Assembly (NCBI RefSeq): GCF_023150235.1
Contig: NZ_JAKLLH010000009.1
Location: 56,886-120,885, forward strand
DNA length: 64,000 bases
Reading direction: 5' to 3'
DNA from: Azonexus sp.
GTDB lineage: Bacteria; Pseudomonadota; Gammaproteobacteria; Burkholderiales; Rhodocyclaceae
Part shown: piece after piece, positions 1-64,000 of the stretch
Layout of the letters: the number at the start of each line of letters is the position of its first letter
Numbering within the stretch: position 1 is the first letter of the stretch
Translations under genes and position numbers: made by a program
Notes under the pieces: generated by a model
What the model was told of the DNA's origin: nothing
The model's database searches: none
The model's input: the letters and a program-made list of their open reading frames with translations, nothing else

Positions 1-34
1 CATCGCCGCCGCCGAAAGTCGTGGCGGCGATCAT
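1..34 (-). CDS. 5' end of an unidentified gene, cut by the window edge
   Basis: An ATG at 34-32 on the minus strand overlaps the TGA stop of the upstream histidine kinase gene in an ATGA junction. Only about eleven codons are visible (MIAATTFGGGD), too few to recognise a family. The four-base overlap implies translational coupling, so this is probably the second gene of a two-component operon. A response regulator or other partner would be a reasonable guess, but nothing visible shows it. Confidence 0.45.
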   Translation of the reverse strand, partial: MIAATTFGGGD

Positions 35-720
35 GGCAACCTCAGAATGAAACAGCCGCCGCCGAGTTTGCCGCCATTCTCCAGGCGAATGCTGCCCCGC
101 TCCTTGCGGTTGCAGTGCATCTGCGCGACGACCGCCGCAAAATACAGACCCAGGCCGGTGCTGCCGGTGCTGAAATTGATTCCGCGCATGGCCGCAATGC
201 CGTCGTCAACCATGTGTTGCGGAAAGCCGCGACCGTTATCCTCGATACGGATCTCGAGGGCATCGTCCACCGGCGCAATCTGCAGATGCAGGGCATCCCG
301 GGTGTATTGCACGGCATTGTTCATCGCATGCACGACAATGCCATTGACCAGATCGGCGTCGAATTCCCAATAACAGTCGCTGTCGATCTCGACTTCCAGC
401 GCGATCTGGCGCGAGGTGAGCAGAGGGGTGACGTGTGATACCGCCGAGCGGGCGAATTCCGCGATTTCCTGGGTTTCCGGGTTGAACGGGTAGAGGTCGT
501 GACCGAATTTATAAAGCGTCAGCAGCTGGATCAGGTTGCCGTTGATGCGCTGGGTTTCGTAGAGCATCTGCGACATTTCGCGGTATTCGCCACATTCGTC
601 GGGCGGAGCCTTGAGCAGAAGCCGCCTTATGGTGTCCTGCAGCACGCTGATCGAATTCTTCATGTCGTGCACTGAGGAAGCGAGGAAAAGCGAGGCGTCG
701 GGCTTGGGCAGGTGGCTCAT
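31..720 (-). CDS. Soluble sensor histidine kinase
   Basis: A 229-residue protein with no membrane segment or signal peptide, so it should act in the cytosol. The N-terminal helical part contains a phospho-acceptor-like box (SSVHDMKNSISVL, His near residue 18), close in pattern to the H-box HDxKN. The C-terminal half has the HATPase_c signatures: an N-box (HAMNNAVQYT, near 130), a G1 box (DNGRGF) and a G2-like stretch (STGSTGLGLYFAAVVA). There is no PAS, GAF or HAMP input domain, so the signal probably comes from a partner protein. The stop overlaps the start of the next gene. Assignment as a HATPase-type kinase is firm; the signal and target are unknown. Confidence 0.85.
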   Translation of the reverse strand: MSHLPKPDASLFLASSVHDMKNSISVLQDTIRRLLLKAPPDECGEYREMSQMLYETQRINGNLIQLLTLYKFGHDLYPFNPETQEIAEFARSAVSHVTPLLTSRQIALEVEIDSDCYWEFDADLVNGIVVHAMNNAVQYTRDALHLQIAPVDDALEIRIEDNGRGFPQHMVDDGIAAMRGINFSTGSTGLGLYFAAVVAQMHCNRKERGSIRLENGGKLGGGCFILRLP

Positions 721-759
721 GAAAGGCGGGCAGGGATCCTTGGTCAGCCCGCAATTCTA

Positions 760-771
760 GGCAAATTTGCC
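760..771. promoter_or_regulatory. Perfect 12-bp palindrome upstream of the kinase gene
   Basis: GGCAAATTTGCC lies about 40 bp upstream of the ATG at 720, in the short AT-rich gap between the kinase gene and the end of the NAD(P)HX repair gene. Position and symmetry fit an operator over the kinase promoter. No matching regulator is identifiable in the window. Confidence 0.4.
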
Positions 772-793
772 ATAAATGACAAAAAGACTTAAT

Positions 794-2302
794 TTATCTG
801 AATGGCGTAGTCGATTTGCGTATGCATAAAGAGTTGAGGCTGCGGCGTGCCGCCAGTAGTAGCTCGCCGGCGGTCAGTCCGATCGGGCCGTGACCTTCGG
901 CCACCAGCAGGTCGGCGGCGGCGCCGTGCAGATGGACTCCGGCAAGTGCCGCCTCCCGTACTCGCCAGCCTTGCGCCAGTAGCGCTGCGATCAGGCCACC
1001 GAGAACGTCGCCGGAGCCGGCGGTGGCCAGTCCGGGATTGCCGGTGGAATTGATCCACCAACGGCCGTCGACCGTGGTGATCACGCTTCCGCAGCCCTTG
1101 AGGACGGCGGTGCAGGCATAGCGGCGAACCAGCTCGCTGGCTGCGGCGATCCGGTCGTCCTGGATGTCGCGGATGCTGCATTCGAGCAGGCGCGCGGCTT
1201 CCGCCGGGTGCGGCGTGATGATCGCTGGCGCGATGCGATGGTGGAGACAGGCTTCGAGACACCCGTTAGCGGCCAGCAGGTTGAGGGCATCGGCATCGAG
1301 CACCAGCGGCAGTGGGGATTTCAGCGCCTCTTCGAGGAGCCTGACGGCATCGGCGGAAGTCCCCATGCCGGGGCCGCAGGCCAGGGCTTGCAGGTCGGCC
1401 TGCCAGAGATGTTCGGGACGGCGCAACATCAATTCGGGCTGGACTGGGTCGACGGTTGGTGCCTCCGGGTCGAGCAGGCCGGCATAGACGCGACCGGCGC
1501 CCAGGTGCAGCGCGGCGCGGGCAGTGAGCAGGGCGGCACCGACCATCGCCTTGCCGCCGCCGAGTACGCCGACGCTGCCGAAACTGCCCTTGTGAGTATT
1601 GGCCCGGCGCGGCTGCAGGTATTCGGCAAAATCATCCCGGCTGACCAGGTGACCATCGGCGGGAATGGTGGCGAGGGCGGGCAGATCCAGGTCGGCAATG
1701 CGGATTTCACCGCAATGATCCGGACCGTCGGCGGTCCAGAGTCCGGGTTTGCCGGCAATGAAACTGAGCGTATGGCTGGCCCGGATGGCGATGCCGGGGG
1801 TGGCTCCGGTATCGGTGTTGAGTCCGCTTGGGCAATCCAGAGCCAGGAGCGGGCAGGAGAGGGCGCTGGCCAGCCGGTTGGCGCGGGCGATCAGGTCCGC
1901 CAGATGAGCTTCGGGCGCCCGGTTGAGGCCGATCCCGAGCAGGCCGTCGACGATCAAGGCCCAGCGGCGCTCGGGAATGGCGTTTTCCAGGCGCCCGCCC
2001 GCAGCCAGGAAACGGGCATGGGCCGCGGCGGCGTCTGCTGGCCGTCCGGTCGAGGTCTCACTGGCGACAAGGCAGGTCTCGACACCCTCCGCCGCCAACA
2101 GGCGGGCGGCAACCAGCGCATCGCCACCGTTATTGCCCGGTCCGGCCAGCAACAAGACCGGGCCTTTGCTACCGGCAAGCAGTTCCATGCACTGCCGGGC
2201 ACTGGCGGCGCCGGCGCGCTCCATCAGCGGCAAATCGACAAAGTGCGATTCGATCCGGCGCAGGCTGGCGGCAAGTCGCAGTGGCGGTGCGGAGGCTGAC
2301 AT
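794..2302 (-). CDS. nnr: Bifunctional NAD(P)HX epimerase/dehydratase
   Basis: A repair enzyme for hydrated NADH/NADPH. The N-terminal YjeF_N epimerase domain (about residues 1-205) shows the nucleotide-binding segment LLLAGPGNNGGDALVAARL. The C-terminal carbohydrate-kinase-like dehydratase domain (about 225-490) shows TPHPAEAARLL and NPGLATAGSGDVLGG, the ATP/ADP-dependent dehydratase signature. I chose the ATG at 2302 (MSASAPPLRL), which gives 502 residues, close to the usual fused length. The frame stays open about 37 codons further upstream, but that extension does not look like protein. The gene is followed on the same strand by the kinase gene, with a gap of about 70 bp that could carry its own promoter. 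Confidence 0.93.
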   Translation of the reverse strand: MSASAPPLRLAASLRRIESHFVDLPLMERAGAASARQCMELLAGSKGPVLLLAGPGNNGGDALVAARLLAAEGVETCLVASETSTGRPADAAAAHARFLAAGGRLENAIPERRWALIVDGLLGIGLNRAPEAHLADLIARANRLASALSCPLLALDCPSGLNTDTGATPGIAIRASHTLSFIAGKPGLWTADGPDHCGEIRIADLDLPALATIPADGHLVSRDDFAEYLQPRRANTHKGSFGSVGVLGGGKAMVGAALLTARAALHLGAGRVYAGLLDPEAPTVDPVQPELMLRRPEHLWQADLQALACGPGMGTSADAVRLLEEALKSPLPLVLDADALNLLAANGCLEACLHHRIAPAIITPHPAEAARLLECSIRDIQDDRIAAASELVRRYACTAVLKGCGSVITTVDGRWWINSTGNPGLATAGSGDVLGGLIAALLAQGWRVREAALAGVHLHGAAADLLVAEGHGPIGLTAGELLLAARRSLNSLCIRKSTTPFR

Positions 2303-2482
2303 GGGCGGGCAAGAAGAACAATCAGGAAGGGAAAAGCCGTGGCGATGCAGACGACAGCGATTTGGCGCAACTTTCCGATGTTTCTGACGGGTATCTGGCG
2401 AGCCTTGCGGCAAGCGCCGGGCAGGATGGGGGAGAACCCGGGCTGTTCGGCGCCATCGGTGTGCGAAATGCGGATTGCGGAA

Positions 2483-5969
<3,487 letters not shown>

Positions 5970-6005
5970 AAGTCATTTATTCAAGTAGTTCTTTCAACCT
6001 TTTGA

Positions 6006-7304
<1,299 letters not shown>

Positions 7305-7408
7305 GACGCGAGCGGGGATGAGGGGCGCCGGGTGAGGCGGATTTCCGCTTCCGTGCAATCGGGAACGGCGGGATGCTCCGCCGGTTTCCCCCTGCCTCCT
7401 CTTGTCCG

Positions 7409-7693
7409 ATGCGCTGGCTGACGCTGCTTCTTCTCTGCCTGATCGGCCTCCTGCAATACCCCTTGTGGGTCGGCAAGGGGGGCTGGTTGAAGGTCTGGGA
7501 TTACGACCGACAACTGCAGCAGCAGAAAGAGGCAACCCGTCAGCTGGAAATCCGCAATGCCGGTCTCGATGCCGAAGTACGTGACCTGAAGCAGGGTTAC
7601 GATGCCATCGAGGAGCGTGCGCGTTTCGAGTTGGGCATGATCCGTCAGGATGAAAGTTTCATCCAGTTGCCGGATAAGCCGCTCGGAAAATAG
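7409..7693 (+). CDS. ftsB: Cell division protein FtsB
   Basis: A 94-residue bitopic protein: a short N-terminal cytoplasmic start (MRW), one membrane helix ([19 protein letters not shown]), then a periplasmic coiled coil (about 30-65) ending in [17 protein letters not shown]. This matches the FtsB C-terminal signature (EERARNELxMxxxxE). FtsB bridges FtsL and FtsQ in the divisome. The eno-ftsB neighbourhood is conserved in proteobacteria and supports the call. I prefer the ATG at 7409 over an in-frame ATG at 7373 because it places the membrane helix directly after the start, as in the family. Confidence 0.92.
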
Positions 7694-7778
7694 GCTGAAA
7701 ATTCCGTCGACCGTAATCGCCGACCTCCGCTAGAATCGTCCGCGGTCCCTCGTTTCTCGGGAGGGCAAGGAGACGAAC

Positions 7779-8252
7779 ATGCAGCTCAGGGTTGGCGAAC
7801 AGGCACCGGGTTTTGCATTGCCGGATGCCGACATGAAGCAGGTTGATCTGGCGGAATTTCGTGGCCGTCGTCACGTGGTTCTCTTTTTTTATCCCAAGGA
7901 CGGTACCCCTTGCTGCACCCGCGAGGCTACCGATTTTTCCGATCACGAAGCCGATTTCGGGGGGCAGAATTGTGTGCTGCTCGGGATCAGTCGCGACGAT
8001 TGCCTCAAGCACGCGGAATTTCGCGACAAGGAAGGCATCGGGATCGAGTTGTTGTCCGATCGCGATGGATCGGTCTGCAAGCGCTACGGTGTGTGGCAGG
8101 CGCGGGAAGTCGATGGGCATCGCAAATTCGGGGTCAGCCGTTCGACCTTCATCATCGATCGCGATGGCACGATCCGCCACGCGCTCTACAACGTCAATTA
8201 CAAGGGGCATGCACTGGAAGTGCTGCGCCTGGTCAAGGAACTCAATTCATGA
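7779..8252 (+). CDS. bcp: Thiol peroxidase of the Bcp/AhpC-TSA family
   Basis: A 157-residue peroxiredoxin expected to reduce hydroperoxides using thioredoxin. The N-terminus (VGEQAPGFALPDAD) and FFYPKDGTPCCTREATDF are the PrxQ/Bcp signature; by analogy with TPGCT the second Cys of the CC pair is peroxidatic. The adjacent extra Cys in place of Gly is unusual. FGVSRSTFIIDRDG is the conserved thioredoxin-fold strand near the C-terminus. An AAGGAGA ribosome site precedes the ATG. Its TGA overlaps the start of the downstream SlyD-like gene, so the two are co-translated. Confidence 0.9.
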   Translation: MQLRVGEQAPGFALPDADMKQVDLAEFRGRRHVVLFFYPKDGTPCCTREATDFSDHEADFGGQNCVLLGISRDDCLKHAEFRDKEGIGIELLSDRDGSVCKRYGVWQAREVDGHRKFGVSRSTFIIDRDGTIRHALYNVNYKGHALEVLRLVKELNS

Positions 8253-8743
8253 ACATGCAAGTCGCCAAGAACACGGTCGTCACCATTGACTACCACGTCA
8301 CCGATACCGATAACGAAATCGTCGATGAAGGCCGCGAGCCCATCGTTTATCTGCACGGTGGCTACGACGACATCTTCCCCAAGATCGAGGAAGCCCTGCA
8401 GGGCAAGAAGGTCGGCGAATCGATCCAGGTCAAGCTGCAGCCCGACGAAGCCTTTGGCGATTACGATGCCGACTTGGTGCAGGTCGAGCCGCGCAAGGAT
8501 TTTCCCAAGGAGTTGCAAGTCGGGATGCAGTTCGAGGGAGGGCCGGAGGACGGTAGCGACGAAGATTTCGTCATCTACCGCGTGACCGAGATCGCCGACG
8601 ACAAGGTTGTTCTCGACGGTAATCATCCCCTTGCCGGCATGGCGCTGGTGTTTACCTGCACCGTCACCTCGGTGCGTGCCGCCAGTGCCGAAGAACTGGA
8701 GCACGGCCACGTCCACGACCCCGACGAAGATTGCGAGGCTTGA
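8249..8743 (+). CDS. FKBP-type peptidyl-prolyl isomerase, SlyD-like
   Basis: A 164-residue protein with the SlyD architecture: an FKBP half (VTIDYHVTDTDNEIVDEG at the start and HPLAGMALVFTCTVTSVR at the end) around an inserted-flap chaperone domain (about 75-125, containing DEAFGDYDADLVQVEPRKDFP). The tail is rich in His, Asp and Cys (EHGHVHDPDEDCEA), which suggests metal binding like the SlyD tail, although shorter. It is cytosolic. It starts at an ATGA overlap with the peroxiredoxin gene. I do not assign slyD because paralogues of this class exist and the metal tail is short. Confidence 0.88.
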   Translation: MNMQVAKNTVVTIDYHVTDTDNEIVDEGREPIVYLHGGYDDIFPKIEEALQGKKVGESIQVKLQPDEAFGDYDADLVQVEPRKDFPKELQVGMQFEGGPEDGSDEDFVIYRVTEIADDKVVLDGNHPLAGMALVFTCTVTSVRAASAEELEHGHVHDPDEDCEA

Positions 8744-8985
8744 ACCAGAATCGGCGGCGCCGGATGTCGGGGCCGGGGAGAATTGAAGCTTGAAAAAGTA
8801 GTGCTCATGCGGGTGGCGCGGATCGCTCGCTGACGGCACGGATCTTTCGCTGTTTCGAGCATTTTGGCGTGTATGCGCGCACTTGCCCGGCCGTCACTGC
8901 GGAAACGCTTGAATCAGCCTGACCGTCATTGGAAAATCTGCGTATATCAGCAAAGTCGGCGTCTGAGCCGAGCCTTTCAGGATCA

Positions 8986-9010
8986 ATCGGCCCGCCACGA
9001 GCGGGCCGAT
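8986..9010. terminator. Strong hairpin between convergent genes
   Basis: A 10-bp perfect stem (ATCGGCCCGC / GCGGGCCGAT) with a 5-nt loop lies just past the 3' end of the phosphoesterase gene, in the 278-bp gap with the SlyD-like gene on the other strand. Neither side has a clear T-run, so it may be a weak or Rho-assisted terminator. Nothing else is visible in this gap. Confidence 0.45.
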
Positions 9011-9021
9011 GTGTGTCGGAT

Positions 9022-10002
9022 TCAGGGCAGGGCGGTGGGGGGCCAGCGTTGTGCATCGAAACGCCACAAACCGGGCGCTTCGTTGTCGATCACCAGTTGC
9101 GTCCAGCCCATGAACGGGTAGCCGTGGGTCTCGACCCGGGTGAAATTGGCCAGCGGCTTGCCGGCGCTGTCGCGCAGCGGGTGGTCGACGCGGCTTTGGT
9201 GCGTATCGCCGTGAATCACCAGCACCTGGCCGGAAAAATTCGCGGTCTCCGCGCGCAGCAGTTCGAGCAATTCGCGGTAGCCGCTGTGCGGCAAGCCTTG
9301 TGCGAAATGCTTGAAGCCGGGGTTGGCCTGCATCGCGAAGGCCACGCCGGCGAGTTTTTCCTGGCGGGCGACCTGGAAGGCGGCGCGCACCCAGGCCAGC
9401 ACTTGCGGGTTGCGCTCGCTGAACTCCCGACTCGGAGTTTCCTTCATCCCCCAGTTGTTGTTGCCACCGGGAAGGTTCAAGGTCGCGAACAGCACCGGGC
9501 CGACACGGAAACGCGCATGTTCGGGGTAGGCGGCACTTTGCTGGAGCAATGGCAGGCGCTGACGGCCGAGCGACTCGGGCTGCGCCCAGAACAGCCGGCG
9601 CAAGGCGCCGAGGCGCTCCAGCGGCGCGTAGCCGCCGTTGGACAGGCGTTCGCAGTCGCTCCACTCGTTGTCGCCGGGGACAAAAACGAAGGGAATCCGG
9701 CTGGCATCGAACAGGGCGTGGCGGTCGGCGAACAAGGCGTCGTCGCAGCGGTCCTTGCCGTGCTTGATGTCGCCGACGTGGATCACCAGCTCGCTGCCGC
9801 TGTCGGCAATCACCTCCAGCATCTTCGGCAGTTCGGCACGCTCGAAGGCCGAGTAGGGTGTATCGCCGATCAGCGCGATCCGCCAGGTGGAATCGGCTTG
9901 GGCCTGGGCCGGCGCCAGCACCGGCAGCGCGAGCAGCACCAGTAGAGGGGCGATCACGGTCGACCGCAAAAAATGGCGAAAACGCAGGTTGACCGTAAAC
10001 AT
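9022..10002 (-). CDS. Exported metallophosphoesterase (calcineurin-like)
   Basis: A 326-residue protein with a Sec signal peptide (basic start, hydrophobic APLLVLLALPVLAP, cleavage near AQA-D at about 36). The metallophosphoesterase motifs follow in order: ALIGDTPYS (GDxx), HVGDIKHGKD (GDxxD-like), VPGDNEW (GDNE) and a late VIHGDTHQSR. A two-metal hydrolase acting in the periplasm is likely; the substrate is unknown. Its ATG overlaps the TGA of mutS (TGATG), so it is translated after mutS, although no functional link is obvious. The signal peptide region contains one copy of the ACGGTCGACCG palindrome core. Confidence 0.85.
   Translation of the reverse strand: MFTVNLRFRHFLRSTVIAPLLVLLALPVLAPAQAQADSTWRIALIGDTPYSAFERAELPKMLEVIADSGSELVIHVGDIKHGKDRCDDALFADRHALFDASRIPFVFVPGDNEWSDCERLSNGGYAPLERLGALRRLFWAQPESLGRQRLPLLQQSAAYPEHARFRVGPVLFATLNLPGGNNNWGMKETPSREFSERNPQVLAWVRAAFQVARQEKLAGVAFAMQANPGFKHFAQGLPHSGYRELLELLRAETANFSGQVLVIHGDTHQSRVDHPLRDSAGKPLANFTRVETHGYPFMGWTQLVIDNEAPGLWRFDAQRWPPTALP
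9956..9967. repeat. Palindromic core copy (11/12) inside the phosphoesterase signal peptide
   Basis: ACGGTCGACCGC differs from the window-wide core ACGGTCGACCGT at one base. On the minus strand it is preceded by an arm containing TTTTCGCCATTTTTT, which resembles the arms of the copies at 12.8 and 13.9 kb. It is read in frame as LRSTV within the signal sequence. Confidence 0.7.
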
Positions 10003-12638
10003 CAGCGCAACAAGCCTTTCAGTGCGTAGAGCGCATCCAGCGCCTCGCGTGGGGTCAGGCTGTCCGGGTCGAGCACGGCCAGCTGTTCCAGCGCGGGGTG
10101 TGGCTCGGGCTCGCAGGCCTCAATCTCGGGTGCAGCAAAGTCCTGCGCGAACAGGTCGGGCTGCAGCGGATCGACCGCCGCCCGCTGCTCGAACTCGCGC
10201 AACTGCTTGCGCGCCGCGCGTACCACGCTGGTCGGGATGCCGGCCAGCGCCGCGACCTGGATCCCGTAACTCTGGTTGGCCGGGCCTTCCTCGACCGCGT
10301 GCATGAAGACGATGCGGTCGTTGTGCTCGACCGCGCCGAGGTGCACGTTGGCCAGTTCCGGGTATTCGTGTGCCAGCCGCGTCAGCTCGAAATAATGCGT
10401 CGCAAACAGCGTCAGGCTGCGGTTCTTGTCGATCAGGTGACGAAGGATCGCGAAGGCCAGCGACATGCCGTCGAAGGTCGAGGTGCCGCGCCCGATCTCG
10501 TCCATCAGCACCAGGCTGTTGGCCGTCGCGTGGTGGAGGATGGCGGCGGCTTCGGTCATCTCGACCATGAAGGTCGAACGCCCGGAAGCGAGGTCGTCGG
10601 AGGCGCCGATGCGGGTGAAGATGCGGTCGAGCGGGCCGAGCACGCAGCGGTCGGCAGGCACGTAGCTGCCGATGTGGGCGAGCAGGGCGATCAACGCGAC
10701 CTGGCGCATGTAAGTCGATTTACCGCCCATGTTCGGGCCGGTGATCAAGAGCAGGCGGCGCTTGTCTGCGAGCAGGCAGTCGTTGGCGATGAAGGTCTCG
10801 GCGTTTTGCGCCAGTTCGTTCTCGACCACCGGGTGGCGGCCGCCCTCGATCTGCAGTGTTGCGGTCGACTCGTCGGCAGCGGCAAATTCCGGCTTGCACC
10901 AGTTGCGCTTCAAGGCCGACTCGGCAAAGCCGGCGAGCAGATCGAGCTGGGCGACGGCGCGGGCGATGGTCTGCAGTGTCGGCACCACCGGCAACAGGGC
11001 ATCGAGAATCTGTTCGTAGAGCAGCTTTTCACGCGCCAGCGAACGTTCCTGCGCCGACAAGGCCTTGTCCTCGAAGGCCTTGAGTTCCGGCGTGATGTAG
11101 CGCTCGGCGTTCTTCAGTGTCTGGCGGCGGCGGTAGTCGTCGGGAATCTTGTCGACATTGGCGTGGGTGACCTCAATGTAGAAGCCATGCACCTTGTTGT
11201 ACTCGACCTTGAGGCTGCTGATACCGGTGCGCTCGCGCTCGCGCACTTCCATCTCGACCAGGAAGGCACCGCAGTTGTCGTTCAAGGAGCGCAGTTCGTC
11301 AAGATCGGGGTCAAAGCCCGGCGCGATCACGCCGCCGTCGCGCACCTGCGCGCCCGGCTCGGCGGCGATGGCACGGACCAGCAGTTCAAGCGCGGCGGCC
11401 GGGGTTTCCAGTTCCTGCCAGGCCTGACTCAACAGCGGCGAGGCGGTGCCGGCCAGCGGCGCCCGCAACTCCGGCAGCCGCGCCAGCGACTCGCGCAGGC
11501 TGGCCAAGTCGCGCGGACGAGCATTGCGCAGCGCGATGCGGCCGGCGATGCGCTCGATGTCGGCAATGCCGCGCAGGGCTTTTCGGGTCTCGCCGGCCAG
11601 TCGACCGTAATCGTCGAGCAGCGCCTCGACCGCACCGTGGCGCGCCGCTGGAATCGCCTGCTCGCGCAGCGGATGGTGCAGGGTATGGCGCAACAGCCGC
11701 GAGCCCATGCTGGTGACGCAGTTGTCGAGCAGCGAAAACAGCGTCGGCGACGGCTGGCCGCGCAGGGTTTCGGTCAATTCCAGGTTGCGCCGGGTGGCGA
11801 GATCGAGGCCGAGGTAGGCGCCTTCGATTTCCACGGTCAACCCGCGCAAATGCGGCAATTTGCCCGACTGCGTCGCCTGCGCGTACTGCAGCAGGGCGCC
11901 GGCGGCGGCAATCGCCGGCTTCAGGCCCTCGGCGCCAAAGCCGGCGAGCGAGGCAGCCTCGAACTGGTCGCACAACAGGCGGCGCGCCGAATCGAAATCG
12001 AAATACCAGTCGGGCTGGCGGGTGCACGCCACATTGCCGGCAAAGTTCGGCGTCCAGCTTTCCGGGTAGAGGATTTCCGCCGGGCGGATGCGCTCCAGCG
12101 TCGCCGCAATCTGCTCGGCAGGCACCTCGATCAAAATGAACTCGCCGCTCGCCAGGTTCAGCCGGGCAATCCCGGCGGTGTTGCGCTGAGTGGTCAACGC
12201 CAGTAGCCAGATATCCTGCTTGTCATCGACTAGCGCCGCGTCGGTCAGCGTACCCGGCGTGACGATGCGTGAAACTGCCCGTTCCACCGGCCCCTTGGCG
12301 GTCGCCGGATCACCAATCTGCTCGCAGATGACCACCGATTCGCCCAGTTTGACCAGCCGCGCCAGGTAAGGCTCCAGCGAATGAAACGGCACCCCCGCCA
12401 TCTTGATCGGCGTGCCATTGCTCTGCCCGCGCGTCGTCAGCGTGATCTCCAGCAGCCGCGCCACCTTCTCTGCATCCTCGAAAAACAGCTCGTAGAAATC
12501 GCCCATGCGGTACAGCAAAAGCTTATCCGGCGCGTGCGCCGCCTTGAGGGTGAGGTACTGGCGCATCATCGGCGTATGCGCCGCCAGTACAGGATCAATC
12601 TCAGCCGAGGTGTCGTTCCTTTTGGTTTTCTTGGTCAT
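10002..12638 (-). CDS. mutS: DNA mismatch repair ATPase MutS
   Basis: Recognises base mismatches and small loops and recruits MutL. The 878-residue protein has the N-terminal mismatch-binding domain with [14 protein letters not shown] (the F-x-E wedge type), the connector and lever domains, and the C-terminal ATPase: Walker [14 protein letters not shown] (near 633), Walker [17 protein letters not shown], and a dimerising tail. I start at MTKKTKRND (12638) rather than 24 codons upstream because the extra residues do not look family-like. It is slightly longer than the E. coli protein. Downstream the phosphoesterase gene overlaps its stop; upstream lies the accessory island. Confidence 0.97.
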
Positions 12639-12760
12639 GGATTTCTGGTGCAGGCTCTCTCCGGGCGGGCATTTTACCAGTACAGATGCAGAGGCCTTGC
12701 CGCAGATCATTCAGACCTTGAGAGACTTGCCCTGCGGCAGTATTGAGGGTGAGAAGGCGG

Positions 12761-12905
12761 TACCCGCCAACAGATGTAGCCTGGGAATGCGAAGCGACGA
12801 GGGAGGTTTCCAGCTTTTTTGCCAAAAATCACGGTCGACCGTGTTTTTTTGGCGAAAAACAGTGAAAGTTCGAGGATGTTGGATTGAGCGCAGGCTTCAT
12901 TAGCT
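12761..12905. repeat. Direct repeat copy 1, flanking the mqsRA module
   Basis: About 145 bp that recur at 13806-13953 in the same orientation. The last ~45 bp (from CAGTGAAAGTTCGAGGATG to the CTTCAT end) are almost identical, and the first 55 bp, around GGGAGGTTTCCAGCT, are diverged but alignable. The centre is a palindrome with the ACGGTCGACCGT core. It fills most of the 293-bp gap between mutS and mqsA and starts 26 bp beyond the mqsA stop. I see no transposase or recombinase gene belonging to it. Confidence 0.85.
12814..12859. repeat. 46-bp near-perfect palindrome with ACGGTCGACCGT core
   Basis: The core is at 12831-12842. The arms CTTTTTTGCCAAAAATC and GTTTTTTTGGCGAAAAA pair almost completely. 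It lies inside direct repeat copy 1. RNA of either strand would form a long hairpin with a T-rich arm, so terminator activity is possible. Confidence 0.85.
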
Positions 12906-12931
12906 GGCACCTTAGCTCCAGGCCCCGCTGT

Positions 12932-13339
12932 TTATGCCGCTCTGACTTCGTCGAGCAGATCAGGATGGCGGTCAAGCACCTTGAGCAGTTTCACCAAGGC
13001 CAAGGGCGGCTTGGTCTTGCCATTCTCATACCGAGAAAACGCATTGACCCCGCCGCCGAAGATTTCGGCAGCCTCGCGCTGGTCAAGATCGAGCTTCTTG
13101 CGCACCTTGGTAATGAAGCCCGGATCGACGATTGCCGCATTCACCTGCTTGGAGAAGGCACGCATTTTACGCATGATGCGGTTCGACTCAGCTGCATCCA
13201 GGATGGACTCGGCGCAGGCCGGGCAGAAGTCGCCCATCACTGCTGCAATGACGGTGGATTCACCCTTGTACGTGTAGGGCAGGTCGCGGGTGTCGTGGAT
13301 CAGTTCTGCCGCGCCGCAAACAGGACATTTCATGTTCAT
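12932..13339 (-). CDS. mqsA: Type II antitoxin MqsA
   Basis: A 135-residue antitoxin. The N-terminal zinc-binding domain has two CxxC pairs (MKCPVCGA near 4-11 and FCPACAES near 38-45). The C-terminal XRE-type helix-turn-helix (about 70-130) contains LDQREAAEIFGGGVNAFSRYENGK, the MqsA/YgiT hallmark. MqsA neutralises the MqsR endoribonuclease and represses its own operon. Its ATG lies inside the ATGA junction with the reconstructed end of mqsR, the standard toxin-first order. The gene appears intact although its partner is frameshifted. It is bracketed by long direct repeats. Confidence 0.94.
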   Translation of the reverse strand: MNMKCPVCGAAELIHDTRDLPYTYKGESTVIAAVMGDFCPACAESILDAAESNRIMRKMRAFSKQVNAAIVDPGFITKVRKKLDLDQREAAEIFGGGVNAFSRYENGKTKPPLALVKLLKVLDRHPDLLDEVRAA

Positions 13340-13636
13340 AGCTCCTTAAAGGACACGATCAGGACGTCATCAATGACCGTCAATTTCAGGTATACATCGC
13401 CCGCCCGCCTGCGTGCTCGGGCGGTACACGTCCTGCCATATCGTGTGATCGACATAGGTGGTCATGCTTTTGCAGAAGTCCGCTGGCGTGAGCGCCATCA
13501 CCACGTCCAGCATCTCGGAAAGCTCAAGCCCCAACTCGCTTGCACCGACTCGCGCCGCGTGCGTGGTGCGCACCTTGCCAGCCTCTACCAAGGTTTTGAC
13601 CACGGCCAGCTTGCAGTGCGGGGTTCGTTTTTCCAT
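13336..13636 (-). pseudogene. mqsR: Toxin MqsR, frameshifted near the C-terminus
   Basis: The first ~70 codons match the MqsR mRNA interferase very well (MEKRTPH at the start, KSMTTYVDHTIWQDVYRP in the middle). After YRPSTQAG the frame slips: translation continues as GRCIPEIDGH and stops at 13370. A single extra G in the GGGCGGGC tract (13399-13410) explains this. Removing it restores DVYLKLTVIDDVLIVSFKEL and a TGA at 13338-13336 that overlaps the mqsA ATG, giving 99 codons, the family length. The lost segment includes the C-terminal strands of the RelE-like fold, so the toxin is probably inactive, unless this is a sequencing error or a slippage-controlled site. Confidence 0.85.
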
Positions 13637-13647
13637 AAAGAAACTCT

Positions 13648-13660
13648 AACCTAGTTGGTT
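13648..13660. promoter_or_regulatory. Candidate MqsA operator
   Basis: AACCTAGTTGGTT lies 12 bp upstream of the mqsR start. It matches the E. coli MqsA palindrome AACCT-N3-AGGTT except for one base in the right arm, with the same spacing. A second half-site-like TTGGTTAA follows at 13673-13680. This fits autorepression by MqsA. Confidence 0.6.
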
Positions 13661-13805
13661 TATTTTGGCAAGTTGGTTAATTTTGGCTAATCGAGTTTTC
13701 TGTCAGATTGAGCTATACCCCCAATATTCTCCAGGTTCGGGCGCTAAGCGAACGCTTCGAGGTATCAGCCGCGACCTTCGTTTGAGACTGCGCATCAGCC
13801 AGCAC

Positions 13806-13953
13806 TACCTGCCAACAGACGTGGCCTGTGAATGCCAAGCGACCGGGGAGGTTTCCAGCTACTTTTTGCCAAAAAATCGCGGTCGACCGTAATTTTTTGG
13901 CAAAAAGCAGTGAAAGTTCGAGGATGTTGGATTGAGCGCAGGCTTCATCAGCT
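13806..13953. repeat. Direct repeat copy 2, flanking the mqsRA module
   Basis: Partner of the repeat at 12761-12905, with a net 3-bp length difference and scattered substitutions in the first half. Its end (13953) abuts the helicase remnant that starts near 13956. The 13637-13955 gap therefore holds the mqsRA control region and this repeat, and nothing else I can identify. Confidence 0.85.
13862..13907. repeat. 46-bp palindrome, core GCGGTCGACCGT
   Basis: The 16-bp arms CTTTTTGCCAAAAAAT and ATTTTTTGGCAAAAAG are exact reverse complements. The inner 14 bp contain the CGGTCGACCG core with a G-T wobble and one mismatch at the edge. Relative to copy 1 the arms have changed but still pair, which suggests that the secondary structure has been kept. 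Confidence 0.88.
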
Positions 13954-13955
13954 GT

Positions 13956-14165
13956 CATCCGCAGTCGATTTCTATCAACGCTACCGTCCACATCTATTAC
14001 CCCCTCGCAGTTTTGCCCGGTGCAGAAGAGTTCAGTTTTGATGTGCAACTGCAGTTGTTGATGGAGCGGAAGCGCAAATTGGCTCAGAACCTGTTAGCAG
14101 CACCCGCCTTCAAGAAAGAGGACTATCAGCAGCTTTTAGAGAAAACTTTAGGCTTCGCGGCCTGA
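13956..14165 (+). pseudogene. 3' remnant of an SNF2-type helicase gene
   Basis: About 60 in-frame codons ending at a TGA at 14163-14165 read as the extreme C-terminus of a large SNF2/RapA-like helicase (VHIYYPLAVLPGAEEFSFD, then QLLMERKRKLAQ and a KEDYQQLLEKTLG-like end). No helicase motifs are left: everything upstream is replaced by direct repeat copy 2. I base this on recalled similarity of such C-termini and cannot run a search. If correct, it marks a deletion or insertion boundary inside the island. An in-frame ATG at 13932 lies within the repeat and is probably not a real start. Confidence 0.55.
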
Positions 14166-14244
14166 TAAATTGAAATTCTCAGAAGAGGCTACAGCGTCTG
14201 GGTAGATCGCTAATTGCCGCGTGTAAGGCCATGCTTTCATTACG

Positions 14245-17200
14245 CTAAACCGGATTCCTCAGCCCAAAAACCACGCTCATCGGCTCACTACCTTGATGGC
14301 TCTGATAGTGGACCGGACCAAAGTAGCTAAACGGAGCGGCTTTGCCGGCTGCGAGTTTGTGTTCACGGACGAAGAGGTGGATTTTTCGGCCAGCTTTCTC
14401 ATGCTCGATGATTTCCCGGCCGCGCTTGCTGCTGGGTGTGGTTGCGTTTTGCGATTGCCAGTGGAAGGTGTTTTCGTCGATCCAGTAGTCGGTGTAACGA
14501 TGGTCTGCGGCTTTGCCTTGTTTGTTCAGCGTGACCAGCAGGACGTGGGCGTTTTGCTCGTTCAGGACGACGTGGCCGCTGTTCCAGCTGCCGGCATTGA
14601 AGATTTCACCAAACAGCCCAGGGATTTCCTCGCGCATGAACGACTGACCCACCGCCAGATCCAGCGGATCAATGATCTGTTTGAAGCGGGCCAGGGTGCG
14701 CATCGAATCGTCGGCGGGCAGGTCTTCGTATTCGGGATTATTGGCTTTCAGGAGGTAACGGCCGGGGCCTTGTTTGACGACCACGCGCAGCAGGTACTGG
14801 TTGTCGCCGTATTCGTCCTGGCGTTCGATGGCGACGGTATGGCCGCTGATTGATCCGGCGTTATTGGCGGTCAACAGCTCCAGCAGCAGGAAATCACCAT
14901 CACGGATCGGCTGTTTGCCGCCGTTCATTGAATTGCCGCTGGCTCGGGCGATGAAATGGCGGGCAGGATCGAGTTGACCGTAAGAAAGCGGTAGCACCCG
15001 GTGTTCCATGATTTCTGCGGAACTGGTGCGGAAGTGGCCGCAGGCGATGCGCAGGTCGTCGAAGTAGGGCAGTTCGACGACCTGGCGTTGCGTCGGCGTC
15101 GGGAAGGGCAAGATTTGCGCGCTGTCGCTCTGTTGTGACTGGCGGGCTTCGTAGGTGGCGAAGCGAAAATCGATCAGCTCCTGGACCAGTTCAGTGAAGG
15201 TTTCAGCCTGTTGGCTAGGGATGGTGAGCGAATTTTTGAAAATTTCACGGTCGACCGTGAAAAAAGATGATTTTTTGTTAGTGAGGTTGCCACCCACCCA
15301 AGCATTCACCAGATTTTTGCGCCAGTAACGTTGCCATTCGCTGGCGTCACCGCTCAGTTGGTGGATATTTTCCGGCAGATCGGCGAGGAGTGGCGGGCGG
15401 CGATGCAGGATTTCCCAGGAGACGCGGGCCAGGTCGGGTAAGAGAACGTCGTTGGTCCAGCCCTTGAGTTGCTGAAAGGCTTCCAGTAGCACCATCTTGA
15501 AACTGGCCGTCATCCGGGTGGTTTCGAGCTCGACCAGGAAAGCGCGGTAGCGGCCGAGCAAGCTCCGTTCGGCATCGCTCAAGTCGCCCATGCTCGCGAC
15601 CAGGCTGAACCAGTCGCCGTATTGTTGGCGAATGCGGGTCGGTGCTGCGCCTGCGCGGTAGAACTCGGTCAACGTGGGGCGACGACCAAGCGCTTCGCGC
15701 AGCGTTCCGTAATCGTCAGCGAGGCCGTTGTTGTCTAGCGATTTCAGGAAGTCGATAAAGCGCAGGTCGTAATTGATGAAACAACCGTCGGGCAGCGGCC
15801 AGGTGCCTTTTTCCAATTGCCGGGCAAAATCGACCAATTCACGCAGTTGACCGTGCAATCCGGCCAGCGCCTGGGGTTTGTGCAGGAAGGATTTGTGATT
15901 GGCGATGAAGTCGAGCACGACCAGGCGATTTTTGCCTTCCGCGTGACGTAGGCCGCGACCGAGTTGTTGCAGGAAGAGGATCTTGGACTCTGTCGGGCGC
16001 AGCATCAGCACCGTGTCGATGGCTGGCAGGTCAACGCCTTCGTTGAACAGATCGACCGAAAAAATGACCTGCAGACGGGCATCGGCCAGTTGTTGCAGCG
16101 CTTCGCCCCGAGAAAGTGCTGAGCCAGCATAGATGGCAGCCGCAACGATGCCGGCGGCGCGGAATTGTTCGGCCATGAAATCGGCGTGGCGGCGCGAGAC
16201 GCAAAAGGCCAGCGTTCGAGTTTGCGATTTATCCTGCCATTCCTTCAGCGCATGGCGGGCGCGGGCGTGGGTGGCCAGCTTGTTGACCAGCATTTCCGGA
16301 TCGAACTGGCCGTTGCGCCAGGGAATTTCCCGGTAATCGACCGATTCGTCGAGGATGCCGAAATAGTGGAAGGGGGCAAGAAATCCGCCGTCGATACCGG
16401 CAAACAGATTGCGTTCAAAAACCAGGTTGTCATCGCACAGCGCCAGGATGTCGGACTGATCGCTACGGTCCGGCGTCGCCGTCAGGCCGAGCAGGAAACG
16501 CGGCGAGAAGTGCTGCAGCAGACGCCGGTACATCGGCGCGGCAGCGTGGTGGAATTCATCGACGACGACGTAATCGAAGTGCGTTGGTGAAAACTGTTGC
16601 AGATGCTGGTCGCGGCCCAGGGTTTGGATCGAGGCGCACAGGATGTCGACTTCGGCATCGCGTTGGCGGCCGGTGTAAAGGCCGAGGCTGGTTTGTGGGC
16701 GAATGCGCTGGAAGGTGCTGGCGGCCTGGTTGAGAATTTCTTCGCGGTGGGCGACGAAAAGAATACGCCGGGCCTGTGCTTGTTGCGTATCGAAGGCGGC
16801 CAACCAGGTTTTACCCAAACCGGTCGCCAGTACTACCAAGCCACGCTGATAGCCCTCCAGGCGGGTGTTGTGTAGCGCGGCCAGGGCATCGCGCTGGATA
16901 TCGGTTGGGACTGGCGGCGGGTCGTCGTCCTTGTTGCCGAGCGAGACAGGCAGCAAAGCGCGCGGCGACATGGGGTTGCGCCGTGCTTCGTAGGCGCTGA
17001 TCCAGTCGTCGCTGAGCGTGACGCAGCGCGGATCAGCAAACTGCATTTCAAAACGTGATCGCGCTTCGATGAACCCGTTGTCGCCGGGGTAGTCGATGCG
17101 GTAGTTCCATTCCAGGCCGTCGGTCAGCGCCGGGCGGCTGATGTTGCTCGAACCGATGAAGGCGGTGCCGTGCATCTGCCCATCGCGAAAGTGCGCGAAC

Positions 17201-18114
17201 AGGTAAGCCTTCATGTGGAAGCTTTGCCCGGCGGTTTCATACACCTTGATCTGTGCCCCTTGCGATTGCAGCAGCATCAACTGACGCAGTGCTTCCGGGT
17301 CGGTCACGTCGAGATAGTCGCTAGTCAGAATGCGCAGGCGAACCGGGTTTGCCGGCGTGGCTCGCGCCAATGCTTCCTGAAAATCAGGCATCAACTGACG
17401 TAGACCGCTAGATTTGATGAAAGCGACGGTCATGTCGATTTCATCAGCCCGTGCGATGGCTTGCGAGAGTTGCGGCAGAAAAGGATGATCACGGCCGCCA
17501 ATGATCAGTTTTTCGTGTGGGACGGGGGCGCGGAAAAGTAGGGCATTCAACCAGCGTTCGCTGCGGTCCGGGCGTTGATCTCCTGTGATCCAGGTTTCGT
17601 TCGAAACTATGTCGGGAATGCCGGTCAGCCATGCAGCCAGGCGGCTTTCATCGGCATCGGTGAAGTGCCGACCACCGTGTTGACGCTCGCCCGCGCCATA
17701 TTTGAAGCTCAGATAAAACACGCCACCCGGTTTCAGTGCCTGCCACAGGCGCTGCAGGCTAGGGGATAACTCGCTTTCCGCTAGGTGCAGCAGGCTGGCA
17801 CAGGCCCAGATGCCGTCGTAAACAGCGATTTCGTTGACGTCGGCAAAGCGGCGGTGCCCGATGGGTAGGTCGGTATGGCGACGGGCTAGCTCTACCAGCC
17901 GGGATGAGGCGTCGAAGGCGGTGACGCGGTAGCCTTGTTCTTGAAATGCCTTGCTGTCGCGTCCTGAACCGCAGCCGGCATCAAGAAGATGCGCTCCCAC
18001 CGGCAAGCGGGCGAGAAAACGCTGCTGGAGCGCTGCCATATCGACGCCCTGTGTATCAGAGAAAAAAAGCTCGGCATGGGTGTCGTAGTAAGCAACGGTG
18101 TCGATCTGTGGCAT
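14245..18114 (-). CDS. Methyltransferase-PLD nuclease-SF2 helicase-LexA-like-DUF3427 fusion
   Basis: A 1289-residue protein with five recognisable parts. Residues ~1-195: class I SAM methyltransferase (motif I LLDAGCGSGRD near 46). ~200-370: phospholipase-D-type nuclease module with a single HxK (HMKAYLF near 302) and GSSNISRP near 324. ~410-770: SF2 helicase with ATGLGKTW (431), DEFHH (519), LTATPDRSD (548) and a motif VI QQLGRGLRH. ~1040-1140: S24/LexA-like fold with SGNSMNGG (Ser near 1059), IRDGDFLLLE, and VVVKQG (Lys near 1111), a possible Ser-Lys dyad. ~1160-1289: DUF3427. PLD-helicase-DUF3427 proteins are known, probably DNA-processing or defence factors; the methyltransferase fusion is notable. 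I start at MPQIDTVAYYD (18114); the 59 codons upstream cross a terminator. No good ribosome site is visible. Confidence 0.85.
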   Translation of the reverse strand: MPQIDTVAYYDTHAELFFSDTQGVDMAALQQRFLARLPVGAHLLDAGCGSGRDSKAFQEQGYRVTAFDASSRLVELARRHTDLPIGHRRFADVNEIAVYDGIWACASLLHLAESELSPSLQRLWQALKPGGVFYLSFKYGAGERQHGGRHFTDADESRLAAWLTGIPDIVSNETWITGDQRPDRSERWLNALLFRAPVPHEKLIIGGRDHPFLPQLSQAIARADEIDMTVAFIKSSGLRQLMPDFQEALARATPANPVRLRILTSDYLDVTDPEALRQLMLLQSQGAQIKVYETAGQSFHMKAYLFAHFRDGQMHGTAFIGSSNISRPALTDGLEWNYRIDYPGDNGFIEARSRFEMQFADPRCVTLSDDWISAYEARRNPMSPRALLPVSLGNKDDDPPPVPTDIQRDALAALHNTRLEGYQRGLVVLATGLGKTWLAAFDTQQAQARRILFVAHREEILNQAASTFQRIRPQTSLGLYTGRQRDAEVDILCASIQTLGRDQHLQQFSPTHFDYVVVDEFHHAAAPMYRRLLQHFSPRFLLGLTATPDRSDQSDILALCDDNLVFERNLFAGIDGGFLAPFHYFGILDESVDYREIPWRNGQFDPEMLVNKLATHARARHALKEWQDKSQTRTLAFCVSRRHADFMAEQFRAAGIVAAAIYAGSALSRGEALQQLADARLQVIFSVDLFNEGVDLPAIDTVLMLRPTESKILFLQQLGRGLRHAEGKNRLVVLDFIANHKSFLHKPQALAGLHGQLRELVDFARQLEKGTWPLPDGCFINYDLRFIDFLKSLDNNGLADDYGTLREALGRRPTLTEFYRAGAAPTRIRQQYGDWFSLVASMGDLSDAERSLLGRYRAFLVELETTRMTASFKMVLLEAFQQLKGWTNDVLLPDLARVSWEILHRRPPLLADLPENIHQLSGDASEWQRYWRKNLVNAWVGGNLTNKKSSFFTVDREIFKNSLTIPSQQAETFTELVQELIDFRFATYEARQSQQSDSAQILPFPTPTQRQVVELPYFDDLRIACGHFRTSSAEIMEHRVLPLSYGQLDPARHFIARASGNSMNGGKQPIRDGDFLLLELLTANNAGSISGHTVAIERQDEYGDNQYLLRVVVKQGPGRYLLKANNPEYEDLPADDSMRTLARFKQIIDPLDLAVGQSFMREEIPGLFGEIFNAGSWNSGHVVLNEQNAHVLLVTLNKQGKAADHRYTDYWIDENTFHWQSQNATTPSSKRGREIIEHEKAGRKIHLFVREHKLAAGKAAPFSYFGPVHYQSHQGSEPMSVVFGLRNPV
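15243..15262. repeat. Palindromic repeat inside the helicase fusion gene
   Basis: A perfect 20-bp palindrome, TTTCACGGTCGACCGTGAAA, with AT-rich flanks. In the fusion protein it is read as FFTVDREIF near residue 953, in the region between the helicase and the LexA-like domain. It is an exact core copy in frame within a coding sequence. Confidence 0.9.
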
Positions 18115-18154
18115 CTGTTGGTGGTGTGGTGAAAACGAATTCGGGTTCCGGCAG

Positions 18155-18178
18155 AAAACAAAACCCGCCGAAGCGGGC
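18155..18178 (-). terminator. Intrinsic terminator after higA
   Basis: On the minus strand a CCCGC-N4-GCGGG hairpin is followed by TTTTGTTTT. It lies 22 bp past the higA stop and about 40 bp before the start of the fusion gene. Any higBA transcript reaching the fusion gene would therefore be attenuated here. Confidence 0.75.
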
Positions 18179-18199
18179 CTGATGGTGCAATGCAAACGG

Positions 18200-18631
18200 T
18201 CAACTCTTGGGAATAAACAGCGCAGGGCTGACACCAAAGAACTCACCAAGTTTTCCGGCCAGTGTGGCCGATATCTTGCGGTGACCAGCAAGTATCTTCG
18301 ACAGATTGCCTTGCGCGACGATATTTGAAAGGTCTTCCTGTTTCAGGCCTTTTGCCTCGATCAGAAAGCGTAGGGCATCCTTCGGCTCAGACGCTGCGAT
18401 GGCGAAGTGTTCGCGCTCGTAGTTGGCGATCAGATCGCCGACAAGTTCCAGAAGACCTGCCAGTTGGTGCTCTTCATTGTCGCCAACTACATCGAGTAAG
18501 TCATTCATGAGGGCTACCATGCGGTCATGGCCGGCTTCGTCATGGATCGGACGAATGCGAGTCATGGCATCGAGCTTGGTCCAGGAGGTCTGGATGGCGC
18601 GGATGTCAAAACGGCTTTGAACAGCATGCAT
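18200..18631 (-). CDS. higA: Type II antitoxin HigA
   Basis: A 143-residue antitoxin. The N-terminal half is acidic and helical (DEAGHDRMVALMNDLLDVVG). The C-terminal XRE-family helix-turn-helix contains AKGLKQEDLSNIVAQGNLSK and ISATLAGKLGEFFGVSPALF, as in HigA proteins of the COG5499 type. It should bind and neutralise HigB and repress the operon. The ATG lies 2 bp after the higB stop, giving toxin-first order. It is followed by a terminator and then the helicase fusion gene. The gene appears complete. Confidence 0.92.
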   Translation of the reverse strand: MHAVQSRFDIRAIQTSWTKLDAMTRIRPIHDEAGHDRMVALMNDLLDVVGDNEEHQLAGLLELVGDLIANYEREHFAIAASEPKDALRFLIEAKGLKQEDLSNIVAQGNLSKILAGHRKISATLAGKLGEFFGVSPALFIPKS

Positions 18632-18633
18632 GA

Positions 18634-18939
18634 TTACACCTTCCCTTTCCTGTGCCGCTTGTTCCAGTTGTCGTATTCACGGTGCGTCATCACTTCGCGA
18701 ATGTAGACTTTCTTGAACTTGTACTGCACGACAGCAATAACTCGATAGTTGTTACCGCCCACGCCAAATACCGTATGGGGAGGCACATAGTCAGCCGAGT
18801 TGAATGTATTTTTCAGCTCGTTGAAGTCTTTTGCCGTCGACTTCTCCAGAACCACCGAATGCCAGTCCTTCAGTACTTGCTCGGCCTCCGGGTGCCTCTC
18901 CCCGAACTCGCACAACATTTTCAATGAAATGATGTGCAT
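18634..18939 (-). CDS. higB: Type II toxin HigB (mRNA interferase)
   Basis: A 101-residue RelE-superfamily toxin that cleaves mRNA on the ribosome. It has the HigB features: the basic C-terminal half with GGNNYRVIAVVQYKFKKVYIREVMTHREYDNWNK, including the conserved T-H-x-x-Y-D near the end, and an N-terminal LCEFGERHPEAEQVLKDWH helix. Length and order (higB then higA, 2-bp gap) are standard. A clean palindrome upstream fits HigA autorepression. Both genes look intact, in contrast to the mqsRA pair at the other side of the island. Confidence 0.93.
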   Translation of the reverse strand: MHIISLKMLCEFGERHPEAEQVLKDWHSVVLEKSTAKDFNELKNTFNSADYVPPHTVFGVGGNNYRVIAVVQYKFKKVYIREVMTHREYDNWNKRHRKGKV

Positions 18940-18949
18940 GCTGGCGAGT

Positions 18950-18964
18950 ATATCAATTTGATAT
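18950..18964. promoter_or_regulatory. Candidate HigA operator
   Basis: ATATCAATTTGATAT is a perfect 7+1+7 palindrome that starts 11 bp upstream of the higB ATG. It is AT-rich and overlaps the likely -10 region on the minus strand, the expected place for an autorepressor site. Confidence 0.7.
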
Positions 18965-18992
18965 AAATCTGCCGATCTTTTTGATCAAGGTG

Positions 18993-19079
18993 AATACCAA
19001 TGCCTTGGATGAGGATTGCCAGACGATGTGCCCCTCTTTTCTTGAGTATTGGTATTGTCCTCATGCCGCAGGGGGGGGG
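18993..19079. other. Two interleaved inverted repeats and a G9 tract
   Basis: In the 289-bp gap between higB and the first tRNA-Arg, AATACCAAT (18993) pairs with ATTGGTATT (19048), and ATGAGGA (19009) pairs with TCCTCAT (19058). The order is interleaved rather than nested, as in a pseudoknot. A run of nine G follows at 19071-19079. I see no gene here; the pairing may be chance. Confidence 0.4.
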
Positions 19080-19206
19080 CAGCTTGCTTGCCAAGATCAG
19101 AGCTTCAGCCGCTCATTCGCGCCCCATGCTTCCCAGTTCTTTGTCATGTCCGGGCGCCTTTCTCAAGAAAAATCGGAAAAAAACTGGCTTTTTCGCGCAA
19201 GCTCCG

Positions 19207-19212
19207 TATAAT
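19207..19212 (+). promoter_or_regulatory. -10 box for the tRNA-Arg genes
   Basis: A consensus TATAAT lies 16 bp before the mature 5' end of the first tRNA-Arg, followed by a GCGCGG GC-rich discriminator typical of stringently controlled stable-RNA promoters. The -35 element (around CTGGCTT at 19184-19190) is weak. Confidence 0.6.
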
Positions 19213-19228
19213 GCGCGGCTCTGACAGC

Positions 19229-19305
19229 GCGCCCGTAGCTCAGTTGGATAGAGTACTTGGCTACGAACCAAGGGGTCGGGCGTTCGAATCGCTCCGGGCG
19301 CGCCA
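19229..19305 (+). tRNA. tRNA-Arg (anticodon ACG), copy 1
   Basis: A 77-nt cloverleaf with acceptor stem GCGCCCG/CGGGCGC, D-arm GCTCAGTTGGATAGAG, anticodon loop CTACGAA (anticodon ACG, read as ICG after deamination), T-arm GTTCGAATC and encoded CCA. Confidence 0.96.
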
Positions 19306-19334
19306 TTCAGAAATCAGCATCAATGTATCGCAGC

Positions 19335-19411
19335 GCGCCCGTAGCTCAGTTGGATAGAGTACTTGGCTACGAACCAAGGGGTCGGGCGTTCGAATCGCTC
19401 CGGGCGCGCCA
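19335..19411 (+). tRNA. tRNA-Arg (anticodon ACG), copy 2
   Basis: Identical over all 77 nt to the copy at 19229-19305 and separated from it by 29 bp, so both come from one transcript. The CCA is encoded. The pair marks the right edge of the toxin-antitoxin/helicase island. Confidence 0.96.
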
Positions 19412-19440
19412 GCCGATCACTGCAGGGATGAAAAAAAGCC

Positions 19441-19464
19441 ACCAGCTTCGCGCTGGTTTTTTTT
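19441..19464 (+). terminator. Intrinsic terminator of the tRNA-Arg pair
   Basis: ACCAGC-TTCGC-GCTGGT hairpin followed by a run of eight T, 30 bp after the second tRNA. Confidence 0.85.
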
Positions 19465-19597
19465 CGTTCATTTTCGGTGCTGCCACGCTTGCGGAGTGGA
19501 TGTCGCGTGCCCACAGCCAAGCCCGCGTGTGTTGCTGCTTGCTTGTCAAGCTGCCGCTGGCAGGTATGCTTGCTCCTTTTTTTTCCGGGAGTTGTTC

Positions 19598-20251
19598 ATG
19601 CAGATCACTCAAGTTGCCCAGCGCCGCCATACCACCAAGGCCTTCGACCCAGATCGTCGCCTTTCTGCCGCCGATCTGGCGGCTGTTCGCATCCTGCTGC
19701 GCAATGCGGCTTCTTCGGTCAACTCGCAGCCGTGGCATTTTGTGATTGCCTCCAGCGAGGCTGGCAGGGGGATGATTGCCGACACGATGAAGTCTGCTTA
19801 TGCCTATAACGAGGGCAAGGTGCGTAAGGCTTCGCAGGTGATCGTTTTTTGTGGGCGCAAGGTACTCGACGAGGCTTATCTTGCTAGCTTGCTCGAGCAG
19901 GAAGCGGTGGATGGGCGCCTGCTGACGCCGGAGGCGAGGGCAATTCAGGAAAAAACCCGAGCACATTACGTTGGCCTGCATCGCGATACGCTGGGTGATC
20001 TCGATGCTTGGGTGGATCGCCAGGTCTATCTCGCCCTGGGTAGCCTCTTGCTTGGCGTGGCCGCCCTGCAACTGGATGCCTGCCCGCTCGAGGGCTTCGA
20101 TCCGGCAGCGGTGGATGCGGCGCTCGGTTTGCCGGAAAAAGGCTTGCGTAGCGTGGTGATGCTCGCCCTGGGGCATCGTGGCGAGGATGATTTCAATGCC
20201 GCCCTGCCGAAATCGCGTTTGCCGGAAACTGTCGTTTTTAGCGAAATTTGA
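19598..20251 (+). CDS. nfsB: Oxygen-insensitive NAD(P)H nitroreductase, NfsB type
   Basis: A 217-residue FMN enzyme, exactly the NfsB length. It has the N-terminal FMN contact QRRHTTKAFDP, NAASSVNSQPWHFVIASS, and the C-terminal glycine-rich ALGHRGEDDF segment with a KSRLP finish. It should reduce nitroaromatics, quinones or flavins with NAD(P)H in the cytosol. An in-frame extension upstream exists, but the ATG at 19598 follows a CCGGGAG ribosome site and gives the family N-terminus. It stands alone after the tRNA terminator. Confidence 0.92.
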   Translation: MQITQVAQRRHTTKAFDPDRRLSAADLAAVRILLRNAASSVNSQPWHFVIASSEAGRGMIADTMKSAYAYNEGKVRKASQVIVFCGRKVLDEAYLASLLEQEAVDGRLLTPEARAIQEKTRAHYVGLHRDTLGDLDAWVDRQVYLALGSLLLGVAALQLDACPLEGFDPAAVDAALGLPEKGLRSVVMLALGHRGEDDFNAALPKSRLPETVVFSEI

Positions 20252-20354
20252 GATTTCTTCCCCGCTCTTTTCCAGTTTTCTTGTTATTGATTACGGATAT
20301 TGCAATTAGAATGGGCCGATTGTTTCCTTCCCAATCCGCCCCGCTTGTTCTGCC

Positions 20355-23300
20355 ATGACCGACACCAAGCCGCTATCCGAATTGATGACGACGGAGTTGC
20401 AGCTGATTCCGCCAACCTGGACCTTGTATCAGGCCGCCGAGCTGATGAGCGGATTGCGCATCAGCTCGGTCCTGATCGCTACCGATGGGATGCCCGAGGG
20501 CATTCTTACCGAGCGCGACGTGTTGCGGGCCTGGGATCATGGCTATGACCCGGAAACGCCGGTGACGGCGGTGATGAGCCATCCGGTGCGGACGGCACAG
20601 GCGGCGCAGGACTGGCGCCAGGCACATCATCAGATGGCGATGCAGAAATTGCGCCATCTGGCGGTGGTCGATGCGGCCGGTCGTGTGGTCGGGATGGTCA
20701 GCGAAAGTGATTTCCGGCGCCATTTGAGCCAGGATCTGATTGCGCGCTTCAATGATCTGAGTGCGGTGATGACCGTCGAGGCGCTGCGTTTTTCTCCCGA
20801 TACCTGTCTGGCCGATGCGTTGCGTTTGATGCGCAGCAATCGACTGACCTGTGCCGTGGTCGTGGAACAGAACCGGCCTCTCGGCATTGTCACCGAGCGC
20901 GATGTGACCCGTCTGTTTGCCCGTCGTATCGACTGTCGCAAGACTCGTGTGGCCGAGATCATGACCTCGCCGGCACTCACCATCCCGCTCAATACTCCTT
21001 TGCAGCAAGCCTTCAATTACATGCTGGAGAGGCGAATCCGGCACCTGGTCGTGGTGCACGACAATGGCCTGATGGCGGGGGTGGTCAATCAGCAGGATTT
21101 TGTCGCGCTGCTCGAAGGGCAGTACATGGACGAGTTGCAGGAGATGAATGCGGCGGTCAGTGCCGCGCTGCGCGAATCGCAGGCGCAACTGGAGTCCATC
21201 TTCAACTCGGCTGGAGCACTGCTCGGTCTCTTGCAGACGGACGGTGTCCTGCTCAAGGCCAACGCAGCTGCCCTGCGGCTGGCCGGGGTGCGCGAAGAGG
21301 ACGTCGTGGGGCGCCGCTATGTCGAAACGCCCTGGTGGGGACACGCTTCGTCGGCGCTGCGCGAGCGTCTTGAACTTGCATGCCGGCGCGCGGCCTGTGG
21401 CGAGGCTGATGCCTTCGAGGCCCGCCAGCGCGATGCCGGTGGCCGCTGGCTGTGCATCGATTACCGTATCTGGCCGATTTGCGATGCTCAGGGACGGGTG
21501 ATTTTCCTGCTTTCCGAAGGACACGACATCACCTTGCGTCGTCAGCACGAGCAAAGGGAACGCATACGCAACCGGCTTTTCGCCCTGCTTGCGGCGGATG
21601 CGCCGCTATCGGAAATTCTCGACGAGATCGTTCGCCACGTCGAGGATGGCGAACCCGGGGCGCGCGGCGCGGTCATGTTGTTGACCCCGGAGGGCGATTG
21701 CTTGCGTCTGGCGGCCGCGCCTTCGCTGTCGCCGGATTTTGTTCGTCTCATCGATGGCATGGCTGTTGGCGAGGGGAATGCTTGCTGTGGCACCGCCGTG
21801 GCGCGTGGTAGCCGGGTGCAGGTTGCCGATCTGACCAGTCATCCGTATTACGCGGCCTGGCGCGAGGGCGTGGCAGCGGAAGGTTTGGCCTCATGCTGGT
21901 CGGAGCCGGTATTTGCCGCCAGCGGTCGCCTGCTCGGTAGCTTTGCCATTTACCGCGACCGGCAGGGCGAGCCGGGAGACGATCAGATCGAGGCTATTCA
22001 GCAGGCGGCGCAATTGGTTGGCGACGCGCTCGAACGCAAGCGCATCGACGAGGAATTGCGCCTTGCTTCCTCTGTTTTTCAGTCCAGTAGCGAAGGAATC
22101 GTCGTTTGCGATGCGCAGCGACGCATTCTCGCGGTCAACCCGGCTTTTACGCGAATTACCGGCTACAGCCCCGAGGAAGCCGTGGGGCGCGACCCTGGAT
22201 TTCTCGGGACTGGACGTACGCCGCCCAGCCTTTACCGCGAAATGTGGGAAAGCCTCGGCGCCAGCGGCCAGTGGTTCGGCGAAATCTGGAATGCGCGCAA
22301 GAATGGCGAGGTTTTTCCCGAGTGGCTGACGATCAATGCGCTGCGCGACGAGGTCGGACGCGTCTACCGCTACATCGGGATGTTTTCCGACGTCAGCAGC
22401 CGCAAGCAGTGGGAAGACCAGATCTGGCGCCAGACCAATTACGACGCGCTGACCGAGCTGCCCAACCGCCGGCTGTTCCGCGACCGCCTGCAGCAGGAGG
22501 CGCGCAAGGCGCAGGCGGCGCAGCAGCCGCTGGCGCTGCTGCACATCGACCTCGATCACTTCAAGGAGGTCAACGAACAACTCGGTCATGCCGCCGGCGA
22601 CAGCCTGCTGCAGCAGGTCGCCGGGCGCCTGCTCGGCTGTGCCGGCGGGGCCGACACCACCGCCCGCCTGGGCGGCGACGAATTCGCGCTGATCATGCCG
22701 GCGCAGCCCGATCTCGGCCGCGTCGAGCAGGTTGCGCAGGACATCGTCGAGCAATTGGCGGAGCCTTGCCGGATCAATGGCGAGCCGGTCTATGTCACCG
22801 CCAGCGTCGGCATCACGCTCTATCCCAACGACGGCGAGGCGCACGAACTGCTGCTCAAGAATGCCGAGCAGGCGATGTACGCGGCGAAGGAGGGCGGGCG
22901 CAACCGCTACAGCTTCTTCACCCCGTCGCTGCAGGAAGCCGCGCTGCAACGCCAGTCGCTCTCGCGCGACCTGCGCCAGGCGTTGGCGCTGCGCCAGTTC
23001 GAGCTCTATTTTCAGCCCATCGTCGATTTGACCAGTGGTCGCATCTTCAAGGCCGAGGCCCTGATCCGCTGGAAACATCCGGAGCGCGGCTTCGTCAGTC
23101 CGGCCGATTTCATTCCGCTGGCGGAAGAACTCGGCCTGATCGAGGAGCTCGGGCAGTGGGTTTTCTTCGAGGCGGTACGCTGGGCGCTGGTCTGGAACGA
23201 ACATCCGGCGGCGGATGGCGGTATTTTCCAGATCAGCGTGAACAAGTCGCCGCGCCAGTTCCAGAACGGCAAGACCCACCTCGAATGGGTCGAGCACCTG

Positions 23301-23756
23301 CGCCACTGCGGTCTCGACCCGCGCGCCATCGTGATCGAGATCACCGAGGGCCTGCTGCTCGACGAAGCCTCGGGCGCGCTCGACAAGCTCAAGCACTTCC
23401 GTCGCCAGGGGCTGGAAATCGCGCTCGACGATTTCGGCACCGGCTATTCGGCCATGGCCTACCTCAAGCGCTTCGACATCGACTACCTGAAAATCGACCA
23501 GTCCTTCGTCCGCGACATGGAAAACAATCCCGGCGATCGGGCGATTGTCGAGGCGATGGTGGTGATGGCGCACAAGCTGGGGATGAAGGTGATCGCCGAA
23601 GGCATCGAAACCGAGGCCCAGCGCGCCTTCCTCTTCGCCGCCGGTTGCAATTACGGCCAGGGCTACCTGTTCAGCCGGCCGGTGCCGGCCGGCGCCTTTA
23701 CCGCCTTGCTCAATGCTCAGGCGGCGGCAAGCAGGCCGGGAACGCTGCTGGCTTGA
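20355..23756 (+). CDS. CBS-PAS-GAF-PAS-GGDEF-EAL c-di-GMP protein
   Basis: A 1133-residue soluble protein with two CBS pairs at the N-terminus (about 1-260, with repeated ITERDVLR/VTERDVTR segments), a PAS domain (~275-395), a GAF domain (~405-560), a second PAS (~565-690), GGDEF (motif LGGDEFALI near 773) and EAL (EALIRWKHPERG near 899, DDFGTGYSA downstream). Both catalytic signatures are intact, so it may both make and degrade cyclic di-GMP. The usual RxxD product-inhibition site before GGDEF is absent (GGAD at that place). CBS domains bind adenine nucleotides, which suggests coupling of energy state to c-di-GMP. It has no membrane segment. A 34-bp perfect palindrome follows the stop. Confidence 0.93.
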   Translation: MTDTKPLSELMTTELQLIPPTWTLYQAAELMSGLRISSVLIATDGMPEGILTERDVLRAWDHGYDPETPVTAVMSHPVRTAQAAQDWRQAHHQMAMQKLRHLAVVDAAGRVVGMVSESDFRRHLSQDLIARFNDLSAVMTVEALRFSPDTCLADALRLMRSNRLTCAVVVEQNRPLGIVTERDVTRLFARRIDCRKTRVAEIMTSPALTIPLNTPLQQAFNYMLERRIRHLVVVHDNGLMAGVVNQQDFVALLEGQYMDELQEMNAAVSAALRESQAQLESIFNSAGALLGLLQTDGVLLKANAAALRLAGVREEDVVGRRYVETPWWGHASSALRERLELACRRAACGEADAFEARQRDAGGRWLCIDYRIWPICDAQGRVIFLLSEGHDITLRRQHEQRERIRNRLFALLAADAPLSEILDEIVRHVEDGEPGARGAVMLLTPEGDCLRLAAAPSLSPDFVRLIDGMAVGEGNACCGTAVARGSRVQVADLTSHPYYAAWREGVAAEGLASCWSEPVFAASGRLLGSFAIYRDRQGEPGDDQIEAIQQAAQLVGDALERKRIDEELRLASSVFQSSSEGIVVCDAQRRILAVNPAFTRITGYSPEEAVGRDPGFLGTGRTPPSLYREMWESLGASGQWFGEIWNARKNGEVFPEWLTINALRDEVGRVYRYIGMFSDVSSRKQWEDQIWRQTNYDALTELPNRRLFRDRLQQEARKAQAAQQPLALLHIDLDHFKEVNEQLGHAAGDSLLQQVAGRLLGCAGGADTTARLGGDEFALIMPAQPDLGRVEQVAQDIVEQLAEPCRINGEPVYVTASVGITLYPNDGEAHELLLKNAEQAMYAAKEGGRNRYSFFTPSLQEAALQRQSLSRDLRQALALRQFELYFQPIVDLTSGRIFKAEALIRWKHPERGFVSPADFIPLAEELGLIEELGQWVFFEAVRWALVWNEHPAADGGIFQISVNKSPRQFQNGKTHLEWVEHLRHCGLDPRAIVIEITEGLLLDEASGALDKLKHFRRQGLEIALDDFGTGYSAMAYLKRFDIDYLKIDQSFVRDMENNPGDRAIVEAMVVMAHKLGMKVIAEGIETEAQRAFLFAAGCNYGQGYLFSRPVPAGAFTALLNAQAAASRPGTLLA

Positions 23757-23766
23757 GCCTGTTTTT

Positions 23767-23800
23767 TGCCCAAAACCACGGTCGACCGTGGTTTTGGGCA
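23767..23800. repeat. 34-bp perfect palindrome with ACGGTCGACCGT core
   Basis: Core at 23778-23789; each half reads TGCCCAAAACCACGGTC or its complement without a single mismatch, with T-runs outside on both sides. It lies 10 bp after the GGDEF-EAL stop and 31 bp before the end of the convergent transporter gene, so it could act as a bidirectional terminator. Confidence 0.95.
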
Positions 23801-23831
23801 TTTTTCCGTGCGTCGGCGCCGGCCTGGGGGC

Positions 23832-25058
23832 TCAGCTCGCCGCAGCGGCAGGGCGCGGTGGCGGCGGGATCACCGCCGCTTCCTTGATCGGCAGGTTGAC
23901 CAGTGCGGCAAAGGTCGCCAGGGCGATGTCGGCGTACCACATCCAGGAAAAGTCGCCGAACTGCGAAATCGTCACGCCGCCCAGCCAGGCGCCGAGAAAA
24001 CCGCCGATCTGGTGCGACAGCAGCGTCAGCCCGAACAGCGTCGCCAGGTAGCGCGTTCCGAACAGCTTGCCGACAATCGCCGCGGTTGGCGGGACGGTAG
24101 CCAGCCAGGTAAAGCCGAGGCCGGCAGCGAACAGGTAGTAGGTCCATTCGGTGCGCGGCATCCACAAGTACCAGAGAACCAGCAAGGCGCGCGAACCGTA
24201 CATCGCCGCCAGTACGTACTTGCTGCGATAGCGGGTGACGCAGGCGCCGGCGTAGAGGCTGCCGAAGATGTTGGCCAGGCCGATGATCGCCAGCGACCAG
24301 CTGGCGACGCTGGGCGGCAGGCCGCACAGGTTTACTTCGCCGGGCAGGTGAGTGACCAGGAAGGCGATGTGAAAGCCGCAGGTGAAAAAGCCGGCGTGCA
24401 GGAGCAGGTAGCTGGGGCTTTTCAGCGCATCGACGACGGCCTGGCCCAGCCGCGAATCGTCGGCGTGCTGCGTGGCCGCGGCACTTGCTCGGGTCAGCTT
24501 GCCGACCAGCGGCAGCGCCGCCAGCGTCGCCACCGCCATTGCCCACATCGCGCCCATCCAGCCGATGCTCTGGATCAGCTTCTGCAGGATCGGGGCGAAG
24601 ATGAACTGGCCGAAGGAGCCGCCGGCATTGATCACCCCCGAAGCCGTGCCACGCGCTTCAAAAGGCAGGCGTTGTGCGGCGGCGCCGATCAATACCGAAA
24701 AACTGCCGGCGCCGGAACCCATTGCGGCCAGGAGGCCGAGGGTGATGGCCAGGCCGAAACCGTTATCGATGAATGGCGTCGCCGCACAGCCGACGGCCAG
24801 CGTGATCAGCGCTGCGAGCAAAACCAGCCGCGGACCGTAGCGGTCGGCGATGGCGCCGGCTATCGGCTGGATCGCGCCCCAGGTGAATTGCCCGATGGCC
24901 AGCGCCAGGCTGATGGTGGCGATTCCCATGCCGGTGCTGTCGCCGATCGGGCTGATGAACAGGCCGAACGACTGGCGGGTGCCCATCGTCACCATCAGGA
25001 TGCCGGCGGCAGCCAGGGTGACGGTCAGGATGTCGGGACGACGGATTGAATGAAACAT
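23832..25058 (-). CDS. MFS transporter (oxalate/formate or monocarboxylate antiporter-like)
   Basis: A 408-residue protein with twelve predicted hydrophobic segments and the MFS loop 2-3 motif (GAIADRYGPRLVLL). The N-terminus (TMGTRQSFGLFISPIGDSTGMG) and GGSFGQFIFAPILQ resemble the OFA/monocarboxylate branch of the superfamily. The substrate cannot be read from the sequence; small organic acids are the best guess. A long polar central loop (about 195-215) separates the two six-helix halves. It is convergent with the upstream c-di-GMP gene and 140 bp downstream of a thioesterase gene on the same strand. Confidence 0.85.
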   Translation of the reverse strand: MFHSIRRPDILTVTLAAAGILMVTMGTRQSFGLFISPIGDSTGMGIATISLALAIGQFTWGAIQPIAGAIADRYGPRLVLLAALITLAVGCAATPFIDNGFGLAITLGLLAAMGSGAGSFSVLIGAAAQRLPFEARGTASGVINAGGSFGQFIFAPILQKLIQSIGWMGAMWAMAVATLAALPLVGKLTRASAAATQHADDSRLGQAVVDALKSPSYLLLHAGFFTCGFHIAFLVTHLPGEVNLCGLPPSVASWSLAIIGLANIFGSLYAGACVTRYRSKYVLAAMYGSRALLVLWYLWMPRTEWTYYLFAAGLGFTWLATVPPTAAIVGKLFGTRYLATLFGLTLLSHQIGGFLGAWLGGVTISQFGDFSWMWYADIALATFAALVNLPIKEAAVIPPPPRPAAAAS

Positions 25059-25197
25059 GGTCTGAACTCAAAAAACTTGCCGGGCGACGGGAAAAGCTTG
25101 CCTGGCGGTAGCGGGGAAAGGGAAGCGGGGAGGGGGATTTCCGGCGGCGGCGGGAACTCGTCCGGGCCGCAGGGGGGCGTGGATGGGCGGCCGGTGC

Positions 25198-25641
25198 TTA
25201 TTTTTCCGCCTTGCCGTGCATCACCATGATCGTCTGCTGCATCAGGGCACACAAGGTTTCCTTGCCCTCCTTGACGGCAAAGACCTCGGCCTGGGTCACG
25301 ATCAGCGTGCGTCCGGGGCGCACCACCTGGCCGCGGGCAATCAATTTTTCGCCGTCGGCCGGAGCGACCAGGTTCATCTTGTACTCGACCGTCAGCACCG
25401 AGGCGCTGGCCGGCACCACCGTCATCGCGGCATAGCCGGCCGCGGAATCGGCAATCATCCCGACGACGCCGCCGTGCACGAAACCGTGCTGCTGTTCGAT
25501 GCCGTCCCAGTGCGCCACGTGAATCTCGGTCTTGCCGTGTTCGACCAGCGGCATCACGGCCCGGATCAGGTGCATGGCGTTCTGCTTGGCAAAGCTGGCG
25601 AGTACGCGTTCGGCGAAGTGCGGGTCGGATAGGTGCGGCAT
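25198..25641 (-). CDS. Hotdog-fold thioesterase, PaaI-like
   Basis: A 147-residue hotdog protein with the PaaI/YigI-type signature GIEQQHGFVHGGVVGMIADSAAGYAAM: Gln/Asn-His-Gly-x-x-His-Gly-Gly, where the Asp (IADSA) is the usual catalytic base. It probably hydrolyses an acyl- or aryl-CoA in the cytosol. The AGGAGAACCGAC just upstream of the ATG supplies a ribosome site. It is divergent from the LysR gene at 25812 with about 170 bp between them, so regulation by that protein is possible. Confidence 0.85.
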   Translation of the reverse strand: MPHLSDPHFAERVLASFAKQNAMHLIRAVMPLVEHGKTEIHVAHWDGIEQQHGFVHGGVVGMIADSAAGYAAMTVVPASASVLTVEYKMNLVAPADGEKLIARGQVVRPGRTLIVTQAEVFAVKEGKETLCALMQQTIMVMHGKAEK

Positions 25642-25811
25642 GTCGGTTCTCCTGGTCGGGGGCAGTGCTGGGGCCGATGCCAGGGCGATTGGCGCTGAAC
25701 ATTCGCTGTGCGCATGCCTCTGTGAGTGTCGGGATCGGCGAGGATCCTATTAGAATCGATGACATGCCGCTTCACAACTGAGTTATTCGTCGCCTTGCAT
25801 GAGTAAATGTA

Positions 25812-26759
25812 ATGTCAGTCAGCCTCGCTAAAATTCCCTCCCTGGATTTGCTGCGAGGATTTGTCGCCGTCGGACGGCGAATGAGCATCACCTTGGCGGC
25901 TGGCGACCTGTTTCTCACCCAGTCGGCGGTCAGCCGCCAGATCCACACCCTGGAAACCGCGCTCGGCGTCAAACTGTTCGAGCGCACGCACCGGGCGATC
26001 CGCTTCACCGCCGAAGGCGAGCAACTGTTCGGCGCTGCCGACAGCGCCATGCAGACCCTCCAGGACGCGCTCGGGGTGCTGGAGAGCAGCTTGCGCCGGC
26101 GGCCGGTGACGATTACCGCCAGTATCGGTTTCGTCGGTTTGTGGCTGTTGCCGCGCTTGGGCGCCTTTCAAGCCTTGCACCCGGAAATCGAAGTACGCAT
26201 CTCGGCCAACAACCAGATCGTGGATCTGCGCAAGGACGGCCTCGACGTTGCCATCCGCTACGGCCAGGAGGCCTTGATGCCGGCGGGCGCGATCCGCCTG
26301 TTCGGCGAAACCGTCTTCCCGGTCGCTCATCCGAGCCTGGAGCTGACCCGCCTGGATCGTCCCGAGTTGATCGAACAGGCGACGCTGCTCGAATTCGAAG
26401 GCGATCCCTCGGCCTGGTGGCAGTGGAACAGCTGGCTCGAAGCCCAAGGCTGGTCCGGGGTCAAGCCGAAAAGCATCCTTCGCTTCAATCTCTACGACCA
26501 ACTGATCCATGCCGCCGTCGCCGGCCAGGGGATTGCCCTGGGGCGCGGGCAGATCATCGGCCCGATGCTCGCCGACGGCCGTCTGGTGGCGCTGCCGACG
26601 CCGCGGCCGGGACCGGCATCGAACAAGGTCTATTGCCTGATCCAGCGCGATACGCTGCCCAACAGCCAGGCGCAAACGCTGATCGAGTGGATTTGCGCCG
26701 AGGCGCGGATCACCGATGCGGCACCGGCGTCAGTTGCTCGGCTGGAATCTCGCGGTTGA
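25812..26759 (+). CDS. LysR-family transcriptional regulator, GcvA-like
   Basis: A 315-residue protein with the N-terminal winged helix (about 8-68: DLLRGFVAVGRRMSITLAAG, LTQSAVSRQIHTLE, LFERTHRAIRFT). The effector-binding domain (about 95-300) contains DGLDVAIRYGQ, a phrase typical of the GcvA/AmpR branch. It is divergent from the PaaI-like thioesterase gene, and LysR proteins commonly regulate the divergent neighbour. The 3' end overlaps a degenerate alpha/beta hydrolase remnant on the other strand. Confidence 0.9.
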   Translation: MSVSLAKIPSLDLLRGFVAVGRRMSITLAAGDLFLTQSAVSRQIHTLETALGVKLFERTHRAIRFTAEGEQLFGAADSAMQTLQDALGVLESSLRRRPVTITASIGFVGLWLLPRLGAFQALHPEIEVRISANNQIVDLRKDGLDVAIRYGQEALMPAGAIRLFGETVFPVAHPSLELTRLDRPELIEQATLLEFEGDPSAWWQWNSWLEAQGWSGVKPKSILRFNLYDQLIHAAVAGQGIALGRGQIIGPMLADGRLVALPTPRPGPASNKVYCLIQRDTLPNSQAQTLIEWICAEARITDAAPASVARLESRG

Positions 26760-26900
26760 TCGTGCCGTCGCGTAGCCAGTCCAGCGGTAGACGCCACAGG
26801 TTCTCGGCATAACGGGCATTGAAAAAGGCGAAGTGGCCGATAGCCGGCTGCCCGGCGGTGCCCAGATCGAGCCGCAGGTGGCTCGCCGGGCCAGTACTTC
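26710..26900 (-). pseudogene. C-terminal remnant of an alpha/beta hydrolase
   Basis: On the minus strand a frame ending at TGA (26712-26710) reads IGHFAFFNARYAENLWRLPL followed by DWL and a short tail. The IGHFxFF...LW...WL pattern is how COG4757-type alpha/beta hydrolases end, and contains their catalytic-His region. Upstream the frame becomes Arg-rich and unlike protein, while another frame shows AGKRLAEVLARRA, so a frameshift or deletion has destroyed the rest. It overlaps the LysR gene by 50 bp. This accounts for the otherwise empty 26760-27006 stretch. Family recognition is from memory, hence moderate confidence. Confidence 0.5.
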
Positions 26901-27006
26901 GGCGAGTCTTTTGCCGGCGATATCGACACCCCGCCGCTCGTCGCCGGCGCCTCAGCGGATTGCCGGTGGCCTCGGAGTTCTGCGCTGCCGGTTGTACCCG
27001 GCCTGC

Positions 27007-27498
27007 TCAGAATATCCCCAAGGCCATCCCGCTGGCCATCGCTTCGCCCAGTTCGCTGCAGCGGGCGAGGTTGTCGGCGTGCAGATGCTTGGGCGCGAGG
27101 ATGGCTTCCGGGGTTTGCGCGTGGGTGAGCACGATCAAGGGTTCGGCGATTGCCTTCAGTCGCCAGCCGGTAGCGATCCGCGCGATCTGGCGGGCGGCGC
27201 CGTGGCCGTCGCTGCCGGCGCAGATCAGGCTGGCGTAGGGGCGACCGTTCAACTGGTCGAGCGCGGCATAGTAATGGCGGTCGAAAAAATCCTTCATCAG
27301 CCCGGCCATGCTGCCCAGGTTTTCCGGGCAGGCGAAGAGAAAGCCGTCGGCAGTCAGCACGTCGTGGCTGCCGGCCTCCGGCGCGTGCCGCAGTTCGACG
27401 CGCAGATTGCGTTCGGCGAGCGCCCCGTCGGCGGCGGCCATCGCCATTTGCCGCGCGCCGCCGGTGTGCGAGTGATATACGATGAGCAGGGTTTTCAT
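27007..27498 (-). CDS. Flavodoxin-fold FMN protein
   Basis: A 163-residue single-domain flavodoxin-like protein. IVYHSHTGGARQMA is the FMN phosphate-binding loop (S/T-x-T-G); ADGFLFACPENLGSMAGLMKDFFDRHYY is the second FMN loop, with the W/Y-rich segment of NAD(P)H:quinone reductase or FMN-reductase relatives. It is cytosolic and probably passes electrons to quinones or proteins; the partner is unknown. It is divergent from the lipoprotein/kinase operon at 27587, with about 90 bp between. Confidence 0.85.
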   Translation of the reverse strand: MKTLLIVYHSHTGGARQMAMAAADGALAERNLRVELRHAPEAGSHDVLTADGFLFACPENLGSMAGLMKDFFDRHYYAALDQLNGRPYASLICAGSDGHGAARQIARIATGWRLKAIAEPLIVLTHAQTPEAILAPKHLHADNLARCSELGEAMASGMALGIF

Positions 27499-27541
27499 CG
27501 GAGTGTCGGAGAGGGAAAAGGGCGTTCCGAAGACATACGGA

Positions 27542-27547
27542 TATAAT
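27542..27547 (+). promoter_or_regulatory. -10 box of the lipoprotein-kinase-cyclase operon
   Basis: A consensus TATAAT lies 40 bp upstream of the ATG at 27587. I see no good -35 at 16-18 bp, so an activator may be needed. Confidence 0.5.
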
Positions 27548-27586
27548 GCCGCGAATTGTCGGGTGCGGGTTGCGGAAAGGGGAAGA

Positions 27587-28516
27587 ATGTTGGCGGAAAG
27601 AGTGGCCGTATGGCTCCGACTGTGCTTGACGGCTTGCCTGTGCCTGGGATTGCTGGCCTGCGATACGCCGGTTTCCGGAGATTCCGGGCCTCGTTATCTC
27701 GATGCGCCGCCGGTGCGCAAGAAGAACCTGTATCGACTGGCCGTGCATCCGCTGCACAATCCGCAGAAGCTCAGCGAGTCGTATCAGCCGTTGATCGATT
27801 ATCTCAACCGCCGCCTGCCCGAAGCCCGCTTTGAACTGGAGGCATCCCGGAATTACCAAGCCTACGAGGAAAAAATCCGCGCTCGCACGCCGGAAATACT
27901 GCTGCCCAATCCCTGGCAGAGCTTGCAGGCGATGGATAGCGGTTATGGGGTTATCGCCATGGCTGGAGATGCCGAGGATTTTTACGGCATTTTCATTGTG
28001 CGCAAGGATTCGGAACTCAAGCATCCGCGCGATCTGCGCGGCAAGGCTATCGCCTACCCATCGCCTACCGCGCTGGCGGCGGCCATGCTGCCGCAGTTCT
28101 ACCTCCACCGCCAGGGCGTCGATATTGCGACCGAGCTGGATAATCGCTACGTGGGCTCGCAGGAATCGTCGATCATGAGCGTCTTTCTCAACGAAACGGC
28201 GATTGCCGCAACTTGGCCACCTCCCTGGCGGGCCTTCCAGAAAGATCATCCGCAGGAGGCGGCGCAGTTGCGGGTGATCTGGCAAACGCCGCCTTTATTG
28301 AACAATTCGCTGATGCTGCGGGACGACGTGCCGGTTGAAATTCGGCGCAAATTGCAGACTGCCTTGCTCGACCTCACAGATTCGCGGGAAGGCATGGATA
28401 TCCTCGCCGCCATGCAGACTGCGCGCTTTCATCGGGCGGACAACGCCTTTTATGAACCGGTGCGCGACTTTATCCGGCGTTTTGAGCGTGAGGTACGTCC
28501 GGTGGCCCAGCCATGA
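27587..28516 (+). CDS. Periplasmic-binding lipoprotein, PhnD-like
   Basis: A 309-residue protein with a lipoprotein signal (LCLTACLCLGLLAC, lipobox LLAC, Cys near 25), then a PhnD/transporter-substrate-binding fold: YRLAVHPLHNPQKLSESYQPLIDYLNRR is the standard opening of this family, followed by LRGKAIAYPSPTALAAAML. There is no ABC permease or ATPase nearby. Instead the TGA overlaps the start of a hybrid histidine kinase (ATGA), so it probably presents a ligand to that kinase at the inner membrane. The start at 27587 follows GGGGAAG; in-frame sequence upstream lies in the divergent promoter. Confidence 0.87.
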   Translation: MLAERVAVWLRLCLTACLCLGLLACDTPVSGDSGPRYLDAPPVRKKNLYRLAVHPLHNPQKLSESYQPLIDYLNRRLPEARFELEASRNYQAYEEKIRARTPEILLPNPWQSLQAMDSGYGVIAMAGDAEDFYGIFIVRKDSELKHPRDLRGKAIAYPSPTALAAAMLPQFYLHRQGVDIATELDNRYVGSQESSIMSVFLNETAIAATWPPPWRAFQKDHPQEAAQLRVIWQTPPLLNNSLMLRDDVPVEIRRKLQTALLDLTDSREGMDILAAMQTARFHRADNAFYEPVRDFIRRFEREVRPVAQP

Positions 28517-31398
28517 GCTATCCGACACTTTTTCCGCCCGGCTTGCGTCGTCAGCTGGTGGCCTGGATCGCACTGGTCCTGGCCTTGGCCATGGGCCTGT
28601 TCGTTTTTCTGCAAATTCAGCGGCAGCAGGATTTTCTTCTTGAACAGAAAGTCTCGCAGGCCAGGGCCTTGACCTACGGCGTGGCCAGCGCGGCGGGGCC
28701 TTGGCTGAAGGCGCGCGATGTTTTGGGGCTGCAGGAACTGGTCGAAGTCCAGAAGGCTTACCCGGAGTTGAGTTTTGTCGTCGTGACCGATCCCGAGGGA
28801 ATGGTGCTGGCACACAGCGATGTCGCCTACCGTGGGCGTTATCTGGCCGATCTCCCCGAGCAGGTGGAAGGGCGCCTGATTGCCAGCGCCGGGATGCTGG
28901 TCGATTATCTTCATCCCGTGAATTTCGCCGGTCAGCACGTCGGCTGGGTCAGACTTGGCCTCGGACAGGCGGAAATACGGCGTGAATTGCTGGGGCTGCA
29001 ACGCAATGCGGTGCTCTATGCCTTGCTGGCATTGGCCCTGGTGGTACTGGTGGTGGCGGTGCTGGTACGACGGGTGACGCACAAGCTGTACGTGATCGAG
29101 GATGTGGTTGGGCGGGTGCGTGCCGGAGACATGGATTGCCGGGTCGAGGTCGAGGGGGATGACGAGGCTGCGCGTCTGGCTCATGCATTCAACGACATGC
29201 TCGGGCGCCTTGCCGAACGTGCGGCCGAGTTACGCGACATGCACCGGGTGGTGCAGATGAGCGAGGCGAGGTTTCGCGGTATTTTCGAGCGATCGAACAC
29301 CGGCATCGTCTTTGCGGATGCCTCCGGGATGTTGATCGATTTCAATCCGGCCTTTGTGCAGATGATGCGCGGTTATGCGGTGGAAGCCTTGCGCGAATTG
29401 AATCTGGCACAACTCAGCCATCCGGACGATCTGGCTCGCGAACACGGTTATTTTTGCGAAATCCTGGCGGGAACACGCGACGATTATCGTGTCGAAAAAC
29501 GCTATCTGCTCCCTGCTGGCGAGGTTTTGTGGGTTGATCTTGCATTGTCGGCACTACGCGACGATTTCGGCGTTCCTCTGTATTTCGTCGGTGTGGTGGT
29601 CGATATCACTCACCGTAAACATGCGGAGGAGGGGCTGATTCAGGCCAAGCAGGCTGCCGAGGCGGCCAATCTGGCCAAGGGGGAGTTCCTGGCCAACATG
29701 AGCCACGAAATCCGAACACCGATGAATGCCATTATCGGCTTGTCACGGCTGGTGCTGGATACTTCGCTGGAGCCGGGGCAGCGCGACTACCTGAACAAGG
29801 TGCACGATTCGGCGCGCGCCCTGCTGGTGATCCTGAACGATATCCTGGATTACTCCAAGATCGAGGCGGGGAGGCTGGACGTCGAATACCAGCCCTTTGT
29901 CCTCGATCAGGTGCTTTCCCACGTTGTCGACCTGTTTTCGGCACAGCTGGAGGAAAAGGGGCTGCATTTGCAACTCAGCGTCGCATCCGGTACGCCGCAG
30001 TACCTGATGGGCGATGCAACCCGGCTGACGCAGGTGCTGGTGAATCTCGTCGGTAATGCGGTCAAATTCACCGAGCATGGCGAAATCGAGGTGGCGGTGG
30101 CCGGCGAGTGCGATGGCGCCGACTCGCTACGTTTGCGCTTCGGAGTCCGTGATACCGGGATCGGTTTGTCACAGGCACAGAGTGAAACACTGTTCCAGCC
30201 ATTTACACAGGCCGATTCCTCGACTACCCGCAAGCATGGCGGTACCGGTCTGGGTCTCGCGATTTCACGCCGGCTGGTTCATCTGATGGGGGGAGATATT
30301 GCCGTCAGCAGCCTTCCCGGGGAAGGGGCAACCTTCAGTTTTCATGTACGGGTGGGCGTGGCGTCCGGGCTATGTCCTGCCACGCGCGGCGAGACGGCCA
30401 CTCCCGGCTTGTTGCTGGGCGGCACGCGATTACTGCTGGTCGAGGATAATCCGACCAATCAGCTGGTGGCCGCCGAATTGCTGCGGCGCCAGGGGGCTCG
30501 TGTCGAAATTGCCGAGAATGGCGCGCAGGCGGTCGAGCAGTTGGCCAGCAGGGAAATGTTCGATGCGGTGCTCATGGATTTGCACATGCCGGTGATGGGC
30601 GGGCTGGAGGCTACCCGTCGTATTCGGGCCTTGCCGCACGCCCGTGGGCTGCCGGTGATCGCCATGACCGCTGCCGTGATGCCGGAGGACCGCCGCCAGT
30701 GCAGCGAGGTTGGAATGAACGGCTTCGTTCCCAAGCCGATCGATCCCGGAACACTGCTCACCGTACTCGGCCACAGCTTGGGTCGCGAAATGCCGCGTGA
30801 ACCGGAGCGCACTGGCAATACCCAGGCGCTGCCTTCCTTGCCCGGCTTCAACCTGGCCGAAGCTCTGTCGCGCCTGGGGGGGAATCGCGAGCTGCTGTTC
30901 CAGTTGCTGCACGATGCCGCGCAGCAGATACCGGATTATTGCGCGCGCCTGGCCGCGGGCCGCGACCCCTCGTTGCTGGGCCAGGAGGCGCATCTGCTCA
31001 AGGGCCTGTTTGCCAATCTTGGCGCAACGATTCTGGCCGAGCAGGCCGGGGCGCTGGAAAAAAGCCTTTTTTCGGCGTCGACCGTGTCGACCGATGCGCG
31101 CGGACGGATTGCGGCATTGCAGGAGGGTCTGAGCTGTTGCGCGCAGGAAATTTTGGCGCAGGTGCCGCGCGGAACGACCGTGGCGTCGCCGCCCGTGCTG
31201 ACGGAGGCGGAAAAGACGCGCCTTCTCTCCTGTTTGCGGGAAGACGAATATCCTCCCGGCGAGTTGGTTGAAAAATTGCGCGGGGCGGCGGAAGCGATGC
31301 CTGAGCTTGCTTTGGCACTACGCTGCCTGGACAATTTCGATTATGCTGCTGCGTTGAATGCACTGGCGGGCTGGAACGATGAAGGGCGCGCTGGCTGA
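28513..31398 (+). CDS. Membrane hybrid histidine kinase with REC and HPt domains
   Basis: A 961-residue BarA-like kinase: membrane helix 1 (about 14-36), periplasmic sensor segment (~37-160), helix 2 ([16 protein letters not shown], ~165-185), HAMP (~187-240), PAS (~250-375), HisKA with [13 protein letters not shown] (His near 398), HATPase ([19 protein letters not shown]), a REC domain ([10 protein letters not shown]; phospho-Asp in VLMDLHMPV near 688), and a C-terminal HPt ([13 protein letters not shown], His near 826). A complete internal phosphorelay is therefore possible. It overlaps the lipoprotein gene by four bases and is followed 14 bp later by a response regulator-cyclase, the likely output. 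Confidence 0.95.
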
Positions 31399-31412
31399 CT
31401 GGATCAAGGGCG

Positions 31413-32705
31413 ATGATGGAACACGATACCCGACCACTTTTACTGCTTGTCGACGATGTGCCGGCGAACCTGCATGTGCTGGTTTCGGTCCTGCAGCGCG
31501 AATATCGCCTGAAAACGGCGACCGGTGGCCTTCAGGCACTTGAGATCGCGGCTCGCAAGGAGACACCGGATCTCGTTCTCCTCGATATCATGATGCCGGG
31601 AATGGACGGTCACGAGGTGTTGCGCGCCTTGCGTGCCGCGCCCGCCACGCGCGACGTGCCAGTCATTTTCCTGACGGCCGATACCTCGGAGGAGACCGAG
31701 GTTCAGGGGCTGGAGGAGGGCGTTGATGATTTCCTCACCAAGCCTGTCGTCGCTCCGGTTCTGCGCGCCCGGGTCAAGGCGCACCTGCAGCGCCGGAAAA
31801 TGGAGCGACAGCTGCAGTTTTCCGATCAGATCCTGAAAAACACGCTCGAAGGCATCGTCATCACCGATCCCGAATCTCGCATTCTCGACGTCAATCCGGC
31901 TTACTGCCGGATGATGGGCTACGAGCGCGATGAGGTGATCGGCCAGACCCCGGCCCTTACCCGTTCCGGGCGGCACGATGCGGATTTCTACCGCGAGATG
32001 TGGGAGTCGCTGGACCGGGATGGGCGTTGGGTCGGTGAAATCTGGGATCGGCGCAAGGATGGCAGCGAGTTTCCCTGCTGGCTGTCGATCACCGCCATTC
32101 GCGACAATCTCGGCGGGCTCACCAACTACGTCGGCGTCTTCTCCGACATCAGCGTTCTCAAGACCGCCGAGGAAAATCTGCAGCACATGGCGTTCTACGA
32201 TGCGCTCACTGACCTGCCCAATCGAACCCTTTATCGCGACCGGGTTGAGCAGGAACTGGCCGTCAGTCACCGCAACAATCTGCGTTTCGCCGTCGTTTTT
32301 CTCGACCTGGATCGCTTCAAGGCGGTGAACGACACCCTGGGCCACGATGCGGGGGATGAACTTCTGCGCCTGGTGGCGCGTCGCCTGCGCGGCTGCATCC
32401 GTGAAAGCGATACCGTGGCGCGCCAGGGGGGTGACGAGTTCATGGCCTTGCTGCGCGATCTGGGCGGACGTGAGGATGCGGCTCGTGTTGCCGGCAACAT
32501 CGTCGATGCCTTGCTGCAGCCCTTCGACGTTCTCGGGCACCAGGTCGAAATCGGAGCCAGCCTCGGTATCGCCATCTATCCCGAGCACGGTCGCGATTTC
32601 GACGCCCTGTCGCGGCATGCCGACATGGCGATGTACCAAGCCAAGCGGGCCGGTCGCGGCATTTTCCGCTTCTACGACGGTGGCGAAATCCTGCCGGTCG
32701 ATTGA
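31413..32705 (+). CDS. Response regulator-PAS-diguanylate cyclase
   Basis: A 430-residue protein with an N-terminal receiver (LLLVDDVPAN; phospho-Asp in LVLLDIMMPGMDG near 58; Lys in FLTKPV), a PAS domain (~130-260) and a C-terminal GGDEF domain. The active site RQGGDEFMALL is intact and is preceded by RESD at the proper distance, an intact c-di-GMP inhibition site. It lies 14 bp after the hybrid kinase and is its probable target, making c-di-GMP on phosphorylation. Two consecutive ATG codons begin the gene; either may be used. Confidence 0.94.
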   Translation: MMEHDTRPLLLLVDDVPANLHVLVSVLQREYRLKTATGGLQALEIAARKETPDLVLLDIMMPGMDGHEVLRALRAAPATRDVPVIFLTADTSEETEVQGLEEGVDDFLTKPVVAPVLRARVKAHLQRRKMERQLQFSDQILKNTLEGIVITDPESRILDVNPAYCRMMGYERDEVIGQTPALTRSGRHDADFYREMWESLDRDGRWVGEIWDRRKDGSEFPCWLSITAIRDNLGGLTNYVGVFSDISVLKTAEENLQHMAFYDALTDLPNRTLYRDRVEQELAVSHRNNLRFAVVFLDLDRFKAVNDTLGHDAGDELLRLVARRLRGCIRESDTVARQGGDEFMALLRDLGGREDAARVAGNIVDALLQPFDVLGHQVEIGASLGIAIYPEHGRDFDALSRHADMAMYQAKRAGRGIFRFYDGGEILPVD

Positions 32706-32752
32706 AGCGGGGTAGGCAACCCTCATCCTTTTCCCCGTTTTCGAAAGCTCCC

Positions 32753-33181
32753 ATGGCCCGCGTCAAGATCGATCTTCCCGCAACTTTTCTTTTTGCCACC
32801 GACCTTCCCGTTTATATCAATCACATCAACTACGGCAATCACCTCGATAACGCCGCCTTGCTGATGCTGGTCTCCGAGGCTCGTGTCCGCTTTTTCCGGC
32901 ACCTGGGGTATTCCGAACTCGATGTTGAAGGCGTCGGGGTGATCGTTGCCGACGTCGCGGTGCAGTACCGTTCGGAAGCATTCCATGGCGAAACCTTGTG
33001 TATCGAGATGAGCGCCGACGACTTCAACAAATATGGTTGCGATCTGGTTTGGCGGGCTTCGGTCGGCGAACGCGAAGTGGCACGCGGCAAGCACGGGATC
33101 ATGTGTTTCGATTACCGCGAACGGCGCCCGGTACTTCTGCCGCCAACTTTCCTCGGACGATTGCAGGGGCACCTTGCCTGA
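32753..33181 (+). CDS. Acyl-CoA thioesterase, hotdog fold (4HBT-like)
   Basis: A 142-residue hotdog protein. DLPVYINHINYGNHLDNAALLMLVSEARVRFF fits the 4-hydroxybenzoyl-CoA thioesterase/YbgC branch, where an Asn or Asp in the NYGNHLDN loop stands at the active site. It is cytosolic with unknown substrate. I use the ATG at 32753 (MARVKIDLP); an in-frame ATG 51 bp upstream lies inside the end of the preceding cyclase gene. It follows that gene by 47 bp and could be in the same transcript. Confidence 0.82.
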   Translation: MARVKIDLPATFLFATDLPVYINHINYGNHLDNAALLMLVSEARVRFFRHLGYSELDVEGVGVIVADVAVQYRSEAFHGETLCIEMSADDFNKYGCDLVWRASVGEREVARGKHGIMCFDYRERRPVLLPPTFLGRLQGHLA

Positions 33182-33267
33182 CGCTCGGCCATGGATCGAG
33201 CCCCGAGCAGGGAGATTGTCGGCTAAAGTCGGCTATGATTCGCCCCATTGATAGGAGGATGCCGCCC

Positions 33268-33963
33268 ATGAATACGCTGCCGTTGACCGAGTCCGATCTC
33301 GATCGTCTGGAAAATTTGCTCGAATGCGAGGCTTTTGCCGGCGAGGCATTTCGCCTTGATGAGATTCAGGCCATGCTTTGTGCCGTAATCAGCGGCCCGC
33401 AGACCGTCATGCCGGCAGTCTGGCTGGCGGAGGCGCTGGGGCAGGGACTGGAGAATGCGACGACAGCCGAGGTGGCCGAGACAGTCGAGCTGCTGATGCG
33501 CCTGAATAATGAAATCGCCAGCGCGCTGTACGCCGACGAAACGGTAGCCCCCTTGCTCTACCCCGTCGATGAGGATTGCGAGGAGTACGACTACGAGGCC
33601 TGGGCCGATGCCTATATTCTCGGTGCCAATCTTGCCGGCGATTGGTACGAACTGGCGGGCAAGCATGCCGAAGACCTGTCGGAACTGCTGGAGCCGCTTT
33701 TCCTCCTCAATGGCATGCTCAAGGAAGATGTCGAGAACAGTGGCGAACGCTGGTTCTCGCCGGCCGAGGAGGCGCGGCTGATTGCCGATGTCCAGGACAG
33801 CCTGCCGGTCGTGATCCAGACCCTTTACAACTTCTGGCGCAACAAGCGTGTCGGTGGCAAGGTTCAGGCAGCGCACGAGAAAGTCGGGCGCAACGATCCC
33901 TGCCCTTGCGGTAGCGGCAAGAAATTCAAGTACTGCTGCGGTAGTCCGGACAAACTGAACTGA
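33268..33963 (+). CDS. YecA/UPF0149-family protein with SEC-C zinc motif
   Basis: A 231-residue acidic protein. The N-terminal part (about 1-190) is the helical UPF0149 domain (LTESDLDRLENLLE; AYILGANLAGDWY). The C-terminus is the SEC-C motif VGRNDPCPCGSGKKFKYCCG, the zinc-binding tail also found in SecA. Related YecA/SecA-tail proteins interact with ribosomes or the Sec system; the function here is not known. The ATG at 33268 is nine bases after a perfect AGGAGG; the ATG directly abutting that site is too close to be used. Confidence 0.88.
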   Translation: MNTLPLTESDLDRLENLLECEAFAGEAFRLDEIQAMLCAVISGPQTVMPAVWLAEALGQGLENATTAEVAETVELLMRLNNEIASALYADETVAPLLYPVDEDCEEYDYEAWADAYILGANLAGDWYELAGKHAEDLSELLEPLFLLNGMLKEDVENSGERWFSPAEEARLIADVQDSLPVVIQTLYNFWRNKRVGGKVQAAHEKVGRNDPCPCGSGKKFKYCCGSPDKLN

Positions 33964-33972
33964 GAACCCGAG

Positions 33973-34003
33973 AAATGGCCGCTCCGCGCCCGGCCGGCCA
34001 TTT
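33973..34003 (+). terminator. Hairpin after the YecA-like gene
   Basis: AAATGGCC pairs with GGCCATTT across a short GC-rich loop, 10 bp after the stop. The following T-run is only three bases, so termination may be partial. Confidence 0.5.
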
Positions 34004-34179
34004 GCGCTCGATTCAGCGGGGGAAAACCGGGTTTTACCCATTCGATTCAAATATGGGGCGTTTTTTCTCGATACTCCGGGTAATCTCTTCACATTGTTTT
34101 TCGACTGGTAATAGAATGGCACCTCCTTCACAGCCACCATGGCTGTATCTGGGCTAATGGAATAAAACCGAGGTGATAT

Positions 34180-34500
34180 ATGGATTTGATGACACTTTCC
34201 ACTCCCGAATTGCGCAACCTGTTGCAGCAGATCCCGCAGGAACTGAAACGGCGTGAAAATCAGGAAAGGGCACAGATTCTCGAGGAACTGCGTGCTCTGG
34301 CCAAGGCTCGCGGTTATGTGATGGAAGATATCGTGGGCAAGGATGGCGTCAGGGGCAAGGCAACGAGCGGAATCAAGGTGCGGGTCAAATACCGTCATCC
34401 GCAAAATGCCGACTTGCAATGGACGGGGCGTGGTCGTGTGCCGAAATGGGTCGAGGCGTGGCAGAACGCGGGCGGTACCCTGGAGCAACTCCTGGTCTGA
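34180..34500 (+). CDS. H-NS-family nucleoid protein
   Basis: A 106-residue protein with an N-terminal coiled-coil oligomerisation region (about 1-50, [18 protein letters not shown]) and a C-terminal H-NS DNA-binding domain (about 65-100) with [19 protein letters not shown], where TGRGR is the minor-groove AT-hook-like loop and PKWVEAW the family end. It should silence AT-rich or acquired DNA. The TGA is followed immediately by, or overlaps, possible starts of surE, so it may be cotranscribed with the rpoS operon. About 180 bp of AT-richer DNA precede it and probably hold its own promoter. Confidence 0.93.
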
Positions 34501-34511
34501 TGTCGGCATCG

Positions 34512-35252
34512 ATGCGTATTCTTCTCAGTAACGACGACGGCTACCTCGCTCCCGGTCTGGCCGCGCTTGCCGAAGCCCTCGAGGGTTTGGGCGAGATCGT
34601 TGTCGTGGCCCCGGAGCAAAATCGTAGCGGGGCGAGTAATTCACTGACACTGGATCGTCCGCTGCATTTGAAAACCGCAGCCAACGGTTTCCATTTCGTC
34701 AATGGCACTCCAACCGATTGCGTGCATTTGGCGTTGACCGGCTTGCTCGACCACCAGCCCGATCTGATCGTTTCCGGGATCAATCTCGGCGCCAATATGG
34801 GCGACGATACCATTTACTCGGGGACAGTGGCGGCAGCCACCGAGGGGTATTTGTTCGGAGTGCCGGCACTGGCGGTTTCATTAACCAGTTTTGCCGGCCG
34901 GCATTTCACGACGGCGGCCCGGATTGCCCGGGAAATGGTCGAACGCTTCATTGCCGATCCGATTCGCGAGCCGATATTGCTCAATGTCAATGTGCCGGAT
35001 ATTCCCTATTCCGAATTGCAGGGTATCGAGGCGACCCGTCTTGGACGCCGGCACAAGGCGGAGCCCGTGGTCCGGACAGTTTCGCCACGCAACGAAATCC
35101 TGTATTGGATCGGCGCGGCGGGCGCGGCAGCCGATGCCGGGCCGGGTACCGATTTCGATGCGCTCGAAAGAAACTGTGTTTCGGTGACTCCGCTGCAGAT
35201 CGATTTGACCCATGTTGGGCAACTTCCCGCAATTCGCCACTGGATGAGGTAA
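34512..35252 (+). CDS. surE: 5'/3'-nucleotidase SurE
   Basis: A 246-residue metal-dependent survival nucleotidase. It starts [15 protein letters not shown], the diagnostic metal-binding Asp-Asp N-terminus, with [16 protein letters not shown] and NVNVPD downstream. It removes phosphate from nucleoside monophosphates in stationary phase. A second possible start at 34500 (MSASMRILL) overlaps the hns stop as TGATG; I prefer 34512 because the family begins at MRILL, though neither has a strong ribosome site. The surE-pcm-nlpD-rpoS order is conserved. Confidence 0.95.
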
Positions 35253-35277
35253 GGGTCAGGTGTTGCAAGGTATTGGC

Positions 35278-35910
35278 ATGACTTCCCAACGCACGCGGGC
35301 ACGCATGGTCGACCGCCTGCGCGAAAAGGGTATCCGCAACGAAAAGGTTCTGGCGGCAATGGCGGCCGTGCCGCGCCACGTCTTTGTCGAGGAAGCGCTG
35401 GCCTCGCGGGCGTACGAGGACACGGCCTTGCCCCTGGGCATGGGGCAGACCATTTCGCAGCCATTCATCGTTGCCCGCATGATCGAACTGCTGCTCAATG
35501 GGCGACCGGCCTTGGGGCGGACGCTGGAGGTAGGGGCTGGCTGCGGTTATCAGGCGGCGGTTCTCGGGCAGTTGACCCATGAGGTTTATGCGCTGGAGCG
35601 CATCGGTCCGCTGCTGGAGAAAGCCAAGCTCAACCTGCGGACCCTGCAGCAGTTCAATGTTCGACTGAAACATGCCGACGGCCAGCACGGTTTACCCGAA
35701 CTCGCCCCCTTCGACAGTATCATCGTGGCGGCGGCGGGGATCGCGATTCCGCCGGCCTTGCTGGCCCAACTGGCACTGGGAGGGCGCTTGATCCTGCCGG
35801 TAGGCGTTGGCGAGCAGTTTCTCAGCCTGATCGAGAGGACGCCGCAGGGCCTGGTCGAAACTCGCCTCGACGCCGTTCGTTTTGTCCCCTTGCTTGCAGG
35901 AATGCAATGA
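35278..35910 (+). CDS. pcm: Protein-L-isoaspartate O-methyltransferase
   Basis: A 210-residue SAM enzyme that repairs isoaspartyl residues in aged proteins. [37 protein letters not shown] is the family signature, followed by SAM motif [16 protein letters not shown] use the ATG at 35278, seven bases after AAGG; an in-frame GTG at 35260 is an alternative. Its TGA overlaps the nlpD start (ATGA). It works with SurE in stationary-phase survival. Confidence 0.96.
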
Positions 35911-36884
35911 GCGCCATTTACCGATTCCGAACCTTTGCGCCGCCGGTCTCCATGCCGGTGCTTTCCTCGGCGCTTGTTGCCGCATTCCTGCTTTCCGCCT
36001 GCATGTCGCAACCGCCGGCACCGACGGAGGAGCGTGGCGCGGCCTTACGTGGTACCGCCACGGCCGTTCCGGCGACGGCGGCCGGTCATTATCTGGTCAA
36101 GCGCGGGGACACGCTCTACCGGATTGCGCTCGAACACGGTCTTGATTACCGCGATCTCGCTGCCTGGAACGGCATTCCCGCTCCCTACACCATTCGCGAG
36201 GGGCAAAGCCTGCGTATTGCGGCGAGTGCTTCGCCCGGCGGTGAAACTCCGGTTCAGGCCAAACCGGTGGCGGCAGCGCCTCTGGTCGAATCACGGCCTC
36301 TCGATCCTCAGCCGGCAGTGGCAGCGTCTCCGGTCGCCGCAGCCGGGGTGGCGTCTGCTGCCGTCAAGCGCGAGCCGCGAGGCGGCAAGGAACCATATTC
36401 CGACGAAGCCTATGCCCGGCTGAACAAGGTGCAGGAGCCGGTCAGGGGCCCCGAGGCTGCCAAGTCGCCGGAATCGGCGCCGTCTCCCGCACCGGCGGCG
36501 GCAATCGCGGTGAGTGACGATCCGGTGTGGGCCTGGCCGACGTCGGCGAAGCTGAGCTCGCCTTTCAGCGAGGCGGGCAGCAAGGGGCTGGATTTTGCCG
36601 GCAAGGCTGGCGATCCGGTCCTTGCGGCCGCCGATGGCAAAGTAGTTTATGCCGGGGCTGGCTTGCGTGGCTATGGTGAATTGGTTATCGTCAAGCACAA
36701 TGCTACCTTCCTCTCCGCTTACGCTCACAACCGCAAGATCCTGGTGCGCGAAGGGCAGCAGGTGAGTCGTGGTCAGAAAATTGCCGAAATGGGGAATACC
36801 GATGCCGATTCGGTGAAACTGCATTTCGAGATTCGCAAGCAAGGCAAACCCGTCGACCCAGCCCAATTCCTGCCAAAACGATGA
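35907..36884 (+). CDS. nlpD: Murein hydrolase activator NlpD (LysM, M23-like)
   Basis: A 325-residue outer-membrane lipoprotein: signal with lipobox LLSAC (Cys near 32), LysM domain ([20 protein letters not shown], about 60-105), an Ala/Pro-rich linker, and a C-terminal M23/LytM domain (about 215-320). The LytM metal ligands are degenerate: GLDFAGKAG stands where HxxxD is expected, so it should not be an active peptidase. As in NlpD, it probably activates an amidase (AmiC) in septal peptidoglycan splitting. The start overlaps pcm and the stop overlaps rpoS; an rpoS promoter within nlpD is common in relatives but cannot be shown here. Confidence 0.94.
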
Positions 36885-37813
36885 GCGATTACAGCGAGCA
36901 GCCGGACGAAGAGACCTTTCCCCAGGATGCGGAAGAGGCGGTCGTGCTGCCCGAGGCGGAGGCGGTGACCCCTGAACAGGAGTTGCTCGAGGACGTTACC
37001 CAGCTTTATCTCAACGAAATCGGTGCCAAACCCCTGCTGACGCCGGCGGAGGAGGTGGCGACGGCCCGGCGGGTGCGTGCCGGCGATTTTGCTGCCCGGC
37101 AGAAGATGATCGAGCACAATCTGCGGCTGGTGGTGAACATCGCCAAGCACTACCTCAATCGCGGCATCCCCTTGCTTGACTTGGTCGAAGAGGGAAATCT
37201 CGGCCTCATTCATGCGCTGGAGAAATTCGACCCCGAGCGAGGCTTCCGCTTCTCGACTTACGCTACCTGGTGGATACGCCAGAGTATCGAGCGCGGGATC
37301 ATGAATCAGTCGCGAACGATCCGGCTGCCGGTGCATGTCATCAAGGAAATCAATGTTGTCCTGCGGGCGATGCACCATCTCGATTTTGCCGAAAGGCGCG
37401 AGTCGACCGTGGAAAAAGTCGCCTTGCTGATCGACAAGCCGGTGGAGGAGGTCAGGCGGATCCTGTCGCTCAACGAGCATATTGCTTCGCTCGACGCGCC
37501 GCTCGATCTCGATTCGGCGCATTCCCTGTCCGAGTTGATCCCGGACGAGGAGGGGCACGATCCCGAGTCGCTGTTGCAGTCGAGTGAAATCGGTTCCCTG
37601 CTCGATCAGTGGCTGGGACGCTTGCCCGAACGCCAGCGCCTGGTGATCGAACGCCGCTACGGCCTGAACGGTACCGATATCGCAACTCTCGACTGCATTG
37701 CCGGCGAACTTGGATTGACGCGGGAACGCGTCCGCCAGATCCAGATGGAAGGTCTGGATAACCTGCGCAAGATCATCAAGCGCGGCAATATTTCCCGCGA
37801 TTCCCTTCTCTGA
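36881..37813 (+). CDS. rpoS: RNA polymerase sigma factor RpoS
   Basis: Stationary-phase and stress sigma factor, 310 residues. It has an acidic N-terminus, region 1.2 (DVTQLYLNEIGAKPLLTPAEE), region 2 (NLRLVVNIAKHY, DLVEEGNLGLIHALEKFD, FSTYATWWIRQSIERGI), region 3 and region 4 with LGLTRERVRQIQMEGLDNLR. The ATGA overlap with nlpD and the surE-pcm-nlpD-rpoS order distinguish it from RpoD, as does the lack of the long non-conserved insert. Confidence 0.97.
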   Translation: MSDYSEQPDEETFPQDAEEAVVLPEAEAVTPEQELLEDVTQLYLNEIGAKPLLTPAEEVATARRVRAGDFAARQKMIEHNLRLVVNIAKHYLNRGIPLLDLVEEGNLGLIHALEKFDPERGFRFSTYATWWIRQSIERGIMNQSRTIRLPVHVIKEINVVLRAMHHLDFAERRESTVEKVALLIDKPVEEVRRILSLNEHIASLDAPLDLDSAHSLSELIPDEEGHDPESLLQSSEIGSLLDQWLGRLPERQRLVIERRYGLNGTDIATLDCIAGELGLTRERVRQIQMEGLDNLRKIIKRGNISRDSLL

Positions 37814-37945
37814 GCATCCCGATCCCGCCCAGCGGCGGGAACGGCGTTCCTGAAACAAGCAAGCGTCGGCGATTTTGTTTCTTGAGTCGGAGGCCGCCCC
37901 GCCTTGGTTGTGCTCGCGGCGGCTTTTCCGGGTTTCCTGCCGGGT

Positions 37946-39007
37946 TCAGCGCGGTGATCTCCTCTGGATTTCCTCGGCTAGCTGGAAGACGGACATGGCG
38001 TAGAAACTGGATCGGTTGTAGCGGGTGATGACATAGAAGTTGTCGTGGCCGAGCCAATATTCGACTTCCTTGTCCGGCGATGCCAGGTCGATCAAGGCCA
38101 CCTTTTCCTCCTCGCCGATCTCGTTGTCGATTCCCGCTGCGTGCAGTTCGCGCCGGCCGAGGCTTGGGCGGATTCCTGCCTCGATCAGCTCTGCCGGTGG
38201 CGAAGTATTGCCCCGGGCGGGTTGGGCAATGGGTTTGCCGGCCTGCCAGCCGTGCTGCTCGAGAAAGCGCCCGATACTGCCGATTGCATCGCCGACGCTG
38301 CCAGACAGATCGACCCGCTCGTCGCCGTCGAAATCGACCGCGTAGCGCCGCTGGCTACCGGGCATGAATTGCGGGATGCCGATGGCTCCGGCAAATGATC
38401 CCTTGACGCTCAGTGGATCGAGGCGATTTTCACGGCTGAGGAGCAGGAATTGCTCAAGCTCGGTGCGGAAAAAATCGGCGCGTGGCGGATAGTGAAAAGC
38501 CAGGGTTCCCAGGGCTTCCAGAACGCGGAAACCGCCGGTATTCCTGCCGTATTCGGTTTCGATGCCGATGATTGCCACGATGATTTCTTCCGGTACGCCG
38601 TAAAGCGCGCTGGCACGCGTCAGGCGGTCGCGGTGCTGCTGCCGGAAGCGGAGACCTCCCTCGATACGGCGTTCATTGAGAAAGCGCGAGCGGTAACGTT
38701 CCCAGGAACGTTGCTGCGGAACTGCCGGTGGCTTGATCAACTGCAGGACGCGCGGGTTGGGGTGCAACTGGGCGAACTGGGCGAGCAGGGTTGCCGCATG
38801 GAAGCCATGCCGTTGTTCCATCTCGCGGGCAAAACCGACCACCGCTTCGTCGTCGGCCAGGCTGGGTGGCTTTTCGCCCGCATTTTTGCCGGCTGCCACG
38901 GTCGACGTCGCGAAAAGAGCAAAAAGGCCGGCTAGCACCCAGCGCGACAAAGCTGCGCTGGAGCGGGGCGAGGGGCATGGGGTGAGGCGGGTGTTTCTCA
39001 AAACCAT
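37946..39007 (-). CDS. mltB: Membrane-bound lytic murein transglycosylase B
   Basis: A 353-residue exported enzyme that cleaves peptidoglycan with formation of anhydromuramic acid. After a signal peptide (about 20-39, LAGLFALFATSTVAAG) comes the SLT_2 domain: ERYRSRFLNERRIEGG, catalytic Glu in IIGIETEYGRNTG (near 146), and FAGAIGIPQFMPGSQRRYAVD. I see no clear lipobox, so this may be a soluble MltB relative. Its start overlaps the end of the transglutaminase gene by ten bases. The signal peptide coding region holds a degenerate copy of the palindromic repeat. Confidence 0.92.
   Translation of the reverse strand: MVLRNTRLTPCPSPRSSAALSRWVLAGLFALFATSTVAAGKNAGEKPPSLADDEAVVGFAREMEQRHGFHAATLLAQFAQLHPNPRVLQLIKPPAVPQQRSWERYRSRFLNERRIEGGLRFRQQHRDRLTRASALYGVPEEIIVAIIGIETEYGRNTGGFRVLEALGTLAFHYPPRADFFRTELEQFLLLSRENRLDPLSVKGSFAGAIGIPQFMPGSQRRYAVDFDGDERVDLSGSVGDAIGSIGRFLEQHGWQAGKPIAQPARGNTSPPAELIEAGIRPSLGRRELHAAGIDNEIGEEEKVALIDLASPDKEVEYWLGHDNFYVITRYNRSSFYAMSVFQLAEEIQRRSPR
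38882..38927. repeat. Degenerate palindromic repeat in the mltB signal peptide
   Basis: ACGGTCGACGTC (38898-38909) keeps the left half and centre of the core. Outer arms TTTTTGCC (38883-38890) and GCAAAAAGG (38919-38927) are the same type as in the better copies. It is read as FATSTVAAG in the signal peptide. Confidence 0.5.
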
Positions 39008-40974
39008 CTTCCTTTATCGAGTTGCGCCACGGCGGCGCGTAATTCGCGGAGTGCGACCTGTCTTTCCACCTCTCCGGCGGCGGGGCCGTAACGGGCACGG
39101 AGGTAGGTATTGACGACGCGGGCAAAGTCGGGCGCAAGATTAGGAATCCTGCTTTCGACACGCGCCAGCAATTGCAGGGGCGCCTCTCCGGGGGCGCAGT
39201 TTACTTCCCGTCGCGCCAGAATGCGCAAGGCTTTGTCCCATTCCTTGCGCCAGGGGTCGCGGCGAGGTCGTTGTTGCAGCAGCCAGAGTGCAAGCAAGGC
39301 AAGCAGGCCGCTTGTGCCGGCACCGAGAAACAGCGCCCAGCGGCGCCAGTCGCCGGGGTTCAATCCCAGGCCGGCCAGCCACTCGCGTTGGCGTTCGGCG
39401 TTGAATCCGAGTACCCGCTGATTCCAGGCATTGTTCAGTGCATCCCAGCGATCGCGCAGTTCGAGCAGCCAGCCGGCGCGCATGGCGGCCAGCAAGGGTA
39501 GCGGCTCACCCGCGGGCAGCGCGGCGACGAGGCCGAGTTCGATGCGCTCGGGTGCAACAGCGGCCGTCGGGTCTACCCGTCGCCAGCCCTGGCCGGCAAG
39601 CCAGACCTCGCTCCAGGCGTGGGCGTCCGACTGACGGATGACCAGATAGCCATCGACGGCGTTGAGCTCGCCTCCCTGGTAACCGGTAACGACGCGGGCC
39701 GGGACGCCGGCGGCGCGCATCAGCAATGCGAAGGCGGCCGCGTAGTGCTCGCAGAATCCCCGTTGTTGCTCGAAGAGAAATTCGTCAATCGCTTGCGGGC
39801 CGAGCAGCGGCGGTTGCAGGGTATAGGCAAAGGGGGCCTGCGTGAAAAGCTTCAGGGCGCGTTCGACGCGTGCCTGCGGATCGGCGATTTCGTCCCGCCA
39901 TTGGCGACCGAGCGCCTGGCTGCGGGGGTTGCTGCCCGGTGGCAGACGAAGGTTGCGTTGCAGTTCGCCGGGATTGGGGTCGCGGTTATAGCGGTAGTCG
40001 AGGCTGGAGGAAAAACTCAGGCGCTGCCGTTCGTGCAGGGGCTCGCGGGCGACCAGGCTGAGGCCGGCGTCGAGTCTGGCCGTTGCCGGCCAGCTTGTCG
40101 GGGCGTCGAGCGCCAGCAGCCAGCGCTGGCGGCTCGGCTCCAGCGTTGTCTCATAAGCGATTGCGGGGGCCGTTGTCTCCAGGCGTGGCTTTCCCCCGCC
40201 CGGTCTTGCCGGCGTCCAGGCGCTGCCATCGAAATGCTCGAGAACCGGTCCGCGCCAGTAAAGAAAGTTTCGTGCCGGCACTCCGGCGGCAAAGCGCACG
40301 CGAAAGGCAATGTCGCCGCTGAGGGCCAGATCGGCGATGCTGCCGGGCGCGACATGCTCCGAGAGTCCGCTGCGGGCGCGCTGGGCATCGTGCGGCAATC
40401 CCCACAAAGGCCCGGAAATACGGGGAAAAAGAAGGAAGAGGACGAGGGTCAGCGGCATGGCCTGCATCCCCAGGCGTGCTGCCGTATGCAGCATCGCTCG
40501 TGGCGGCAGGGCGCTGGTTTGCAGGCGCAGCATGGCGGCGACGATCAGCCAGACCGCGAACAGTAGCCAGAGCGCGGTGGGTAGATTCTGGCTATGGAAA
40601 AAATGCGTCAGCAACAGGAAACAGGCGAGGATGAGCAGGAGCAGTGCGTCGCGGCGGCTGCGCAACTCGAGCAGTTTCAGGGTGGCCATCGCCACCAGCA
40701 TTGCCACCCCCGGTTCGCGCCCGAACAGGCTGCGGTACTCGAGGACGATGCCGCCGCAGGCGGCAAGGACTGCGAGGAGAAGCAGCCAGCGCGGTGGCAA
40801 GCTGCCCTGGCGCAATGCCAGGTTGAGGCTCCAGGCCAGGGTCGAGGCAACGCCCAGCGACAGCCAGAGCGGCAGATGCAAGGCATGCGGCAGGAGGCAG
40901 GCAAGCACTGCGGCCTGTAGCCAGGGCAGGGCGGCGTGCTCCAGGACGGTATCGGTGGCCCGGCCCTTTTTCAT
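38998..40974 (-). CDS. TgpA-type membrane transglutaminase/protease
   Basis: A 658-residue protein of the DUF3488-transglutaminase family. The N-terminal ~190 residues hold five to six membrane helices. A periplasmic transglutaminase core follows with the triad Cys in RGFCEHYAAAF (near 405), His in SDAHAWSEVW (near 450) and Asp in RVDPTAAV (near 466). A last helix (LLALLALWLLQQ, ~560) and a cytoplasmic DUF4129-like tail end the protein. MoxR, DUF58 and TgpA proteins are regularly encoded together and thought to act in envelope protein maturation or chaperoning. Its start overlaps the DUF58 stop by four bases. Confidence 0.9.
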   Translation of the reverse strand: MKKGRATDTVLEHAALPWLQAAVLACLLPHALHLPLWLSLGVASTLAWSLNLALRQGSLPPRWLLLLAVLAACGGIVLEYRSLFGREPGVAMLVAMATLKLLELRSRRDALLLLILACFLLLTHFFHSQNLPTALWLLFAVWLIVAAMLRLQTSALPPRAMLHTAARLGMQAMPLTLVLFLLFPRISGPLWGLPHDAQRARSGLSEHVAPGSIADLALSGDIAFRVRFAAGVPARNFLYWRGPVLEHFDGSAWTPARPGGGKPRLETTAPAIAYETTLEPSRQRWLLALDAPTSWPATARLDAGLSLVAREPLHERQRLSFSSSLDYRYNRDPNPGELQRNLRLPPGSNPRSQALGRQWRDEIADPQARVERALKLFTQAPFAYTLQPPLLGPQAIDEFLFEQQRGFCEHYAAAFALLMRAAGVPARVVTGYQGGELNAVDGYLVIRQSDAHAWSEVWLAGQGWRRVDPTAAVAPERIELGLVAALPAGEPLPLLAAMRAGWLLELRDRWDALNNAWNQRVLGFNAERQREWLAGLGLNPGDWRRWALFLGAGTSGLLALLALWLLQQRPRRDPWRKEWDKALRILARREVNCAPGEAPLQLLARVESRIPNLAPDFARVVNTYLRARYGPAAGEVERQVALRELRAAVAQLDKGRWF

Positions 40975-41933
40975 GCGCTGCCTGCCGGGTAAAGGGCGAG
41001 CGCTTCCAGGCAGCGTTGCCGGTGTTCGCTGCCGCGGTCGCAGTCAATGATGCGATTGGGCAGACGCAAGCCGTAGCGGTTGCCGGCGGCGTCGGCGGCC
41101 AGTACCCAGCCGCATAACTGCGAGAGACGCGTTTCATCGTCTGCCGGCAGGCAGTCGTTCCAGTCGAAGAGGTATTCCGGGTGGCTGCCGCCGGCAAACT
41201 GCTTGACCAGCAGAGGGCGTTCGTCGACTTGTCGGCTACTGGCTCGCCAGGCAACGTGGCGCGGAGAATCGGCCGGCTGCCGGTCGCGAAAGCCGGCAAA
41301 ATCGTCCAGCCCGTCATCACCGCTGCCCTGCTCTCCCGTATTTTCCCGGGGCGGTGGCAAGGGGGTATGGCGCGGCGCGGGGTAGATCAGGGCACGCATT
41401 TCCGGCTGCAGATTGCTCCAGGCAATGAAGAGACCAAGCGGGTAGCGGCTGCCCAGCTTCAGGCGCGGTAGCGGCAGCCAGCCGCGTACCTGGCTGCCGA
41501 TGGGCAGCATCAGCCAGTCTCCGCCGGTGGGACATTGCTCCAGGCGCAGCAGGAGCTGGCCGGCACTCGAGACCTCGAGCGCCAGTCGCGGCTCATCGTC
41601 GTCGGCTTCGATCCAGAGCGGAAAATGCACGCTTTCACCGGCAAATGCCGGAGCGCAGCGGCCCGGCGTCAGGCGCAGCCGGTGCAGGTTGCGAAAGCTG
41701 TGCAGCATGGTGTTGAGGCCGAGGGCCAGCAGCAGAAAAACCAGCAGGTGACCCAGCGCCAGGTTGTAATTGATCGCCGCCAGGAGCATGGTCAGGAGCA
41801 TGACGGCATAGAGCAGTCCGGCGGCCGTGGGCAGGAGGTAAATGCGCCGGCGGTCGAGCAGGATCGGGCCGCCACCATCGCTGTGGCGGCGGAAAAATGC
41901 GGTTTTGACACGGTCGACCGTGGAAAAGCCCAT
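40971..41933 (-). CDS. DUF58-domain membrane protein
   Basis: A 320-residue protein with two membrane helices near the N-terminus (about 33-52 and 57-75) and a DUF58 region (about 190-260) with DFAGFRDRQPADSPRHVAWRASSR, the vWA-like signature (RxYxPGDxxRxIdWxxsAR) of this family. It is the standard partner of MoxR ATPases. The start codon and first ~14 codons (MGFSTVDRVKTAFF) lie entirely within a copy of the ACGGTCGACCGT palindrome, so the N-terminus is probably derived from that repeat. No better downstream ATG is visible before the first helix. Confidence 0.88.
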   Translation of the reverse strand: MGFSTVDRVKTAFFRRHSDGGGPILLDRRRIYLLPTAAGLLYAVMLLTMLLAAINYNLALGHLLVFLLLALGLNTMLHSFRNLHRLRLTPGRCAPAFAGESVHFPLWIEADDDEPRLALEVSSAGQLLLRLEQCPTGGDWLMLPIGSQVRGWLPLPRLKLGSRYPLGLFIAWSNLQPEMRALIYPAPRHTPLPPPRENTGEQGSGDDGLDDFAGFRDRQPADSPRHVAWRASSRQVDERPLLVKQFAGGSHPEYLFDWNDCLPADDETRLSQLCGWVLAADAAGNRYGLRLPNRIIDCDRGSEHRQRCLEALALYPAGSA

Positions 41934-41939
41934 TTTTTC
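41892..41939. repeat. Palindromic repeat overlapping the DUF58 start codon
   Basis: Exact core ACGGTCGACCGT at 41910-41921. Outer arms GAAAAATGCGGTTTT and AAAAGCCCATTTTTTC pair with a few mismatches and are centred exactly on the core. The arm contains the minus-strand ATG (41933) used by the DUF58 gene. Confidence 0.85.
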
Positions 41940-41945
41940 AGCCTT

Positions 41946-42881
41946 TCAGGGGATGGGAACCGTGCGCAACAGGGCGGCCAACTCTTCCTGGCTGGCAAAG
42001 CCGCTGCCTTGGGCCGAGCGCAGGCGATGCCCGGCAAGTGCCGGAAAAACCGCCTGGATATCGTCTGGAATCACCATTTCGCGCCCGGCCAGCCAAGCCC
42101 AGGCTCGTGCGGCGGCAAGCAGGGCCAGGCCAGCGCGTGGCGATAGACCGTGCATGAAGGCTGGATGGTGCCGCGTGGCGGCGAGCAGGGCCTGGACATA
42201 TTCGATCAGGGGCGCGGCGGCGTGCGTGGCCGCAGCGGCTTCCTGCAGTGCCGGCAAGTCGGTCGCGTGCAATACCGCGGGCAGGGCCCGCGCTCCCGCT
42301 CTCCGGCTGCCGGCGGCGAGCAAGGCGCGTTCCGCCGCCGGATCGGGGTAGCCCAGGCTCAGTCGCATGAGGAAACGGTCGAGCTGCGATTCGGGGAGCG
42401 GGAAAGTACCGATCTGATGACTGGGATTCTGCGTTGCGATCACAAAAAAAGGTCGCGGCAGGGGGCGAGTCATGCCCTCGCTGGTGACCTGTCCTTCCTC
42501 CATTGCCTCCAGCAGGGCACTTTGTGTTTTGGGGGTGGCTCGGTTGATTTCATCGGCGAGGAGCAACTGCGTGAATACCGGACCGGGGACGAAGCGGAAT
42601 TCGCCGTGCTCGCGCTCGAAAATCGAAACGCCGGTAATGTCGGCCGGCAGCAGATCGCTGGTGAACTGGATGCGAGCGTAATCGAGTCCAAGCAAGCTGG
42701 CCAGGGTTTGCGCCAATGTCGTCTTGCCCATGCCCGGCAAGTCTTCAAGCAGCAGATGGCCGCCGGCAAGCAGGCAGCTCAAAGCCAGTCGCAACTCTCT
42801 TTCCTTGCCGAGAATGACCTCGCTGGCGCGGGCCAGCACCGTGTTCAAGGAGGCGATGGAGGGAGCGGGATTTCCTGGCAT
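41946..42881 (-). CDS. MoxR-family AAA+ ATPase
   Basis: A 311-residue ATPase with Walker A LLEDLPGMGKTTLAQ (near 48), Walker B LLLADEINRATPKTQSALLEAMEE, sensor 1 FFVIATQNPS and the MoxR lid domain (YPDPAAERALL... LSPRAGLALLAAARAWA). MoxR proteins act as chaperone-like ATPases with vWA/DUF58 partners, here encoded directly downstream. The start at 42881 (MPGNPAPSIAS) matches the family; the 34 codons upstream do not. About 260 bp upstream separate it from the divergent deacetylase gene and should hold both promoters; I see no clear boxes there. Confidence 0.93.
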   Translation of the reverse strand: MPGNPAPSIASLNTVLARASEVILGKERELRLALSCLLAGGHLLLEDLPGMGKTTLAQTLASLLGLDYARIQFTSDLLPADITGVSIFEREHGEFRFVPGPVFTQLLLADEINRATPKTQSALLEAMEEGQVTSEGMTRPLPRPFFVIATQNPSHQIGTFPLPESQLDRFLMRLSLGYPDPAAERALLAAGSRRAGARALPAVLHATDLPALQEAAAATHAAAPLIEYVQALLAATRHHPAFMHGLSPRAGLALLAAARAWAWLAGREMVIPDDIQAVFPALAGHRLRSAQGSGFASQEELAALLRTVPIP

Positions 42882-43142
42882 GGTGCTATTCCGGGGAAGA
42901 GGTGAAGGAGATCGGAGCGGAAATGCGAGCCGGAGGCCCCCGCACATTCTACGGTTCGGGGCGGCTCCCCGGTACTTCCGCAAAGCGCTGCCTGCTCACT
43001 GGCTGCTGTTTGCATTTGGCGACAGTGACGGGTCTTTATACCGTCTTTACCGCCATGGACCTTGAAGCGCTTCGGGAAATGAGAACATAATGGCATTTCA
43101 CCGGGCGCCGGTACGCGCGCCGCCAGAGAAAAGAGAGAACAA

Positions 43143-44069
43143 GTGAGCACCACTGCCTTCATTACCCATCGCGACTGCCTTCTGCACGACATGGGGTCGC
43201 ATCACCCGGAGTGCCCGCAGCGCTTGACCGCAATCAGCGATTTCATGATTGCCCAGGGGATCGATGCTTATTTCGTCTATCACGACGCACCGCTGGCGAC
43301 CTTCGATCAATTGCTACGCGTCCATCCGGCCTCCCATCTGGAGCGGATCAAGCGCGCTTCACCGGAGATGGGCGTGGTCCATCTCGATCCCGATACCGCG
43401 ATGAATCCGCACACCTGGCAGGCCGCCCTGCGCGCCGCCGGTTCGGGTGTCCTGGCCGTCGATCTGGTGATGAGCGGCCAGTCGCAGAACGCCTTCTGCG
43501 CCGTGCGCCCGCCCGGCCACCATTGCGAGAAGGCCAACCCGATGGGCTTCTGCTTCTTCAACAACGTCGGCGTCGCCGCCCGCCACGCGCTCAAGGCGCA
43601 TGGCCTGGAGCGGGTCGCGATCATCGACTTCGACGTGCACCACGGCAACGGTACCGAAGATTGCTTCGCCGGTGACGAGCAGGTGCTGATGTGCAGCGTC
43701 TTCCAGCATCCTTTCTACCCCTATAGCGGTGCCGACAACCCGGCCGCCAACATGTGCAACGTGCCGCTCGCCTCCGGTTGCGGCGGCGAGGAATTCCGCG
43801 ATGCCGTCGCTCAGGTCTGGCTGCCGCGCCTGCGCGAGTTCAAGCCGCAGATGATCCTGATCTCCGCCGGCTTCGACGGGCATTACGAGGACGACATGGG
43901 CGGCCTCAAGCTGGTCGAGAAGGACTACGCCTGGTGTACCGAACAGTTGATGAAGGTCGCGGCCGAGTTCAGCAACAAGCGGATCGTTTCGATGCTCGAA
44001 GGCGGCTATGTGATGAGCTCGCTGGCGCGCAGCGTTGGCGCGCATTTGCGGGCGCTCGCCGAGATCTGA
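43143..44069 (+). CDS. Histone deacetylase-family (class II) hydrolase
   Basis: A 308-residue zinc amidohydrolase of the HDAC/acetylpolyamine amidohydrolase superfamily. It has HHPECPQRL at the start, the charge-relay HH in RPPGHHCEK, zinc ligands in DFDVHHGNGTED and ISAGFDGHYEDDMGG, and GGY near the end (LEGGYVMSSL). In bacteria such enzymes remove acyl groups from polyamines, acetoin-pathway or other small molecules, and sometimes proteins; the substrate is not evident. The start is a GTG preceded by GAGAGAA. It is divergent from moxR. Confidence 0.9.
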   Translation: MSTTAFITHRDCLLHDMGSHHPECPQRLTAISDFMIAQGIDAYFVYHDAPLATFDQLLRVHPASHLERIKRASPEMGVVHLDPDTAMNPHTWQAALRAAGSGVLAVDLVMSGQSQNAFCAVRPPGHHCEKANPMGFCFFNNVGVAARHALKAHGLERVAIIDFDVHHGNGTEDCFAGDEQVLMCSVFQHPFYPYSGADNPAANMCNVPLASGCGGEEFRDAVAQVWLPRLREFKPQMILISAGFDGHYEDDMGGLKLVEKDYAWCTEQLMKVAAEFSNKRIVSMLEGGYVMSSLARSVGAHLRALAEI

Positions 44070-44085
44070 AAAACGCACTTTTCTG

Positions 44086-44114
44086 TTCTGAATAAAGCGG
44101 GGCTGGGTTAAAAT
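44086..44114 (+). promoter_or_regulatory. Sigma-70-type promoter for lysC
   Basis: TTCTGA (44086-44091) and TAAAAT (44109-44114) with 17 bp between, 45 bp upstream of the lysC ATG. The leader is too short for a lysine riboswitch. Confidence 0.55.
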
Positions 44115-44159
44115 CCGGCCTTCTTTTTTCCCGTTTGCAACGTTTAACCGGATACTTCC

Positions 44160-45383
44160 ATGGCGTTGATTGTTCAAAAGTACGGCGGCACCTCGGTCGG
44201 TAACCCCGAGCGGATCAAAAATGTCGCCAAGCGTGTGGCCAAGTTCCACGCACAGGGCCACCAGGTGGTGGTGGTCGTTTCCGCAATGAGCGGCGAAACC
44301 AACAAGTTGATCGCGCTGGCCAAGGAAATTTCGGCCAGCCCGGATCCGCGCGAGCTGGATCAGATCTGCTCGACCGGCGAACAGGTCACGATCGGCCTGC
44401 TGGCGATGGCGCTGAAGGACATCGGCGTTCCGGCCCGCAGCTACACCGGCGGCCAGGTCAAGGTCCTGACCGACAGTACCTTCACCAAGGCGCGCATCCT
44501 GTCGATCGACGAGTCCAACATGCGGGCCGATCTCGATGCCGGCAAGGTGGTCGTTGTCGCCGGCTTCCAGGGCGTGGACGAGCACGGCAACATCACCACG
44601 CTGGGTCGCGGCGGTTCCGATACCTCCGGCGTTGCCCTGGCGGCGGCGCTCAAGGCCGACGAGTGCCAGATCTACACCGATGTCGATGGCGTCTACACCA
44701 CCGACCCGCGCGTCGTGCCGGAAGCCAGGAAGCTCGATACCATCACCTTCGAGGAAATGCTGGAAATGGCCAGCCTCGGCTCCAAGGTGCTGCAGATCCG
44801 CTCGGTCGAGTTCGCCGGCAAGTACAAGGTCAAACTGCGCGTGCTGTCCAGCTTCCAGGATGAAGGCGAGGGCACGCTGATTACTGTTGAGGAAGACAAG
44901 AACATGGAACAACCGATCATTTCCGGCATCGCCTTCAACCGCGACGAAGCCAAGCTGACCATGCTCGGCGTGCCCGATACCCCGGGCATTGCCTACCAGA
45001 TCCTGGGTTCGATCGCCGAAGCCAACGTTGACGTCGACATGATCATCCAGAACGTCGGTCACGACGGCACCACCGATTTCTCCTTCACCGTCAACCGCGG
45101 CGATTTCGCCAAGGCCCAGGCCATCCTGGAAGAGGTCAAGGTCAAGCTGGGTGCCCGCGAAGTGACCGGCGACAACAAGATCTGCAAGGTCTCTGCCGTC
45201 GGCGTCGGCATGCGTTCGCATCCGGGCGTTGCCTCCAAGATGTTCAAGGCGCTGGCCGACGAAGGCATCAATATCCAGATGATCTCCACCTCCGAGATCA
45301 AGATTTCCGTCGTTCTCGACGAAAAGTATCTGGAACTGGCCGTCCGCGTTCTGCACCGCGCTTTCGGCCTCGATCAGCAATAA
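44160..45383 (+). CDS. lysC: Aspartate kinase
   Basis: First step of the aspartate pathway to lysine, threonine and methionine. The 407-residue protein begins [19 protein letters not shown], with KYGGTS as the ATP-binding signature, followed by the kinase core ([34 protein letters not shown]) and two ACT domains (about 265-405: [41 protein letters not shown]). Two ACT domains and this length fit the lysine/threonine feedback-controlled monofunctional type. A tRNA-Ser gene follows. Confidence 0.97.
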
Positions 45384-45396
45384 TTTGCATTGGTGA

Positions 45397-45425
45397 TTGA
45401 CCAAACGGCGCGGAGCATGTAATAT
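45397..45425 (+). promoter_or_regulatory. Promoter of tRNA-Ser
   Basis: TTGACC (45397-45402) and TAATAT (45420-45425) with 17-bp spacing, 24 bp upstream of the mature tRNA 5' end, just after the lysC stop. Confidence 0.7.
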
Positions 45426-45449
45426 CCGCGCCTCGTTACCGAACGGTAA

Positions 45450-45542
45450 GGAGACGTGGCCGAGAGGTCGAAGGCACTCCCCTGCTAAGGGAGCATCCGG
45501 GCAAAACCTGGATCGAGGGTTCGAATCCCTCCGTCTCCGCCA
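45450..45542 (+). tRNA. tRNA-Ser (anticodon GCT)
   Basis: A 93-nt class II tRNA with acceptor stem GGAGACG/CGTCTCC, anticodon loop CTGCTAA (anticodon GCT), the long variable arm expected of tRNA-Ser, T-loop GTTCGAATC and encoded CCA. Confidence 0.95.
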
Positions 45543-45575
45543 ACCCAGTTGGTGATTCCTTCAGTAACGGACAAC

Positions 45576-45612
45576 ACCCCGCCGAGCGCAAGCAAAGCGG
45601 GGTTTTGTTTTT
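45576..45612 (+). terminator. Intrinsic terminator after tRNA-Ser
   Basis: ACCCCGC pairs with GCGGGGT, followed by a T-rich run (TTTTGTTTTTT). The T-run ends shortly before the ribosome site of the next gene. Confidence 0.85.
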
Positions 45613-45634
45613 TGTCGGCGGCAGGAGAGAGTCT

Positions 45635-46681
45635 GTGCTTGGGTCCTTGCGGCGGTTTTATCCGGTAGCGGCCTTTTTCGCCGGTTTCATCTGGGATGCA
45701 TTGACCATCGGTCAGCGCGTGCGGCCGCTCGACTTCGTTCGCCTCGGCGGTTTCCTGGCCGGCGCCGCCTTGCTCGCCTGGTGGCTGGCCCATCGCGATG
45801 CGCGCGCCGTGCTGCCGCCGTCGCCCGATGCCGGTTGGCGCCTCCGCTTGGGCTGGCAACTGCCGTACCTGGCGGTGCAGTTCTTCTTCGGCGGGATTTT
45901 CTCGGCGTTGTTCATCCTGTATTTCAAGAGCTCGGGGCATTTCGGTGCCTGGCTGGTCGCGCTGCTGCTGGGTAGCCTGCTGGTTGCCAACGAATTCGCC
46001 GGCGAACGCTACGGGCGGCGGTTCACGCTGACCTGGGCCTTGTTCGCGATCAACGCCATCCTGCTCGCCAACTTCGCGCTGCCCTACGCGCTGGGCAGCC
46101 TCGACCCACGCTGGTTCTACGTCTCGACCCTGGCCGGTGCGCTGCTGGCGCAGGCCTGCTGGTGGCTGGCGCCTGGGCGGCCGGGGCGGATCGGTCCGGC
46201 CTGGCTGCTGGCCGGGGTACTGCTGGCGGCGTGGCAGGCCGGGATGATTGCGCCGGTGCCGCTGGTCAAGAAGGAGCTGGCGGTTGGGCAGGCCTTTGAA
46301 CAGCGGGGCGGCGATTACCTGCTTCAGGTCGAGCCGGCACCGGGCTGGCAATTCTGGCGGAGCCAGGCGTCGACCGTGAATGTGCCGCCGGGCGGGCGCC
46401 TGTACGGGTTATCCGCCGTGTATGCACCACAGGGGCTGACGGCACGCCTGGAGCATCGTTGGGAATATCGTGGGCCGGGCGGCTGGCAGGCAATGGCGCG
46501 TAGCCGCTTTGCCAGCAGCGGCGGGCGCGAGCGCGGCTTTCGCGGCTATTCCTGGGTCCAGGCGCCGGCCGAGGGTGACTGGCGCCTGGTGGTAGCCACC
46601 CAGGACGGACGGACCATCGGCATTCTTTACTTTCAGGTGCGACAGGGAAGGCCGGCGGAGCTTGTCCAGTATCGATATTGA
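45635..46681 (+). CDS. DUF2914-domain membrane protein
   Basis: A 348-residue protein with about seven hydrophobic segments in the first 215 residues and a C-terminal soluble domain (about 245-348) that matches DUF2914 in layout (LEHRWEYRGPGGWQAMARSRF; GDWRLVVATQDGRTIGILYF). The function of DUF2914 is unknown; it probably faces the periplasm. I choose the GTG at 45635 because AGGAGA lies a few bases upstream. A longer frame from a TTG at 45605 would start inside the tRNA-Ser terminator. Confidence 0.78.
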   Translation: MLGSLRRFYPVAAFFAGFIWDALTIGQRVRPLDFVRLGGFLAGAALLAWWLAHRDARAVLPPSPDAGWRLRLGWQLPYLAVQFFFGGIFSALFILYFKSSGHFGAWLVALLLGSLLVANEFAGERYGRRFTLTWALFAINAILLANFALPYALGSLDPRWFYVSTLAGALLAQACWWLAPGRPGRIGPAWLLAGVLLAAWQAGMIAPVPLVKKELAVGQAFEQRGGDYLLQVEPAPGWQFWRSQASTVNVPPGGRLYGLSAVYAPQGLTARLEHRWEYRGPGGWQAMARSRFASSGGRERGFRGYSWVQAPAEGDWRLVVATQDGRTIGILYFQVRQGRPAELVQYRY

Positions 46682-46753
46682 GCCCGGGGGCCGGGGCGGG
46701 CGGCGCGTGAAAGAGGTGTGGCAGTGGCGGCAGGCAAGATTTCCCGCTTGTTT

Positions 46754-47209
46754 TCAGGATTCGCGCGGGGCCTTGTTTTCTCCGCTCGGCGGTGCTGCGG
46801 GTTTCTTGGGTGTAACCAGGGTTTTCATGCCGCCCAGGCTTTGGGTGATCTCCATGACCCCGGAGAGAATGCGGCTTTCCGGGTTTTTCTGGCAGTAGCT
46901 GTCGAGCAGGGTAGCCAGTACCGCCGACTCGGCGACGACCGAACTCACCGGTTCGGATGCATTGCGGCCATAGACGTTATGGCCGGAGATGAAGCCGCTT
47001 GCCCATTCCAGGGCCATGGCGCGCACCTCGCCGTTGCTTTGCTGTTTCCACTGCTGCCATTCGCTGCATTTACGGATGCCCAGGCCGGCGACGCGAACAT
47101 CGCGGGTCTGGGCATCCGCCGGCAGGCAGCAGGTGCCGCCCACGAGAACGAGGATGGCGCTCCCGAGGGCGCTCGTGAAATTTCGACGGATGAAGGAGGC
47201 GAAGCACAT
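46754..47209 (-). CDS. Secreted protein of unknown function
   Basis: A 151-residue protein with a signal peptide (basic FIRRNF, hydrophobic ALGSAILVLVGG, cleavage near ADA-Q at about 35). The mature part has a Cys pair pattern (IRKCSEWQQW ... LDSYCQKNPES) and SNGEVRAMALEWASGFISGHN, similar in spirit to small HdeA-like or DUF-type periplasmic proteins, and ends in a Pro/Lys-rich tail. I do not recognise a family. I use the ATG at 47209; the frame stays open upstream through the palindromic repeat and the 14-bp tandem array, which is unlikely to be coding. Confidence 0.65.
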   Translation of the reverse strand: MCFASFIRRNFTSALGSAILVLVGGTCCLPADAQTRDVRVAGLGIRKCSEWQQWKQQSNGEVRAMALEWASGFISGHNVYGRNASEPVSSVVAESAVLATLLDSYCQKNPESRILSGVMEITQSLGGMKTLVTPKKPAAPPSGENKAPRES

Positions 47210-47241
47210 GGCAATCGTTTCGTTGAGAGCGGGTTGGCGAT

Positions 47242-47292
47242 GCAGAAAATGGCATTTTTTACGGTCGACCGTGAGCGGGAGCATTTTTCCGC
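47242..47292. repeat. Palindromic repeat upstream of the secreted-protein gene
   Basis: Exact core ACGGTCGACCGT at 47261-47272 with outer arms GCAGAAAATGGC and GCATTTTTCCGC that pair imperfectly. It lies about 50 bp upstream of the ATG at 47209. Confidence 0.8.
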
Positions 47293-47430
47293 TAGCGGGC
47301 GTATCCGGGCAATACGAGAATATCCGGCCCGCCTTGTGCACGGAGCGATGGGTGACCAGACGGGGGAGATTACGATAGTCGGCACCGGTTTGGCAAAAGT
47401 GGGAAGGCAAGGCGAGGGATAAGGCGCAGG

Positions 47431-47556
47431 GAAGGAGAGGCAGGGAAGGAGAGGCAGGGAAGGAGAGGCAGGGAAGGAGAGGCAGGGAAGGAGAGGCAGG
47501 GAAGGAGAGGCAGGGAAGGAGAGGCAGGGAAGGAGAGGCAGGGAAGGAGAGGCAGG
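47431..47556. repeat. Tandem repeat: nine exact copies of a 14-bp unit
   Basis: The unit GAAGGAGAGGCAGG is repeated nine times without any mismatch over 126 bp. It dominates the 466-bp gap (47210-47675) between the secreted-protein gene and the LplT-like transporter; the rest of that gap holds the palindromic repeat near 47261 and no gene I can support. The array is purine-only except for one C per unit on the plus strand. Perfect copies suggest recent expansion and probable length variation between strains. Confidence 0.97.
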
Positions 47557-47675
47557 GGCGACGGTGGTGCAAACTCCGCTTGCTGCCGGGCCGCCGATCA
47601 GGCGCCGTTCGAGAGGCGCGTATCGTGCGCGGAATCGTTCGGCGGAAGCATCTTTCCGGGCTGCAGGCGACGGTG

Positions 47676-48986
47676 TCAGTGAAGGCGCAGCCAGGCGAGA
47701 AAGCGTTGCGGGAATTCCGGCAGTTGGCGGCAGAAGACGAGCGCCAGGGCGGCGTTGATCGAGGCGGCGACGCCGAACAATGCGGGAATGCTCAGGCCGG
47801 CATCGAGCAGGGCGGCGGCAGCGAGCGCGCCGACCACCATGTACAGGGCATTGACAATATTGTTGGCGGCGATGATGCGTGCCCGGTGGCCGGCATCGCT
47901 GCGCAGCTGCAGCAGTGCGTATAAAGGGACGGTAAATAGACCGCCGGCCATGCCGAGCAGGAGCAGGTCGGCCAGTATGCGCCAGACGCTGCCTTGGGTA
48001 AGCAGAACGCCGAGGCTCAGCACTTCGCTGGTATTTGAGGCGGTGGGCGTGGCGAAGCAGAGATCGAGCGCGAACAGGCTCAGTCCGAGCGAACCCAGCG
48101 GCACCAGCCCGAGTTCCATGCCTCGTCGCGAGAGGCGTTCGCAAAGTATCGAGCCAAGGCCGATGCCGATGGTGAAGATGGCCAGCAACAGGCTGACGCT
48201 ACTTTCGCCGCCACCGAGCACGGTTCTGGCATAAACCGGGAACTGGGCCAGGAAGAGTGCACCGTAAAGCCAGAACCAGGAAATCGCGAGGATGATGGGG
48301 AAAATCCCGGCTTGCCGGCGGGCGAAGGCGATGTTGCGCCAAGTTTCCGCCAGGGGATTGCCACTGATGGCAAGCTGCGGCATCGGTGGCGGCGCAGCCG
48401 GCACGCTACGGCTTGCAAGATAGCCGGCCCCGGCAACGATGAGCCCGGCAGCGGCGATCCACCACGGATCTTCGACCGAGCCGGCCAGCAGGCTGCCAGC
48501 CAGCGTTCCGGCGAGGATGGCGACAAAAGTGGCGGATTCGATCAGGGCGTTGCCGCCAAGCAGCTCCTGCGCCTGCAGATGCTGCGGCAGGATGGCGTAT
48601 TTAATTGGGCCGAACAGTGTCGAATGCAGCCCGAGCAGGAAGAGGGCGGCAAGCAGCAGGGCCAGCGAATGCAGCAGAAAGCCGATGGCGGCGATGCCCA
48701 TGATCAGCATTTCCAGCACCTTCACCCAGCGTGTTAGCACGGCCTTGTCGTACTTGTCGGCAAGTTGCCCGGCGCTCGCGGAAAAAAGAAAGAAAGGGAG
48801 GATGAAGAGCCCGGCGGCGAGATTGGCCAGCAGCTCCGGCTTGAGCGTTGTCCATTGCGCCGTCCGGAAAGTAAGCAGGACGACCAGCGCGTTCTTGAAC
48901 AGGTTGTCGTTGAAGGCGCCGAGAAACTGCGTCAGGAAAAAAGGCGCAAAACGCCGCTGCCGGAGGAGGGGAAACAGTCCGCTCAT
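47676..48986 (-). CDS. MFS transporter, lysophospholipid flippase LplT-like
   Basis: A 436-residue protein with twelve hydrophobic segments. The N-terminus FFLTQFLGAFNDNLFKNALVVLL is the hallmark of the LplT family (also the transporter half of LplT-Aas fusions), and STLFGPIKYAILPQHL is the second conserved phrase. These proteins flip lysophospholipids to the inner leaflet for reacylation. No acyltransferase (aas) domain is fused or encoded next to it here, so the exact substrate is uncertain. The ATG follows directly on the GC-rich gap before ppc. Confidence 0.87.
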   Translation of the reverse strand: MSGLFPLLRQRRFAPFFLTQFLGAFNDNLFKNALVVLLTFRTAQWTTLKPELLANLAAGLFILPFFLFSASAGQLADKYDKAVLTRWVKVLEMLIMGIAAIGFLLHSLALLLAALFLLGLHSTLFGPIKYAILPQHLQAQELLGGNALIESATFVAILAGTLAGSLLAGSVEDPWWIAAAGLIVAGAGYLASRSVPAAPPPMPQLAISGNPLAETWRNIAFARRQAGIFPIILAISWFWLYGALFLAQFPVYARTVLGGGESSVSLLLAIFTIGIGLGSILCERLSRRGMELGLVPLGSLGLSLFALDLCFATPTASNTSEVLSLGVLLTQGSVWRILADLLLLGMAGGLFTVPLYALLQLRSDAGHRARIIAANNIVNALYMVVGALAAAALLDAGLSIPALFGVAASINAALALVFCRQLPEFPQRFLAWLRLH

Positions 48987-49139
48987 CCGGGAAACCCGGC
49001 GCGGGGGAGAGGAGCCGGCAAGGCAGGCGACGAAGTCCGCTGCCGGCTACGGTTTTTCCTCTTACCCTGTGGATGTGCGGAGCCATGGCCCGACGCGGAG
49101 CGCCTGGAATCCTCTCCATCGTCGGGCGGTCGATGGGCG

Positions 49140-51929
49140 TCAACCACTATTGCGCAGCCCCGAAGCGATGCCATTGATTGTCAGGTGGATGCCGCGGGCA
49201 ACGCGTTCGTCGGTGTCGCCGGCACGGTGGCGCTTGAGCAGCTCGACCTGAAGGTGGTTGAGCGGGTCCATGTAGGGCGCGCGCAATTTCAGCGACTGCA
49301 GCAGCATCGGGTTGTCGGCGAGCAGTTCATCGCGCTCCAGGATTGCCAGCAGGTGGTGGCGGGTCAGTTCCCATTCGCCCCGGATGCGGCTGAAGATGCG
49401 CTCGCGCAGCTCGGCATCGGCGACCAGCTCGGCGTAGCGCGAGGCAATCGCCAGGTCGGTCTTGGCCAGCACCATGTCCATGTTCGAGAGCAGGGTGCGG
49501 AAGAAGGGCCAGGACTTGAGCATCCGCTGGAGCGTCGCCAGGCCGCCGGGGTTGTCCGCCAGCCAGCCGTCGACCGCCGAGCCGAAGCCGTACCAACCGG
49601 GCAGCATCAGGCGGCACTGCGCCCAGCTGAAGACCCAGGGGATCGCCCGCAGATCCTCGATCCGGTCCGAGGCCTTGCGCGAGGCCGGGCGGCTGCCGAT
49701 GTTGAGCGAGGCGATTTCGGACACCACCGTCGATTGACGGAAATAGGTGGTGAAGCCGGGGGTTTCATAGACCAGGCCGCGATAGGCATTGAAGGCCCGT
49801 TGCGACAGGTCGTCGAGCACCGGGTGGAACTGTTCGGCCGGTTCGACCTGGTTTTCGTGGTCGGTCAGGCTGGCTTCGAGCGTCGCTGCCAGCAGCACTT
49901 CCAGGTTGCGGCGGCCGTTGTCGGGGTTGCCGTACTTGGTCGAGATCACCTCGCCCTGTTCGGTCAGGCGGATCTGGCCGGAAACCGCGCCGGCCGGCTG
50001 CGCCAGGATCGCGTGGTAGGACGGGCCGCCGCCGCGCCCGACCGAGCCGCCGCGGCCGTGGAACAGGCGCAGGCGAACGCCGTGCTGGCGGAAGACGCGG
50101 GTCAGTGCGATCTCGGCCTTGTACAGCTCCCAGCCGGAGGTGAGGAAACCGCCGTCCTTGTTCGAGTCGGAGTAGCCGAGCATCACTTCGTGCTCGTCGC
50201 CGCGGCCGGCGATCAGCACGCGGTAGGCCGGCAGCGCGAACACCGCGTCCATGGTGCGGGCGCTCTGCTGCAAATCCTCGATGGTTTCGAACAGCGGGAT
50301 GATGTTGACGTCGAGGCGGGCCGGCTGCGCACCGGCCGTCGGCCGCAGCAGGCCGGATTCCTTGAGCAGCAGCGCGACTTCGAGCAGGTCGGAGACGCCG
50401 TCGGTCTTGGAAATGATGCAGTTGGGCAGCGCCGCGGCGCCGTACTTGACGCGCAGCGCTTGCGCGGCGAAGAAGATCGCCAGTTCGCCGTGGGTTTCCT
50501 CGCTGTAATCGAGGTAGGGCGAATAAAGCGGGCGCGGCGTGGCGATTTCCACGGTCAACAGCGCGATCCGCTCGTTTTCCGGCAGCGCTTCGTAATCGGC
50601 GCAACGACCGGCCTGGGCCAGCAGTTCGCCGACGCTACGGGCATGCACGTCGGAGTTCTGGCGCAGATCGATCGGCGCCAGATGGAAACCGAAAATCTGT
50701 ACCGCGCGCAACAGCCGGCGCAGGCGGCCGCCGGCCAGGGCGGCGGCACCGTTGAGCTTGAGCGAGTTGGCGAGCACCTTGAGGTCGGCGCGCAACGCTT
50801 CCGGCGTCGGGTAAGCCGCGGCATGGCCGATTTCGTGACGCAGGGGTTCGACGCCGTCGAGATGGCGGGCGGTCTCGGCGAGCCGGGCATAGATGCCGGA
50901 AAGCGCCCGGCGGTAAGGCTCGTCGGCGCGTTGCGGCGAATGGTCGGTCGAGTGTTCGGCCAGCGCCAGCAACTCGGGCGTGACCTTGACCAGCAGGTCG
51001 GAGAGCGGCAGTTCGCCGCCCAGTTCGTGGATTTCGTCGAGATAGTGCTGCAGCGCCGCTGTCGACTGCAGGCGCAGGGCTTCGCTGAGGATTTCGGCGG
51101 TGACGAAGGGATTGCCGTCGCGGTCGCCGCCGATCCAGGAGCCGACGCGGAAGAAGGGCGGCAGCGCCCAGATCTTTTCCGGGTAGCGCTTCTGCAGTTG
51201 CTGCGTCGCCTGGATGTAGAGGCGCGGCAGTTCGGTGAAGAAGGTTTCCTTGAAATAGGAAATCCCGTTCTTGACCTCGTCGATCACCTTCAGCCGCACC
51301 GGGCGCAGCATCCGCGACTGCCACAGGGTCAGAATCGCGTTGGCCAGCCCCAGGTCGTTCTCGGCTTCCTCTTCCGGCGTCAGCTGCATCCGCTCGCGGC
51401 GGTCGAGCAGGCGTTCGAGTTCGCGATGGTTACGGATCAGGCTTTGGCGCTGCACCTCGGTTGGGTGCGCGGTGAGTACCGGGGCGACCAGCGCATGCGC
51501 GAAGAAGTCGGCAATCGCCTCGGGCGAGACTTTCGCGGTCGACAAGGCATCGAGGGCAAAAACCAGGCTGCCTTCGCGCGGTGGCGAACCGGCCAGATCA
51601 TGGGCGCGACGGCGACGGATGTGGTGTTCGTCCTCGGCGATGTTGGCTAGTTGCAGGAAGTAGGAAAAGGCGCGGACGACGGCCTGCGTCGTGTCGCGCG
51701 GCAGCGGGTCGAGCAGGGCGGCGAGTTCGCTGCGCGCGCTGGGGTCGCCGTCGCGGGCAAAACGCACGGCAGTCTGGCGGACCTGTTCGATCAGGGCGAA
51801 GGTCGCTTCGCCTTCCTGTTCGCGAACGGTGTCGCCGAGGATGCGGCCGAGCAGCCGGATGTCGTCGCGCAGGGGTTCATCCTTGCGCGGTTGGGGCACG
51901 GCGCCGGGGGGCTGACTGGAACGGGACAT
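49140..51929 (-). CDS. ppc: Phosphoenolpyruvate carboxylase
   Basis: Adds bicarbonate to PEP to give oxaloacetate, refilling the TCA cycle. The 929-residue protein has the catalytic His segment LTAHPTEVQRQS (near 153), GSWIGGDRDGNPFV, and the mobile loop FHGRGGSVGRGGGP (near 630), and ends with the usual NG-type C-terminus (GIASGLRNSG). The ATG at 51929 overlaps the uspA stop by one base (TGATG). It is the last gene before the gap with the LplT-like gene, and sits beside the lactate and ppsA genes, fitting C3-C4 interconversion. Confidence 0.97.
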   Translation of the reverse strand: MSRSSQPPGAVPQPRKDEPLRDDIRLLGRILGDTVREQEGEATFALIEQVRQTAVRFARDGDPSARSELAALLDPLPRDTTQAVVRAFSYFLQLANIAEDEHHIRRRRAHDLAGSPPREGSLVFALDALSTAKVSPEAIADFFAHALVAPVLTAHPTEVQRQSLIRNHRELERLLDRRERMQLTPEEEAENDLGLANAILTLWQSRMLRPVRLKVIDEVKNGISYFKETFFTELPRLYIQATQQLQKRYPEKIWALPPFFRVGSWIGGDRDGNPFVTAEILSEALRLQSTAALQHYLDEIHELGGELPLSDLLVKVTPELLALAEHSTDHSPQRADEPYRRALSGIYARLAETARHLDGVEPLRHEIGHAAAYPTPEALRADLKVLANSLKLNGAAALAGGRLRRLLRAVQIFGFHLAPIDLRQNSDVHARSVGELLAQAGRCADYEALPENERIALLTVEIATPRPLYSPYLDYSEETHGELAIFFAAQALRVKYGAAALPNCIISKTDGVSDLLEVALLLKESGLLRPTAGAQPARLDVNIIPLFETIEDLQQSARTMDAVFALPAYRVLIAGRGDEHEVMLGYSDSNKDGGFLTSGWELYKAEIALTRVFRQHGVRLRLFHGRGGSVGRGGGPSYHAILAQPAGAVSGQIRLTEQGEVISTKYGNPDNGRRNLEVLLAATLEASLTDHENQVEPAEQFHPVLDDLSQRAFNAYRGLVYETPGFTTYFRQSTVVSEIASLNIGSRPASRKASDRIEDLRAIPWVFSWAQCRLMLPGWYGFGSAVDGWLADNPGGLATLQRMLKSWPFFRTLLSNMDMVLAKTDLAIASRYAELVADAELRERIFSRIRGEWELTRHHLLAILERDELLADNPMLLQSLKLRAPYMDPLNHLQVELLKRHRAGDTDERVARGIHLTINGIASGLRNSG

Positions 51930-52375
51930 CAATGCTTCCAGACGAGTAGAACGGAGGCGTCGGCCATCTTGGCCACTTGTTCGGCGACCGAGCCGACGAT
52001 CAGCTTGGCCAGCCCGCGCTGGCCGTGGCGGCCGATCACGATCAGGTCGACCCCGAGTTCGTTGGCCTTGGCCACCAGGGTTTCGGAAACGCGCTGCTGG
52101 CGGGCTTCGAGCAGGACGGTTTCGACCTTGAGTTCGCCGGCGTCCTGCAGTGCTGCCGCCAGCAGCTCTTCGCCGGCCTTGACCAGCGCCTGCAGCGCGT
52201 GATCGAGGTTGAAGGTGGTGCTGAAGGTACGGTTGTGCATGCCGAGCAAGGTCTCGTCGGCGACGTGGGTGATGTACAACTGCGCGTTGCCGCTGCGGGC
52301 AATGTGCTTGGCTTCGGCCAGCGCGCAGCGCGAGGTTTCGCTATCGTCGATCGCGACCATGATCTTGGTGTACAT
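51929..52375 (-). CDS. Universal stress protein A family
   Basis: A 148-residue single UspA domain. It begins YTKIMVAIDDSETSRCALAEA and has the ATP-binding signature GRHGQRGLAKLIVGSVAEQV (G-2x-G-9x-G-S). UspA proteins help in stress and energy limitation, usually by nucleotide-dependent interactions. The stop overlaps the ppc start, so it is translationally coupled to PEP carboxylase. An AGGAGAACCGC site lies upstream of the ATG. Confidence 0.93.
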   Translation of the reverse strand: MYTKIMVAIDDSETSRCALAEAKHIARSGNAQLYITHVADETLLGMHNRTFSTTFNLDHALQALVKAGEELLAAALQDAGELKVETVLLEARQQRVSETLVAKANELGVDLIVIGRHGQRGLAKLIVGSVAEQVAKMADASVLLVWKH

Positions 52376-52495
52376 GCGGTTCTCCTGGGCAGACTAGGTT
52401 CGTTAAAGCGGGTGCATTCAAAGCAGGCCGGCATGCCAGCCTGTTTTCAAGACACCGTAACAGTTCGCCGGGGCGGTGGCTGTTAGGGAAATCCA

Positions 52496-52525
52496 GAGGC
52501 CGGCAGCAGCTTGCCTGCCGGCCTC
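52496..52525 (-). terminator. Terminator hairpin after the lactate permease gene
   Basis: A perfect 11-bp stem (GAGGCCGGCAG / CTGCCGGCCTC) with an 8-nt loop lies 17 bp past the permease stop, on the downstream side. The T-run is weak (CTGGATTT). Confidence 0.6.
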
Positions 52526-52541
52526 CGGGGGAAACACGATG

Positions 52542-54362
52542 TTAGTGGAAATGCACTTCGTCGTGGCCTTCAACCGGTGCCTCAAGGTCGGCACCGACGC
52601 GCCGCGAGATGAAGGTGACGGCGGAAATCATCGCGACAAAAATGCCGAGCCACATCAGGCCATCGGGGTTGATCGCCGCCTTGGCGCCGGCTGCGACGGC
52701 GACTGCCGCGGCTGCTACCGGCTTGACGTAAGCCGGGACGATACCGGGGAAGACGTAGGCCCAGAGCAGGTGCAGCACGCCGACGATCATCGCCATGGCG
52801 ATCGAGTGCTTGAAGGTGAAGCGGAAGATTTCCGATTCGCGGCCGACCATGCCGGTCGAGCCGGTCGCCACCGAGATCGATTGCGGCGAGATCATCTTGC
52901 CGCAGACGCCGCCGCAGGTGTTGGCGGACATCGCGATCACCGGATCGATCCCGATTTTCTCGGCGGTGACGGCCTGTAGCTTGCCGAACAGCGCGTTGGT
53001 CGAGGTATCGGAACCGGTCATGAACACGCCCAGCCAGCCGAGCAGCGCGGCGAAGAAGGGGAAGGCGACGCCGGTGGTGGCGACCGCATAACCCAGGGTG
53101 ATCGCCATGCCGGAGAAGTTCATGATGTAAGCAAAGCCGAGGATGGTGGCGATGGTCACGATCGGCCACTGCAACGTCTTCAGCGTGTCGCGGGCGACGC
53201 CGCCGGCGGTCTTCAGCGAAGCGCCCATGACCACGATCGAGAAGAACCAGGCGAAGAGGATCGCGGTGCCGGCTGCCGACAGGAAGTTGAACTTATAAAC
53301 GGCGGGTTTGGCCTTGCCGGCCTGGTCGATCACCATCTTGTCCAGCCCGGCGATCGGGAAGGAGAAGTCGAACAGGGTCTTGGTGATCTGGTCGAGCGCC
53401 TGATTGACCGGCTTGATGCCCCAGGCGCAGACGAACAGCGACAGGATGATGAACGGAGCCCAGGCACGGAAGACCTGGCCGCCGGTGTAACGCAGCTTTT
53501 CCTTGCCTTCGCGCTTCGGCTCGTGGTCGAAGTGCCAGCTTTCCTTGGGATGCCAGATCTTGAGGAAGGCGACGGTACAGATGATCGACGCAATCGAGGC
53601 GATCAGGTCGGGCAGCAGCGGGGCGGTCAGCGGCGAGTTGGCCGAGAAGTACTGAGCGATGGCGAAGGAGCCGCCGGAGACCAGGCAGGCCGGCCAGACT
53701 TCCAGGCCCTTCTTCCAGCCGGCCATCAACACGACCAGGTAGAGCGGGACGAAGACCGAGAGAATCGGCAGGGTGCGGCCGACCATTTGCGACAGCGCCA
53801 GATCGGGGATGCCGGCCACCTGGCCACCGACCACGATGGGGATGCCGATGGCGCCCCAGGCGACCGGCGCGGTGTTGGCCAGCAGGCAGATCGACGCGGC
53901 GTAAAGCGGGTTGAAGCCGAGGCCGGCGAGCATCGCCGAGGTGATCGCCACCGGCGTGCCGAAACCGGCCGCACCTTCGATGAAGGCACCGAAGGAGAAG
54001 GCGATCAGCAGCGCCTGCAGGCGGCGGTCGTCGGAAATCGAAGCGAGCGAGTTCTTGATCACCTCGAACTGGCCGGTCTTGACCGACATGTTGTAGATGA
54101 ACAGCGCAGTGATCACGATCCAGCACACCGGGAACAGGCCGAAGGCGCCGCCGTACAGCGTGGACAGCGCCGCCAGGTCAACCGGCATGCCATAGACGAG
54201 AACGGCGATCAGCACCGCCAGGGAGGTGCCGCCCAGGGCAGCGAAATGCCCTTTCATGCGCTTGATTGCCAGCGCCCAGAACAGGAAGAAAATCGGAATG
54301 GCCGCAACCAGTGCGGACAGGCCGATGTTGCCGAACGGGTCGACATTCATTTGCCAAGTCAT
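52542..54362 (-). CDS. lctP: L-lactate permease
   Basis: A 606-residue inner-membrane protein of the LctP family with about 13-14 hydrophobic segments. Family phrases include FGAFIEGAAGFGTPVAITSAML, VAWGAIGIPI and MTGSDTSTNALFGKLQ, plus TCGGVCGKMISPQSI. It takes up lactate (and often glycolate) with protons. It lies downstream of the FAD/Fe-S lactate dehydrogenase on the same strand, with 136 bp between that contain a strong hairpin and a half-site like the GntR operator. The C-terminus is His-rich (GHDEVHFH). Confidence 0.95.
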   Translation of the reverse strand: MTWQMNVDPFGNIGLSALVAAIPIFFLFWALAIKRMKGHFAALGGTSLAVLIAVLVYGMPVDLAALSTLYGGAFGLFPVCWIVITALFIYNMSVKTGQFEVIKNSLASISDDRRLQALLIAFSFGAFIEGAAGFGTPVAITSAMLAGLGFNPLYAASICLLANTAPVAWGAIGIPIVVGGQVAGIPDLALSQMVGRTLPILSVFVPLYLVVLMAGWKKGLEVWPACLVSGGSFAIAQYFSANSPLTAPLLPDLIASIASIICTVAFLKIWHPKESWHFDHEPKREGKEKLRYTGGQVFRAWAPFIILSLFVCAWGIKPVNQALDQITKTLFDFSFPIAGLDKMVIDQAGKAKPAVYKFNFLSAAGTAILFAWFFSIVVMGASLKTAGGVARDTLKTLQWPIVTIATILGFAYIMNFSGMAITLGYAVATTGVAFPFFAALLGWLGVFMTGSDTSTNALFGKLQAVTAEKIGIDPVIAMSANTCGGVCGKMISPQSISVATGSTGMVGRESEIFRFTFKHSIAMAMIVGVLHLLWAYVFPGIVPAYVKPVAAAAVAVAAGAKAAINPDGLMWLGIFVAMISAVTFISRRVGADLEAPVEGHDEVHFH

Positions 54363-54380
54363 ACAATAGGCCTCATAACA

Positions 54381-54391
54381 AAAATGGTCAG
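54381..54391. promoter_or_regulatory. Operator-like half-site upstream of the permease gene
   Basis: AAAATGGTCAG is identical to the left half of the operator at 60427-60437 upstream of lutA (AAAATGGTCAG ACCA), but the right half is not kept. It lies about 20 bp upstream of the permease ATG. Control by the same GntR protein is possible but weakly supported. Confidence 0.35.
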
Positions 54392-54450
54392 GTAAACGTC
54401 AGCTGATTTGCCGATCCCCGGCGTTTACCGTGTAAGTCGTTGTTCCTTCT

Positions 54451-54488
54451 CCGGCCGCGAGTTCGTACCTCGCGGCCGGATTTTTTTT
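54451..54488 (+). terminator. Strong hairpin with plus-strand T8, inside the minus-strand lactate cluster
   Basis: An 11-bp perfect stem (CCGGCCGCGAG / CTCGCGGCCGG) followed by A and eight T on the plus strand. All genes around it run on the minus strand, where the hairpin would be preceded by A8 instead. It could end an antisense RNA, or act as a transcript-stabilising stem between the dehydrogenase and the permease. Confidence 0.7.
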
Positions 54489-54498
54489 GTCTCCTCCT

Positions 54499-57270
54499 TT
54501 AGCAGTTCATCAGGTCCTCCTGGCGCGAGCAGGCTTCGAGCAGATAGGCCACCGAACGGTAGGCGATGCCGGTTTCTGCGGTCAGGCCGATTTCGCAGGT
54601 GCGATTGGTCGAAACGCCGCAGGCACACTGGCTGGGCAGCTCGGAATGAATATGACGCAGCGCGTGTCGGTTAAGTTCGGGCACGGCGAAGCCGCGGTCG
54701 CCGCCGAAGCCGCAGCAAGTGACGCCGGCCGGTTCGATCACTTCCGTGGCGCAAGCCTTGAGCAGGGCGCGCAGCTTGCCGTCGGCACCGGTGCGCTTGA
54801 CGCTGCAATTGACGTGCAGCGCGACCGGCGCCGCCTGCTTGACGATGGTCAGGCGCGGCAGCAGCGCGTCGTGGGCGAATTCGTGGAAGTCGTACACCTT
54901 GAGGCGGCCATCGAGCTGTTTTTGCATCCGTGCCGAGCAGGCGCTGGCATCCATGATGATCGGCAGGCGGCCGTTGTCCGAGGCCTTGAGCAAGGCGGCC
55001 TCAAGCCGCTGCGACAATTCGTTGGCCTCGTCGAGCATGCCCTTGCTGGCCAGCATCTGGCCGCAGCAGAGTTGCGCGAACCCTTCGGGCAGGATCGGCG
55101 CATAGCCGGCGCGCACCAGCAGGGTTTGCACCACGTCGCCGAGTTGCGCCTCGCCGGCGCTGTTGGGCCCGAAGATGCGGCCGCCGCAGGTCGGGAAATA
55201 GACTACCGGGTCGCCCTGGCTGCGTACTGCGGCCGGTGCCTGGCCGGCTTGCGGCATGGCCTTGCGCCAGGCGCCGCCGGAAACGCGTTCGACGAAACCC
55301 TGGCCGAAGATGCCGGCTGCGGCGTGGCCGGCTTTCAACCCGAGGCGGGCGGCGTTGGAGAAGGTGGCGAAATTGTTGCCGATCCAGTGGTTGACCGTGC
55401 GCGTCGTGTCGCCGAGGCGGCGGCCGCGCAGGCGGCGGGTCAGGTCGCCGGTATCGATCCCGACCGGGCAGGCAGTCGAACACAGGCCGCAGCCGGCGCA
55501 GGTGTCGAGGCCCATGTAGGCGTAGTCGTCGCCGACCGCACCCGGCAGCTCGCCGGCGGTGCTGCGCCGGGCCAGTTCGCGGACGCTGGCGATACGTTGG
55601 CGCGGCGACAGGGTCAGCCGGTGCGACGGACACAGCGGTTCGCAGAAGCCGCACTCGATGCAGCGGTCGACGATGTCTTCGGCGGCCGGCATCGGCTTCA
55701 GGTTTTCGAGGTGGGCGTGCGGGTTGTCGTTGATGATCACGCCGGGGTTGAGCAGGTTTTCCGGGTCGAACAGGGTCTTGATCCGGCGCATCAGGTCGGT
55801 GGCTTCGCGGCCCCATTCCAGCTCGACGAAGGGCGCCATGTTGCGGCCGGTGCCGTGTTCGGCCTTGAGCGATCCGTCGTACTTGTCGACCACCAGGTGG
55901 CAGAGATCGTCCATGAAGCGGGCGTAGCGGTCGATTTCGCTGGCGTCGCCGAAATCCTGGGTGATCACGAAGTGCAGGTTGCCTTCCAGCGCGTGGCCGA
56001 AAATGATGCCTTCGTGATAGCCGTGATGGCGCATCAGGGTTTGCAGGTCGAGGGTGGCGTCGGCCAGCGATTCGACCGGGAAGGCGACGTCCTCGATCAG
56101 CACCGTGGTCCCGGTACGGCGCATCGCGCCAATGGCGGGGAAGGTACCCTTGCGGACTTTCCAGTACATCTCGCAGGTCGCCGGGTCGGTCGAAAAAGCC
56201 ATCGGCTCGACCGTCGCAATCCCGGCCAGCGCCTGGTGTACTGCCGAAATCTTCTCTTGCAGGCCGTCGACCGTGGCAGCGCGGACTTCGATCAGCAGCG
56301 CGGCGGCTTCCTCGCCGAGTTCGCGAATCACCGGCGGCAGGCCGGGCTTGTTCTCGACCGAATGCAGGGCCGGGCGGTCGAGCAGTTCGACGGCGGCGAC
56401 CGGCTGCGGCTTGAGCCGGATCACCGCCTCACAGGCGCTGCGGATATCGGGGAAGAAAACCAGCGCCGAGGCCTTGTACGGATCTTCGACCACCGTTTGG
56501 TAGGTGATGCGCGAGATGAAACCGAGCGTGCCTTCGGAACCGATCATCAGGTGCGCCAGGACGTCGATCGGATCTTCGAAATCGACCAACGCGTTGAGGC
56601 TGTAGCCGGTGGTGTTCTTGATCTTGAACTTGTGCCGGATGCGGTTGGCGAGCGCCGGGTTGGCGCGGGTTTCGCGGCCCAGGCGGTCGAGTTCGCCGAG
56701 CAGGGCGGCGTGCGATTGCTTGAAGGCGGCGACGCTGGCCGGGTCCTCGCTGTCGAGCAGGGTGCCGTCGGCGAGCAGCACGCGCAGGCCGGCGAGCGTC
56801 TTGTAGCTGTTCTGGGCGGTGCCGCAGCACATCCCCGAGGAGTTGTTGGCGGCGATGCCGCCGATCTTGGCCGCGCCGATCGAGGCCGGGTCCGGCCCGA
56901 TCTTGCGCCCGTGCGGCGCCAGCCGGCGATTGACCTCGCCGCCGACCATGCCCGGGCCGACCCGGACCTGGCTGGCGTCGTCGGCCAGTTCGTAGGTGGC
57001 GAAGCCTTCGCCGATCAGCGCCAGCACGCCGTCCGAGATCGCCTGCCCGGAAAGACTGGTGCCGGCGGCGCGGAAGGTGACCGGGGTACGGTGCTGCCGG
57101 GCGGCTTCCAGCACGCTCCGTGCCTGACTTTCGTTGTCGATGACCGCGATCACTTGCGGAATCAGGCGGTAGAAACTGGCGTCGGTGCCGTAGGCCAGGC
57201 GGCGCAGTTCATCGGTGATCACCTGCGCGGCGGGCAGGCGGGCGGCGAGGGCGCTAATCAGTGGGCTCAT
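54499..57270 (-). CDS. FAD- and Fe-S-containing D-lactate dehydrogenase
   Basis: A 923-residue flavoprotein of the Dld-II/GlcD-plus-GlcF type. The N-terminal FAD_binding_4 domain has TFRAAGTSLSGQAISDGVL, followed by the FAD C-terminal domain (HALEGNLHFVI). Two 4Fe-4S motifs come next (CIECGFCEPLCPS near 538, CAGCGLCSTACPVG near 593), then a CCG region with LCCGQML (~735) and TCCGFGGDRG (~853). It should oxidise D-lactate or a similar D-2-hydroxyacid and pass electrons to quinone or cytochrome. Its neighbours, lutACB and a lactate permease, support lactate as the substrate. The C-terminus ends in Cys. Confidence 0.93.
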   Translation of the reverse strand: MSPLISALAARLPAAQVITDELRRLAYGTDASFYRLIPQVIAVIDNESQARSVLEAARQHRTPVTFRAAGTSLSGQAISDGVLALIGEGFATYELADDASQVRVGPGMVGGEVNRRLAPHGRKIGPDPASIGAAKIGGIAANNSSGMCCGTAQNSYKTLAGLRVLLADGTLLDSEDPASVAAFKQSHAALLGELDRLGRETRANPALANRIRHKFKIKNTTGYSLNALVDFEDPIDVLAHLMIGSEGTLGFISRITYQTVVEDPYKASALVFFPDIRSACEAVIRLKPQPVAAVELLDRPALHSVENKPGLPPVIRELGEEAAALLIEVRAATVDGLQEKISAVHQALAGIATVEPMAFSTDPATCEMYWKVRKGTFPAIGAMRRTGTTVLIEDVAFPVESLADATLDLQTLMRHHGYHEGIIFGHALEGNLHFVITQDFGDASEIDRYARFMDDLCHLVVDKYDGSLKAEHGTGRNMAPFVELEWGREATDLMRRIKTLFDPENLLNPGVIINDNPHAHLENLKPMPAAEDIVDRCIECGFCEPLCPSHRLTLSPRQRIASVRELARRSTAGELPGAVGDDYAYMGLDTCAGCGLCSTACPVGIDTGDLTRRLRGRRLGDTTRTVNHWIGNNFATFSNAARLGLKAGHAAAGIFGQGFVERVSGGAWRKAMPQAGQAPAAVRSQGDPVVYFPTCGGRIFGPNSAGEAQLGDVVQTLLVRAGYAPILPEGFAQLCCGQMLASKGMLDEANELSQRLEAALLKASDNGRLPIIMDASACSARMQKQLDGRLKVYDFHEFAHDALLPRLTIVKQAAPVALHVNCSVKRTGADGKLRALLKACATEVIEPAGVTCCGFGGDRGFAVPELNRHALRHIHSELPSQCACGVSTNRTCEIGLTAETGIAYRSVAYLLEACSRQEDLMNC

Positions 57271-57336
57271 GATCTCTTCTGTCTTATAGAGGACTGCGCA
57301 ATGCGTTAGTCGGAGCAGCGGACAAATACAACACTC

Positions 57337-57378
57337 AAAAAAATCCCGGAAAGCCGAACCGTGGTTCGAGCTTCCGGG
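57337..57378 (-). terminator. Intrinsic terminator after lutB
   Basis: On the minus strand CCCGGAA pairs with TTCCGGG, with a second inner stem GAACC/GGTTC, followed by A and seven T. It begins 11 bp past the lutB stop. The dehydrogenase gene downstream therefore needs readthrough or its own promoter in the ~65 bp before its ATG. Confidence 0.85.
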
Positions 57379-57388
57379 GAAGAGGGAT

Positions 57389-58828
57389 TTAGTTACGGTC
57401 CTGCAACAGGTCGCGCAGGCGCTTGGGCGCCGGTTGCAACGGGGTACGGACGCGGGTCCAGCCGCCTTGCCGGCGCGGCACCAGCCAGCGCAGGCGGCTG
57501 CCCAGCCAGGAGACGCCGCGATACAAGGCCGGCGAAGCGTAGACCGTGGCCCAGGCGCGCCAGATCGCCGAGATCAGCGGCGAATGGCCGGCACCCTGGC
57601 CGCGCATCACCGGATTGGCTTGCGGTTCAGAGAACGATTCTTCGCGCAGGCGGATCAGCAATTCCGGGATCGGAATCTTGACCGGGCAGACCTCGCCGCA
57701 GGCGCCGCACAGCGACGATGCGGTGGTCAGGCCGGCGGTGGCTTCGAGCCCGAGCAGGTGCGGCGAGATGATCTTGCCGATCGGGCCGGGATAGGTCGTG
57801 CCGTAAGCGTGGCCGCCGATCCGCGCATAGACCGGGCAGTGGTTCATGCAGGCACCGCAGCGGATGCATTGCAGGGTCTTGCGTAGCTGTTCGTCGGCAT
57901 AGGCCTGGCTGCGGCCGTTGTCGAGCAGGACCAGGTGCACTTCCTGCGGCCCGTCCTTCTCGCCCGGCTTGCGCGGCCCGGAGATCATGTTGAAATAGGT
58001 CGAGATGTTCTGGCCGGTCGCCGAGCGGGTCAGCAGCGAGTACAGCGGCGGCACATGCTCCAGTTTTTCGACGATCTTCTCGATCCCGGTGATCGCGATA
58101 TGCACCGGCGGGGCGGTGGTGCACATCCGGCCGTTGCCTTCGTTCTCGACCAGGCACAGGGTGCCGGTTTCGGCGACGGCGAAATTGACGCCGGAGAGAC
58201 CGATATCGGCCGCTTCGAATTTTTCGCGCAGGACCTGACGGCCGATCTGGATCAGCGCATCGACGTTGTCGGTGTAGGCGACGCCGGGGATGTTCTCGGC
58301 GAACAGCTTGGCGATCTGTTCCTTGGTCTTGTGGATCGCCGGCATGATGATGTGCGACGGCTTTTCATGCGCCAGCTGGACGATGTATTCGCCCATGTCG
58401 GATTCGAGCGCCTCGATCCCGGCCGCTTCGGCGGCGTGGTTGAGTTCGATTTCCTCGCTGACCATCGACTTGCCCTTGACCATCAGCTTGGCCGAGTGCT
58501 TGTGGCAGATGCCGAGAATGATCGCGTTGGCTTCTTCCGGCGTTTCCGCCCAGTGCACCTGGATGCCGTTACGGGTCAGGTTGGCTTCAAGCTGTTCAAG
58601 CAGGGTCGGCAGCTTGGCCAGGTTGTACTGGCGGATCTGCTCGCCGAGGCTGCGCAGGCTTTCCAGTTCCTCCGGATTGGGGAACTGCGCCGCGCGCTTC
58701 TGCATCAGGAAATCCATCGCACCGCGGAAACTCTGGCGCAGGAAAGGATTGGCGACGACCTCGCCGGCCCGCTCGCGGAAACCGTCGGCCGGGCGGAAGT
58801 GCAGGGTGTGTTCGTGGCTCTGGCTCAT
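57389..58828 (-). CDS. lutB: L-lactate utilisation iron-sulfur protein LutB
   Basis: A 479-residue protein of the LutB/YkgF family: an N-terminal LUD domain (about 60-290, with VKGKSMVSEEIELN and AVAETGTLCLVENEGNGRMC) and a C-terminal ferredoxin-like part with CIRCGACMNHCPVY (near 325) and SLCGACGEVCPVKIPIPEL (near 378), two 4Fe-4S clusters. With LutA and LutC it forms an L-lactate oxidase complex feeding the respiratory chain. The start overlaps lutC as ATGA; an intrinsic terminator follows the stop. Confidence 0.95.
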   Translation of the reverse strand: MSQSHEHTLHFRPADGFRERAGEVVANPFLRQSFRGAMDFLMQKRAAQFPNPEELESLRSLGEQIRQYNLAKLPTLLEQLEANLTRNGIQVHWAETPEEANAIILGICHKHSAKLMVKGKSMVSEEIELNHAAEAAGIEALESDMGEYIVQLAHEKPSHIIMPAIHKTKEQIAKLFAENIPGVAYTDNVDALIQIGRQVLREKFEAADIGLSGVNFAVAETGTLCLVENEGNGRMCTTAPPVHIAITGIEKIVEKLEHVPPLYSLLTRSATGQNISTYFNMISGPRKPGEKDGPQEVHLVLLDNGRSQAYADEQLRKTLQCIRCGACMNHCPVYARIGGHAYGTTYPGPIGKIISPHLLGLEATAGLTTASSLCGACGEVCPVKIPIPELLIRLREESFSEPQANPVMRGQGAGHSPLISAIWRAWATVYASPALYRGVSWLGSRLRWLVPRRQGGWTRVRTPLQPAPKRLRDLLQDRN

Positions 58829-59508
58829 TGTGCGGACTCCTCCAGCAACAGGACGACCAGCTCCTTCGGGCCGTGCGCGCCGTAGGCCAGCGTCTGCTGG
58901 ATGTCGGCGGTTTTCGACGGACCGGAAACCAGCAGGGCGTTGGTCGGCAGGGCGTGCGTTTGCGTATTGCCCCAGCCTTCGCTGCTGATCGCTTCGAAGA
59001 AGGTGTTGTAGATCTTGTTCGCGTCGAGCAGCACGATGTGCACCGGCGGCACCAGCGACATCAGGCGCGGCTCATGCACGTCCGGCCAGAGGATCAGGGT
59101 GCCGGTTTCGGCAATCGCGGCACGGGCGCCGGTCAGGCTGGCCGGAATGTGGCGGAACATCACTGCCTTGCCTTGCTCGATCGGCTGGTGATAGGCGGTG
59201 CATTCGACGCCGAGCTCGGTCAGCGCCTCGAAAGCGCGGGCACCGTGTTCGGTCTCCGGCGCCAGCAGCAGCCGGCGCAGTTCCTTGGCGGCGAGCACTT
59301 CCCACAGCTTCTGCACCCAGTTGCCGCGATTGACGCTATGCACCTCGGCGTGCGCCAGCTCGATGAAGTGACGGAAGCGCTGGACCTTGGCGGCCGCATC
59401 TTCGGCCGGGCGATGGCTGGCGAACCAGTCGCCGACCAGCGGGGCCGCTGGCACGGTCGACGGGGCGGCGGCGCGCAATTTGCTCAGGATCCGGTCGCGG
59501 GCGTTCAT
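58825..59508 (-). CDS. lutC: L-lactate utilisation protein LutC
   Basis: A 227-residue LUD-domain protein of the LutC/YkgG family. It has IAETGTLILWPDVHEPRLMSLVPPVHIVLLD and LVSGPSKTADIQQTLAYGAHGPKEL, the conserved C-terminal half. It lacks Cys clusters, as expected. Start MNARDRILSKL at 59508 follows GGAGAATGGACA and overlaps the lutA stop (ATGA). The gene order here is lutA-lutC-lutB, which differs from the A-B-C order of Bacillus. A partial ACGGTCGAC core occurs near its start (59454-59462). Confidence 0.93.
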   Translation of the reverse strand: MNARDRILSKLRAAAPSTVPAAPLVGDWFASHRPAEDAAAKVQRFRHFIELAHAEVHSVNRGNWVQKLWEVLAAKELRRLLLAPETEHGARAFEALTELGVECTAYHQPIEQGKAVMFRHIPASLTGARAAIAETGTLILWPDVHEPRLMSLVPPVHIVLLDANKIYNTFFEAISSEGWGNTQTHALPTNALLVSGPSKTADIQQTLAYGAHGPKELVVLLLEESAQ

Positions 59509-60320
59509 TGTCCATTCTCCTGACCGGCCGCCTTGCCGCCGGTGCGGCGGAGCAGAAAGCTGGCGATGTGCTCGCCGGGCAGCGACGGCGTCTTGCGGCC
59601 TTCCTGCTGGTCCTTCCAGGCGGCGTGGCCGAGGATGTTCATCAGACAGCCGCAATCGGCACTGACCACGCGCTCGGCACCGGTCGCCTTGAGCGACTTG
59701 ACCTTGTCTTCAACCATCGCACTCGAGATTTCCGGTTGCTTGACCGCGAAGGTGCCGCCGAAGCCGCAGCATTCGGACTCGTGGTCCTGTTGGGCGATGT
59801 GGACGTTTTTCAGGCCGGCGAGCAGTTGCTTGCCGGTCAGGTGTACCCCCATTTCGCGGCGGGCCGAGCACGAGGTGTGCAAAACCACGGTGCAGTTGCT
59901 GCCGCAATCCTGCGGCTTGAAGTCGAGGACTTCGGTCAGGAACTGGGTCAGCTCATAGACGCGTGCCGACAAGCGCTCGGCGGCCGCCTTGCGGACCGGA
60001 TCAGCGGCGAACAGGGTCGGGTAATGGTGCTTGATCATCCCGGCGCAGGATCCCGAGGGAACGACCACCGGCCAGTCTTCGGGGAACAGCGCCAGCTGGT
60101 GCGCGGCAACCTTGCGTGCTTCGTCGGCAAAACCGCTGGTGTAGGCCGGTTGACCGCAGCAAGTCTGTTCTTCGGGGAAATGCACGCGGATGCCTTCGCG
60201 TTCGAGCAGAGTGATCGCATCGAGGCCGGCATGCGGGAAGAACTGGTCGACGACGCAGGTGGCGAAGAAATAGACGTCGCGCGGACGTGGCGCAGTCGCA
60301 GGCGAAGCAGGAGTAGTCAT
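59505..60320 (-). CDS. lutA: L-lactate utilisation protein LutA
   Basis: A 271-residue LutA/YkgE protein with two Cys-rich CCG domains: ATCVVDQFFP near the start, PEEQTCCGQPAYTSG (near 54), LHTSCSARREMG and ESECCGFGGTFAVK (near 187). CCG domains bind Fe-S clusters or heterodisulfides in hydroxyacid dehydrogenases. It is first in the lutACB operon, which runs leftward from the GntR-controlled region. The C-terminal ~25 residues (RRTGGKAAGQENGQ) look like a non-conserved tail. An in-frame start at 60320 (MTTPASPATAP) is used. Confidence 0.94.
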   Translation of the reverse strand: MTTPASPATAPRPRDVYFFATCVVDQFFPHAGLDAITLLEREGIRVHFPEEQTCCGQPAYTSGFADEARKVAAHQLALFPEDWPVVVPSGSCAGMIKHHYPTLFAADPVRKAAAERLSARVYELTQFLTEVLDFKPQDCGSNCTVVLHTSCSARREMGVHLTGKQLLAGLKNVHIAQQDHESECCGFGGTFAVKQPEISSAMVEDKVKSLKATGAERVVSADCGCLMNILGHAAWKDQQEGRKTPSLPGEHIASFLLRRTGGKAAGQENGQ

Positions 60321-60429
60321 GTTGTCTCCGATGGTGTGGCGGCGGTGGGCGGCCGTCCTGATCAGTATGGCAGTGGCGTGATCGGGAGCAAGCTCACTGA
60401 AAAAAGGGTCTGGTTTGCTTTAGGTAAAA

Positions 60430-60440
60430 TGGTCAGACCA
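60430..60440. promoter_or_regulatory. Operator 1 (TGGT-N3-ACCA) upstream of lutA
   Basis: TGGTCAGACCA is a symmetrical FadR/LldR-type site about 110 bp upstream of lutA. It shares its pattern with two sites before the GntR gene, and is the natural place for control of the lut operon. Confidence 0.7.
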
Positions 60441-60522
60441 CTTGTTCTCTGAAGATGAAATGTACGGGAATGTAACGGCTTCGTCAATGAATTCAAGGCT
60501 TAGATCAGGGAAAACCCCACGC

Positions 60523-60551
60523 TTGCACTTTCGTAAAACGCTGGCTAGAAT
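60523..60551 (+). promoter_or_regulatory. Promoter of the GntR regulator gene
   Basis: TTGCAC (60523-60528) and TAGAAT (60546-60551) with 17-bp spacing, 42 bp upstream of the ATG. Both TGGTCTTACCA operators lie just downstream, where a bound repressor would block initiation. Confidence 0.7.
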
Positions 60552-60555
60552 GGCC

Positions 60556-60584
60556 TGGTCTTACCAATCAATGTGGTCTTACCA
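60556..60584. promoter_or_regulatory. Operators 2 and 3: two TGGTCTTACCA sites
   Basis: Identical 11-bp sites at 60556-60566 and 60574-60584, with an 18-bp period, both extended by AAT on the right. The TGGT-N3-ACCA form matches the FadR/PdhR/LldR subfamily. Their position between the promoter and the ATG indicates autorepression. Confidence 0.8.
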
Positions 60585-60592
60585 ATTTAATT

Positions 60593-61360
60593 ATGCCCGG
60601 CAAACTGCAGGTTCCCCGTATCTCCGATGCCATCGCTTCGACGCTGGAGCGGCGCATTCTCGAAGGCTCGTTGCGGCCGGGGGATCGCTTGCCCGCCGAG
60701 CGCGAACTCGCCGTTGAATTGGGCGTATCGCGTCCCAGCCTGCGCGAGGCGATTCAGAAACTGGCGTCGAAGGGCATGCTGCAAAGCCGCCAGGGTGGCG
60801 GCACTTTCGTCACCGATGCGCTGGAAACCAGCTTTTCCGATCCCTGGGCCGACATGATGATCGGCCACCCGAATTTGCGCGAAGACATGCTCGAATTCCG
60901 CCGCATGCTCGAAGGGCAGGCCGCCGAATGGGCCGCCGAGCGGGCGACTGACGCCGACCTGCAGCGCCTGGCGCAGAGTTTTGCCGCCCTGCAGGCGACC
61001 TTCGAGTCCGACGACACCGCGCAGCGTTCCGATGCCGACATCGCCTTCCATCAAGCGATCGGCGATGCCGCCCACAACGTGCTGATCGGGCATTTGTCCG
61101 GCGCCTTGCTGCGCCTGATGAACGACAACATCCGCCTCAACCTCGGCGAATTGAAAAGCGTCCCGGCCGCCAGCCGTCTATTGATCGCCCAGCACACCGC
61201 GATTTACGAAGCGGTGCGCGACAAGAAGCCGCAGGCTGCGCGCAGCGCCGCCGAAACCCATATCGATTTTGTCCGCGAGACGCTGGCGCAAACCTTGCGC
61301 TCGGTGGCTCGCCGCGAGACGGCCGAGCGCCGTCTGGCAACCGATTTCCACTCTTCCTGA
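60593..61360 (+). CDS. GntR/FadR-family regulator of lactate genes (LldR/LutR-like)
   Basis: A 255-residue regulator with a GntR winged helix (about 8-75: RRILEGSLRPGDRLPAERELAVELGVSRPSLREAIQKLASKGML, SRQGGGTFV) and a C-terminal FadR/FCD helical domain (about 95-235) with the metal-ligand pattern DIAFHQAIGDAAHN and ETHIDFV. It is divergent from lutACB, has two matching operators before it and one before lutA, and is followed 31 bp later by ppsA. Lactate or pyruvate as ligand is an inference. ppsA is probably cotranscribed, so lactate would induce both oxidation and gluconeogenic PEP synthesis. Confidence 0.92.
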   Translation: MPGKLQVPRISDAIASTLERRILEGSLRPGDRLPAERELAVELGVSRPSLREAIQKLASKGMLQSRQGGGTFVTDALETSFSDPWADMMIGHPNLREDMLEFRRMLEGQAAEWAAERATDADLQRLAQSFAALQATFESDDTAQRSDADIAFHQAIGDAAHNVLIGHLSGALLRLMNDNIRLNLGELKSVPAASRLLIAQHTAIYEAVRDKKPQAARSAAETHIDFVRETLAQTLRSVARRETAERRLATDFHSS

Positions 61361-61391
61361 TTTTCAATTTCCCCCCTGAAAGGACCCCGCG

Positions 61392-63767
<2,376 letters not shown>

Positions 63768-63799
63768 TTTCTGCACCCCAAGGGTGCTTCCTGCGGGGC

Positions 63800-63811
63800 A
63801 CGGTCGACCGT
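63800..63811. repeat. Palindromic core ACGGTCGACCGT after ppsA
   Basis: An exact core copy between the ppsA stop and its terminator. The arms here are less symmetrical than in other copies, but the right flank again carries A-rich tracts. Confidence 0.85.
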
Positions 63812-63828
63812 GAAAACGGTCAAAAATG

Positions 63829-63858
63829 AAAAAGGCCGGGAGCGATCCCGGCCTTTTT
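63829..63858 (+). terminator. Intrinsic terminator of ppsA
   Basis: GGCCGGG-AGCGAT-CCCGGCC stem with flanking A and T runs (AAAAA before, TTTTT after), about 65 bp past the ppsA stop. Confidence 0.92.
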
Positions 63859-63862
63859 ACTG

Positions 63863-64000
63863 GTGCGCCCAGCATGGGCGCACTCCTGCGGGTGTAAGTC
63901 CTGCCGTAAGTTGATCACAGCGAACGAAGTGAAGCGCAACTGCATGAGGGCGACCGAGTGTGGGGAGGAAGCGTGGATCGTAATCTGCGAGCCGATGGAC
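63863..64000 (+). mobile_element. 5' end of a group II intron, class C-like, cut by the window edge
   Basis: The last 138 bases begin GTGCGCCCAGCATGGGCGCA and continue with GGGTGTAAGTCCTGCC and GAACGAAGTGAAGC. This is the conserved 5' end and domain I pattern of bacterial group II introns (GUGCG boundary). It starts 5 bp after the T-run of the ppsA terminator; class C introns characteristically insert just after intrinsic terminators. The intron-encoded reverse transcriptase would lie beyond the window. Recognition rests on the recalled 5' consensus. Confidence 0.82.

Follow-up and report, generated by a model that had tools for sequence, protein, structure and literature searches.

Domain organization of the protein

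A gene on the minus strand of the analysed stretch of Azonexus DNA (64,000 nucleotides, here called the window) raises the question of what a LexA-type domain could do inside a putative restriction enzyme. The gene (14245..18114) codes for 1289 amino acids, and its domain order is methyltransferase, PLD nuclease, SF2 ATPase, coupler, S24 domain and SRA-type reader (DUF3427). A single chain of five parts had been proposed from the sequence, and this observation was confirmed.

All parts of the gene are given with their minus-strand coordinates. The N-terminal class-I SAM methyltransferase (residues 1-195, 17530..18114) matches PDB entry 3e23 with an E value of 6.9e-25. It is followed by a PLD nuclease domain (residues 224-343 as Pfam span, 17086..17445), identified by profile and PDB matches and by its motifs, the near-invariant H300-x-K302 and GSSN at 321-324, and by an SF2 helicase-like ATPase (residues 403-724, 15943..16908) with the Walker A motif TGLGKT and a DEFH box. 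The region between the SF2 and S24 domains (residues ~746-985, 15160..15879) was assigned as coupler by the domain order described for SauUSI (PMC7913695). The S24 domain of the LexA/CI/UmuD type comprises residues 1013-1150 (14665..15078), the SRA-type reader residues 1153-1289 (14248..14658).

Domain and structure matches place the PLD nuclease, the SF2 ATPase and the C-terminal SRA reader on one chain. The predicted membership in the DNA-targeting PLD-helicase-DUF3427 class was borne out by matches to the PADLOC family mREase_IV (E 3.7e-127) and to SauUSI (7clg, E 4.2e-92). SauUSI shares the nuclease, the ATPase, the coupler and the C-terminal reader in the same order. Unlike SauUSI, the enzyme studied here carries a methyltransferase in front and the S24 domain at the joint of coupler and reader, where the motor half meets the reader, and some of its relatives lack the reader. 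The expectation of a single-gene system is correct only in part: in 10 of the 71 full-helicase rows on which all conservation counts are based, the methyltransferase is encoded on its own, next to the enzyme gene.

The S24 domain

LexA-type switches are a bacterial means of sensing DNA damage. Profile and structure-level matches identify the segment near the C-terminus, originally described as S24-like, as a true S24 (LexA/CI) fold. As in LexA, CI and UmuD, both a serine nucleophile and an upstream X-Gly cleavage site are present: Cys1025-Gly1026 (15037..15042) lies at the cleavage-site position of LexA and UmuD, Ser1062 (14929..14931) at the nucleophile position, and each is invariant (71/71). 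The motifs ACG and Ser-Met are invariant throughout the 71 rows, in both branches of the S24 group's deepest split. The invariant serine and the invariant Cys-Gly site make the suggested self-cleaving sensor plausible at the sequence level. Compared with LexA, lambda CI and UmuD, the domain is embedded in a restriction enzyme, lacks the helix-turn-helix, and has a longer hairpin and an additional family-specific lysine, Lys1067 in SMNGGK (14914..14916, 71/71).

The general base is less clear, as the alignments disagree. In this domain Arg1110 or Leu1109 probably occupies the position of the LexA lysine. In alignments with the LexA/UmuD-like L135 and L138 the catalytic lysine falls on Arg1110 (14785..14787), and Lys1114 (14773..14775, 70/71) on the basic residue four places further on. 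The S24 profile and the alignment with L126 put Leu1109 at the lysine place; a weak and gapped alignment with L136 favours Lys1114, and those with L132, L133 and L137 are gapped across this place. Leu1109 and Arg1110 are both constant (71/71). The serine of the predicted Ser/Lys dyad stands, but Lys1114, the lysine originally named as its partner, is doubtful and not favoured. With Arg1110 or Leu1109 in place of the lysine, the domain may have little or no peptidase activity.

Relatives and architecture variants

The S24-bearing lineage spans many proteobacteria and a few other groups, and the tree of the S24 group fits a single acquisition of the domain followed by spread. In the helicase tree the outside rows nearest to this group are PLD-SF2 relatives fused to HIT or MazG (L042 and L043). 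These share an N-terminal enzyme domain ahead of PLD with the enzyme studied here; they have HIT or MazG (a weak match, below the cut-off) in the methyltransferase's stead and no S24 domain, and L043 also has no DUF3427 match. Both carry a different segment at the place of the S24 domain; that of the HIT form gave no PDB sequence match.

In 5 of the 71 rows the S24 domain is the C-terminal domain, without a fused reader. Downstream of these five frames no DUF3427 remnant was found within the next 900 bases (774 for L040), and reader loss through a recent stop was rejected. The stand-alone S24-DUF3427 frames L047, L066 and L094 were judged to be 5'-truncated remnants and were not retained as a separate form.

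Genomic setting

The predicted toxin-antitoxin neighbours are present, all on the minus strand. An HTH antitoxin-like gene (18200..18631), probably on a separate transcript, lies directly upstream of the enzyme gene, followed by a HigB-family toxin (18634..18939); on the other side are an MqsR-family toxin (13370..13636) and an MqsA-family antitoxin (12932..13339), each identified by profile matches. Their link to the enzyme is weak, since a terminator-like hairpin (18180-18161) separates the HTH gene from the enzyme gene and of the relatives L045 alone, a near one, has the HigB and HTH pair directly upstream of its enzyme gene too; in L069 a HigB-like frame alone is found beside the enzyme. 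For these reasons the pair was rejected as a component of the system. Its assignment as PD-Lambda-2 was also rejected, being a resemblance only (P0002 matches over 118 of 402 profile positions).

We compared the immediate neighbours of the relatives (n=133, from 140 listed by a crude longest-ORF rule after dropping 7 long ones for size) with distant open frames (n=110, of 191 listed). HNH nucleases match 7 neighbours and 1 distant frame, SoFic 3 and 1, respectively. Despite this excess near the gene, the distant set outmatches the neighbours in PADLOC families overall (121 versus 65, with Septu, Hachiman-type and TIR matches among the distant ones), and a general enrichment of defence genes near the enzyme was not upheld.

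No LexA box was found in the window. Upstream of the relatives boxes with one mismatch occur in 6 of 67 cases and exact boxes in none (0/67), compared with 4.0% and 0.5% in the random control. Transcriptional SOS control was consequently discarded.

Possible roles of the S24 domain

A cell has to silence restriction when damage or abnormal modification affects its own DNA. Type I enzymes such as EcoKI undergo ClpXP-dependent restriction alleviation: once DNA has been damaged, proteolysis by the host suppresses restriction (PMC12707154). No damage-silencing mechanism for type IV enzymes was found in the portions of the literature examined, and no S24-restriction fusion was among the matches listed in the literature on SauUSI, DUF3427, S24/LexA-like autocleavage and restriction alleviation.

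Our leading proposal, to which we give somewhat less than even credence, treats the protein as a modification-dependent restriction machine of the SauUSI type with a RecA-engaged, damage-triggered S24 off-switch. By analogy with its families, the SRA domain would recognise a modified base in DNA that enters the cell, translocation would be the task of the SF2 motor, and the dimeric PLD nuclease would shred the DNA. Upon DNA damage a RecA filament might engage the S24 domain, and the chain might be severed, or at any rate unlatched, between Cys1025 and Gly1026. Severing would part the methyltransferase-nuclease-motor portion (1-1025) from the S24-reader portion (1026-1289), and restriction would halt during repair of the chromosome. 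EcoKI depends on an external protease, whereas the switch proposed here is built into the enzyme. We regard it as more tentative that RecA-responsive self-cleavage at Cys1025-Gly1026, by a non-canonical dyad of Ser1062 with Arg1110 or Lys1067, is common to the whole lineage and provides SOS-coupled restriction alleviation with no LexA box. The five reader-less rows count against an off-switch, having no fused reader to disconnect. The probable absence of a lysine at LexA's general-base position, the lack of a LexA box in the window and the altered methyl-contact residue of the reader weigh against the proposal as well, as does the missing avoidance of C5-cytosine methyltransferases by carriers.

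It is also conceivable, if rather doubtful, that the S24 domain is a non-cutting pseudo-peptidase that holds the Cys-Gly segment in its cleft. To the same doubtful degree it might serve as a second dimer interface or as a contact to the RecA filament, docking and undocking to regulate the coupling of reader and motor. The constant Arg1110 or Leu1109 at the lysine position in the better alignments would suit such a latch, as would the known occurrence of the LexA/CI fold on RecA filaments and the retention of S24 in the five reader-less rows. However, a pure latch needs no invariant nucleophile like Ser1062, and the basic residues K1067, R1110 and K1114, conserved in 70-71 of the 71 rows, could supply the base. 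That the domain is only a structural relic, a DNA-binding or spacer domain where sister enzymes have one of similar size, appears quite improbable: the HIT and MazG forms do have another segment at this place, but invariant ACG and Ser-Met motifs across the deepest split of the group are unexpected for a spacer.

The reader-less members further suggest that motor, nuclease and S24 can form a working unit, and the toxin-antitoxin neighbours suggest a setting of growth control. Both would agree with an on-switch, whereby the S24-reader half restrains the motor and nuclease until RecA-triggered cleavage unleashes indiscriminate DNA degradation and the infected or damaged cell dies. We consider this unlikely, as chromosomal damage alone would presumably be lethal. 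Moreover, the SauUSI ATPase is activated through target recognition by its reader and barely by unmodified DNA (PMC7913695), which argues that severing leads to loss of function.

If the off-switch proposal is true, its spread would make it a general design, and the built-in LexA-type switch at the reader joint makes damage-coupled restriction control testable with one gene and few point mutants.

The reader and its target

In an alignment with SauUSI the reader keeps the Asp and the Trp of the base pocket (Asp858 and Trp868). One alignment shows exchanges of Tyr831 to His, Phe841 to Leu, Ile842 to Val and Met829 to Ser, and the methyl-contact tyrosine of SauUSI is a histidine in this reader. 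C5-cytosine methyltransferases (PF00145) gave no match in the window's own genome. They occur in 22 of 48 carrier genomes, a few of which have damaged enzyme copies, versus 81 of 200 genomes of the order (Fisher p 0.52). Avoidance by carriers was therefore not seen, and a broad 5mC target is not favoured. As the target of SauUSI is described as sequence-specific, coexistence with a C5-cytosine methyltransferase would be possible.

The N-terminal methyltransferase

The SAM motif DAGCGSG of the methyltransferase is near-invariant among the relatives. Its presumed role as the DNA modification part was not supported and was dropped: a pattern scan covering residues 1-200 in 60 sequences found no motif IV of N6/N4 or C5 DNA methyltransferases, and no DNA-methylase family was among the matches listed for the protein (best 25 of 34 in one profile search). 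From its sequence, the domain is a constant partner bearing no marks of a DNA methylase, and such a partner is the second question raised by this lineage. Residues 34-141 match the PADLOC defence protein mad2 (E 8e-12).

Domain architecture

The product of the minus-strand gene at 14245-18114 is a single chain of 1289 residues. Pfam gives, all over the curated cut-offs and in this order, a class-I methyltransferase, PLDc_2, ResIII, Helicase_C, Peptidase_S24 and DUF3427, confirming both the five-part single-chain fusion and the S24-like domain of the original prediction. Among defence-database models, PADLOC mREase_IV for type IV restriction enzymes matches best (E 3.7e-127); among solved structures SauUSI does (7clg, E 4.2e-92).

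For comparison 87 loci were used: 80 from a scan of genome contigs (the best 80 of 323 relatives), six from the class sample and one plasmid. Leaving out contig ends, broken genes and remnants, 71 rows with a full helicase were counted, the window included. The five-part form accounts for 58; two are fused and lack DUF3427, seven have the methyltransferase as a separate adjoining gene with DUF3427 present, three have it separate and lack DUF3427, and one (L087) starts near a contig end, the methyltransferase not being visible. No DUF3427 remnant was seen in the 900 bases (774 for L040) past the stop codon of the five reader-less frames.

Several loci deviate in layout. On a Pseudoalteromonas plasmid (L026:3067-11901) a separate methyltransferase and a PLD-helicase-S24 gene without DUF3427 directly precede an ABC-three-component system. 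In Rhodocyclus purpureus (L117:5466-12164) another PLD-helicase-DUF3427 enzyme, itself lacking S24, comes directly after the S24-type one. In L093:293-4177 and L101:2189-6136 an in-frame stop follows the helicase and precedes S24, leaving methyltransferase-helicase and S24-DUF3427 as two frames; these loci are either pseudogenes or natural two-subunit forms. L066:7938-11010 and L094:7974-10930 each hold a truncated S24-DUF3427 remnant and, some 2 kb further downstream, another almost identical DUF3427 end, as though through duplication of the 3' end.

Cleavage site and active site of the S24 domain

In a phmmer search against the PDB the S24 domain was aligned to UmuD, with ACGHF over the UmuD Cys-Gly (E 4.2e-4). 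Compared by profile with nine S24 proteins, namely the host's LexA-like frame, one phage-type repressor and seven frames resembling UmuD/LexA, the domain has Ala-Cys-Gly on Ala-Ala-Gly and Ser1062 on the nucleophile (E 8.5e-17, whole-length alignment). Cys1025, Gly1026, Ser1062 and Met1063 are identical across 91 S24 rows, including the phage-type L124 and two fragments, and occur in 71/71 rows with a full helicase. This invariance is partly built in, because most rows came from a collection scan with two motif patterns that contain these residues; six loci recruited by whole-domain similarity alone agree.

The active-site case is weakest at the general base. In hmmsearch alignments the comparison sequence L138 puts Arg1110 on the catalytic lysine, with no gap between that residue and the Asn-Pro motif; L135 does likewise with one gap. 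In both, Lys1114 falls on a basic residue four places after the catalytic lysine. Leu1109 takes this position in the alignment of the host's LexA-like frame (L126) and in the profile alignment. The alignments of L132, L133 and L137 are gapped over this place, and those of L124 and L134 end short of it. Of the Ser/Lys dyad originally proposed, Ser1062 aligns with the nucleophile in the profile comparison; Lys1114 reaches the base position only in the weak, gapped alignment of L136. Arg1110 is found in 71/71 full-helicase rows and Lys1114 in 70/71 (one Arg); two variants with Glu at 1114, L072 and L111, are both frameshift-broken genes. From these alignments self-cleavage is therefore only plausible, and the dyad has likely been displaced or altered. 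The motif SMNGGK (window 14914-14931, residues 1062-1067) is family-specific and starts at the nucleophile; its Lys1067, present in 71/71 full-helicase rows, is a possible relocated general base.

Reader domain and methyltransferase

The DUF3427 profile matches SauUSI residues 809-950 (E 1.6e-23), and in the profile alignment the SauUSI pocket residues Asp858 and Trp868 are kept in the enzyme. In contrast, Tyr831, which the model of SauUSI positions for contact with the methyl group, is replaced by a His that is invariant in a 59-row alignment; the target may be a modification other than that of SauUSI. No C5-cytosine methyltransferase was matched in the window's genome (control positive in 10/14 genomes). 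Such enzymes occur in 22 of 48 carrier genomes (six from the class search, the other 42 from among the 80 scan loci; a small number carry damaged copies) vs 81 of 200 genomes of the order (Fisher p 0.52), with no sign of avoidance by carriers in this comparison.

The methyltransferase is part of the same chain or lies next door in 70/71 rows, which makes a link with the function of the enzyme likely. Its SAM-binding motif is near-invariant. The DNA-modification role originally proposed for it is not supported: a pattern scan of 60 sequences, covering residues 1-200 of each, found no motif IV of DNA methyltransferases. Its closest solved relative is 3e23, an uncharacterised small methyltransferase, and PADLOC mad2 matches residues 34-141 (E 8e-12). 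NUDIX genes make up 4/133 immediate neighbours; a role in nucleotide clean-up is speculation. Sister PLD-helicases at L042:6986-10627 and L043:8121-11276 have HIT or, by a weak match, MazG at the N-terminus in the methyltransferase's place. Where S24 would stand, both contain an unassigned segment, which in the HIT form L042 has no PDB sequence match.

Possible role of the S24 domain

We tentatively favour the S24 domain as an off-switch of restriction. DNA damage would give rise to a RecA filament, which would bring about a cut or unlatching at Cys1025-Gly1026; the reader would thereby be lost and restriction would stop. This logic would be analogous to the alleviation of type I enzymes, which according to a review is driven by ClpXP (PMC12707154); searching the wording of that review for LexA, UmuD or S24 gave no hits. 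A latch that does not cut is a somewhat less probable alternative, and an on-switch is improbable. That the domain is a relic seems very unlikely. The component parts are already known; searches of an open-licence library showed no S24 switch inside a restriction enzyme.

The window contains no LexA box. Upstream of 67 relatives exact boxes number 0 and one-mismatch boxes 6 (control 0.5% and 4.0%, respectively).

Distribution and genomic context

S24-type matches occur in 6/368 other genomes of the class sample. The order sample has PLD-helicase relatives in 15/199 other genomes, plus one methyltransferase-only match where a contig ends; scanning the relatives of those 15 for S24 motifs found no such pattern. 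The best 80 of the 323 scan relatives are mostly from Betaproteobacteria, with Gamma- and Alphaproteobacteria, one Synechococcus and MAGs of Desulfuromonadales, Holophagae and Schekmanbacteria; the nearest among them are Azonexus MAGs. In a 43-row helicase tree a single branch (91/88, not starred) sets all 27 S24 rows apart, the trait requiring one change against an average of 13.1 for shuffled labels, and the S24 group adjoins the single HIT and MazG forms. These sequence data fit one acquisition of S24 followed by horizontal spread. In four pairs the dN/dS of S24 is 0.05-0.25, which the other domains also span, with dS saturated in three of the four.

The predicted toxin-antitoxin neighbours do flank the gene: a HigB toxin with an HTH partner upstream (18200-18939) and MqsR/MqsA downstream (12932-13636). 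A terminator-like hairpin lies between the HTH and enzyme genes, and two tRNA-Arg genes lie past the HigB/HTH pair, which also resembles PD-Lambda-2 A and B (PADLOC). MqsR/MqsA is followed by a MutS-like frame, recognised by eye. In locus L044 MutS directly adjoins the enzyme gene, as does in the near relative L045 a frame 85% identical to it. HNH nucleases recur next to the enzyme, in 7/133 immediate neighbours vs 1/110 distant frames, a set that itself holds other defence genes.

An iterated palindrome

The perfect 14-bp palindrome CACGGTCGACCGTG occurs five times in the window (12830, 15246, 23777, 41909 and 63799) and 187 times in its own 3.4-Mb genome, where the backwards control gave 0. 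It was found once in one of eight same-genus genomes and 0 times in the other seven (several incomplete), with 0 copies in four order-mates. It seems to be species-specific and highly iterated. One copy lies inside the enzyme gene and is common to L044. The copies are often contained in longer imperfect inverted repeats.
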